NCBI GenBank assembly: GCA_947591495.1
Contig: CANQDG010000016.1
Location: 1-40,798, forward strand
Reading direction: 5' to 3'
Source: an uncultured Bacilli bacterium
GTDB taxonomy: Bacteria > Bacillota_I > Bacilli_A > ML615J-28 > CAG-313
DNA length: 40,798 nucleotides
The position numbers and the translations under genes are program-made. Positions 1 through 40,798 of the stretch are shown one piece after another. Below the pieces are notes generated by a model. The model was not told the origin of the DNA. It did no database searches and saw only the letters and a program-made list of their open reading frames with translations. Within the stretch, counting starts at the first letter, position 1, and each line of letters begins with the position of its first letter.

Positions 1-1
1 C

Positions 2-39
2 GCTCATTTTGTATTAATTTACATATCTGAGCTTTTTTT
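2..39 (+). terminator. possible terminator of a gene left of the window
   Basis: A GCTCA arm at 2-6 can pair with TGAGC at 28-32 across a 21-base loop and is followed directly by a T run. The stem is short and cut close by the window edge, so it may be the end of a longer hairpin. No coding sequence is visible between here and cvfB. Confidence 0.35.
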
Positions 40-143
40 ATTATCATTTTACTTGATTACTTATGTTTATTATATCACAATTGTTTTAGAATGTAAAGAC
101 GATTATTCTTTTATGTAATTAGTTTTATTATTTATAAATCTTT

Positions 144-176
144 TTGTTAACGTATTTTTCGGTTATGTGGTATAAT
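144..176 (+). promoter_or_regulatory. sigma-A type promoter of cvfB
   Basis: The -10 box TATAAT (171-176) carries the extended TGG triplet immediately before it. The best -35-like hexamer is TTGTTA at 144-149, with a long 21-base spacer, so recognition probably relies on the extended -10. Transcription would start about 25 bases before the cvfB start codon. Confidence 0.6.
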
Positions 177-207
177 TAGTTTAAATAATAAAAAGGGGTG
201 TTAGAAA

Positions 208-1062
208 ATGCTCGAAATTGGTGAAGTTGGTAAATTTATTGTAAAACGAAAAACAGATATTAGTTATACGCTTGCTCCAAGTGATCCTAATTTAACTACC
301 TATGTTTTCTTACATTTTAATCAAGCAACCAGAAGATTAAATGATGGTGAAGAAATTGAAGCTTTTTTGTATTATGATCAAAAAAAGCGTCTTTGTGCAA
401 CGATGGAAACGCCTTTAATTACAACCAAAAAAAGTGGATTTGTCGAAGTTGTAGCTATTAATAATGCGGGGGTTTTTGTTAATATTGGAATTGCTAAAGA
501 TATTCTTTTATCAAGTGATTATTTGCCTAAAAATAAAAATGCTTGGCCTCATCTTAAGGACCAACTACCTTGTATTTTAAAAGAAAAAAAAGATCAACTA
601 ATTGCTAAAATTGTTAGCAAAGAAGATCTTAAAATGTTAAAATTACCTAATTTAGTAGAAAATACATCGGTTTGGGCAACTGTTTGTAAAATTTCTCCGG
701 AAGGCCTTGGTCTTTATACTGATGACTTGCGTTATATTTTTATCAATAAAAATTTAATTAGGAATAGCTACCGTATAGGTGAAAAATTAGAAGTTAAAAT
801 CATTCACATTAATCAAGCAAATGAAGCTAACGGCAGCCTCATTAGACAAAAAGAATTAGCTCGTTTAGATGATTCGCAAATTATTTTAAAGCGCCTTGAA
901 AATTTAGGTGGGATGTTACCACTTGGTAATGCTTCAACCCCAGCAGAAATTAGAAAATTTTTCCCTTTTAGTAAAAGTGCTTTTAAAAGAGCATTAGGTG
1001 CTCTTTATAAAGAAAGACTAATTACAATTGAAGATCAAAAAATTACTTTAGTTAAAAAATAA
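208..1062 (+). CDS. cvfB: CvfB/YitL-family S1-domain RNA-binding protein
   Basis: The 284-residue product matches the CvfB (conserved virulence factor B, YitL) family in length and layout. Successive S1-like OB-fold segments cover roughly residues 1-215, and a small winged-helix domain covers about 220-284, with the family signature around FPFSKSAFKRALGALYKE. CvfB proteins bind RNA and are post-transcriptional regulators in Staphylococcus; the direct targets are not known. The ATG is preceded by a GGGGTG ribosome site and an extended -10 promoter, so the start is well supported. The gene is monocistronic and ends in a strong hairpin shared with the convergent anti-sigma gene. Assignment rests on family resemblance; the cellular role here is inferred. 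Confidence 0.85.
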   Translation: MLEIGEVGKFIVKRKTDISYTLAPSDPNLTTYVFLHFNQATRRLNDGEEIEAFLYYDQKKRLCATMETPLITTKKSGFVEVVAINNAGVFVNIGIAKDILLSSDYLPKNKNAWPHLKDQLPCILKEKKDQLIAKIVSKEDLKMLKLPNLVENTSVWATVCKISPEGLGLYTDDLRYIFINKNLIRNSYRIGEKLEVKIIHINQANEANGSLIRQKELARLDDSQIILKRLENLGGMLPLGNASTPAEIRKFFPFSKSAFKRALGALYKERLITIEDQKITLVKK

Positions 1063-1076
1063 CTCTTTATTATATT

Positions 1077-1120
1077 AAAAAGGATGCTACTAGCAAAGCA
1101 AGCTATTATCATCCTTTTTT
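1077..1120. terminator. bidirectional terminator between cvfB and the anti-sigma gene
   Basis: AAAAGGATG (1078-1086) pairs perfectly with CATCCTTTT (1110-1118). An inner TAGC/GCTA stem sits in the loop. T runs flank it on both strands, so it can serve both convergent genes. Confidence 0.85.
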
Positions 1121-1142
1121 AGTTTCGTCTTTTATTAATTTA

Positions 1143-2528
1143 TTACTCTAAACTTACATTATCATTTAAACTATCACTAATGGCCGTTTTTAATTCTTCT
1201 TTACGAGCTAACAAATCATTTTTGAATTTGTCAATTTCGGTTTGATATTTTTCTTCAAACTTGTTTAATAGTGATGTTTTATATTCATTAATTTTAGCTT
1301 CGGTATCTTTTAAAGTATTAAAAGTAATTGTTGCTATTTCTTTTGGTAATTGAGCTTTAATGCTTTCCATTGTTGTAAGAGTTGTTGTGAAAAGAGTTTC
1401 AACATTTTGATATATCTCATCAGCGATTATCTTTTTACTTTCAAGTGCCGCTTTTTTAATGTTATATTCTACTTCTAATTTTTGAAGAGCAAGTCTACTT
1501 GCTTCTTTTTCAAGAACTGTTACATTTTCATCATCAATAACCTTATTAAGTCTAACTTTTTCTTTTAGATAATTTTCTTTATATGTATAAAAAACTTGTA
1601 ATTCTTGTTGATAATCACTATCCGGATTAATAAAGTTTTGATAATAAGCATCTTGCATTTTATTATAAGCATCGCTTAGCGCATCATATGCGAAATTATA
1701 TTGTTCAATTAATAGTTGATAAATGCTATCAAGGGTCTTGGTGGCATCTTTAATAGCTTCTAGTTCGGTAAAACGAATTTCATTATTTTTGAAGTTTTGA
1801 TACATTTTTTCTAATTCAACGCTCGCAAAACTTACAACATCTAAATGATATAATCTAATTACATTAACTAAAGCACTATAATCCATCTTTTCGATTTGTT
1901 CATCGGTATAAGTCTTATCAAGATCTTTAACTAAAGCTCTTAATTCTTCTAAAGTATAACCTTTAACTTCTTCAACTGTAACATTTAAAGTTTCTTTAAA
2001 GGTATTAACAGCATCATTTGCTAGAGCATGAAGCGACTCTTCGATTTTTGATGTTTCAGCACTAATAGTAATCGTAATTTTGTTTTCTGAACTATCTACA
2101 ACTAAATAACCTAATTCTGTTTCAATCCTAATGATTTCTTTGATTGCTTGATCAAGATCAAGGTTTTGTAATTCTTCATCACAAATGATCATTTTACCTT
2201 CATCATTTAAACCTCGAAGTGATACAACTTTATTATTCTCATCAACAACCATTTCAATACTTGGATTTGTATCAAGTTGCACAATTGAATAATTTTTCGC
2301 AACCTTTTTACCATTTAAGTTAATAAGGGCAACAGTGCCAATAACTAAAGCAATGACTAAACAAAAACTTAAAGCTAAAATTGAAACAAGGCGCTTATTT
2401 GTTCTTTTTGGAGATACAACATTAATCGCATTTTCTTGTGTAACTCGCTCGTATAAATCATCTTGTGGATTTGGGTCTGGTAGCTTTGTTTTTAAATCTT
2501 TTTTTAATTGTCTTTCATATTTTGACAT
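1143..2528 (-). CDS. membrane anti-sigma factor with RsgI-like extracellular domain
   Basis: The 461-residue protein has a short cytoplasmic N-terminus (1-46), one membrane span (about 48-70), and an extracellular segment with the RsgI-family signature SIVQLDTNPSIEMVVDENNK at 81-100. The Asn-Pro pair at 88-89 is where RsgI proteins are known to self-cleave. A long Lys/Glu-rich, probably coiled-coil region (about 250-461) follows instead of the carbohydrate-binding modules of clostridial RsgI. It lies one base after the ECF sigma gene and is almost certainly its anti-sigma partner, translated in tandem. By analogy with RsgI the outer domain would sense an envelope signal and release the sigma factor by regulated proteolysis. 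The signal and the C-terminal role are unknown. Confidence 0.75.
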   Translation of the reverse strand: MSKYERQLKKDLKTKLPDPNPQDDLYERVTQENAINVVSPKRTNKRLVSILALSFCLVIALVIGTVALINLNGKKVAKNYSIVQLDTNPSIEMVVDENNKVVSLRGLNDEGKMIICDEELQNLDLDQAIKEIIRIETELGYLVVDSSENKITITISAETSKIEESLHALANDAVNTFKETLNVTVEEVKGYTLEELRALVKDLDKTYTDEQIEKMDYSALVNVIRLYHLDVVSFASVELEKMYQNFKNNEIRFTELEAIKDATKTLDSIYQLLIEQYNFAYDALSDAYNKMQDAYYQNFINPDSDYQQELQVFYTYKENYLKEKVRLNKVIDDENVTVLEKEASRLALQKLEVEYNIKKAALESKKIIADEIYQNVETLFTTTLTTMESIKAQLPKEIATITFNTLKDTEAKINEYKTSLLNKFEEKYQTEIDKFKNDLLARKEELKTAISDSLNDNVSLE

Positions 2529-2529
2529 T

Positions 2530-3036
2530 CTAATACACCTTCCTTATCTTTTCTAATCCATCATAATAAAGTCCTTGAACTTTACCGATTGTCATATTTA
2601 ATATTTGGGCAATTTCTTTAAACTTGTAATTGTAAATTATTCGAAGCGTCATTATACTTCTTTCATCCATGTCTAGAACTTCTTCAAAAAGTATTATTAA
2701 ATCTTTTGATGAATTGTTAGAGCTTTTAATAGTTTGAATTAATTCTTCATCATTAACGACATCTTTAGCTTTGTTACGCGTAACATAATTACATGCGGCA
2801 TTTCTCGTTATCATACAAACCCATTCTTTAAACTTTCCTTGTTCTTGATAGTTAGCAATTGAGGCTAAAATCTTCATAAAAACTTCGCTTACAATATCTT
2901 CACTATCTTCTTTATTATAAGTATAAGAATAGGCGATGTGATAAATTAATTTAACATAACTATTGTATAATTTAGCAAAAGCATCTTCATCTTTGTTTTT
3001 TAATTTATCGATAAAATCTTTTGTAATTTCTAGCAT
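2530..3036 (-). CDS. ECF-type RNA polymerase sigma factor
   Basis: The product (168 residues from the chosen start) has sigma region 2 (about LYNSYVKLIYHIAYSYTYNK to FKEWVCMITRNAACNYV) and region 4 (DERSIMTLRIIYNYKFKEIA and the helix that follows), with no region 3, which defines an ECF sigma factor. It directs transcription of a small regulon under control of the membrane protein encoded next. An in-frame ATG 11 codons upstream (3069) is possible. However, the extra stretch overlaps a TATAAT at 3061-3066 and has its ribosome site only 3 bases away, whereas the ATG at 3036 has AGAAAGG 11 bases upstream. I therefore prefer 3036. The regulon, and whether the gene controls itself, cannot be read from this window. 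Confidence 0.85.
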   Translation of the reverse strand: MLEITKDFIDKLKNKDEDAFAKLYNSYVKLIYHIAYSYTYNKEDSEDIVSEVFMKILASIANYQEQGKFKEWVCMITRNAACNYVTRNKAKDVVNDEELIQTIKSSNNSSKDLIILFEEVLDMDERSIMTLRIIYNYKFKEIAQILNMTIGKVQGLYYDGLEKIRKVY

Positions 3037-3114
3037 ATTTTTAGGTACCTTTCTTTTTACATTATACATAACACCAAAAAGGCTTTTTTTATTCTAAAAT
3101 TTTGATTTTTTTTA

Positions 3115-3148
3115 TTTTTTTAAAAAAAGCACTATTATTCATAGTGCT
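3115..3148 (-). terminator. terminator of the rimM-trmD-rhodanese operon
   Basis: AGCACTAT (3128-3135) pairs perfectly with ATAGTGCT (3141-3148) over a 5-base loop. Read on the minus strand it is followed by a T run. The stem begins within the stop codon of the rhodanese-like gene. Confidence 0.85.
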
Positions 3149-3596
3149 AACATCCACAATCATCAATTCCGGTTACAATTTGGAAATCATCTTGATTGAC
3201 TTTGACTAAATTTTCATAGCCACCAAGATAGATTCGAATTTTTTTGTAACCTGCTTTTTTTAAAACTAAACTTAAAGCTTCAACATTTTGCCCGTCTTGA
3301 TCAATTAGAAATAAGGTTTTTTCTTTGTTATACAAACTTTCAATTTTATATAAAAATTCTTCTTCTGAACCATTTTCAATATCATAATTAATAAAACCTT
3401 TAAAGTGACCATTGCCATAGTCTTCAAGATACCTAACATCGATTAAAGCATAATCACCTTTACTTTGACTGATATGTTGATAAATTTCATCAATAAATAA
3501 GCGTGCATCATCGCTTGGGTAGGTTTTTATTTTTTGGCAACTACTAAGTAAGAAAATACTAAAGATTGTTACAATGATTAAGCTAATCTTTTTCAT
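3147..3596 (-). CDS. rhodanese-like lipoprotein without the catalytic cysteine
   Basis: This 149-residue protein has a lipoprotein signal peptide with lipobox LLSSC (Cys20 would be lipidated), so it should sit on the outer face of the membrane. The rest resembles a rhodanese domain: YALIDVRYLEDYGNGHFKGF matches the conserved DVR..E...GH..G block. The active-site loop, normally CxxGxRS, reads IDQDGQN, so the catalytic cysteine is absent. The protein ends in DDCGC, an unusual Cys-Gly-Cys tail that could bind metal or act as a redox pair; that is inference. Its start overlaps the end of trmD by 14 bases with GAGGAAAT upstream, so it is the last gene of the metal ATPase-rimM-trmD operon. A substrate cannot be assigned. 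Confidence 0.7.
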   Translation of the reverse strand: MKKISLIIVTIFSIFLLSSCQKIKTYPSDDARLFIDEIYQHISQSKGDYALIDVRYLEDYGNGHFKGFINYDIENGSEEEFLYKIESLYNKEKTLFLIDQDGQNVEALSLVLKKAGYKKIRIYLGGYENLVKVNQDDFQIVTGIDDCGC

Positions 3597-4314
3597 TTTT
3601 AATTTCCTCTAACATTTTTAAATCATCTTTAGTTAAGGCTATTTTGGTTAATAAATCAGGTCGTCTAAGATATGTTTTCTTTAATGCTTGATATCTTTTC
3701 CATTTTTCAATCTTAGCATGATGACCAGATAATAGGACATCCGGAACGGCTTTACCATCATAGATTGGTGGTCTTGTATATTGGGGATATTCTAAAAGCC
3801 CCATTGTAAATGATTCACCGGTGGTTGAATCATCGCTAATTACACCTGGAATTAGACGCGAAATAGCATCAACAATCGCACAAGCAGGAATTTCACCACC
3901 TGTTAAGATATAATCACCAATCGAAATTTCTTCATCGATATAATTATTAATTCTTTCATCAATACCTTCGTAGTGTCCACAAATAATAATGAAATGATTG
4001 TTTTGACTAAGACGTTCAGCCATTTGTTGATTAAAGATTTTACCACTTGGAGAAGTTAAGATTTTATAGGCTTTTTCAAAGCCTTCAATATCTTTTAAAG
4101 CTAAATGGATTGGTTCTACACTTATGAGCATACCAGCTCCGCCTCCATAAGCATAATCATCAACGGTTAAATGTTTATTAGTCGAATATTGACGAAAATT
4201 AATAATGTTAATTTCGATGAGTTTTTTATCAATTGCGCGCTTTAAAATCGAACTATTAATCATTCCTTCAATCATTTCAGGAAAAAGAGTTAGTATATCA
4301 AATCTTACTGCCAT
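3583..4314 (-). CDS. trmD: tRNA (guanine-N1-)-methyltransferase TrmD
   Basis: TrmD methylates N1 of guanosine 37, next to the anticodon, using S-adenosylmethionine, and prevents +1 frameshifting. The 243-residue protein has the normal bacterial length. It contains the family motifs YAYGGGAGMLISVEP, the GHYEGIDERI cofactor loop and EISIGDYILTGGE, which form the SPOUT trefoil knot. It overlaps rimM by 10 bases, with AAGGAAGG seven bases before its ATG, and overlaps the following lipoprotein gene by 14 bases. The rimM-trmD pair is conserved across bacteria; the upstream metal ATPase is not its usual partner. Confidence 0.97.
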   Translation of the reverse strand: MAVRFDILTLFPEMIEGMINSSILKRAIDKKLIEINIINFRQYSTNKHLTVDDYAYGGGAGMLISVEPIHLALKDIEGFEKAYKILTSPSGKIFNQQMAERLSQNNHFIIICGHYEGIDERINNYIDEEISIGDYILTGGEIPACAIVDAISRLIPGVISDDSTTGESFTMGLLEYPQYTRPPIYDGKAVPDVLLSGHHAKIEKWKRYQALKKTYLRRPDLLTKIALTKDDLKMLEEIKNEKD

Positions 4315-4814
4315 ATGAAACCTTCCTTAATAATCAAGCGTTTATCACTAATTTCTAAGATATATTCTTTTACAAAAGGAATGAGCATTCGTTGTTGATC
4401 TTGATTGATAAGTTCTAATAAATAGCCTTGTGGCACTTCTAGAAAATCATTAACGATGCCATAAAAAAGGCCTTGTTTATCGTAAACTTGATACCCTAAT
4501 AAACTATCAAGATAATATTCATCTTTTGCAAGTGGTGGCATTTCTTGTAAAGAAGTATAAATTGCACAACCTACATATTTTTCAACTTGATTGATATCAT
4601 TAAGGTTATCAATGGTGATTAAAATTGTCTTTTTATGAAGGCGAAAAGATGTAATAGTTTTTTCTTCTAACATATGCGCATTTTTAAAAAGAACTTTATT
4701 GCCACATTTAAAACGATATTCAACAAAATCACTTTCCGAATAAACTTTTAATTCACCTTTAATCCCAAAGGTGCCCATAACTTTACCGATTAATACTAAA
4801 TCATTCTCATTCAT
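4305..4814 (-). CDS. rimM: 16S rRNA processing protein RimM
   Basis: RimM binds the 30S head through protein S19 and helps 16S rRNA maturation. The 169-residue sequence has the expected N-terminal beta-barrel (LVLIGKVMGTFGIKGELKVY) and C-terminal PRC barrel (EYYLDSLLGYQVYDKQG to LIPFVKEYILEID-like segment). Its ATG overlaps the end of the metal ATPase gene by 8 bases, and the GAGG ribosome site lies inside that gene. Translation of rimM is therefore probably coupled to translation of the transporter. trmD follows with a 10-base overlap. Confidence 0.95.
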   Translation of the reverse strand: MNENDLVLIGKVMGTFGIKGELKVYSESDFVEYRFKCGNKVLFKNAHMLEEKTITSFRLHKKTILITIDNLNDINQVEKYVGCAIYTSLQEMPPLAKDEYYLDSLLGYQVYDKQGLFYGIVNDFLEVPQGYLLELINQDQQRMLIPFVKEYILEISDKRLIIKEGFIWQ

Positions 4815-7221
4815 TTAACAAATCCTCATTCTTTTTTTTATGATATAAACGCATAATAAGTAATGAATTTAAAATAGCAAGTAATGAAATGCCAACATCA
4901 GAAAAAATAGCAACCGATAAAGGCAATTCAAATTCTAGATTTGGCATTAAACTAAACATAATCGTCAAAAACATTACAATGAATTTAGTTGTAAGACATA
5001 AAATAATATTTTGAATAACCTTTTTACGGGTAAAGCTTGCTATTTTAAAAGCTTCCGTAATTTTCGTTAAATTATCGCCCATAATAACCATATCAGAAAT
5101 TGCAATTGTCGCATCTGTTCCGGTTGCACCCATCGCAATTCCCACATCAGCACTCGCAAGCGCAGGGGCATCATTAATACCATCACCGATGAAAATGGTT
5201 TTGCCTTTAGATGATGTTTTAATTTCTTCTAGGATTTCTACTTTTTGATGAGGTAACAATTCCGCATGAAAGCCATCAACTTCCACGCGTTTTGCAACAC
5301 TACTGGCAATACTTGTAGCATCTCCTGTTAAAATATAACATTTTTGTCCTTTTTTTTGTAGGGCTTTAATTGTTGATAAAGCCTCTTCTCTAATTTCATC
5401 ACCAATTTCGACATAGCCTTGATAGATTTTATTTTTAGCAATATAGATTACTAAATTAACTGTATCAACTTCTTCAAAATCAATTTTATTAGCCATCATT
5501 AATTTACGATTACCAACAATGATTTTATTACCATTAACCGTTGCTTTAGCTCCGCCTGGAATATCTTGAAAATCGGTAATAATTTCAGGGAAGATTTTAT
5601 CGCGACCATAATTATCAACAATGGAAATGCCAATTGGATGATTGGAATAATATTCGGTATGAATTAATAAGTTTAATAACTTTTCTTCATTTATATCATC
5701 AGCTTTAGGTGCTACATTAACAACACTAAAAACTCCTTTAGTAATGGTTCCTGTTTTATCAAATACGACTTTTTCAACTTTATTAAGGGTTTCAAGATAA
5801 TTACTACCTTTAACTAAAATTCCTCTTTTACTACAAGTTCCAATGGCACAAAAATAACAAAGGGGGATGGAAATAACTAAAGCACAAGGGCAAGAAATAA
5901 CTAAAAATTCCATCGCAACATATATCCAATGCTCAATATTAGTTAAATCAAAAATTGCTCCTAATAAAATGATAATTAAAGCACTAATTACTACTATAGG
6001 TGTATAATATTTTGCAAACTTACTAATAAAGGTTTCGGTTTTACCTTTGCTAGCGGTGGCATTTTCAACTAAATCTAAGATTTTAGCCATCATTGAATCT
6101 TTATAAGGCTTGGTAACTTTTACTTCAATAATTTTACTCATATTAGCACTACCACTTAAAATCTCATCACCTGCTTCAACACTTTTTTGCATACTTTCAC
6201 CGGTTAAGTTTTTCGTATCAATATTGGTCTTACCATTTACAATAACACCATCAGCGGGCACAATTTCACCTTTATTAATAATGATGATATCACCAGGTAT
6301 TAAACTTTCAACATCAACTTCCATTACTTCATTTTCTAATTTTAAGCGTGCAATTTTGACATCAACATTTAATAAATCTTGAATAGAACGTCTTGAATGA
6401 TTAACGGCTTTATTTTGTAAAATTTCCCCTAGTTGATAAAGTACCACAACCATTACCGCCTCATATGGATGAGTTGTGCAAAAAGCTCCAATACTTGCTA
6501 CACACATCAAAAATGTTTCATCTAAAAGGCGACCTTTGAAAAGATTTTTGAAAAACCTAATTAAAACCGGATAACCAATTAATAAATAAGGCACAAGATA
6601 AAAATAAAACTTCATTTTAGTTTTTAAAAATAAATCGGTAATAACCATTCCTAAGAAAATAATAGCCCCAATAATTAAAGTAATCATTACATATTTAGGA
6701 GTTTTTTTAGGATCTTCTAAGGCTATTCGTTTATTGATTTTAGCATCAACGACAACAATTCGATCATCAATATGATGAGCAATCCGATTAACAATAGAAA
6801 AAAGATTATCAATAACCGCTTTATTAAAGGTTTCTATAATAAAACGTCCGGTGGAAAAATCGACAACAATTTGTTCATGTTCTATTTGCTTTTTCGCTAA
6901 GTTTTCAATTTTTTGGGCACAATTTGCGCAATCAAGACCTTTTAAATATAATACTTTACGATATTTTTCTTTGGTATCAATCCGAACCATCATCGCTCTT
7001 TTTTCATATTCGTGAATAGCTTTTAAAACATTTTCTTCTAATTCTTGTAATTCTTGTTCGGTTAATTCTTCTAAAACATCATATTCAATATGAACAATAT
7101 TTTTATTGTTTTCAATCGAAACCATATGAATTTGTGAAATCTTTTTAATTTCATTACAAATTCTTTTAAAATTTCGACTACTAGTTATTTTTAATAATTG
7201 GTAATTTTTAACTTGGATCAT
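4807..7221 (-). CDS. heavy-metal P1B-type ATPase (Zn/Cd/Pb exporter type)
   Basis: The 804-residue protein carries the full P-type ATPase machinery: TGES (340-343), the metal-binding CPC in the membrane (444-446), phosphorylation motif DKTGT (488-492), the HP dipeptide typical of P1B pumps (528-529) and GDGINDAPALASADVGIAMG. The N-terminus holds a degenerate ferredoxin-like fold (1-70) and a second heavy-metal domain with the CANC pair (98-101). CPC with this architecture fits ZntA/CadA exporters, though copper cannot be ruled out. It has its own extended -10 promoter after the khpA terminator, and overlaps rimM by 8 bases, so it leads the rimM-trmD transcript. It ends in TGA, useful evidence for the standard code. 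Confidence 0.93.
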   Translation of the reverse strand: MIQVKNYQLLKITSSRNFKRICNEIKKISQIHMVSIENNKNIVHIEYDVLEELTEQELQELEENVLKAIHEYEKRAMMVRIDTKEKYRKVLYLKGLDCANCAQKIENLAKKQIEHEQIVVDFSTGRFIIETFNKAVIDNLFSIVNRIAHHIDDRIVVVDAKINKRIALEDPKKTPKYVMITLIIGAIIFLGMVITDLFLKTKMKFYFYLVPYLLIGYPVLIRFFKNLFKGRLLDETFLMCVASIGAFCTTHPYEAVMVVVLYQLGEILQNKAVNHSRRSIQDLLNVDVKIARLKLENEVMEVDVESLIPGDIIIINKGEIVPADGVIVNGKTNIDTKNLTGESMQKSVEAGDEILSGSANMSKIIEVKVTKPYKDSMMAKILDLVENATASKGKTETFISKFAKYYTPIVVISALIIILLGAIFDLTNIEHWIYVAMEFLVISCPCALVISIPLCYFCAIGTCSKRGILVKGSNYLETLNKVEKVVFDKTGTITKGVFSVVNVAPKADDINEEKLLNLLIHTEYYSNHPIGISIVDNYGRDKIFPEIITDFQDIPGGAKATVNGNKIIVGNRKLMMANKIDFEEVDTVNLVIYIAKNKIYQGYVEIGDEIREEALSTIKALQKKGQKCYILTGDATSIASSVAKRVEVDGFHAELLPHQKVEILEEIKTSSKGKTIFIGDGINDAPALASADVGIAMGATGTDATIAISDMVIMGDNLTKITEAFKIASFTRKKVIQNIILCLTTKFIVMFLTIMFSLMPNLEFELPLSVAIFSDVGISLLAILNSLLIMRLYHKKKNEDLLNE

Positions 7222-7267
7222 TAAATACCTCTACCGATCTTTAAAAATCTATTTTTTTAATACTATA

Positions 7268-7295
7268 ATTATATCAAAGTTTTTTATTTTTGAAA
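7268..7295 (-). promoter_or_regulatory. promoter of the metal ATPase-rimM-trmD operon
   Basis: On the minus strand, TTTCAA (7290-7295) and TATAAT (7268-7273) are separated by 16 bases, with an extended TGA before the -10. An AGAGG ribosome site lies 7 bases before the ATG at 7221. No obvious metal-regulator palindrome is seen. Confidence 0.7.
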
Positions 7296-7307
7296 GGTTA
7301 AACACTT

Positions 7308-7340
7308 AAAAAGAATAGTAATTATTGCTAATCACTATTC
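7308..7340 (-). terminator. terminator after khpA
   Basis: GAATAGT (7313-7319) pairs with ACTATTC (7334-7340) over a 14-base loop. On the minus strand it is followed by TTTTT. It separates rpsP-khpA from the metal ATPase operon. Confidence 0.75.
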
Positions 7341-7598
7341 TTCTTCGTTTTCATTACTATCAAATTCTATTTCTAAATTAACATTGTGACGAATAGCTGC
7401 CGCATGGGCAATGGTTCTAATGGCACTTGCAACTCGACCTTTTTTACCAATAACGCGACCTAAGTCATCAGGATGAACGCTTGCTTTAACTAAAACATCG
7501 TTACCATTAGTTGTCATAATGGTTTGAACAACGCTTGGATGAGTTACAAGTGGCTTAATTAATTCTCGAACTAAGCTTTCATAATTAAGTTCAGCCAT
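7335..7598 (-). CDS. khpA: KH-domain RNA-binding protein KhpA (YlqC)
   Basis: A single KH domain with the nucleic-acid-binding GxxG loop in RVIGKKGRVASAIRTI identifies KhpA/YlqC. KhpA normally pairs with KhpB (Jag/EloR) and affects cell division and small-RNA interactions in streptococci and other Firmicutes. The chosen ATG at 7598 gives 87 residues starting MAELNYE. A GTG nine bases upstream is in frame, but it overlaps the AGGTGA ribosome site of the ATG. The gene starts 9 bases after rpsP, the normal Firmicutes arrangement. The tail is acidic (NENEEE). Confidence 0.93.
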   Translation of the reverse strand: MAELNYESLVRELIKPLVTHPSVVQTIMTTNGNDVLVKASVHPDDLGRVIGKKGRVASAIRTIAHAAAIRHNVNLEIEFDSNENEEE

Positions 7599-7607
7599 TT
7601 TGTTCAC

Positions 7608-7880
7608 CTATTTGCTTTGGGCTTGTTCTTCTAAAAATTTAACAATTAAACCTTCTTTAGTTAATAATGATTTTACTGTATCAGTAGGTTTTGCCCCACA
7701 TTTTAACCATTTCATTACTTTTTCTTCATCGAATTTAATCGTAGCAGGATTAGTTAGGGGATCATAAGTACCGATAACTTCTAAATGACTTCCATCACGA
7801 GGATTACGTGAATCAGTTGCTACAATACGATAGTAAGGTTTTTTCTTTGATCCATATCTTTGTGATCTTAATTTAACCAT
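7608..7880 (-). CDS. rpsP: 30S ribosomal protein S16
   Basis: The 90-residue protein is a full-length S16: [20 protein letters not shown] at the N-terminus and the [14 protein letters not shown] block are diagnostic. S16 is a primary binder of the 5' domain of 16S rRNA. GGAGGT lies six bases before the ATG and a consensus promoter stands upstream. It is cotranscribed with khpA. Confidence 0.98.
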
Positions 7881-7908
7881 AATATTACCTCCAATATAAT
7901 TCCTAAAG

Positions 7909-7937
7909 ATTATATCATACTATGAAAAGAGTGTCAA
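7909..7937 (-). promoter_or_regulatory. consensus sigma-A promoter of rpsP-khpA
   Basis: On the minus strand, TTGACA (7932-7937) and TATAAT (7909-7914) are both perfect, 17 bases apart, with an extended TGA before the -10. The -35 box lies inside the terminator hairpin of the upstream ylbE gene. Confidence 0.95.
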
Positions 7938-7954
7938 GTAAAAATGCTTGACAC
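7931..7954 (-). terminator. terminator of ylbD-ylbE overlapping the rpsP promoter
   Basis: GTGTCAAG (7931-7938) pairs with CTTGACAC (7947-7954) over 8 bases. On the minus strand it is followed by TCTTTT. Its 3' arm contains the TTGACA of the rpsP promoter. Confidence 0.75.
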
Positions 7955-7973
7955 CATTATAAAATTTCAACTA

Positions 7974-8198
7974 TTAACTATTTAAATACTTAATCATGCC
8001 ATTAATAAAATCAATTTGTTTTTTTAGATTGGCAATTTTATCTGATGATGTCATTTTTAAATTAGTTTTAACTTCTTTTTCAAAATCATTAAATAGTAGG
8101 GGATCTTGATTTAAGTAAATATACCATTTAGGATTATAACGTAAATAATTAGTATATATATCATTAGCATATATTTTATCTAAAACGTATTTAACCAT
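7974..8198 (-). CDS. ylbE: YlbE-like small protein
   Basis: The 74-residue product resembles B. subtilis YlbE: the central LRYNPKWYIYLNQDPLLFND followed by a Lys-rich stretch and a hydrophobic C-terminal helix match the family pattern. The function is unknown. The ATG at 8198 shares one base with the stop of ylbD (TAATG) and has GGTGGG upstream. A longer TTG start at 8210 is possible but overlaps that ribosome site. Pairing with ylbD is the same as in Bacillus and supports both calls. Confidence 0.7.
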   Translation of the reverse strand: MVKYVLDKIYANDIYTNYLRYNPKWYIYLNQDPLLFNDFEKEVKTNLKMTSSDKIANLKKQIDFINGMIKYLNS

Positions 8199-8569
8199 TA
8201 ATCCCACCAACTATTATAATTATTATTGTAAATGCCCGTTGGTCTACCACCAAAACTTTGGGTTATTTGTAAGACCTTTTGAATGGTGTTAAGGGTTTTA
8301 CTAATTGAATCGGGATCAATTTTTTTGATATAATTAATGACATTTTTAACACTTGTTTGAGATAACAATTCTTCAATTGTATTAGATTTTGGTTTATCCT
8401 TATTAGTATTAGTCGAAGTTTGATATTTGGTCCACATTTGATCATTTTCCCCTAAAATAACCCAATTTTCATAAACTTTTTGCCACGTATAAGTTCCATT
8501 TAAAACATCATCTTTAATGCCAGGATATCGCGAAATAAACTCACGGAATTCATTCATTCTACTTGCCAT
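8198..8569 (-). CDS. ylbD: YlbD-family protein (putative spore coat protein family)
   Basis: The 123-residue protein matches the YlbD family. An N-terminal segment (FREFISRYPGIKDDVLNGTY then TWQKVYENWVILGENDQMW) corresponds to the conserved block of YlbD. It is followed by a charged linker, a helical stretch (about 70-100) and a low-complexity tail ending NNNYNSWWD. B. subtilis YlbD is annotated as a putative coat protein, but the family's function is not settled. GAGGAAG lies five bases before the ATG. It forms a two-gene unit with ylbE. Confidence 0.75.
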   Translation of the reverse strand: MASRMNEFREFISRYPGIKDDVLNGTYTWQKVYENWVILGENDQMWTKYQTSTNTNKDKPKSNTIEELLSQTSVKNVINYIKKIDPDSISKTLNTIQKVLQITQSFGGRPTGIYNNNYNSWWD

Positions 8570-8664
8570 TTTACTTCCTCCTTACTTTAATTTATTATGA
8601 AACAAATTTTTTTGTGACAAAAGTTTGCAAAAAAGAATAAAATACTTATGAAAGGAGCAATTGT

Positions 8665-8910
8665 ATGTTTCAATTCTTAAAGAAAAACAGTCAAAGAAAT
8701 AACGGGTATAACAACTTCTATCCCGCACCTTATCCAAATCAATATATGAATAATTATATGCCTAATCAAGCTAACCCTTATGATGTATCAATGATGGATA
8801 CCCAAATCAATGAACTAAAAAGAGAGATTAATGATTTATATCAAAGAGTTAATCGGCTTGAAGCCTTTTTAGGAGTTAGAGATAATCCAACTAATGTAAA
8901 TCCTTCATAA
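8665..8910 (+). CDS. small Asn/Tyr/Pro-rich protein with C-terminal coiled coil
   Basis: This 81-residue protein is unrecognised. Residues 8-40 are rich in Asn, Tyr and Pro. Residues 44-70 (DTQINELKREINDLYQRVNR onwards) form a clear heptad-repeat helix, so it probably oligomerises. A good ribosome site, AAAGGAG, precedes the ATG. It is divergent from ylbD across 95 bases, and its last 20 bases overlap the end of the convergent UPF0223 gene. The composition and the company of ylbD would fit a coat-like small protein, but nothing in the sequence proves that. Confidence 0.7.
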   Translation: MFQFLKKNSQRNNGYNNFYPAPYPNQYMNNYMPNQANPYDVSMMDTQINELKREINDLYQRVNRLEAFLGVRDNPTNVNPS

Positions 8911-9178
8911 AATGATAAATCGAAATATGCGTTTTTTCATAAAAGGCTTGGTTATACTTTTTTTCTAACGCGATACTATTAATTGTTTTACGATAAAGTT
9001 GGTATGAGGCTTTTAAAGCATCTTTACTTAGTTGATGGTGAAGATATTTAAAAATATTATGATAGAAATTCATAATATTAATGATTTCACTTGTTGTAAA
9101 TAAGTCATAATCTATTTCAAAACTATTTTCAATGGTTTCGGTTTTATTAGAAGGTTGAAGTTTTTTATAATTTTTCAT
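8891..9178 (-). CDS. UPF0223 (YktA-like) family protein
   Basis: The 95-residue protein fits the UPF0223 family of Bacilli. It has an acidic, aromatic start (EIDYDLFTTSEIINIMNFYH) and a C-terminal ALEKKYNQAFYEKTHISIYH that aligns with the family's SEEKQ...FE..SGYS.Y pattern. The function is unknown. Its ATG shares one base with the stop of the preceding lipoprotein gene (TAATG), so the two are coupled. Its 3' end overlaps the convergent 81-residue gene by 20 bases. Confidence 0.7.
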   Translation of the reverse strand: MKNYKKLQPSNKTETIENSFEIDYDLFTTSEIINIMNFYHNIFKYLHHQLSKDALKASYQLYRKTINSIALEKKYNQAFYEKTHISIYHFMKDLH

Positions 9179-9738
9179 TAATTATTCATCCTTTGACAAT
9201 TGTAATATACTGAGCAATACACATCTTCAAATCTAGTATTTATCACTAATATACCAACCCTTAAATTTTCAATTTTGGTTATAGTACTTTTGGGAATATC
9301 AACAAATAATAATTCTGTTGAAATCTGTGCATCAAAAACATGATGTTCATAATCAGCTGGAGAATCAATCGAAATATTAATTAACAATTGATTATCATTA
9401 GTAATTTTAGTATCCTTTACTTTTAAATTAGATTCTTCATAATATTTATTAAAATGAAATAGCAAAAGATAGTTGTTTACAAAATATGTTTCATCATATT
9501 TCGTCAAGATAAAATTAGTCGATAAATTTTGTTGTAATAATTCATCAGTATTATGGATTATTACGACAGAATTCTCACCATAGTCTTCTTCATACAAATA
9601 TCTATATTTTTCATTGTTAGTATCAAAAGAATTATTTTCAATTGAGCATCCACTAACTTCAAATAGACTAAATAAAATCACACCTAAGATTAAAAATAGT
9701 TTAATTGATTGGTTTTTAAACATATAACTAATACTCAT
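9178..9738 (-). CDS. putative lipoprotein of unknown function
   Basis: The 186-residue protein begins with a hydrophobic signal segment (about 12-28) followed by the lipobox VSGC, so it should be a membrane-anchored extracellular lipoprotein. The remaining about 150 residues alternate short beta-like hydrophobic stretches and acidic loops and match no family I recognise. AGGAG precedes the ATG by nine bases, and an extended -10 box stands upstream. It leads a two-gene unit with the UPF0223 gene. Confidence 0.65.
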   Translation of the reverse strand: MSISYMFKNQSIKLFLILGVILFSLFEVSGCSIENNSFDTNNEKYRYLYEEDYGENSVVIIHNTDELLQQNLSTNFILTKYDETYFVNNYLLLFHFNKYYEESNLKVKDTKITNDNQLLINISIDSPADYEHHVFDAQISTELLFVDIPKSTITKIENLRVGILVINTRFEDVYCSVYYNCQRMNN

Positions 9739-9758
9739 AACCTACATCTCCTAAATCA

Positions 9759-9767
9759 ATTATAACA
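9759..9767 (-). promoter_or_regulatory. extended -10 promoter of the lipoprotein-UPF0223 unit
   Basis: On the minus strand TGTTATAAT is a perfect -10 with its TGn extension. No good -35 hexamer lies 17 bases upstream. Confidence 0.5.
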
Positions 9768-9778
9768 TAAAAGTTATC

Positions 9779-9823
9779 ATTTAGGCAAAAGAATTAACAT
9801 TCATCAAAGTTATGCATAGTATA
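9779..9823 (+). promoter_or_regulatory. possible sigma-K-type promoter with GerE-box-like site before the YjcZ-like gene
   Basis: AC at 9797-9798, a 16-base gap and CATAGTATA at 9815-9823 match the B. subtilis sigma-K pattern AC-N16/17-CATAnnnTA. ATTTAGGC at 9779-9786 matches the GerE core RWWTRGGY and would lie just upstream of the -35 region. No convincing sigma-A pair is present. Both motifs are short and could occur by chance; the call leans on the GerE homologue elsewhere in the window. Confidence 0.4.
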
Positions 9824-9859
9824 AAGTAGAAACAAATGTTTCAAAAAAGGAGGGAAATT

Positions 9860-10009
9860 ATGTATCAATCTAATTATGGATATAACTGCTGTGCCCAAAC
9901 TAATCCTTGTTGTAATAATGGCGGTTCCAATTCATTTGGCGGTTATGGCTATGCCTTAATTCTTGTCTTATTTATTTTATTAGTAATTATTGGTACTGCA
10001 CGTTGGTAA
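9860..10009 (+). CDS. YjcZ-like tiny transmembrane protein
   Basis: A 49-residue gene begins with ATG at 9860 behind a strong AGGAGG ribosome site. The product starts MYQSNYGYNCCAQTNPCC, continues through a Gly/Asn-rich stretch and ends in one membrane helix, YALILVLFILLVIIGTARW. The GYGYALILVLFILLVIIG block is the hallmark of the YjcZ-type 'tiny transmembrane' family of Bacilli, several members of which are expressed during sporulation in B. subtilis. The four cysteines in the N-terminal half are unusual. The gene stands alone with its own terminator. Confidence 0.8.
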   Translation: MYQSNYGYNCCAQTNPCCNNGGSNSFGGYGYALILVLFILLVIIGTARW

Positions 10010-10025
10010 GTAATTTACTACTTTC

Positions 10026-10052
10026 AAAAAGGTTCGAATGCGAACCTTTTTT
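10026..10052 (+). terminator. terminator of the YjcZ-like gene
   Basis: AAAAAGGTTCG (10026-10036) pairs perfectly with CGAACCTTTTT across the 4-base loop AATG, followed by T residues. Confidence 0.92.
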
Positions 10053-10113
10053 GTTACCTTTTTTAATAAATCATTTGCAATACACCTAATTTTCATATAT
10101 TATTTTTCCAAAA

Positions 10114-10143
10114 TTAAAAACTCTACTTGTTAATAGTAGAGTT
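10114..10143 (-). terminator. terminator of the TM2-DUF2752 unit
   Basis: AACTCTACT (10119-10127) pairs perfectly with AGTAGAGTT (10135-10143) over 7 bases, with a T-rich tail on the minus strand. Between it and the stop at 10207 a CAAAAATTTTTG palindrome is also visible. Confidence 0.75.
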
Positions 10144-10206
10144 ATCAAAAATTTTTGATGAATTTGTTATTTATTTTACATTAATGCCTTATCAATATCT
10201 AATAAC

Positions 10207-10584
10207 TTAATTTATAAAAGGCTTGGGAAAAGAAATCAACACTCTTATTATATATGTTAAAAGAAAAATAATTATAATAAAATACCAAATAATATTTTTA
10301 TAATATAAGGCTTTCAAAGCTTTGACTTTTCGAAAAAAGAAAAGTAATAAAACCAAAGGAATTAAAATAAATAACGGATGATAATAAAATGCCAGTTTAA
10401 AATCCCCTTTGAAAAAGGCCAAAAAAGCTCTTGTTAGTCCACAACTTGGACAAGGATATTTGAACAAAAGATGAAAAAGACAATTTTCATATCCCAAAAT
10501 TCGTAGAATAATTAATCCTAGTAAAAGGACAACAAGATACCAATATTTTATTATATCATTAAAAAAATCTTTAACTAGTTTCAT
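10207..10584 (-). CDS. DUF2752 family membrane protein
   Basis: The 125-residue protein has about three membrane spans (14-35, 68-86, 98-116). It carries the DUF2752 hallmark CPSCGLTRAFLAFFKGDFKL in the first loop, with two cysteines that could bind a metal. The biochemical role of the family is unknown. It starts 15 bases after the TM2-domain gene and is cotranscribed with it; DUF2752 and TM2 proteins are often neighbours. Confidence 0.85.
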   Translation of the reverse strand: MKLVKDFFNDIIKYWYLVVLLLGLIILRILGYENCLFHLLFKYPCPSCGLTRAFLAFFKGDFKLAFYYHPLFILIPLVLLLFFFRKVKALKALYYKNIIWYFIIIIFLLTYIIRVLISFPKPFIN

Positions 10585-10599
10585 AAAAAGCTTAACGCT

Positions 10600-10953
10600 T
10601 TATTCCATTATTTTACCATCAGCATCTTTAAAGTCTTTTGTGGTTAAAATAACAATTCCATCAATAAGTCCCCATATACTACCCGCGATTCCACATGTGA
10701 CTATAGATACAACTAATTGTGCTACAGCAATATCTGTATGACCTGTATAAAAACGGCCGATACCTAATCCTCCTAAAAAGATTTGCAATAGTCCTGCAGC
10801 AATTTTAGATTTACTGCTTTTTTCACAAGTTGCATTTGTTTGATTAATTCCTACCGAATTAATTACCACTTCTTCTTCTAATTGTTTTCCACATCTTGAA
10901 CAAAATACTGCATTATCCTCTAATTTAACTCCACAAAATTTACAAAATTTCAT
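10600..10953 (-). CDS. zinc-ribbon TM2-domain membrane protein
   Basis: The 117-residue protein starts with a zinc ribbon (CKFCG at 4-8 and CSRCGK at 18-23), followed by a flexible linker. A TM2 domain of two hydrophobic helices joined by a polar turn comes next (from KIAAGLLQIFLGGLGIGRFY to about residue 107). TM2 proteins are widespread membrane proteins of uncertain function. It has a consensus promoter and AGGAG nine bases before the ATG, and is followed by the DUF2752 gene. Confidence 0.9.
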   Translation of the reverse strand: MKFCKFCGVKLEDNAVFCSRCGKQLEEEVVINSVGINQTNATCEKSSKSKIAAGLLQIFLGGLGIGRFYTGHTDIAVAQLVVSIVTCGIAGSIWGLIDGIVILTTKDFKDADGKIME

Positions 10954-10973
10954 TATTAATACTCCTTTTTTTT

Positions 10974-11002
10974 ATTATATCATTCATTAAATCAAATGTC
11001 AA
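10974..11002 (-). promoter_or_regulatory. consensus sigma-A promoter of the TM2-DUF2752 unit
   Basis: On the minus strand, TTGACA (10997-11002) and TATAAT (10974-10979) are perfect, 17 bases apart, with an extended TGA before the -10. Confidence 0.95.
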
Positions 11003-11070
11003 CAAATATAAGTAATTTCAAAAATATTGTAAAAATTGCTTGAAAAATTCAATTATTTTTAAATTGTTAC

Positions 11071-11148
11071 TATAATTTTAGAAATAAAAAAGGAAATAAA
11101 TAATTTTTACTACTCAAAAAGAAAACTATCTTATTTAACCTTTTTTTT
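11071..11148 (+). other. -10 box followed by a terminator-like hairpin (possible short RNA)
   Basis: TATAAT at 11071-11076 is followed by an imperfect hairpin. AAAAAAGG (11086-11093) plus AAATAA (11094-11099) pair with TTATTT (11131-11136) plus CCTTTTTT (11139-11146), with an AA bulge, and the stem runs into a T tract. A transcript would be about 65 bases long and end just before the def promoter. It contains no start codon with a ribosome site. The -35 (TTCAAT) is weak, so this may be only a stray terminator. Confidence 0.3.
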
Positions 11149-11175
11149 GCAAAAGTTACAAAAGTATTGTATAAT
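11147..11175 (+). promoter_or_regulatory. sigma-A promoter of def
   Basis: TTGCAA (11147-11152) and TATAAT (11170-11175) are separated by 17 bases. GAGGTG follows, 7 bases before the ATG. Confidence 0.9.
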
Positions 11176-11194
11176 TATTATGAGGTGAGAAAAG

Positions 11195-11773
11195 ATGATT
11201 TTAATGAAAGATATCATCCGCGAAAATAATCCTATTTTACATTGTAAATCACAAGATGTGCAAATACCACTAAGCCCAGAAGATGAAAAAGCCCTTAAAG
11301 ATATGATTGAATATTTATTTAATTCACAAGATGAAAAACTTCAAGAAAAATATGGCTTGCGCGCAGGGGTAGGGCTTGCGGCACCCCAAATCGGACTTAA
11401 TAAAAAAATGCTTGTGATTTTAGCATATGATGAAAAGGGAAACTCTTATTTTTTACCAATGGTTAATCCTAAATTAATCAGCTATTCTGAAGAATTAACT
11501 TATCTTGAAAGTGGTGAAGGGTGCCTTTCGGTTGATCGTGAAGTTAAAGGTTATGTTCATAGACCAAGAAGAGTAAGCGTTGATACTTATTTATATGATA
11601 AAGGACAATTAAATCACGTTCGTTTACGTCTTAAAAATTATATTGCGATTGTCTTTCAACATGAATATGATCATTTAAATGGTATTTTATTTGTTGATCG
11701 GATTAAAAAAGATGATCCGTTTTATATTCCTAAGAATTCTACACCGATAAAGTTTGAAAATGATGATGAATAA
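11195..11773 (+). CDS. def: peptide deformylase
   Basis: The enzyme removes the N-formyl group from new proteins. All three catalytic motifs are present: GVGLAAPQIG (58-67), EGCLS (108-112) with metal ligand Cys110, and HEYDH (156-160) with ligands His156 and His160 and catalytic Glu157. The 192-residue length and the insertion between motifs I and II match the type 2 deformylases of Bacillus and Staphylococcus. GAGGTG supports the first ATG; an ATG three codons later has no site of its own. Single-gene unit with its own promoter and terminator. Confidence 0.97.
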   Translation: MILMKDIIRENNPILHCKSQDVQIPLSPEDEKALKDMIEYLFNSQDEKLQEKYGLRAGVGLAAPQIGLNKKMLVILAYDEKGNSYFLPMVNPKLISYSEELTYLESGEGCLSVDREVKGYVHRPRRVSVDTYLYDKGQLNHVRLRLKNYIAIVFQHEYDHLNGILFVDRIKKDDPFYIPKNSTPIKFENDDE

Positions 11774-11810
11774 AACCCTAAAGTTTAAAACTTTAGGGTT
11801 TGTTTTATTT
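11774..11810. terminator. terminator after def, usable from both strands
   Basis: AACCCTAAAG (11774-11783) pairs perfectly with CTTTAGGGTT (11791-11800) over 7 bases, followed by a T-rich stretch. On the minus strand it lies 77 bases beyond the HAD gene stop and has a TTTTATTC tail. Confidence 0.9.
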
Positions 11811-11876
11811 TGTCATATCAAGGCAAATTTGGTGGTTTTTTGCGACTTTTAGTTAATATCTTATGATTTATTCATT

Positions 11877-12665
11877 CTATAATAATTTTAATTTTACTAA
11901 AGCTTTGAAGAGTCCATCATTTGTAATATCATCTGTAATAAAATCAGCACTGGCTAAAGCTTTTGGACTTGCATTTCCCATTGCACAACTTGTGCCTACT
12001 ACTTCAAACATTTTAACATCATTATCACCATCACCAAAAGCATACATATTTTCGGTCTTATATCCTTTAATTTTTTGAATATGTTTAATTCCACTTGCTT
12101 TTGACTGACCAGCAGGTAAAATATCAGCTCCATATCGACCCCAATTAAAAAATTCTAACTGTGGAAATCTTTCTTTATAAAAGGCAATTTCATCGTTTTT
12201 AGCAAAAAGCCAAAATTGTAAAACCGGCTTTTGCAAATTATATGGTTGATGATCAAGATTGTTAACTTCTTTTTTTATATATTCGGTAAAATTATGATAA
12301 CTTTCATCGGTAAAAAAAGTCATTTCAATTGATGATTTACTAATGATACCAAGGGAATGATTTTTTTTGGTAGTTATCTCAATTAGATCTTGAACTATTT
12401 TTTGATCAATTGGTAAGCCATAATATTTTTGTTTATCAATAATAATTTCTTGACCATTAGAAAGATTAAAACCAGTAAAATACTCTTCATACATTTTAAT
12501 TGATCCTAAAGTATCATATGATCTACCTGATGAAATATATAAATCAACATTTGGTTTTTGACTTAAAATTTTAAGGGCATTAAGTGTTGATGAAGGAACA
12601 CTTTTAGTTGATGAATCAAATAAGGTTCCATCAATATCAAAAAAAAGGGCGATTTTTGCTTGCAT
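11877..12665 (-). CDS. Cof-type HAD-IIB family phosphatase
   Basis: The 262-residue protein has the HAD motifs: FFDIDGTLFD (nucleophile Asp10, acid/base Asp12), SSGRS as motif II, a lysine in QSKASGIKH as motif III, and GDGDNDVKMFEV as motif IV. The C-terminal AMGNASPKALASADFITDD is typical of the Cof subfamily, which dephosphorylates sugar phosphates, nucleotides or cofactors such as pyridoxal phosphate; the substrate cannot be read from sequence. GGAG lies six bases before the ATG. The gene is alone and convergent with def. Confidence 0.9.
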   Translation of the reverse strand: MQAKIALFFDIDGTLFDSSTKSVPSSTLNALKILSQKPNVDLYISSGRSYDTLGSIKMYEEYFTGFNLSNGQEIIIDKQKYYGLPIDQKIVQDLIEITTKKNHSLGIISKSSIEMTFFTDESYHNFTEYIKKEVNNLDHQPYNLQKPVLQFWLFAKNDEIAFYKERFPQLEFFNWGRYGADILPAGQSKASGIKHIQKIKGYKTENMYAFGDGDNDVKMFEVVGTSCAMGNASPKALASADFITDDITNDGLFKALVKLKLL

Positions 12666-12693
12666 AAAAACTCCAATATATAGTACAGAATGA

Positions 12694-12722
12694 ATTACAG
12701 CATAAATAACTTATTATTTCAA
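12694..12722 (-). promoter_or_regulatory. probable promoter of the HAD phosphatase gene
   Basis: On the minus strand TTGAAA (12717-12722) and TGTAAT (12694-12699) are 17 bases apart. The -10 is imperfect. Confidence 0.5.
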
Positions 12723-12761
12723 ACAGTTAACAAGCTATGCTTTTTTCGTAGTCTTAACAAT

Positions 12762-12790
12762 TTGACTTTTCTAATAAAATAAGATATAAT
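12762..12790 (+). promoter_or_regulatory. sigma-A promoter of rnj
   Basis: TTGACT (12762-12767) and TATAAT (12785-12790) are separated by 17 bases. A second TATAAT lies at 12794-12799. A strong GGAGG precedes the GTG start. Confidence 0.9.
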
Positions 12791-12841
12791 TTATATAATC
12801 TAAATAAAGTATTATAAAATTTTTTAGAAAGGAGGATTCTT

Positions 12842-14545
12842 GTGAAAAACAATACGGTGTTACCAAAAAACAAATCTTCTAATTGTAACATTCTCATCTA
12901 TTCTTTAGGTGGCCTTGGTGTTGTTGGAATGAATATGTATGTCGTTGAAATTAACGATGAGATTCTAATAATGGATGCTGGTATTCTTTTCGCTGATGAT
13001 GATATTCATGGTATCAGTTATGTTATTCCTGATTTTACTTACCTTAAAGAAAATCAAAAAAGAATAATTGGCCTTTTTATTACCCATGGACATGAAGATC
13101 ATATTGGGGCAATTCCTTTTTTATTAAAACAAGTTAATATTCCTTGTATTTACGCAAGCGGAATTGCAATTGGCATTATTAAAAATAAAATGTTAGAATT
13201 TCCTGATATATCCTATAATATTTCAGGATATAATGGCAACTCTATTTTTAAGTTTAAGAATTTTGAAGTATCTTTTTTTAGAACTAATCATAGTATTCCT
13301 GACTCATTTGGTATTGCTATTAAAACATCTTTAGGTTATGTTGTAAATACAGGCGATTTTAAATTTGATTTTAATCCCATTGGTGAAAAACCTGATTACT
13401 ATAAAATGACTGCTCTTGGTAAGGCTGGTGTTCTTTGTTTAATGGCCGATAGCACCAATGCTGATATTGCCCAATTTTCTTCTAGTGAAAAAAAGGTTGG
13501 TGAAACTTTAATGAATCTTTTTTCTCATATTGAAGGGCGCATTATTGTTGCGGCATTCGCATCAAATGTTTTTAGGGTTCAACAAATTATCGATGCATCA
13601 ATTTCTTCAGGTCGTAAAGTCATCGTCTTTGGCCATAGTATGGAAAAAACGATTGAAATTGCTAGTAAATTAAAGTATATTACTTATCCAAAGGGTTGGG
13701 TTTTAAATTCACGTGAATTAAAAAAACAAGATACCGATTTTGTTACTATTCTTTGTACGGGTTCGCAAGGTGAACCAATGGCAGCTTTATCACGAATTGC
13801 CAATGGTACCCATAAACAAATTAAATTGTTACCTAACGATACTGTAATTTATTCTAGTAAGGCAATTCCAGGCAATGAATTTTTTATTAATCGTAATATT
13901 AATAAACTAGTGCATGCAGGTGCTCATGTTATTCAAAATAGCCCTTTAACTGATACTCATACAACCGGTCATGCATCTCAAAATGAGATTCGTATGATGT
14001 TATCGTTTATGCAACCTAAATATTTTATGCCTGTTCATGGTGAATATTTAATGTTAAAAGAACATGCTAAAATTGCAACTGAACTAGGAATAAAGAAAGA
14101 ACGTTGTTTTGTTTTAGATCCTGGTGATGTTCTTTCAATTAATGAAAAAGGGGCAAGAGTTTTAAAAAGAAAAGTCCCCGCATCAGAAATTTATCTTGAT
14201 GCTTCTTTATCCGATGTAGATAGTAATATTTTAAAAGAACGTAAACACATGGCCGATGAGGGATTATTAGCTTTAACCTTTACAATTACGAAAAATAAAC
14301 GTTTAATTGGTAATGTTAGTCTTAATGCTAGTGGGTTTGCGGACTTCGCATTATCTAAAGGATTGGAAAATACCATCAAGCAAAAATCAACTGATATTTT
14401 TAACAATGCTTTAAAAATGCATAAATCCATTAATAGCAAAGCCCTTGAAAAGCAATTAATTACAGAACTTAGTAAATTTATTTATCAAAAAACGGAAAGA
14501 AAACCTTTGATTGTTCCTATTATTAATATTATTAATAAAAATTAA
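12842..14545 (+). CDS. rnj: ribonuclease J
   Basis: RNase J is the 5'-3' exo- and endoribonuclease central to mRNA turnover and rRNA maturation in Firmicutes. The 567-residue protein has the beta-lactamase fold metal site THGHEDHIGA (His82, His84, Asp86, His87), NTGDFKFD, the beta-CASP segment and a C-terminal domain. The HGHEDH motif is intact, so it should be catalytic, unlike degenerate RNase J2 paralogues. The start is GTG, six bases after GGAGG. Length and motifs do not separate J1 from J2 reliably, and no second copy is in the window. The gene is monocistronic. Confidence 0.95.
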   Translation: MKNNTVLPKNKSSNCNILIYSLGGLGVVGMNMYVVEINDEILIMDAGILFADDDIHGISYVIPDFTYLKENQKRIIGLFITHGHEDHIGAIPFLLKQVNIPCIYASGIAIGIIKNKMLEFPDISYNISGYNGNSIFKFKNFEVSFFRTNHSIPDSFGIAIKTSLGYVVNTGDFKFDFNPIGEKPDYYKMTALGKAGVLCLMADSTNADIAQFSSSEKKVGETLMNLFSHIEGRIIVAAFASNVFRVQQIIDASISSGRKVIVFGHSMEKTIEIASKLKYITYPKGWVLNSRELKKQDTDFVTILCTGSQGEPMAALSRIANGTHKQIKLLPNDTVIYSSKAIPGNEFFINRNINKLVHAGAHVIQNSPLTDTHTTGHASQNEIRMMLSFMQPKYFMPVHGEYLMLKEHAKIATELGIKKERCFVLDPGDVLSINEKGARVLKRKVPASEIYLDASLSDVDSNILKERKHMADEGLLALTFTITKNKRLIGNVSLNASGFADFALSKGLENTIKQKSTDIFNNALKMHKSINSKALEKQLITELSKFIYQKTERKPLIVPIINIINKN

Positions 14546-14570
14546 AACATCTCATTTAGAGGTGTTTTTA
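14544..14570 (+). terminator. terminator after rnj
   Basis: AAAACATCTC (14544-14553) pairs with GAGGTGTTTT (14559-14568) with one G-T pair, over a 5-base loop, followed by T residues. Confidence 0.75.
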
Positions 14571-14592
14571 CTTTAGTAATATATATAACTAT

Positions 14593-14640
14593 AAAAAAAG
14601 AATCTAGCAAAACTTAATTTTTTGTTAGATTCTTTTTTTA
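14593..14640. terminator. strong hairpin between rnj and the zinc-ribbon genes
   Basis: AAAAAAAGAATCTA (14593-14606) pairs with TAGATTCTTTTTTT (14626-14639), and CAAAA/TTTTG extends the stem inwards. Flanking A and T runs make it usable on both strands. It probably ends the short zinc-ribbon gene on the minus strand. Confidence 0.85.
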
Positions 14641-14715
14641 GTTATTAATTAATTTTATTATTTTTTTGAAAATTGTTAAATTTTTATTGTTGATTATTTT
14701 GCCCACCATAAAACA

Positions 14716-14925
14716 TTATCTGTTTTCAATTTCACGAGCTTCTATTTCAGTTCTTTCAACAATTTCATCATACTCTTTTTGTAACTGAGCAAGTTCAATT
14801 TCTAAAGTCTTTTCTTTTGCAGCTTTTATTTTTTCTTTTTGTTCAGTTAAAGCTACTTTTTCACCACATGTTGGACAAATTAAAGAGCCTTCTGGAAGAG
14901 TAGTATCACATTTTTTACAAATCAT
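14716..14925 (-). CDS. short zinc-ribbon/coiled-coil protein, internally deleted paralogue
   Basis: The 69-residue product joins an N-terminal zinc ribbon (CKKCDTTLPEGSLICPTCGE) directly to a charged helix (LAQLQKEYDEIVERTEIEA). Both parts align with the two ends of the neighbouring 394-residue protein (MTCKKCGATLSEDTLICPTC and LTQAQEEYDQIATRTEAE), so the membrane centre seems to have been lost. Its upstream DNA also resembles that of the large paralogue but lacks the -10 box. Just past its TAA stop, in another frame, lies a MFYGGQNNQQ reading that looks like a lost Gln/Asn tail. It may be a decaying copy or a soluble partner. It has a plausible AAAGGAAG ribosome site. Confidence 0.6.
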   Translation of the reverse strand: MICKKCDTTLPEGSLICPTCGEKVALTEQKEKIKAAKEKTLEIELAQLQKEYDEIVERTEIEAREIENR

Positions 14926-15039
14926 ATATTTCTTCCTTTAATATTTTTTAACATTTTCAAGTTGTTAAATAAATTTTTGTTAGGTTTATAATGATTCTTT
15001 TTTAGTTTATTACTATTAGATACTAAAGTTAAAAATAAA

Positions 15040-15077
15040 AAGAATCAACCCAAAACTTCCATTTTTGATTGATTCTT
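15040..15077 (-). terminator. terminator of the 394-residue zinc-ribbon protein gene
   Basis: AAGAATCAA (15040-15048) pairs perfectly with TTGATTCTT (15069-15077) over a 20-base loop. A TTTTATTTTT tail follows on the minus strand. Confidence 0.75.
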
Positions 15078-15114
15078 AATTTCAATAAGTTTAAATAGTT
15101 AATTATTCAGTTTA

Positions 15115-16299
15115 TTATTCACTTTGTGAATTATTACTATTTCCATTATTATTGTTATTATTATTGTTTTGATTGTTTAATTGATTCATCATCATCATAT
15201 TAAGCATATCTTGCATTTGTTGATTCTTTTGTTCATTAGCTAAACGTTGTTTATTTAAATTTTCATGAACTTCAGCTTCTGTTCTTGTTGCAATTTGATC
15301 ATACTCTTCTTGTGCTTGAGTAAGTTCAACTGCTAAAGCTTCTTCTTTATTATCAATTGATTTGAAGAAAAGAGCAGTAATAATTAGATAGCCGCCTGCA
15401 GCAAGTTCAGGTAATGCGTCCATAAAATTAGTTAGGAAATTACCAGAAGTAGCTTGACCAACAAATTTATCTACCATATCAGCAGATTCTCCTAAATCTA
15501 ATGAACCTACTATACCAGTGATAAGACTATTCATAAATAATGAAGAAAGAATTGTCATAAGTCCACCTAAAGCAATAAAGCCACCAATAATGAATAAACG
15601 AATATATGGAGGTTTTCTACTAGGTTTGTATTGATTACTGTCTGCAGTATCTGCTAAAGCTTTACCATAATTTTTAGTTTGTTTATAAGCTATTACAATA
15701 TTAATTACAATTGCCATTACCGCAACAACAACTAAAATACCAATTATGATTAGACCAACACCCATACCTGCTAAAGCACCGCCTGCTGCTGCGCCTTCAT
15801 CTGTACCAGTTGATCCTGCTGCTTTACCTGCACTTAATGAGCAAGCACCGCCAAGAACAAATACAATTAAAATTAAGAAACAAATAATACCAGTAAAAAC
15901 AGCACTAATTGTTTCTAAAACTGCTGCTAAGCTATTATATTTGTTATATTTCTTAACATTTTCACCATTGCAAGGTACTTTTTTGCCATGTAATTTCCAG
16001 CATGCAAGAACTGATATTAAAGAGAAAATAGCAAGTAATAGATTCTTTACTAAATTCCAAAGGCTAAAATGTACAATACTACCGATTGCAGCAATAAATG
16101 AAAATACGCATGTTACAGTTAAGCAAATAGTAAGAGCTAAAAATAGCTTACTAGAAAAAGATTCTGTAAGAACATCGCTTACTTTTTGTTTTGTAGCTTT
16201 TACTTTTTCTTCTTGGTTTGCTAAAGCTACTTTTTCGCCACATGTAGGACAAATTAAAGTGTCTTCTGAAAGTGTGGCACCACATTTTTTACAAGTCAT
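15115..16299 (-). CDS. zinc-ribbon multi-span membrane protein with Asn-rich tail
   Basis: The 394-residue protein begins with a zinc ribbon (CKKCG at 3-7, CPTCGE at 17-22). Several hydrophobic segments follow (about 50-70, 78-98, 128-152, 175-205, 232-255 and 290-312). Then come a charged coiled-coil region (LTQAQEEYDQIATRTEAE) and a Gln/Met/Asn-rich tail with an eight-Asn run. The domain layout is shared with the 363-residue neighbour and, without the membrane part, with the 69-residue one. Families of this kind are common in gut Firmicutes but have no known function. It has its own consensus-like promoter and AAAGGAG upstream of ATG. Confidence 0.8.
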   Translation of the reverse strand: MTCKKCGATLSEDTLICPTCGEKVALANQEEKVKATKQKVSDVLTESFSSKLFLALTICLTVTCVFSFIAAIGSIVHFSLWNLVKNLLLAIFSLISVLACWKLHGKKVPCNGENVKKYNKYNSLAAVLETISAVFTGIICFLILIVFVLGGACSLSAGKAAGSTGTDEGAAAGGALAGMGVGLIIIGILVVVAVMAIVINIVIAYKQTKNYGKALADTADSNQYKPSRKPPYIRLFIIGGFIALGGLMTILSSLFMNSLITGIVGSLDLGESADMVDKFVGQATSGNFLTNFMDALPELAAGGYLIITALFFKSIDNKEEALAVELTQAQEEYDQIATRTEAEVHENLNKQRLANEQKNQQMQDMLNMMMMNQLNNQNNNNNNNNGNSNNSQSE

Positions 16300-16336
16300 A
16301 AACTTCTCCTTTAAATTTTTTTTAATTTTTTCACTA

Positions 16337-16370
16337 TTTTTATTATATAAAAATTTTTATTATATAAAAA
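16337..16370 (-). repeat. 17-bp tandem repeat in the leader of the 394-residue protein gene
   Basis: The 17-base unit at 16337-16353 (TTTTTATTATATAAAAA on the plus strand) is repeated exactly at 16354-16370. With the flanking ACTA and TAGT the pair is also nearly palindromic. On the minus strand each unit contains a TATAAT, so it could supply extra -10 boxes or a leader hairpin between the mapped promoter and the gene. Confidence 0.8.
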
Positions 16371-16386
16371 TAGTAATTACTCTAAT

Positions 16387-16415
16387 ATTATATATATTTT
16401 TTGCGACATTTTCAA
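16387..16415 (-). promoter_or_regulatory. sigma-A promoter of the 394-residue zinc-ribbon gene
   Basis: On the minus strand TTGAAA (16410-16415) and TATAAT (16387-16392) are 17 bases apart. The -35 neighbourhood is repeated upstream of the 69-residue paralogue at 14955-14960, where the -10 is missing. Confidence 0.85.
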
Positions 16416-16489
16416 GCAATTAAATAAATTTTTCATTTTTTCTATTCTTTTTTAGGTATTTTTTTAACTATTTTTTTTATTTTGGATTT

Positions 16490-16535
16490 TTTATATAAAA
16501 AATAGTAGTAAATATTATTCATATCTACTACTATT
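16490..16535 (-). terminator. terminator of the 363-residue zinc-ribbon gene
   Basis: AATAGTAGTA (16501-16510) pairs perfectly with TACTACTATT (16526-16535) over 15 bases. A T-rich tail follows on the minus strand. Confidence 0.8.
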
Positions 16536-16542
16536 ATATTTT

Positions 16543-17634
16543 TTATATTTCGTTATTATTCATCGATTGAGTGACTAAATAATTTTTTAATTGCTCATCG
16601 GTTTTGTTTACTACATCTTGATATTTTTGCTTTTCTTGTTCTAATTTTTCTTGCGCTTTAAGGGATTCTTGATGAATATTTTTAAAGGAGATTGCGGAAA
16701 TGATCATATAAGATGCCGTTAATAAATTGATAACAATAGTAATCAATCCTAATAATACTACAAATTTAACCATATTAAACAATATGTTGATATATGTTTC
16801 AACCAATATATAATTACCATTATTGGCACTTGTTGCTTCTTTTAAAAGCGTTAGTATAAGTTCTTTAAATACATTAAATAAGCTTAATATAATAAATGTT
16901 CCTACAAGTTGCATTATAGCCAAAAAGATTATAATTCCACCAATCACAAATAATCTTACATATGGATATTGTTTAACTGGTTTATATTCACCTGTTTCAA
17001 TCGTGGTTGCTAGGGTGTCATAATATTGTTTTATTTTTTTCCAAGTAATAAAATAATTAACAATAAACGCAATACCTAAGCCACTTAATAAAATAAGCAT
17101 AATAATTAAGGTATAAAATATTAGCATTGACGAACCAATTATACTCCTATCCTCACTTACTATTAACTTCATAGAAGGGGCTAAAATAAGCAAGAATATT
17201 AAATATATAAATAATAAGATACTCATAAGAACAAGTCCTACAATTCCTATAATATAACTATAATTGTTAAAGTAATTAATTTTTTGAATTTGTTTCTTAT
17301 CAAGATCTTTTTTCTTTTTATACACATAAAGACCGCTAATACCACTGATTAAAGCAAAAACGGCGCCAAGAACGTTAACAACTAATTGTAAGATGCCTGA
17401 TGATGTAAATAAACTAAATATACCTGATAAAATATGAAAAGAACCTATTATTATCAAGATAATACTTATAGCCAAAAAATATTTACTCGTAAAAAAATTA
17501 GTTATAGTTTTTCTTACGCCATTTTGAGCTTCGTTTACAATTGTTTTTTGTTCTTCTTGTAAATATTGATAATGACATTTAGGGCAAAAAGACATATCAT
17601 CAGGGATGAATTCTCCACATTTTGGACAATACAT
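16543..17634 (-). CDS. zinc-ribbon multi-span membrane protein, third paralogue
   Basis: The 363-residue protein has a zinc ribbon (CPKCGEFIPDDMSFCPKC at 3-20), about six hydrophobic segments, and a C-terminal charged helix (about 325-355, with QEKLEQEKQKYQDVVNKTDE). The layout mirrors the 394-residue protein next door, but the sequence has diverged and lacks the Asn-rich end. The two genes are separately transcribed, each with its own promoter and terminator. Function unknown; the shared design suggests a membrane complex or redundant paralogues. Confidence 0.8.
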   Translation of the reverse strand: MYCPKCGEFIPDDMSFCPKCHYQYLQEEQKTIVNEAQNGVRKTITNFFTSKYFLAISIILIIIGSFHILSGIFSLFTSSGILQLVVNVLGAVFALISGISGLYVYKKKKDLDKKQIQKINYFNNYSYIIGIVGLVLMSILLFIYLIFLLILAPSMKLIVSEDRSIIGSSMLIFYTLIIMLILLSGLGIAFIVNYFITWKKIKQYYDTLATTIETGEYKPVKQYPYVRLFVIGGIIIFLAIMQLVGTFIILSLFNVFKELILTLLKEATSANNGNYILVETYINILFNMVKFVVLLGLITIVINLLTASYMIISAISFKNIHQESLKAQEKLEQEKQKYQDVVNKTDEQLKNYLVTQSMNNNEI

Positions 17635-17674
17635 TCTATCACTCCTTTATTTAGATTTTTTCTTTTACATATGT

Positions 17675-17703
17675 ATTATATTATTTTTTTATCTTTTTTT
17701 CAA
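17675..17703 (-). promoter_or_regulatory. sigma-A promoter of the 363-residue zinc-ribbon gene
   Basis: On the minus strand TTGAAA (17698-17703) and TATAAT (17675-17680) are 17 bases apart. AAAGGAG precedes the ATG. Confidence 0.85.
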
Positions 17704-17730
17704 CCCTTTTTAATAAAAATGTTTAAAAAA

Positions 17731-17770
17731 GAAAAAAATCATATTGAAATTAAGCTCAATATGATTTTTT
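17731..17770 (-). terminator. terminator of the gerE-kapD unit
   Basis: AAAAAATCATATTGA (17732-17746) pairs perfectly with TCAATATGATTTTTT (17756-17770) over a 9-base loop, with a T tail on the minus strand right after the exonuclease stop codon. Confidence 0.9.
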
Positions 17771-17773
17771 ATT

Positions 17774-18640
17774 TTAATTTGTATCTTTATTTAATTCTTT
17801 TTGGAATAATTTAAAAATTTCTGATGTTGCAATAGCATCATTTAAAGCATTATGATCTTGTTTATTGATGGGAGTTGTATTAAAAAGCTCATAGGCATTG
17901 AAAAGCCCAATGTCTGTTTTAATCCCAAAATAGTTTTTCATAACTTGCATTAGATTAACAAATTTTTTTCGTTCAACTAATGGCTTTAAATTATTCATTT
18001 GATAAAAGGAATCAAGCATTATGATATCATTTCTTCCCCAGACATAGATAGTTGGTTGATAATACGTAATAATATCTTTTAATTTATTGTAAAACTTATA
18101 GCATGATGGAGCATTTTTGATTTTATCCATCGTTGTTTTTAAGAATTCGGTCGTTCTTGTGTTAATTCCAATTTGCATTTTTGGTTTAACCATATCCCAT
18201 TCGGTGGTAATAATTTGACCTTCTTCATCTTCTAAACAAAAACCATATTGGATAATTTCGGAAACAAAACCACTACCATGAGTATAACCATGGGGTGGCA
18301 TTGTAAACTCTAAATCTAAAAACATCCGATAACCATCACGATTAATGATTTTTTTTACACCTTGCTTGATGGTTGATAAATCATAATAAACAATGGTTTT
18401 TCTTGGCATATGCCGAACCATTTTAATAAAACTTATTACCTCATAAACACTATAACCAGCTTGATGAATTTTATCATCTTTACAAGTGAAATGAACGACT
18501 AAGCCTTCACTTAAGTATGGTTTAAATTTTTTATATTGACTTCTAGTTAGATAAAATTTTTGAACCTTTCGATCTAAAAGTATTTCAAAGATCCGTGTTT
18601 CGTCTTCAAAAAAACGAATTGTACCATAGACTAGTCGCAT
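17774..18640 (-). CDS. kapD: KapD-like DEDDh 3'-5' exonuclease with N-terminal extension
   Basis: The 288-residue protein has a complete DEDDh nuclease site: Asp109 and Glu111 in FLDLEFTMPP, Asp205 in WGRNDIIMLD, and His263/Asp268 in HNALNDA. The LEFTMP string and domain length (about 105-285) fit the KapD branch of the family. B. subtilis KapD is a predicted 3'-5' exonuclease first described as an inhibitor of the KinA sporulation pathway and later linked to the spore crust; I recall this and did not check it. Residues 1-100 are an extra beta-rich, OB-like domain absent from Bacillus KapD, possibly for RNA binding. It lies 23 bases after the GerE homologue and is probably cotranscribed with it. 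A general RNase role remains possible. Confidence 0.75.
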   Translation of the reverse strand: MRLVYGTIRFFEDETRIFEILLDRKVQKFYLTRSQYKKFKPYLSEGLVVHFTCKDDKIHQAGYSVYEVISFIKMVRHMPRKTIVYYDLSTIKQGVKKIINRDGYRMFLDLEFTMPPHGYTHGSGFVSEIIQYGFCLEDEEGQIITTEWDMVKPKMQIGINTRTTEFLKTTMDKIKNAPSCYKFYNKLKDIITYYQPTIYVWGRNDIIMLDSFYQMNNLKPLVERKKFVNLMQVMKNYFGIKTDIGLFNAYELFNTTPINKQDHNALNDAIATSEIFKLFQKELNKDTN

Positions 18641-18663
18641 AATCTCACTTCCTTTATTTTAGC

Positions 18664-18885
18664 TTATAATTTGATTTCTTTCATTTTGATTAGTTCTAAG
18701 ATTGCTTGGCTCCTACCTTTAACTCCTAACTTTTGAATGACATTTGAGATATGATTACGCACGGTTTTACTACTGATATTAAGTTTTGTTGCGATTTCTT
18801 CAGTATCATAATTAGCAATTAATAATTCAAAAATTTGGTGTTCTCTCATTGTTAAAAATTTCTTTATTGGCACTTTTTTTCCCAC
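18664..18885 (-). CDS. gerE: GerE homologue, LuxR-type DNA-binding regulator
   Basis: The 73-residue protein is a bare LuxR/GerE helix-turn-helix domain. It matches my recollection of the 74-residue B. subtilis GerE almost end to end, including KTVRNHISN, QKLGVKGRSQA and a closing EL..ME-like segment (roughly 60% identity by eye). GerE is the last regulator of the mother-cell sporulation cascade and controls late coat genes with sigma-K. Synteny supports the call: gerE also lies near uvrC in Bacillus. The start is GTG at 18885, chosen because it reproduces the GerE length; the ribosome site is weak and a GTG at 18873 is possible. An orphan LuxR regulator of other function is the alternative. 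Confidence 0.8.
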   Translation of the reverse strand: MGKKVPIKKFLTMREHQIFELLIANYDTEEIATKLNISSKTVRNHISNVIQKLGVKGRSQAILELIKMKEIKL

Positions 18886-18896
18886 ACTTTCACAAG

Positions 18897-18924
18897 TATA
18901 TTATGCCAAAAATAAATGAGAGGT
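18897..18924 (-). promoter_or_regulatory. possible sigma-K-type promoter of gerE-kapD
   Basis: On the minus strand AC (18924-18923), a 17-base gap and CATAATATA (18905-18897) match AC-N17-CATAnnnTA, the sigma-K consensus. It sits in the 44-base gap between uvrC and gerE. In B. subtilis gerE is transcribed by sigma-K. The predicted start would lie only about 5 bases before the GTG, so either the leader is very short or the GTG at 18873 is used. Confidence 0.5.
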
Positions 18925-18929
18925 TACTT

Positions 18930-20732
18930 TTATAAATTAAGTTTTGTTAAAAGATTATTAGCAACATCTTTAGGAAATCCAAGAGCTTTTAATTTTTCAA
19001 CTGAGGTATTTTTAATGTCTTCGATTGTTTCGAAATTATCTAGAAGAATCTTTTTACGCATTTTTCCGATGCCTTCGATTTCATCTAAAATGGAGGTTAA
19101 ACTATTTTTGGTATGCGTCTTTTGAAAGAAGGTAATCGCAAAGCGATGAACTTCATCTTGCATAGCCTCTAATAACAAAAATAAATCACTTTTTTTATCA
19201 ATCAAAATTTCTTCAAATTTACTATTCATTAAAGCTCTTGTTTTATGGCGATCATCTTTTAAAAGTCCCATTAAATTAATTTGATCATCAATTTTTAATT
19301 TTTGTAAAACGGTTAAAGCGGCTTTAATTTGGGTTTTACCACCATCGACAATAATTAAAGAAGGAAGTTTTTCTTCTTCTAAAAGTAAGCGTTTATAACG
19401 TCTTTCAATAACTTCCATCATTGTATGATAATCATCAGGTCCAACAACCGTTTTAACTTTATATTTACGATATTCTTTAGGGACGGGTTTGCCATCAACA
19501 TATTTAACCATCGCACTGACAGGACTTGCTCCTTGAATATTAGAATTATCAAATAATTCAATGGTTTTAGGATAATCAATTTTTAAAAGTTTAGCAAGTT
19601 CTTCTAATGGTTTAGTCGTTTTAGACATTTCTAAAAGACGCATTTTTTGTAAATTATTAATATTGTTTTTAGCATTTTCCATTACATTTTCGAGAAGTTG
19701 TTTTTTGATACCTTTAACAGGAATTGTAACTTTAACATCTAAGAGTTCTTCTAAAATTGATGATTCTTCTAAATAAGGAATAATAATTTCTTTGGGTAAA
19801 ATATTAAAACCTAAATCATAAAATTGATATATATATGAAAGGACCGCATCATCAATATTACCAACTAAATCAAAGATTTCGCCATTTCTTTCAATGATTT
19901 TGCCAAGGCGCATATGTAAAACTTGAATTGAAATCATGCCATCTTTTTGGAAATAGCCAAAAATATCACGGGGAATATTATCATTTAATTCCATTGTTTG
20001 TTTTTCGACAATCGTATTAATGGAACTTAATAGATCCCGATATTCAATGGCCTCTTCAAAACGCAAATCATTTGAGGCTTTTTCCATTAACATGTTTATT
20101 CGTTCAATCGTATCTGCGGTATTGCCATTTAAAAACTTGACCACACTTTTGATACTTTCTTCATAATCAGCCTTTTGAAGATGATTTTCACATGGAGCAA
20201 GACATTGACCTAAATGTGCATATAGACATTTTTTATTAGGAATATGACTACATTTTCTAAAGGGATATGTTTTATTTAAAATTTCAACAATATCTTTACA
20301 TGCTTTAGCATTAGGATAAGGGCCAAAAACATATTTATTTTTTTTCTTGAATTCTTTTTTGATATCTCTTGTATAAAGAAGACGCGGATTTTCTTCATTA
20401 GTTAATATAATATATGGATAAGTTTTATCATCCATTAATAAGATGTTATATTTAGGACGATTCTTTTTGATGAAATTAGATTCTAATAAGAAAGCTTCTA
20501 GTTCCGAATGCGTAATGATATATTCAAAATTAACAACATCTTCTAACATTCTAGTTGTTTTCGCATCATGGCTACCAGTAAAATAACTTTTTAAACGATT
20601 TTGTAAGATTTTAGCCTTACCAACATAAATGATTTGACCATCTTTGTTATACATTTGATAGCAACCAGGTTTTTTTGGTACTAATGATAATTTGGTTTTA
20701 ATTTTATCTAATACTTCTTTTTCTTGACTCAT
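18930..20732 (-). CDS. uvrC: excinuclease ABC subunit C
   Basis: UvrC makes both incisions in nucleotide excision repair with UvrB. The 600-residue protein has the GIY-YIG nuclease domain at the start (PGCYQMYNKDGQIIYVGKAK), a cysteine-bearing linker, the UVR helix that binds UvrB (about 200-235), the RNase H-like C-terminal nuclease (ASPVSAMVKYVDGKP, LIIVDGGKTQIKAAL) and two helix-hairpin-helix units at the end (IEGIGKMRKKILLDNF). It follows rbfA by 41 bases at the end of the nusA-infB cluster; attachment of uvrC to this cluster is less common than its other members. Confidence 0.97.
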   Translation of the reverse strand: MSQEKEVLDKIKTKLSLVPKKPGCYQMYNKDGQIIYVGKAKILQNRLKSYFTGSHDAKTTRMLEDVVNFEYIITHSELEAFLLESNFIKKNRPKYNILLMDDKTYPYIILTNEENPRLLYTRDIKKEFKKKNKYVFGPYPNAKACKDIVEILNKTYPFRKCSHIPNKKCLYAHLGQCLAPCENHLQKADYEESIKSVVKFLNGNTADTIERINMLMEKASNDLRFEEAIEYRDLLSSINTIVEKQTMELNDNIPRDIFGYFQKDGMISIQVLHMRLGKIIERNGEIFDLVGNIDDAVLSYIYQFYDLGFNILPKEIIIPYLEESSILEELLDVKVTIPVKGIKKQLLENVMENAKNNINNLQKMRLLEMSKTTKPLEELAKLLKIDYPKTIELFDNSNIQGASPVSAMVKYVDGKPVPKEYRKYKVKTVVGPDDYHTMMEVIERRYKRLLLEEEKLPSLIIVDGGKTQIKAALTVLQKLKIDDQINLMGLLKDDRHKTRALMNSKFEEILIDKKSDLFLLLEAMQDEVHRFAITFFQKTHTKNSLTSILDEIEGIGKMRKKILLDNFETIEDIKNTSVEKLKALGFPKDVANNLLTKLNL

Positions 20733-20773
20733 AATCGTTCATCCATCTTATAAAACTTACATTTTTAACTAAT

Positions 20774-21109
20774 TTATTTTTTTAAATTATTTAAGATTTC
20801 CTCAATATGATTACCATAAGCTAATGATTCATCATATTTAAAACGAAGTTCAGGGGTTTTTCGTAAATCAATTTTTTGGGCAAGTAGACTTCGTAAATAG
20901 CCTTTGGCATTTTCTAAATCTTCTTTGGTTGATTCAATTTCCCCAGCGTTTCCCATTACTGTATAATAAACAGTCGCAATTGAAAGGTCATTTGTTAAAT
21001 GAACTTTAGTCACCGAAACAAATTTTAATTTATTGTTAGCTGATGAAAAAAGGATATTAGCAAGTTCTCTTTCAATAACTTTTTCCATTCTTTCTACACG
21101 ATATGCCAT
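20774..21109 (-). CDS. rbfA: ribosome-binding factor A
   Basis: RbfA is a KH-fold protein that assists maturation of the 16S 5' end and is needed for growth in the cold. The 111-residue sequence has the usual start (YRVERMEKVIERELANIL) and the ATVYYTVMG and LRKTPELRFKYDES blocks, with the normal family length. It begins 6 bases after infB, as in most bacteria. Confidence 0.96.
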   Translation of the reverse strand: MAYRVERMEKVIERELANILFSSANNKLKFVSVTKVHLTNDLSIATVYYTVMGNAGEIESTKEDLENAKGYLRSLLAQKIDLRKTPELRFKYDESLAYGNHIEEILNNLKK

Positions 21110-21115
21110 CTGATT

Positions 21116-23677
21116 TTACTCTCTTTCTGTTTCTTCCATAACGAAACATTCAATAATATCTCCTACTTTGATATCGTTATAATTTTCAATGGTAATACCA
21201 CATTCGTAACCTGCTTTGACTTCTTTAACGTCATCTTTAAAACGACGAAGACCAGCTATTTTTCCAGTATAAATAACAATGCTATCTCTAATTAAACGAA
21301 CAGATCCGTTTCGAACAATAGTTCCACTTGTAACATAGCTTCCTCCAATAGTTCCAACTTTACTAACTTTGAAAATTTCTCGAACTTCAGCCTGACCAGT
21401 AATCTTTTCTTCAAAGACAGGATCAAGTAAGCCTTTGACAGCTTTTTCAATATCTTCTTGAAGTTTATAAATGATATTATAAAGTCTAATTTCAACTCCT
21501 TGTTCTTTAGCAAAATCACTGATTTGGGAAGTTGGTCGAACATTAAAACCAATAATAATGGCACTTGATGCAACTGCTAAAATGATATCATTGTTAGTAA
21601 TACCACCTACTCTGGCGCCAATAACATTAATGTTGGTGCCTTCAATATGAATCTTGTCAAGTAAACCTTTAATAGCCTCAATTGAACCTTGAACATCACA
21701 TTTAATGATTAAGTTAAGGGTTTTTTCTTCATTATTTTCTTTAAATATTTCATTTAAAGAAACAGCTTTACCAACACCTTTTTCTTCATTAAATTTATTT
21801 TGGAAACGAATTTCTGCAATTTCACGCGCTTTTCTTTCATCATTTAAAGCCATAAATTTTTCGCCCGCAAAAGGCACGTCAACTAGTCCTGTCACAGAAA
21901 CGGGTTTTGATGGACCAGCAGCTTTGACACTATGGCCTAATTCATCTTCCATAGAACGAATTTTACCATAGGTTGTTCCAACTACGATAACATCACCAAC
22001 TTTAATTGTACCATTTTGCACAAGTAAAGTAGCAACTGGACCTCTTCCTTTATCAAGTCTAGCCTCAATAACAGAACCCATACCAAGGCGATTAGGATTT
22101 GCTTTATATTCTTTTAATTCACTAACTAAAATAATCATTTCAAGTAGTTCATCAACACCCTTACCAGTTAAAGCCGATATATTAACAAAAATAGTATCGC
22201 CACCCCAATCCTCACTAACAAGGTTATATTCGGTAAGTTCGGTCTTAATCTTATCTGGATTAGCACCAGGACGATCCATTTTGTTAATTGCAACAATAAT
22301 TGGCACACCAGCAGCTTGGGCATGTTCAATTGCTTCTTTAGTTTGAGGCATTACGCCATCATCAGCCGCAACAACTAAAACTACAATATCGGTAATTTTA
22401 GCTCCTCTTGCCCGCATTTCCGTAAAGGCAGCATGACCTGGTGTATCGATAAAAGTAATTGTTTTACCATTTTTAACTACTTGATAAGCACCGATATGTT
22501 GGGTAATACCACCAGCTTCACTACTTACAACATGACTTGAACGAATTGTATCTAAGAGGGTTGTTTTACCATGGTCAACGTGACCCATAATTGTTACAAC
22601 AGCTGGACGGCTTACTAAATCTTCTTCTTTATCTTCAACTTCTACTTCATCAAAACGGGTTAAGTCTGTAATTTTTTTATCTTTTAATTCGAAATTATAT
22701 TCAATAGCAATAAGTTCAGCTGTATCACGATCAAGCGCTTGGGTAGCACTTGCCATAACACCCATTGAAACAAAGAGTTTCTTAACAAGATCGGTAACGT
22801 TAACGCCTAATTCACTCGCAATTTCCATAACACTCATACCATTTTCATAATACAAGACATTTTCTTCATTTTCTTTTTTGGTAAAGACATTACTAGTACG
22901 ATTTTCTTTTTTGGCATTATTTGTTTTATTTTTATTACTATTTTTCTTTTTCTTATTGAGGTCAATGCTATTTTCAGTTTGATTATTTTTCTTAGCTCTA
23001 TTAACCCGCGTTTCTCTTGTTAGGTTATATTCGTCTTCTTCTAAATAATCACCATACTTTTCAAGAAGTTTTTCATCAACTCTTGGAACAATGGTCTCTT
23101 CTACATATTTAGGCTTTGGTGTAGCTTTGGTAGGTTGTGTTTTATTTGGTGTAGGAGTGTTATTTTTATTAACCGGCGTTTTAACTTCTTGATTTTTGTG
23201 ATTTTGATTATTAGTTTGAGCTTTAGCACTATTAGCTTGATTAGGCTTTTTTTCAAGCTTTTTGGTTACATTATTATTATTGTTATTATTAGGTTTTTTA
23301 TTAGTATTAGTATTGTTGTTATTAATATTATTGTTAATATTATTATTGTTAATATTATTATTGTTAATATTATTATTGTTAATATTATTATTGTTAATAT
23401 TATTATTATTAGGAGTTGGATTTGATGATTTAGAAATATTAGGTTTTTCTTCTTGTTTTAATGAACCAATTTTAACAGCTGGTTTGTTAATAGCAGGTTT
23501 AGGTTTATTGGTCTTAAATGGATATGAAACACCATACATTTTTGCTAACTTCTTTTCTAAATCCTTTGATACTTCAAAATCGTCTGTTATTTTAGCATCA
23601 AAAACCACATTAGATAATTTATTAATTAAATCGATGCTTGTTGTTTTTAAGATTTCTGCAAGTTCTTTAACTTTCAT
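21116..23677 (-). CDS. infB: translation initiation factor IF-2
   Basis: IF-2 places fMet-tRNA on the ribosome and hydrolyses GTP at subunit joining. The 853-residue protein has a short IF2-N helix domain at the start, a long Asn/Lys-rich spacer (about 60-275), a second IF2-N domain ([20 protein letters not shown]), then the GTPase core with [26 protein letters not shown] and NKMD, and the C-terminal beta-barrels ending in [16 protein letters not shown]. The spacer includes a run of NINNN repeats encoded by five exact 15-base units. AGAGGTGA stands 7 bases before the ATG, which shares a base with the ylxQ stop (TAATG). Confidence 0.98.
23326..23400 (-). repeat. five exact 15-bp tandem repeats inside infB
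   Basis: The unit TATTATTGTTAATAT (plus strand) occurs five times without mismatch at 23326-23400, encoding NINNN repeats in the linker of IF-2. The unit length is a multiple of three, so copy-number changes keep the frame. Confidence 0.97.
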
Positions 23678-23985
23678 TAAAAGTCACCTCTTTCTATTTC
23701 CACTTGGAAGGCTTTCGCAAATCCTTCATCAGTAATACCTACTACTTTAATGGAGGACATGCCAATTGCCTTTGAAAGTTCTTCGGTTGAATAATTATTT
23801 AATACTTTTACTTGATAAAAGAAAGCTTTTTTATCAAGTTTATCATATGTGCTACTAGACGCATCATGTGCGACTAAAATTAATTTTATTTGACCTTTTT
23901 GAAGAGCTTTAATAGTTAGATCTGTGCCTAAGGTCATTTTTCCTGCTCTTCTAATTAAGCCGAGCAAATTTAATCCTTTTTGCAA
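23677..23985 (-). CDS. rplGA: L7Ae-family RNA-binding protein YlxQ
   Basis: The 102-residue protein is an L7Ae/L30e fold RNA-binding protein: [14 protein letters not shown] and [17 protein letters not shown] are the family landmarks. YlxQ-type proteins bind kink-turn RNAs, and the gene is normally found between rnpM (ylxR) and infB, as here. The start codon is TTG, eight bases after GAGGA. The stop overlaps the infB start by one base. Confidence 0.92.
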
Positions 23986-23986
23986 A

Positions 23987-24268
23987 TTATTTTTCCTCTT
24001 CTAACATTTTAATTAATTCATCAAAGATTTCATCAGGAACAGGTGTTTCTAAATGATAATCTAAAATGTGCTTTTTTTTAGCAAGCACAATGGCACTTTT
24101 TTTCTTACATAAATAAGCACCATGTCCGCGAGTCTTACCAGTTAAATCAATTACAACTTGATTTTCTGGTGTTCTTACAATTCTAAACATTTCCCGTTTA
24201 GGGTGTTGTTCATTAGTTGCAACACATTTGCGAAGGGGCACTTTTTTTACTTTAACTTGATTATTCAT
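23987..24268 (-). CDS. rnpM: RNase P modulator RnpM (YlxR)
   Basis: The 93-residue YlxR/DUF448 protein has the expected PLRKCVAT start, a basic segment PKREMFRIVR and GKTRGHGAYLC. YlxR has been described as a nucleoid or RNA-binding regulator and, as RnpM, as a partner of RNase P RNA. The second position of the usual CxxC pair is replaced (CVATNEQ), so any zinc site is incomplete. It lies 9 bases after nusA. Confidence 0.92.
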   Translation of the reverse strand: MNNQVKVKKVPLRKCVATNEQHPKREMFRIVRTPENQVVIDLTGKTRGHGAYLCKKKSAIVLAKKKHILDYHLETPVPDEIFDELIKMLEEEK

Positions 24269-24277
24269 AAATTACCC

Positions 24278-25360
24278 CTAATAAGCATATACATTAGGTT
24301 TAAAACTTATGCCATCACGATAGGCAGTAGTTTCATCTTTAATATCTATTTTCCAACCGGTTGTAAGCGATGCTAAACGAACGTTTTGTCCCCCTTTACC
24401 AATGGCAAGTGAGAATTGATCATCTGGAACAATTACCGTTGATTTATGCGTATCTTCATCAACTAATACTGCGATAACTTTGGCTGGGGTTAAAGCTTCT
24501 GCGATTAAAATAATCGAATTATCGCTCCAATTGAAAATATCAATTCTTTCCCCACCTAAGGCCTCATTAATTTGTTTTACTCTTGCGCCTTGCATACCAA
24601 CACAAGAGCCTTTCGCATCAACATTAGGGTTATTACTTTTTACCGCAATCTTAGTTCTGCTACCTGGTTCTCGCGCAATTGCCATTACTTCAATAGTGCC
24701 ATTAGCAATCTCTGGAATATACATTTCAAATAAACGTTTAATTAAATCTTTATTAGAACGCGAAACAAAAACTTTAGGACCCTTACCGGTTTCTTCTACT
24801 TTAGTAATGCAAACCTTTAAATGATTACCAACTTCACATTTTTCCCCAGGTAAAATTTCATCAATTGGCATAAAAGTTATAACATCTTGGCCAAGATTTA
24901 AGCCAATGGCATTATCCGTTTTTTTGATAACAATGGCATTAACAACTTCGCCTTCTTTATCTTTGAAAAACTCATAAGCCCTTTGACCACTAAGTTCTTT
25001 TAAACTTTGAATGAAAATTTGTTTAAAGCGAGTTGCTCCTTTTCTGCCAATTTGAGAAAATTTAACTTCTTGTCTAAATTCACTACCAACCCTGACACGA
25101 GCTCTTAATTCTTTGGCTGCATCTAAAGTAATTTGGCCTTCTGGTCCATCTGATGAAATTTCTTCAACAACATGGAAAGTTTGGAAAATACGAATATTTT
25201 TTTGTTCATCATTAAATTCAACTTCGATTTCCCCTTTACAACCTTCAAGTTGACAAGCTTTAATTAAAGCTACTCTAACAGCGCTTAATACATCTTCTAT
25301 TTCAATATGTCTTTCACTGGCAATTGTTTCTAATTGTTCATAAAAACCTTTACTAATCAT
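24278..25360 (-). CDS. nusA: transcription termination/antitermination factor NusA
   Basis: NusA binds RNA polymerase and promotes pausing and intrinsic termination. The 360-residue form has the polymerase-binding N-terminal domain (SKGFYEQLETIASERHIEIE), an S1 domain (GEVVNAIVIKKTDNAIGLNL) and two KH domains (GSCVGMQGARVKQINEALGG; SLAIGKGGQNVRLASLTTGW), and no C-terminal acidic repeats, as is usual in Firmicutes. An open frame reaches 20 codons further upstream into rimP, but the ATG at 25360 matches the family start and has GGAGG ten bases before it. Confidence 0.97.
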   Translation of the reverse strand: MISKGFYEQLETIASERHIEIEDVLSAVRVALIKACQLEGCKGEIEVEFNDEQKNIRIFQTFHVVEEISSDGPEGQITLDAAKELRARVRVGSEFRQEVKFSQIGRKGATRFKQIFIQSLKELSGQRAYEFFKDKEGEVVNAIVIKKTDNAIGLNLGQDVITFMPIDEILPGEKCEVGNHLKVCITKVEETGKGPKVFVSRSNKDLIKRLFEMYIPEIANGTIEVMAIAREPGSRTKIAVKSNNPNVDAKGSCVGMQGARVKQINEALGGERIDIFNWSDNSIILIAEALTPAKVIAVLVDEDTHKSTVIVPDDQFSLAIGKGGQNVRLASLTTGWKIDIKDETTAYRDGISFKPNVYAY

Positions 25361-25361
25361 T

Positions 25362-25850
25362 TTAATCTTTCCTCCTAAAATCAATTGCAAGTCGAATTTT
25401 AGCAATTTGATCTTTTGCAATTGTTACTATTTTTTTTCGTTTATTTAATTCAATTTCTACTTCAATTTCTTTTTCATTATAATTCAATAAATAACCATTC
25501 ATTTCTTTTAAGTTAAAAGCCTCAATTTGCTTTTGATAGGTTGTTAAATAGATATATTGACCAATTGCCCGCTTAAAATCATTTTCCGTAACTAATGCTC
25601 TTTCAATTCCTAGCGTTGTTACTTCTAAATAATAATTATCAGGAATATAATCATTTACAACATCTAAAATTTCTAAATTAATTTGGGCAACCTCATCAAT
25701 ATCAATCGTAAAAGATACAGGATCATCAATAATGATACTAATAATGTTGGTTGAAAATTCTTTTCGTAAAACGACATCAACTAAAACTTTTTGATGCGAT
25801 TCAACAATAGGAATTGCTTGTTCTTTAATTTTTAACAAATAATCATTCAT
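25362..25850 (-). CDS. rimP: ribosome maturation factor RimP
   Basis: RimP is needed for late 30S assembly. The sequence shows the conserved RAL-type block (LEVTTLGIERALVTENDFKRA) with the N-terminal alpha/beta domain before it and the C-terminal SH3-like domain after it. The conserved SPG motif is replaced by TLG. I place the start at ATG 25850 (162 residues), six bases after AAAGGA; a GTG at 25865 lies upstream but would overlap that site. It is the first gene of the nusA-infB operon, one base before nusA. Confidence 0.93.
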   Translation of the reverse strand: MNDYLLKIKEQAIPIVESHQKVLVDVVLRKEFSTNIISIIIDDPVSFTIDIDEVAQINLEILDVVNDYIPDNYYLEVTTLGIERALVTENDFKRAIGQYIYLTTYQKQIEAFNLKEMNGYLLNYNEKEIEVEIELNKRKKIVTIAKDQIAKIRLAIDFRRKD

Positions 25851-25864
25851 AGGCATTCCTTTCA

Positions 25865-25892
25865 CTAAAAATGGTGAGCCGTTTAGCTCACC
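25865..25892 (-). promoter_or_regulatory. terminator-like hairpin in the rimP-nusA leader (putative attenuator)
   Basis: GGTGAGC (25873-25879) pairs perfectly with GCTCACC (25886-25892) over 6 bases. On the minus strand it is followed by ATTTTTAG, a short, imperfect U tract. It lies between the operon promoter and the first gene. The weak U tract is what NusA-dependent terminators show, so NusA autoregulation is plausible. Confidence 0.6.
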
Positions 25893-25916
25893 TTGTTAAC
25901 GATAATTGCTATATGT

Positions 25917-25945
25917 ATTTTAACACATTTATTAATAAAAGTCAA
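25917..25945 (-). promoter_or_regulatory. sigma-A promoter of the rimP-nusA-infB operon
   Basis: On the minus strand TTGACT (25940-25945) and TAAAAT (25917-25922) are 17 bases apart with an extended TGT before the -10. The predicted leader is about 60 bases and holds one hairpin. Confidence 0.85.
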
Positions 25946-25991
25946 GATATTAAATTTATTACCTAGTCATTTTTCTCGTTTTTCTAAAAGA

Positions 25992-27299
25992 TTACTTTAA
26001 ATCATGTAAAGCCGGATTATCTAACAATTTGCCATCTTCGGTAAAACGTGAACCATGACATGGACAATCCCAGGTATGTTCAATTTCATTATAAACTAAA
26101 GCACAACCTAAATGCGGACAACGTTTTTTCTTAAAATTAACTAAATATTTTAAGTAATGCCCCAAATTTAAAAAAAGCTTTTTTCCTAAGGGGTTTCGTA
26201 AAGGGTTATAAAGGGCTTGGTATTTATTGGGTTGATTATTAATTAAATCGGTTAATAAAATTGCACTAATCATGGCTTGGGTCATTCCCCATAAATTAAA
26301 CCCAGTTGCCACATAAAGGTTAGGATTAAAATTGCTATACCTCCCAATATAAGGTAAATCATCAAGGGTAATACAATCTTGATTAGCCCACATATTAGTA
26401 ATTTTACTTTTGGGATAATATTTTTTGGCAAAACTAATTAAATTACTAAATCCTTCCATATTGCTAGCGGTCTTTTGATCGTTTCCGCCAATTAGTAAAT
26501 AATCTTGATATTTACGAAAATAAAATCCCCCTTGGGTGATGGAATTATATGTGCCATCAAGTTTTTCTTTCGTTTTAAGTGCAATAACATATGAACGATT
26601 TTGATACATTTTCGTATAATACATTCCTAGATGGTTAAGATAAGGAAAATGGGTGGCAATAATGATTTTATTTGCACAAATATAATATGGGCCAACCATT
26701 ACTTTATTTTTTTTAATAGATGATGCTTCGCTATATTCATAGATTTCTAAATCTTGAACTAAATGGTTAATTAATTTTAACGGATTCATTTGCGCTTGTT
26801 TGGGAAATTTAAGCGCATGCGAAATTTTAAATGGTAAGGCAGTCTTATCAACAATTTGTATGTCAACTCCTAACCTTTGAAGGACATCTGCTTCTTTTAT
26901 GATCCTTTCATCATCTTCAGTCGCATATAAATATGCATCAACTATTTCAAAATCAAAATCATAGATTTTACTTAATGCTAGATATTCATCAACTGCTTGT
27001 AGATTAGCTTCTAAATGTAAAGCGGTTTTAGCTAAACCTTCTTTAGCAAGTAAATCTTGATATAATGTGTCATGTTCAGCGCTAATAACGGCGGTTGTAT
27101 TTTGGGTAATACCTGATGCGACTTTACCTTTTTCAATTACAACAACCCTTTTACCACTTTGTTTTAATTTATAAGCGGTTAAAATACCACATAGTCCTGC
27201 CCCAATAACTAAAATATCGGTTTCTAAATTTTGTTTAAGAGATGGAAAATCTTTAATTTGACAAGTTTTTTTAAAAAGAGCTTCTTCGTCTTTTTCCAT
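25992..27299 (-). CDS. FAD-dependent oxidoreductase with C-terminal Rieske domain
   Basis: The 435-residue protein starts with a DAO-type FAD fold (ILVIGAGLCGILTAYKLKQS). It ends with a Rieske [2Fe-2S] domain whose ligands are all present: Cys394/His396 in CPHLGC and Cys412/His415 in CPCHGSRF. The architecture is that of the YhfW family of B. subtilis. The substrate is unknown; amine or amino-acid oxidation is typical for the FAD part. The gene lies upstream of rimP but is separated from it by a promoter. Confidence 0.9.
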   Translation of the reverse strand: MEKDEEALFKKTCQIKDFPSLKQNLETDILVIGAGLCGILTAYKLKQSGKRVVVIEKGKVASGITQNTTAVISAEHDTLYQDLLAKEGLAKTALHLEANLQAVDEYLALSKIYDFDFEIVDAYLYATEDDERIIKEADVLQRLGVDIQIVDKTALPFKISHALKFPKQAQMNPLKLINHLVQDLEIYEYSEASSIKKNKVMVGPYYICANKIIIATHFPYLNHLGMYYTKMYQNRSYVIALKTKEKLDGTYNSITQGGFYFRKYQDYLLIGGNDQKTASNMEGFSNLISFAKKYYPKSKITNMWANQDCITLDDLPYIGRYSNFNPNLYVATGFNLWGMTQAMISAILLTDLINNQPNKYQALYNPLRNPLGKKLFLNLGHYLKYLVNFKKKRCPHLGCALVYNEIEHTWDCPCHGSRFTEDGKLLDNPALHDLK

Positions 27300-27323
27300 T
27301 TTATCACCTAATGATATTATGCA

Positions 27324-28703
27324 TCATAATGGCTTATTTAATGCATTATCATTAAGTGATTTTAAAGCTTTTCTAAAGAAAATAATAAACATAACTAAAG
27401 TAACGCTAACCGCTATTAAGTCTGCAAGCGGCTCAGCTAAGAAAACGCCTAAAACATGATTATCCATTGTTAGTGGTAAAATAAAGATTAAAGGAATTAA
27501 TAAAATAATTTTACGTAAAACCGCCAAAAAAAGGGAAATTTTAGCATTACCAATCGCAATGAAGGTTTGTTGACAAGCAATTTGAATGCCAAAAATACCA
27601 CACGAAGCAAAATAAATTCGAATTGCCCAAACGGTATAATTAATTAGTTCAGCTTTTTTAGTAAACATTTGCGCAAACACATGGGGCATAATTAATAATA
27701 ATAGCCAAAAAAGTAGTGAATAACTAAGGGAAATTATTAATAATATCAAAAAAGAATCTCTTACCCTTTTTGGCTTTTGGGCCCCAAAATTATAACTAGT
27801 AACTGGTTGGGCGCCTTGGGCAAGCCCCATTAATGGTAACATCGAAAATTGCATTAAACTAGAAAGAATCGTCATTGAGCCAACGGCTACATCACCACCA
27901 TATTTTTTTAAGGAAGCATTAAAACATATCATAATAATGGCTTCGGTTAATTGCATAACAAAAGGTGATAGGCCTAATGCTAAAGCCGGTAAAAAGATTT
28001 TGGGTTGTAATTTTAGGTTTTTTAATTTAAGCGTTAATAAAGTTTTCTTACTTGATAAAAATAAGATGATAAATAAACTTGAGGCACCTTGGGAAATAAT
28101 CGTAGCTAAAGCTGCTCCTTGAACCCCCATCTTGAAAGCAAAAATAAAAATAGGATCCAACAAAGTATTTAAAAGGGCACCAATTATAACCGAAACCATA
28201 CTAACTTTAGTAAAGCCTTGGGCTGATATAAATGGATTAAGACCTAAAGTTATCATCACAAAAAGACTACCGATGATATATATTTTTAAATAATTATGCG
28301 CATAATTAATTGTATTATCGCTTGCGCCAAATACATATAGGAGTGGTTTTGCAAAAATAAGTAATAAAATAGTTAAGACAAAACTAATAATAACAACTAA
28401 AGTAATACTATTGCCTAAGACAACTTCAGCTTTTTCATCTTCTTTTTTGCCCATATAAATACTAGCTCTAGGCGCTCCTCCAAATCCGATCATTGCGGAA
28501 AATGCCGAAATAAGCATAATAATTGGCATACATATACCAACGCCCGTTAAAGCAAGGTCCCCTATTTCTAAAATATGACCGATATAAATCCGATCAATTA
28601 CGTTATATAGTAAATTGACAATTTGGGCAATTATCGTAGGAATGGCTAGTTTAATAATTAATTTAAAAACTTTTTGTGTTCCTAAAAATTCTTTGTTTTG
28701 CAT
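27324..28703 (-). CDS. MATE family multidrug efflux transporter
   Basis: The product from the chosen ATG (459 residues, MQNKEFLGTQK) has about twelve membrane spans in two related halves, with the MATE signatures LLYNVIDRIYIGH and AQGAQPVTSYNFGAQKPKRV. MATE pumps export drugs or metabolites using a Na+ or H+ gradient. The open frame extends 27 codons upstream, but GAGGTG lies directly before the ATG at 28703 and the extension runs through the promoter. Its stop is TGA. The promoter overlaps a long perfect inverted repeat, suggesting repressor control. Confidence 0.92.
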   Translation of the reverse strand: MQNKEFLGTQKVFKLIIKLAIPTIIAQIVNLLYNVIDRIYIGHILEIGDLALTGVGICMPIIMLISAFSAMIGFGGAPRASIYMGKKEDEKAEVVLGNSITLVVIISFVLTILLLIFAKPLLYVFGASDNTINYAHNYLKIYIIGSLFVMITLGLNPFISAQGFTKVSMVSVIIGALLNTLLDPIFIFAFKMGVQGAALATIISQGASSLFIILFLSSKKTLLTLKLKNLKLQPKIFLPALALGLSPFVMQLTEAIIMICFNASLKKYGGDVAVGSMTILSSLMQFSMLPLMGLAQGAQPVTSYNFGAQKPKRVRDSFLILLIISLSYSLLFWLLLLIMPHVFAQMFTKKAELINYTVWAIRIYFASCGIFGIQIACQQTFIAIGNAKISLFLAVLRKIILLIPLIFILPLTMDNHVLGVFLAEPLADLIAVSVTLVMFIIFFRKALKSLNDNALNKPL

Positions 28704-28729
28704 AGACACCTCGAAAACTATATGTATAT

Positions 28730-28757
28730 GATATAACCACTTTCTTTTATTTGTAAA
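28730..28757 (-). promoter_or_regulatory. promoter of the MATE gene
   Basis: On the minus strand TTTACA (28752-28757) and TATATC (28730-28735) are 16 bases apart. The -35 lies inside the inverted repeat at 28741-28778. Confidence 0.5.
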
Positions 28758-28778
28758 GTATTTTGCAAATAAAAGAAA
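28741..28778. promoter_or_regulatory. 38-bp palindrome between divergent MATE and kinase genes (putative operator)
   Basis: TTTCTTTTATTTG (28741-28753) and CAAATAAAAGAAA (28766-28778) form a perfect 13-base inverted repeat. The 12 central bases are also nearly self-complementary. It covers the -35 of the MATE promoter and ends 5 bases before the -35 of the divergent gene. No T tail follows on either strand in a position that would terminate a gene, so an operator for a dimeric repressor is more likely than a terminator. Confidence 0.65.
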
Positions 28779-28783
28779 TTTCA

Positions 28784-28812
28784 TTGCAAAAAAATAATAT
28801 TTATGTTAAAAT
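28784..28812 (+). promoter_or_regulatory. sigma-A promoter of the TGS-kinase gene
   Basis: TTGCAA (28784-28789) and TAAAAT (28807-28812) are 17 bases apart with an extended TGT. A TATAAT follows at 28812-28817. Confidence 0.75.
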
Positions 28813-28846
28813 ATAATAAATTGTAATAAAGAAAAGAGATGATTAT

Positions 28847-30505
28847 ATGATTAAGGTTTATTTTAATGATGAAGAAAAATTCATTGAAGAAGGCACTACC
28901 GTTTTTGATTTAATTGATGATGCCCAAAAAACCAATTTTATGGTTTGTCAAATTGATGCTCAAATTAAAGAATTACGTTTTAAATTAACAGAAAAAAATA
29001 ATAATTGTCATATCAAATTAATTGGGCTAGAAAATATTGAAGCAGGTAAAGCTTATGAAGCCACTTTAAGATATGTCATTGCGATGGCTTTTTTTAATTT
29101 ATATAAAGGCGTTGATATTAGATTTAGTTATAATGTTTCCCGTTCAATTTTTTGTCAAGTTTTAACCCCTAATTTTCATCTATCAAAACATACTGATAGT
29201 ATAATTGCGGAAGTAGATCGTCTAATTAAAGCTAATCTTGCTATTGAAAGAGTAACAGTTAGTATTGATGAGGCTAAAGAAATTTATAAAAAATATCAAC
29301 ATCTTGATAAATTAGAAATACTTAAATATCGCCCTGAAAAAACAGTTCATTTATATAAATGCGATAATTACTATGATTATATGCATTCATATATGTTACC
29401 ATCAACAGGCTGTCTTAAAGAATATGTAATTAAGCCTTATAGTCCTGGTATTATTATTCAATATCCTCGTTATGAATTAGATGCTCAAATTCCTGAATTT
29501 ATTGAAGAAACCACTTACGGTAAAACTTTAAAAAACTCCTATACTTGGAATATTAAAACAAAACTTCAAACAATTGTTGACATTAATCATTATGTTGAAC
29601 AAAATAATATTGTGGATTTCATTCAAATGTGTGAGGCTAAACATAATCAAATGTTAACTGAACTTGGCACTTATATTGAAAATAGTATTTCTAATATTCG
29701 TTTAATTGCAATTGCGGGACCTAGTTCTAGTGGTAAAACAACATTTTGTAACCGCTTAAGAATTGAACTTTTATCAAGAGGGATTAATCCAGTTATGATA
29801 TCAATGGATGACTACTATCTAGAAAAAGATAAAATCTGTCAAATTCAAAAAACAAGCATTGATAAATTAGATTTAGAACATATTAATTGTCTTGATATTG
29901 ACTTATTTAATCAAAACTTATATGATTTAATTAATGGTGAAGAAGTAACATTACCTCATTTTAACTTTCAAACAGGTCATAGAGAATCAGGTAGAACCAT
30001 TAAAGTTGATGAAAATAGTCCAATTATTATTGAAGGTATTCATGCTTTAAATGAACGTTTAACTTCTTCTATTCCTAAACATCAAAAATATAAAATTTAT
30101 ATTGCTCCACAAGTTCAAATCAATATTGATGACCATTCGCCTCTTAATACAACTGATATCAGATTAATTAGACGAATTGTTCGTGATATGCAATTTCGTA
30201 ATTCACCAGCAGCTCAAACGATTAGAATGTGGCAATCAGTTCGCAATGGAGAATTTAAATGGATTTATCCTAATCAAGAAGGCGCTAATTTTGTCTTTAA
30301 TTCAGCCCTTGCTTATGAATTATGTATTTTAAGAACCAAAGCCCTTCCTGCTTTAAGAGAAATTAAACCAACTGATCCCGAATTCTTAGTTGCTAATAGA
30401 CTCATTAAATATCTTAAATACTTTAGACCTATTGATGATGAGTCAGCTATTCCCACTAGTTCTCTAATCAGGGAATTTATTGGTGGTAGTTGTTTTGACG
30501 TTTAA
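28847..30505 (+). CDS. TGS-domain nucleoside (uridine-kinase-like) kinase
   Basis: The 552-residue protein has three parts. An N-terminal TGS-like domain (1-65) and a middle segment resembling the second domain of threonyl-tRNA synthetase (about 70-220) are followed by a uridine kinase/phosphoribulokinase P-loop domain (about 285-500), with Walker A GPSSSGKTT at 291-299 and a DDYY motif after it. This fusion is common in Firmicutes and Thermotoga; family members are annotated as nucleoside kinases. The start has AGAGATG upstream. The gene stands alone and diverges from the MATE gene. Confidence 0.88.
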   Translation: MIKVYFNDEEKFIEEGTTVFDLIDDAQKTNFMVCQIDAQIKELRFKLTEKNNNCHIKLIGLENIEAGKAYEATLRYVIAMAFFNLYKGVDIRFSYNVSRSIFCQVLTPNFHLSKHTDSIIAEVDRLIKANLAIERVTVSIDEAKEIYKKYQHLDKLEILKYRPEKTVHLYKCDNYYDYMHSYMLPSTGCLKEYVIKPYSPGIIIQYPRYELDAQIPEFIEETTYGKTLKNSYTWNIKTKLQTIVDINHYVEQNNIVDFIQMCEAKHNQMLTELGTYIENSISNIRLIAIAGPSSSGKTTFCNRLRIELLSRGINPVMISMDDYYLEKDKICQIQKTSIDKLDLEHINCLDIDLFNQNLYDLINGEEVTLPHFNFQTGHRESGRTIKVDENSPIIIEGIHALNERLTSSIPKHQKYKIYIAPQVQINIDDHSPLNTTDIRLIRRIVRDMQFRNSPAAQTIRMWQSVRNGEFKWIYPNQEGANFVFNSALAYELCILRTKALPALREIKPTDPEFLVANRLIKYLKYFRPIDDESAIPTSSLIREFIGGSCFDV

Positions 30506-30537
30506 AAAACGATGATTTAAAAGTCATCGTTTTTTTA
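30504..30537. terminator. bidirectional terminator between the kinase and degV genes
   Basis: AAAAAACGATGA (30504-30515) pairs perfectly with TCATCGTTTTTT (30524-30535) over 8 bases. The arms supply T tails on both strands. Confidence 0.92.
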
Positions 30538-30542
30538 GTTCT

Positions 30543-31427
30543 TTATTCTTTTTTTAAATAATTATTAATAATGATGGCAGCTCCAAGAGCACCTGGCCCT
30601 GTATGGCAACTAATACTTAAAGATAAAGCATTAACAAATCTAAATGTTACATTAGGTATTGCTTTTTTTATTTCTTCTTTAAACTTTAAGGCTTCTTCTA
30701 AGTTATTAGTATATGCAACTGAAACCGTAATATTGCCTTTTTCATATTCTTCTTTAAATTCTGTGTTTAGTTCTTTTCGTAATTGATTAATTATTTTTTT
30801 CTTACCTTGAAAAAGGGTAATCGCACTGGAGAATTTATCAAACTTATCACCTCTTGAAGAAAGAATTGGTTTAATATGTAAAATGGTCCCGATTGCCGCA
30901 GCAACAGGCGTAATTCTTCCTCCTTTTTTGAGATATTTAAGGGTTTCAACCATAATATAAATTGAATGTTTCTTACCGGTTGCTTCGAGATATTCTTTAA
31001 TTTCCCTAGTGGTTTTACCAAGTTTAACCATCTCTAAAGCCTCAAGAATACTTTCCTTTAATGGAACTGAAATTCTTAAGTTATCAACAACTGTGACTTT
31101 ACCATCAAATTTAAGTGCTAATTTTTTAGCACTTTCACAACTGGCGCTAAGTCCACTAGTCATTGGCATATAAAGGATTTCATCATTATCTTCTAAAAGG
31201 TGTTTCCACTCTTTTTCTAAATAATATTGAGAAGGCTGGGAAGTTGAAATATTAACATCCTTTAAAAGTAATTGATAAAACTGTTCATGAGTTAAATCAA
31301 CTCCTTCTAAATATTCTTTACCGTCAATAGTAAAAGGCATTGGTATAACACTAATTCCTAATTCTTTAGCCTCTTCTTGGGAAATACCTGAATTAGAATC
31401 GGTAACGATTTTAATTTTATTAGCCAT
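30543..31427 (-). CDS. DegV family fatty-acid-binding protein
   Basis: The 294-residue protein has the DegV start KIVTDSNSGISQEEAKELGI, the lipid-contact STSQPS block, and MVETLKYLKKGGRI, with SCHTGPGALG near the end. DegV proteins (FakB) bind a fatty acid and hand it to the kinase FakA, feeding exogenous fatty acids into phospholipids. No fakA is in the window. It follows the methyltransferase gene by 11 bases and is probably cotranscribed. Confidence 0.93.
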   Translation of the reverse strand: MANKIKIVTDSNSGISQEEAKELGISVIPMPFTIDGKEYLEGVDLTHEQFYQLLLKDVNISTSQPSQYYLEKEWKHLLEDNDEILYMPMTSGLSASCESAKKLALKFDGKVTVVDNLRISVPLKESILEALEMVKLGKTTREIKEYLEATGKKHSIYIMVETLKYLKKGGRITPVAAAIGTILHIKPILSSRGDKFDKFSSAITLFQGKKKIINQLRKELNTEFKEEYEKGNITVSVAYTNNLEEALKFKEEIKKAIPNVTFRFVNALSLSISCHTGPGALGAAIIINNYLKKE

Positions 31428-31438
31428 ATTTAACTCTC

Positions 31439-32194
31439 CTATCTAATTAGTTCATACATTGTAATTGCGGCAGCGATTGCAACATTTAATGATTCAACAT
31501 CATTTTTCATTTCTAATTTGATTATCTCATCCATTGATGCTAATACAGGTTTTGCGATACCTCTTGCTTCATTGCCAAAACATATTGCAAAACGATTTGC
31601 TAATTTTACTTGCTTAATACTAGTTGCATCTTTACTAAGAGCTGTTCCTAAACACTTAACATTACGTTTTTTTAAAACTTTAATAACATTAAGTAAATCT
31701 TCTTTCAAAAGAGGAATTTTAAATAATACCCCTTGGGTTGCTCTTACAACTTTTTCATTATATAAATCAACACAATTAGGACTCATAATGATTGCATCAT
31801 ATCCTAAAGCTGCAGTTGTTCTAATAATGGTTCCAAGATTACCTGGATCATTTATTTCATCTAACAAAACTAATTTTAAGTCTTCTTTTTCTACAAGTTT
31901 GTTTAAATATTTATCGTATGAAGGCATTTTAACAATTCCGACAATTGGTTGTGGATTAGTAGTTGATGATAATTTTTTGATGATTGCATCTGTTACATGA
32001 AAGCTTGTAACATTATTAAATTTCTTTAATAAATTTTCATCACTTGTAATTATTGCCTCAAGTAATGATGTTTTAGAAGCTTCTTCTACTAAATGTAATC
32101 CTTCAATTAAAAACTTTTGTTCTTCGTTTCTTATCTTTTTATCTTTTAAAGAAAGAAAAGCTTTTATTTTTTCATTATTTAAAGATGTTATCAT
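31439..32194 (-). CDS. SpoU/TrmH family RNA 2'-O-methyltransferase
   Basis: The 251-residue protein shows all three SPOUT motifs: NDPGNLGTIIRTTAALGYDA (motif 1), CFGNEARGI (motif 2) and VESLNVAIAAAITMYE (motif 3). An N-terminal L30e-like substrate-binding domain (about 1-95) precedes them. It belongs with the YsgA-type rRNA/tRNA 2'-O-ribose methylases of Firmicutes; the modified nucleotide is not predictable. It has an extended -10 promoter upstream and leads a unit with degV. Confidence 0.92.
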   Translation of the reverse strand: MITSLNNEKIKAFLSLKDKKIRNEEQKFLIEGLHLVEEASKTSLLEAIITSDENLLKKFNNVTSFHVTDAIIKKLSSTTNPQPIVGIVKMPSYDKYLNKLVEKEDLKLVLLDEINDPGNLGTIIRTTAALGYDAIIMSPNCVDLYNEKVVRATQGVLFKIPLLKEDLLNVIKVLKKRNVKCLGTALSKDATSIKQVKLANRFAICFGNEARGIAKPVLASMDEIIKLEMKNDVESLNVAIAAAITMYELIR

Positions 32195-32234
32195 AAATTT
32201 TCTTCTTTCTTTGTCATATTTTAAACGCTTTTTA

Positions 32235-32263
32235 ATTATACCATATTTTTTGCAAATTTTCTA
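32235..32263 (-). promoter_or_regulatory. promoter of the methyltransferase-degV unit
   Basis: On the minus strand TATAAT (32235-32240) has an extended TGG. TAGAAA (32258-32263) lies 17 bases upstream as a weak -35. Confidence 0.65.
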
Positions 32264-32308
32264 CTATTAAGTTATTTTTTATCAAAATAAAGTTTTTTAA
32301 TTTATAAA

Positions 32309-35300
32309 TTATTGATGATGTCTTTTTTTTTGATAAAATATATATCCTAATCCTCCCATCATTATTAATAAAATGCTACTTGTAATTATAATAGGTACTA
32401 TAAAATTATTTTTCTTTATAGGAGCTTCTTCTTTATCAAAGATAAGTTGCACTTCAAAGGTGACCTTTTCATAATTTAAATTATCATCGTAGATAACGAT
32501 TGCTTTTTTTAATGATTCATCAATAGCCTTATTAGGTGTTTGCCAGTGCCAATGATCAGGAAGTTTTAGATCGTTTAAAATATGTGAATCTGGTAACACT
32601 TTAATTGTTGATGGAATATTGCTTGGCATCGATGCTTTAATAATTGTAAAAGATGTGATATTTTCACATGATAAATAATTATCATTTTCTGGTAGTATAA
32701 CTTTTACTTCATATTCGCCCGCATTAGTTGGTAAATCTTGGGTAAAACTATTTTGCATGATTTGACGATATAAAATAGTTGGATAATTAATATCATTAGT
32801 ATCTGATTTAATATATAAAGTGCTAGGATTTTGACCATAAACCCAATTAGAAAGTTCAATTTCAACAATGCCTTGAGCTTTATGAATCGTAAACTTTTTG
32901 TAAACTACTTTTTCATTATAATTTTTACTTTCATTAACGACGGCTTTAAGATAATATACGCCTGCGTTTGTAGGTTGAACTGAAGAATATATACCATCTA
33001 TTTGTTTGCTATATGTATATGTAACTTGCGACTTTTCTAATTCATTTACAATACTTGGTGTGCTTGGTTCTTTATTGTATGTCCAATCTTCGATTAAAAC
33101 TTCTAAGTTGTCTCTATTAGCTTTAAAAATTTCATATTCTAATTGAAGACTACCTTCAAAATTTCCGCTAAACTCAATTAGAATTCTAACATGTCCAGCA
33201 CTTGTTACATCATCCAAATATGTTACATTAAAATCTTGATTTTCTTGCAAGACTTTTCCTAACCATTTTAATTCAAAGTTTGGTTTAGTTAACATTGGAT
33301 GATAGACTACATCTTCTATACCAACAACATTTATTTGGTTTTCGTCTAAAAGATGAGCTTTAATGATAAAGGTCTTAGTTATAAAACCTATTGATAAGCC
33401 TTCAACAGCCTCTAAAGTAACTGAAGCAATACCGGCATTTAAATTATTAGTAAAAGTAAAAGTATAGAATTTTGCATCAAGTATTTGATCATTAATTTTA
33501 ACGGTAAATGGCGGTTTTTTAAGCTGGCCATCATATATATAATCAAAATCTTGACTAAACTCAATCACAGCTAATTTTAAATCAACTAATAATTCATCAC
33601 TTTTAAAGTGAGCAATAAAAGTTGTATTATTGGTAACAAGATACGCTTTTTCAGCAGAAATTAATTGATTGTCAACTTGCCATCCGATAAAATCTTCATC
33701 TAAGTATGACATAGTTGTTATCGTTGTCCCATATTTATAATAAGCATAGTTTTCAACAAAACCTTTTACTATAAATTCAACCCGATAATAACCTACATAT
33801 TGAGGTTTAAGAGTTTGATTTTCTAAAACTTCATAAATATTTCCTGAAAAATATATATCACTTGTTGTTTGCCATGCAACAATTTCTCTTCCTTCCTTAT
33901 CAAACTTTGGCAAATAATAATGTGCACCCTTTGGTAATAATAACTCTTCTTGATTGTTAAAATATTCAAGGCTTAATTTAAGGCGCTTTTCTAAAGTTAT
34001 GATAAATGTCATATTTTCACTAATAGTAAGCATATCACCTAAAAAATATTTTTCGCCTGATGCAGCATCTTGATAACTAGCAATGTAATATTCTTCATCA
34101 ATGCCATCAATTTCTTCATCGCCAAAAATAAATTCTTTGGTGTAAATTGTAAACTGGATACTTGTTTGGTCAAAATTAAAAGTTAATATATATTCACAAA
34201 GTGCTATTTTTATTTGATCATTTGCAATTGATGCATCATATAAAGATTTAATAAACTTAATCTTTGTTAAATCGGTTGCTTGAGGCGTAAAATCTTGACA
34301 ATTAATATATTGTGCTGTTGTAAAGTTGGAAAAATCACAAATGATGTTAGGGACTACACCAACAAAAGTTAAATTAATATTTTGAACAAAATAGATATCA
34401 ACTACGTTATCGATAAACTCCGTATTATCAATTGTAATTTTTTTATTAGTTGATAAATAAATAGCACCTGCATTCTTATTCGAAGTGCAATTAATAAATT
34501 GACAATATGATAGATTAATCTCAGCACCAACGGAAAAAATGGCTCCACCAAATGTGGAAGAAAGACAATTTTTAAAAGTAACATAACGAGCAACAAAACT
34601 GCCTGTTCCCGCATAAATAGGTGCATAAATTCGACTGACATTTCTGCCATCGATAATAATTCTAGCTTTTTCATTACCCATTAAGGTAAAAGAACTATTG
34701 ATATTAAACATCATGCTATCACCACTATTTGTGATAACAAGATCTTTTGTAATAGTAGGATCAATTGCTATTGTAATGGATTTATAAAGTGTCATATTAT
34801 CAATTGAACAATTATCCAAAAGATAAATAGTAGTATCTTTTTCTTGATTATTTTTAATAGCATTAATGGCATTTAATAAAGAGCTATATTGATTATTACC
34901 AATTCGGCAAACACCACCTGTTACTTGTTCATCATCGATTTTTTGAACAGCTTTGCTATCTAAACTAGCATTAAAAAAGCGATTAACAGCCCGCACTTTA
35001 TAAAAAGGTGCTGTATTGTAATGATTGGTATCAACAAATGATGTTGTATAAGTAAAACCTGCTATTTTGTAATTAATGTCATCAACACTTGATAAAACTT
35101 CATATCCTAAAAGATTAGGATCTTTTTCTTGATTATATATACTAATTGTTCGGTTAGTATCATTTTGTTTGATACTAACAATTTCAGGAGTGCTACCTTG
35201 ATAAGTTTGATCAACTATTTGGTTATTTTTATGGGTAAACTCGTATTCACTATTATCAACATACCAAAGATGATTATAAGCGTTATCATCGATTAAACCT

Positions 35301-36991
35301 TGATTGATAGCTTCTTGCATTTTAGTTTTAAATTCTTCCGAGCTTTTGGCATATTCAAACCTAACTTTGGAAGTTTTATTCATATAAAAGCCCCATCTTT
35401 CAAAGTATTCAGTTAAATTGCGTTTAGTAATAAGTGATGAATAATATATTAAAGATTCTTCTTTATTAGAAAGTGGATAACCATTAGCACGATACATATT
35501 ATTTAAATCTGCCCAATAGTTAGGATAAATGGATTCCAGATACCACCAAATTAAATAATTATGATCATAATCAGCACTTGTATAAAGAATTCTTCCTTCA
35601 TCGAAAGCTGAATAATTAAGGGTATAATCTGATGCTAAATTATTAAACGTTTTAGAAAATGGTTGAAAAGAGGTTGCAACATTTTTTAAAATTTCTAAAT
35701 AAGCAAAAGTAGCATTAACATTATTAGTCGTTTCTGCCATTGTTCGTGGCGTAACATCTAATACATGACCTATTTCGTGACCAATATCAAAATATTCTTT
35801 AGGATTTAAGATACTATTAGGATTAACATGTCTAATATTTTCATAATAATTAGCTAACCAATAATTTTGAACATAAATGCCAATATGGTAACTATACGCA
35901 TAAGCTCCAGATGCAGCAAGGGGCGTCATCCAACGCAAATTGATTCTAATGTGTTTATTAATTTCTGAATAATTAGAATTATGTGATTCACTTGATAAGG
36001 CAATTCCATTAAATTCAAAAGTTTGTTTGAAATAATTACTCCATAAAGTAAGATTTTCAGCTGGATCGATAATCTTTTTTTCAATATAAGTTTCGTATAA
36101 AACCGATGATTTAGTTGTAAATAGGGCATTATCTGGAAGAAGTTCAGCCATATCTAGCATTTCAGTCGGATTTTTTCTACGCATTAATTCATATTCTTCT
36201 AAAATTCCTAAAAACTTTTCTTGATCATCACCTAATTGATAAGTAGGATAAAAGCCTCCGCCTTCAATATAAATGCTTACATCACCATTTTGGGAATTTG
36301 AATCATACGGATTTTTAAGATAGATAGCTCCACCTTGCACTTCATCTTTTGAAATAACGCTTTTGTCACTAACAATTTTAGGATAAACAAAAGTATTAAT
36401 ACCGCGCTTCAAGGTTCTTTCAACTCGCCACTCACCTTGCCAATAACCATGATTTTGAGTAAAAATGACTTTAGGCAAATAAGTTGTATTATCTGCTTCC
36501 ACAAAAATGGTAATGGTTTGCCCAGTAAGCCCATAAAGACCCGTTACCATAAGATCTGAGGTATAGTAGTTAGTTTTTAAGACATTTTTCGAATAATTAC
36601 TTACATCACCATATTGTTCAAGTAGCTTAGCTCTACCATCAATAGTCGAAAATTCTCTTTCTTTATTATAAAGAACTTCGCCTTGAATGACCATTTGAGC
36701 TCGATCAAGATATTCTTGATAATTATCAATATTATCAAGCGTTGCTTTAAAAGCTTCTAATTTATCAAGTGAGTTATATTCATCAGCAAGTGCTGTCATC
36801 GTATAGTCTTTAAAAAGAGGCTTTATCGCATCAGGTAAAGAATTATTCATCACTAGATCTGAAGCATTGACCGGCTTTTCTAAAAAAGGATTAATATTGT
36901 TAGCATTAAACCCACCAATAAAAATCCCCCATATACTAAAGATAATAACCAAAAATAGTGGTATAGCAACTATTCTTTTAACGCTTTTCAT
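32309..36991 (-). CDS. giant surface protein with M60-like metallopeptidase and repeat domains
   Basis: The 1560-residue protein has an N-terminal signal/anchor (about 7-27). A beta-domain with GLYGLTGQTITIFVEADNTT (151-170) is typical of M60 proteins. A zinc peptidase motif HEIGH (405-409) follows, with the M60-type ETTNN after it (Glu420). Next come a fibronectin-like part, a beta-helix section with GGAIFSVGAEINLSYCQF and NAGAIYLS repeats, Listeria/Bacteroides-type repeats (residues about 960-1120), several Ig-like 'MBG/YDG' repeats, and a C-terminal membrane helix with a basic tail (about 1525-1560). M60/enhancin-type peptidases cut mucin-type glycoproteins, so host-mucus attack is the likely role. 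There is no LPxTG; anchoring appears to be by the membrane helix. Confidence 0.85.
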   Translation of the reverse strand: MKSVKRIVAIPLFLVIIFSIWGIFIGGFNANNINPFLEKPVNASDLVMNNSLPDAIKPLFKDYTMTALADEYNSLDKLEAFKATLDNIDNYQEYLDRAQMVIQGEVLYNKEREFSTIDGRAKLLEQYGDVSNYSKNVLKTNYYTSDLMVTGLYGLTGQTITIFVEADNTTYLPKVIFTQNHGYWQGEWRVERTLKRGINTFVYPKIVSDKSVISKDEVQGGAIYLKNPYDSNSQNGDVSIYIEGGGFYPTYQLGDDQEKFLGILEEYELMRRKNPTEMLDMAELLPDNALFTTKSSVLYETYIEKKIIDPAENLTLWSNYFKQTFEFNGIALSSESHNSNYSEINKHIRINLRWMTPLAASGAYAYSYHIGIYVQNYWLANYYENIRHVNPNSILNPKEYFDIGHEIGHVLDVTPRTMAETTNNVNATFAYLEILKNVATSFQPFSKTFNNLASDYTLNYSAFDEGRILYTSADYDHNYLIWWYLESIYPNYWADLNNMYRANGYPLSNKEESLIYYSSLITKRNLTEYFERWGFYMNKTSKVRFEYAKSSEEFKTKMQEAINQGLIDDNAYNHLWYVDNSEYEFTHKNNQIVDQTYQGSTPEIVSIKQNDTNRTISIYNQEKDPNLLGYEVLSSVDDINYKIAGFTYTTSFVDTNHYNTAPFYKVRAVNRFFNASLDSKAVQKIDDEQVTGGVCRIGNNQYSSLLNAINAIKNNQEKDTTIYLLDNCSIDNMTLYKSITIAIDPTITKDLVITNSGDSMMFNINSSFTLMGNEKARIIIDGRNVSRIYAPIYAGTGSFVARYVTFKNCLSSTFGGAIFSVGAEINLSYCQFINCTSNKNAGAIYLSTNKKITIDNTEFIDNVVDIYFVQNINLTFVGVVPNIICDFSNFTTAQYINCQDFTPQATDLTKIKFIKSLYDASIANDQIKIALCEYILTFNFDQTSIQFTIYTKEFIFGDEEIDGIDEEYYIASYQDAASGEKYFLGDMLTISENMTFIITLEKRLKLSLEYFNNQEELLLPKGAHYYLPKFDKEGREIVAWQTTSDIYFSGNIYEVLENQTLKPQYVGYYRVEFIVKGFVENYAYYKYGTTITTMSYLDEDFIGWQVDNQLISAEKAYLVTNNTTFIAHFKSDELLVDLKLAVIEFSQDFDYIYDGQLKKPPFTVKINDQILDAKFYTFTFTNNLNAGIASVTLEAVEGLSIGFITKTFIIKAHLLDENQINVVGIEDVVYHPMLTKPNFELKWLGKVLQENQDFNVTYLDDVTSAGHVRILIEFSGNFEGSLQLEYEIFKANRDNLEVLIEDWTYNKEPSTPSIVNELEKSQVTYTYSKQIDGIYSSVQPTNAGVYYLKAVVNESKNYNEKVVYKKFTIHKAQGIVEIELSNWVYGQNPSTLYIKSDTNDINYPTILYRQIMQNSFTQDLPTNAGEYEVKVILPENDNYLSCENITSFTIIKASMPSNIPSTIKVLPDSHILNDLKLPDHWHWQTPNKAIDESLKKAIVIYDDNLNYEKVTFEVQLIFDKEEAPIKKNNFIVPIIITSSILLIMMGGLGYIFYQKKRHHQ

Positions 36992-37026
36992 AATAAAACT
37001 CCTATGGATAATTTTAATAATAATTT

Positions 37027-37055
37027 ATTTTACCATAATATAAAATTTTTGTCTA
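37027..37055 (-). promoter_or_regulatory. promoter of the M60-like surface protein gene
   Basis: On the minus strand TAGACA (37050-37055) and TAAAAT (37027-37032) are 17 bases apart with an extended TGG. AGGAG lies nine bases before the ATG. Apart from this and the terminator at 37231-37281, the stretch 36992-37348 holds nothing I can identify; it is plain AT-rich DNA. Confidence 0.7.
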
Positions 37056-37230
37056 GTTTTCTTTAAAAATTTCTTATATCTTACATAACTAAAATAAGTG
37101 ATAATGTATTTACTTTTTCTAATTTTATCATTTTATTTTATTATAATTTATTTTTACATTCTATATAATTATATAAAAGTATTTAATATTTTTTAATATA
37201 ACCATTTTTCTATCTATTTTAAAAATATTT

Positions 37231-37281
37231 AAAAAAGGAAGATAATCAACTTGGTAACAAGTTTTGTTATCTTCCTTTTTT
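37231..37281. terminator. strong composite hairpin downstream of the LRR gene and Sel1 remnant
   Basis: AAAAAAGGAAGATAA (37231-37245) pairs perfectly with TTATCTTCCTTTTTT (37267-37281). An inner AACTTG/CAAGTT stem sits at 37248-37263. The A and T runs fit a bidirectional terminator; it ends transcription coming from the LRR gene on the minus strand. Confidence 0.9.
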
Positions 37282-37348
37282 TTGTTTTAAATCAATTTTT
37301 TTATTCAAATATATCATTAATAGTGAAGTATACTTAAATATAATCGTT

Positions 37349-37507
37349 TTAACCATTGATTTTTTTCATAATAATATCTAACTGATTTTTATCTTCAGCA
37401 TCCTCTTGGTCTGCTGCTTTTCTATACCAATATGCTGCCTGTGTATAATCTTGATTTACTCCTCGACCAGTGCCATAACAAACACCTAAATGACTTCTTG
37501 CTTTTGA
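37349..37507 (-). pseudogene. remnant of a Sel1-repeat protein gene
   Basis: A 52-codon open stretch without a start codon ends at TAA 37349-37351. It encodes one Sel1-like repeat: ARSHLGVCYGTGRGVNQDY followed by TQAAYWYRKAADQEDAEDKN and a short tail. It begins after a TAA at 37508-37510. A further plausible stretch of the same gene (IGDKIDEALSNQKQE) lies immediately upstream in another frame at about 37496-37546, so a frameshift has occurred. It follows the LRR gene stop directly and is followed by that unit's terminator. It looks like the 3' end of a Sel1 gene whose front part was replaced. Confidence 0.75.
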
Positions 37508-37547
37508 TTAGATAGGGCTTCATCTATTTTATCACCAATCAATTCTT

Positions 37548-40500
37548 CTATTTAGTCTTATAACCCCATACTACTTTATAACGTCCTGATAAAAATCCCT
37601 TATTTTTCTTATTCCAATGTTTATCCCAACTAGTAGGTTTAGTGTATGTTTCGCAATAAATTGTTAAATTTTTATTGCAACCAGAAAAGGAATATTTTTC
37701 TATGTTTTTTTCTCCTCTTATGATAATTTTTTGTAATGATGATGGAACATAATGACTATTATCTTGACAACTATTTGCACCGAAAATATAACCAAAATGA
37801 GTATTCTTTTTTCCATCTCCTACAAATGGTAATGTTATACTTTGTAAACTTGTACAGCCTTCAAAAGCGCTATATCCTATACTTGTGACATTGGATGGAA
37901 TAGTTATATTTTCTAAACTTTTACAATCCCAGAAAGCATATTTTCCTATACTTTGAACGCTTGATGGAATGGTTATATTTTTTAAACTTGTACAACCAAA
38001 AAAAGCACCACTTGGAATACTTGTTATTGACTCTGGAAGAGTTATTTTTGTTATATTATAGCAACCACAAAAGGCTCTTTCATCTATGTAACTTCCACCT
38101 GTTATGATTACTTCTTTTAATGATATTGGAACATTTCCTCCAAAGATATAACTAAAGTTTGTATTACTACTTCCTGTATTATTACTTCCATCTCCTATAA
38201 ATGGTAGGGTTATCTTTTGCAAAGATGAGCATCCTTCAAAAGCCGATTCTTCTATACTTGTGACACTTGTTGGAATGGCTATACTTTCTAAATTTGTGCA
38301 TTCATAAAAGGCGCCTACTCCGATACTTGTGACACTTTCTGGAATGATTGTATTCTTACATCCTGCAATTAAGGTATTAGTACTTGTTTCGATTATGGCA
38401 TTACAATTATCTCTTGAATCATATTTAGGATTATTGGAATCTACGATAATACTTGAAAGGCTTATACAACTAGAAAAGGCACCATCTTCTATGCTTGTTA
38501 TGCTAGATGGAATCTCTATACTTTGCAAATTTTTATAATTAAAAACATAACTTGGAATTTTTGTTACACCTTCTAACATATCTTTTTTTATAACTGTTAT
38601 TTCTTTACCTTCTACTTTTAATATGGCTTTGTCATTGGATAATGGATTAGCATAATCATCACTAAACTCAATTTGCCACCATGATGCTAGATTTATTATA
38701 TTTACTTCACTTAGATTTGTACACCCTTCAAAAGCTCCAAATTTTATACTTTGGACACTTGATGGGATAGTTATACTTTGTAAACTTGCGCAATGGGCAA
38801 AAGCATAACTTGGAATTTCTATTACGCCTTGTAATATATCTTCTGTTATCTTTGTTATTTCTTTTCCTTCTATCTTTAAGACTGCTTGTTCATTTGATAA
38901 TGGATTGGCCTTTGCGCTTTCAAAATTAATTTGGCACCATAATGATAGATTTGTTATATTTACTTCACTTAGATTTGTACAGCTATCGAAGGCATATGAA
39001 CCAATGCTTGTGACACTTGATGGAATGGCTATGCTTTGTAAACTTGTACAGCCCACAAAGGCAGATTCTTCTATACTTGTGACACTTGATGGTATCGTTA
39101 TTTTTTCTAGATTTGTACAACCAGCAAAAGCATAGGCGCCTATATAGGTTACGCCTTGTAACATATCTTCTGTTATATTTGTTATTTCTTCCCCATTTAT
39201 TTTTAAGACTGCTTGCCCATTTGATAACGGATTTGCATTATAATTGACATAATCAATACTAAAACTAATTTTACACCATGAAATTATACTTTGAATATTT
39301 ACTTCAAGTAAATTTTCACAACCTCCAAAAGCACTATAACCTATACTTATTACGCTAGATGGAATGATTATACTTTCTAAATTGAAACAATTTTTGAAAG
39401 CGAATCCACAAATTATTTTAGTCCTTTCATTTATTGTTACTTGTTCAATATTTGTATCAATGGTGCTTATTAATACTAAATAGGGATTATCTGTATTTCC
39501 TAAATAATAGCAATTATCATATTTATTATATTCTAAATTTGTACAATCATCAAAAGCATCTTCTCCTATACTTGTTACGCTAGATGGAATCTCTATATTT
39601 CGTAATTTTGTACAATTTTGAAATGTTTTATTTGGTATATTTATTGCTCCTTTTAACATTTCTTCTTTTATAGCTGTTAGATTGGTTATTTTTTCTCCAT
39701 TTATTTTTAATACTGCTTGTTTATTTGATAATGGATTAGAAGAACTGCCTCCAAAACTTATTTGACACCATGATGCTAGACTTGTGATATTTACTTCTTC
39801 TAATGAACTACATCCATAGAAGGCATCTTCTCCTATACTTGTGACACTCGATGGAATCTCTATACTTTGCAAATTTTTATAATTAAAAACATAACTTGGA
39901 ATTTTTGTTACACCTTCTAACATATCTTTTTTTATAACAGTTATTTCTTTACCTTCTACTTTTAATATTGCTTTGTCATTAGATAATGGATTAGAAGAAT
40001 CATTACTAAAACTAATTTTACACCATGATACTAGATTTGTGATATTTACTTCACTTAGACTTGTACAATCATAAAAGGCAAATGAACCTATACTTTGGAC
40101 ACTGGATGGGATATTTATACTTTGTAAACTTGTACAGCCACCAAAAGCCATTTGTTCTATATTTATTGCTCCTTCTTGAATTGTTACATCTTTTAGATTT
40201 GTACAGCGTGAAAAGGCACCTAAACCTATACTTGTGACACTGGATGGTATGGTTATTCTTTCTAAACTTGTACAGCGTGAAAAGGCACCTAAACCTATAC
40301 TTGTGACACTGGATGGGATGGTTATGCTTTGTAAATTTGTACAGCCTCCAAAGGCACCTTCTTCTATACTTTGGACACTAGATGGAATTTCGATACTTTC
40401 TAAACTTGTACATTCAGCAAAGGCACCTGCTCCGATACTTGTGACATTAGATGGAATAATAACATTTGGAGATTTACCTGTATATTCTGTTAATGCACCA

Positions 40501-40798
40501 TTTTCTATCTCAAAATTATTCTTTATATATTCTTTTTCCCTTTTCTTTTCTTCTAGTAAACGTTGTTCTTCTTCTTGTTTTTTCTTTTCTTCTAGTAAGC
40601 GCTGCTCTTCTTCTTGTTTTTTCTTTTCTTCTAGTAAGCGCTGCTCTTCTTCTTGTCTCTTTTTCTCTTTGGTCTCTTCTTCTTTAAATTGCTTATAAAA
40701 CTCTTGCATATTTAAAGTAGGTTGATTATTGGTTGTATTTTGAGTTTTATTTAATAATTCACTAAATCTTTTGTCTTGCTCTTCAATCTGTTTATTTT
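37548..40798 (-). CDS. BspA-like leucine-rich repeat protein, 5' end beyond the window
   Basis: The reading frame stays open from the stop at 37548 to the last base of the window, so the gene is partial. An internal Met at 40709 has no ribosome site, and the frame upstream still encodes a plausible helix (NKQIEEQDKRFSELLNK). A Glu/Lys/Arg coiled coil with three copies of a 13-residue unit (EEEQRLLEEKKKQ) precedes about 30 BspA/LRR_5 repeats of the type SITIPSSVTSIGSYAFDSCT. The C-terminus ends in a basic YKVVWGYKTK segment with no anchor. BspA-type repeats mediate host or matrix binding in other bacteria; that role is inferred here. Repeated blocks are nearly identical at the DNA level, which suggests recombination. 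Confidence 0.88.
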   Translation of the reverse strand, partial: NKQIEEQDKRFSELLNKTQNTTNNQPTLNMQEFYKQFKEEETKEKKRQEEEQRLLEEKKKQEEEQRLLEEKKKQEEEQRLLEEKKREKEYIKNNFEIENGALTEYTGKSPNVIIPSNVTSIGAGAFAECTSLESIEIPSSVQSIEEGAFGGCTNLQSITIPSSVTSIGLGAFSRCTSLERITIPSSVTSIGLGAFSRCTNLKDVTIQEGAINIEQMAFGGCTSLQSINIPSSVQSIGSFAFYDCTSLSEVNITNLVSWCKISFSNDSSNPLSNDKAILKVEGKEITVIKKDMLEGVTKIPSYVFNYKNLQSIEIPSSVTSIGEDAFYGCSSLEEVNITSLASWCQISFGGSSSNPLSNKQAVLKINGEKITNLTAIKEEMLKGAINIPNKTFQNCTKLRNIEIPSSVTSIGEDAFDDCTNLEYNKYDNCYYLGNTDNPYLVLISTIDTNIEQVTINERTKIICGFAFKNCFNLESIIIPSSVISIGYSAFGGCENLLEVNIQSIISWCKISFSIDYVNYNANPLSNGQAVLKINGEEITNITEDMLQGVTYIGAYAFAGCTNLEKITIPSSVTSIEESAFVGCTSLQSIAIPSSVTSIGSYAFDSCTNLSEVNITNLSLWCQINFESAKANPLSNEQAVLKIEGKEITKITEDILQGVIEIPSYAFAHCASLQSITIPSSVQSIKFGAFEGCTNLSEVNIINLASWWQIEFSDDYANPLSNDKAILKVEGKEITVIKKDMLEGVTKIPSYVFNYKNLQSIEIPSSITSIEDGAFSSCISLSSIIVDSNNPKYDSRDNCNAIIETSTNTLIAGCKNTIIPESVTSIGVGAFYECTNLESIAIPTSVTSIEESAFEGCSSLQKITLPFIGDGSNNTGSSNTNFSYIFGGNVPISLKEVIITGGSYIDERAFCGCYNITKITLPESITSIPSGAFFGCTSLKNITIPSSVQSIGKYAFWDCKSLENITIPSNVTSIGYSAFEGCTSLQSITLPFVGDGKKNTHFGYIFGANSCQDNSHYVPSSLQKIIIRGEKNIEKYSFSGCNKNLTIYCETYTKPTSWDKHWNKKNKGFLSGRYKVVWGYKTK
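38506..38650 (-). repeat. 145-bp near-identical internal repeat, copy 1
   Basis: This block matches 39850-39994 at a constant offset of 1344 bases (448 codons). I see three mismatches. It encodes the segment KEITVIKKDMLEGVTKIPSY and its flanks. The surrounding repeats are clearly more divergent. Confidence 0.9.
39850..39994 (-). repeat. 145-bp near-identical internal repeat, copy 2
   Basis: Partner of the block at 38506-38650 within the same LRR gene. The in-frame offset means recombination between the copies would delete or duplicate 448 codons cleanly. Confidence 0.9.
40545..40661 (-). repeat. 39-bp tandem repeats encoding a coiled coil
   Basis: Three successive 39-base units (CTAGTAA landmarks at 40553, 40592 and 40631) encode EEEQRLLEEKKKQ three times. 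The second and third copies are almost identical. The unit is in frame, so copy number can change coiled-coil length. Confidence 0.9.

Follow-up and report, generated by a model that had tools for sequence, protein, structure and literature searches.

In the mother cell of Bacillus subtilis, a second coherent feed-forward loop has been described in which sigma-K makes GerE and both proteins activate terminal coat genes, and yjcZ belongs to the sigma-K regulon of this species, where it was placed on a list from which genes with strong GerE dependence are left out (PMC517825). The exosporium promoters of Bacillus thuringiensis are of SigK type, with 16-nt spacing and a CATAnnnTA-type -10 element, and several of them carry GerE footprints (PMC4750369). 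Here we analyzed a stretch of 40,798 nt (the window), which is contig 16 of an uncultured Bacilli bacterium's assembly (1.51 Mb, 95% complete) and in which a yjcZ-family gene lies behind a predicted GerE box and a sigma-K-type promoter. We consider it very probable, judging from sequence, that this gene is a late mother-cell sporulation gene under sigma-K and GerE activation and that a feed-forward loop of the B. subtilis type has been retained.

Table 1 Features of the yjcZ and gerE loci in the window.
Feature	Position	Strand	Basis
YlbD-type coat protein gene	8198-8569		window
GerE-type box ATTTAGGC (RWWTRGGY; predicted)	9779..9786	+	sequence; kept as WWTRGGY in family upstreams
Sigma-K-type -35 (AC)	9797..9798	+	sequence; 10 nt after box, 16 nt before -10
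Sigma-K/E-type -10 CATAGTATA (CATAnnnTA)	9815..9823	+	sequence; conserved across orthologues
Ribosome-binding site AGGAGG	9848..9853	+	sequence; AAGGAGGG around 9847-9854
yjcZ-family gene, 49 codons	9860..10009	+	ATG 9860, stop at 10009; Cys-rich N-terminal head, C-terminal membrane helix
Intrinsic terminator of yjcZ	10026..10051	+	11 pairs, -12.7 kcal/mol, z -3.8
gerE homologue, presumed regulator	18664..18885	-	best PDB match 1fse GerE; adjoins uvrC-like ORF
Sigma-K-type promoter of gerE, AC-N17-CATAATATA (predicted)	18897..18924	-	sequence; orthologous loci

The preliminary description of this locus had read it as a tiny membrane-protein gene with AGGAGG and a terminator, preceded by AC-N16-CATAnnnTA and, 10 bases earlier, by an RWWTRGGY octamer, and all of these elements were found in place. 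The 49-residue product scored above cut-off against both TIGR01732 (37.3 bits, cut-off 21.35) and PF09680 (33 bits, cut-off 21), two profiles that its C-terminal helix YGYALILVLFILLVIIG fits, and it therefore belongs to the YjcZ family. A longer 57-aa ORF starting at 9836 was disfavored because M1 of the 49-residue form was conserved in a nine-way alignment of orthologues. Compared with the family profiles, the Cys-rich head (MYQxNYGYxCC) and the C-terminal TARW are lineage-specific; a second paralogue of 29 aa with a minimal head is a further difference. The product, anchored by its C-terminal helix, presumably resides in the membrane of the mother cell, in that around the outside of the forespore, or in the coat. 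In the vicinity, an 81-aa Asn/Tyr/Pro-rich coiled-coil ORF (8665-8910, + strand) is divergent from the ylbD coat gene, and in g4 genomes yjcZ is preceded closely by the end of an ORF with a comparable C-terminal coiled coil, the stop codon of which overlaps the GerE box. Genomes of genus g6 carry extra yjcZ copies (five loci) with the start broken or missing, within about 2-16 kb of an intact yjcZ copy, one set lying behind the inverted repeat CATAGGGGCTA...TAGCCCCTAT.

The region upstream of yjcZ reads ATTTAGGC-N10-AC-N16-CATAGTATA (9779-9823), an exact match to a sigma-K-type promoter (AC, 16-17 nt, CATAnnnTA) at 9797-9823, from which transcription by sigma-K is predicted. Strict matches to this promoter type occurred three times in the whole window: upstream of yjcZ, upstream of gerE, and once antisense within a gene. 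The octamer by itself is weak evidence, since RWWTRGGY had 52 matches on both strands of the window (roughly 3% per 50 bp), in agreement with the several-percent chance of random occurrence estimated beforehand. The earlier statement that no sigma-A pair is visible was nearly right: one 9/12 sigma-70-like match (TTAACA-17-TAGTAT, 9794-9822) overlaps the promoter, but such matches stood at chance level around it (3 found, 3.0 expected). The longer GerE consensus, RWWTRGGYNNYY, includes a YY that is missing at the yjcZ box.

Beside a uvrC-like ORF (18930-20732, recognized by eye), the window encodes a GerE homologue of about 73 aa, full length and consisting of an HTH without a receiver domain. 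B. subtilis GerE (1fse) was its best solved match (E 7.3e-22; 41/70 identical over residues 4-73 of 73), with 22/27 residues identical over the recognition-helix stretch. The homologue may bind RWWTRGGY sites. Directly upstream of the gerE loci of the order, AC-N16/17-CATAnnnTA was exact in 21/24 and had one mismatch in the other 3, and a GerE-type box was not found at these gerE promoters.

The genome encodes Spo0A (246 bits, cut-off 200), SigK (291 bits against 252 for PRK05803, but under the TIGR02846 cut-off, 283 against 299), SigE and SigG (best matches, though below their own equivalog cut-offs), SpoIIAA/AB and SspI, giving the Spo0A, sporulation sigma factors and SASP of a sporulation-competent genome, with SigF shortened. 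An order of two families in which sporulation has been lost in part fits the published description of ML615J-28 (PMC10868615). SigF, in three species belonging to the genus of the window, measures only about 82-104 aa (17575-17877, - strand, of contig C14 in genome G000), corresponds to the sigma-2 region and sits in a spoIIAA-spoIIAB-sigF-spoVAC operon that in G000 leaves no room for sigma-4 upstream of spoVAC; SigF spans 172-177 aa in congeners and 194-230 aa in other genera. The shrinking of SigF to its sigma-2 domain while retained in an intact operon merits separate study. Elsewhere in the window (1143-3069, - strand), an ECF sigma factor gene (TIGR02937) is followed by a gene for a 461-aa membrane protein whose N-terminal half is RsgI-like by eye and which had no family match.

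Comparison of orthologous upstream regions showed that both motifs are conserved at a fixed spacing. Every readable yjcZ upstream in 15 family genomes (26/26, covering two paralogues and six genera) carried WWTRGGY-N28/29-CATAnnnTA with 0-1 mismatch, a count drawn from related genomes and hence from non-independent samples. In 400 shuffles, zero-mismatch composites were never reached, and the other family upstreams gave P values of 0.003-0.02. The orthologues initially found in a public collection had the same upstream arrangement, and the composite was also present at the yjcZ paralogue of the window's own genome, which a contig end truncates. In the order's second family, the composite was exact at seven loci, had one mismatch at three and was absent at one. 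Outside the order, two Haloplasma-type yjcZ arrays each contained one zero-mismatch copy; a Paenibacillus candidate was discarded as a spurious protein match. The C of the -35 was kept in 27/33 composites and AC at N16 in 16/33. We regard the -35 of yjcZ as degenerate because exact AC at N16 occurred in only 9/25 non-redundant yjcZ promoters, with 3 more at N17.

Genome-wide scans, each controlled with the reversed pattern, placed the same composite upstream of other coat-like genes. The relaxed pattern WWTRGGYN{28,29}CATANNNTA had 9 matches in the 1.5-Mb own genome against 1 for the control, and the strict pattern WWTRGGYN{10,11}ACN16CATANNNTA had 3 against 0. Across the order, the relaxed pattern gave 116 matches against 49 in GerE-positive genomes and 43 against 36 in GerE-negative ones (Fisher P 0.011), and because of this noise we relied on the strict form. 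In the 15 family genomes the latter yielded 14 matches against 1, of which 12 lay directly upstream of yjcZ (both paralogues), CotY/Z-like genes (PF10612 scores of 22-24 bits, slightly short of its cut-off, 24) or LysM genes; one of the remaining two lay upstream of a cysE-cysK operon and the other, antisense within a cas9-like gene, was treated as chance. Further targets of the composite were CotJB (PF12652, 40.9 bits) and a collagen-like protein gene recognized by its Gly-X-Y repeats. The cysE-cysK match (G000:C18:20386-20430) was found only in this genome, and the first gene of the operon is seemingly without an ATG after AGGAGGAG; the operon could provide cysteine for Cys-rich coat proteins. 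Another own-genome match, upstream of a second cysK (C3:78417), was left uncounted, its box lying inside a terminator-like hairpin.

A class-wide strict scan of 395 genomes gave 23 matches against 3 controls in a distant family, f11, and 28 against 26 in the other families outside the order. Among 16 inspected f11 matches, with target genes recognized by eye rather than by profile, 8 were upstream of gerE (seven called by script, one by eye from its first codons), 3 upstream of CotY/Z-like genes, 1 upstream of a CotJB-like gene and 1 upstream of a 26-aa YjcZ-like frame. The pattern was settled before f11 was scanned, which makes this family, at the level of predicted sites, an independent validation of the composite. 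The composite upstream of gerE itself suggests GerE autoregulation in f11, in contrast to the order of the window, whose gerE promoters lack the box.

YjcZ and GerE were present in exactly the same 24/43 genomes of the order, a comparison in which GerE presence is confounded with overall sporulation loss. Within genus g20, two genomes had both and two had neither, and in many of the 24 genomes the two genes lie on one contig, a few kb apart.

It is scarcely credible that the motif match reflects chance or no more than common descent of a short intergenic stretch. By itself the octamer is frequent, as counted above, and congeneric upstreams are related, but the same geometry recurred upstream of unrelated genes, in another family of the order and in a remote family, and in unrelated upstream contexts such as genus g4, in which yjcZ follows another gene, while the control patterns were almost empty. 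That sigma-E reads the yjcZ promoter and the box serves another mother-cell regulator stays in play because sigma-E and sigma-K share a similar -10 element, and SigE is encoded in the genome. We nevertheless give this little probability: the -35 C was kept as for sigma-K, the box geometry was common to genes for CotY/Z-like, CotJB and collagen-like proteins and, in f11, to gerE, and box and GerE track each other.

The sign of GerE action is a finer question. With the same promoter, GerE might chiefly repress yjcZ at a late stage, as it does about half of the sigma-K regulon in B. subtilis. There GerE has both activating and repressing effects on sigma-K genes, and yjcZ is not among the genes listed as strongly GerE-dependent (PMC517825). 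We hold this unlikely, though the f11 box upstream of gerE itself allows either sign. Rather than covering the start or the -10, the box is located 5' to the -35, and the -35 is often degenerate with a box and near-perfect at the box-less gerE promoters, as expected for activator dependence. Activation is thus the likely sign, given a box at a class II position and a -35 looser with the box than at gerE.

The proposal that yjcZ is a direct GerE/sigma-K target accordingly gained support from both conservation and genome scans, although GerE binding and sigma-K use at its promoter are inferred. Under sigma-K and GerE activation, sigma-K RNA polymerase would read the AC-N16-CATAnnnTA promoter, and the GerE homologue, whose gene lies at a distance of 8.7 kb, would bind ATTTAGGC just 5' of the -35, near position -46 relative to the expected start, activating like a class II activator that touches region 4 of sigma. 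Transcription of gerE from a sigma-K-type promoter without a box would mean that sigma-K makes GerE first, after which sigma-K AND GerE would turn on yjcZ along with coat genes such as the CotY/Z-like ones; gerE and yjcZ would therefore form the second coherent feed-forward loop known from B. subtilis. As in B. subtilis, gerE lies behind a predicted sigma-K promoter, with coat-type genes and yjcZ as putative targets. The box-to-minus-10 spacing here is a rigid 28/29 nt across genes and genera. In this lineage yjcZ carries a box, whereas the B. subtilis gene is sigma-K-assigned without strong GerE dependence (PMC517825), so the GerE dependence of yjcZ may differ between the two. The 16-nt spacing and CATAnnnTA-type -10 of the B. 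thuringiensis exosporium promoters recur here, but exsY is independent of GerE in that species, whereas CotY/Z-like genes here have the box (PMC4750369).

These results suggest that small-genome uncultured gut Bacilli, whose sporulation has been doubted, retain a working-looking terminal mother-cell circuit. YjcZ, a family of unknown function, is tied to GerE through perfect co-occurrence in 43 genomes, and the 45-bp signature, with nearly no background, predicts GerE targets without culture. We give even credence to the broader idea that the rigid module of GerE box and sigma-K promoter is an ancestral device of the whole class with GerE locked to one position and YjcZ gained and lost with GerE; if true, the full terminal coat regulon in uncultured gut Bacilli would be readable from sequence.
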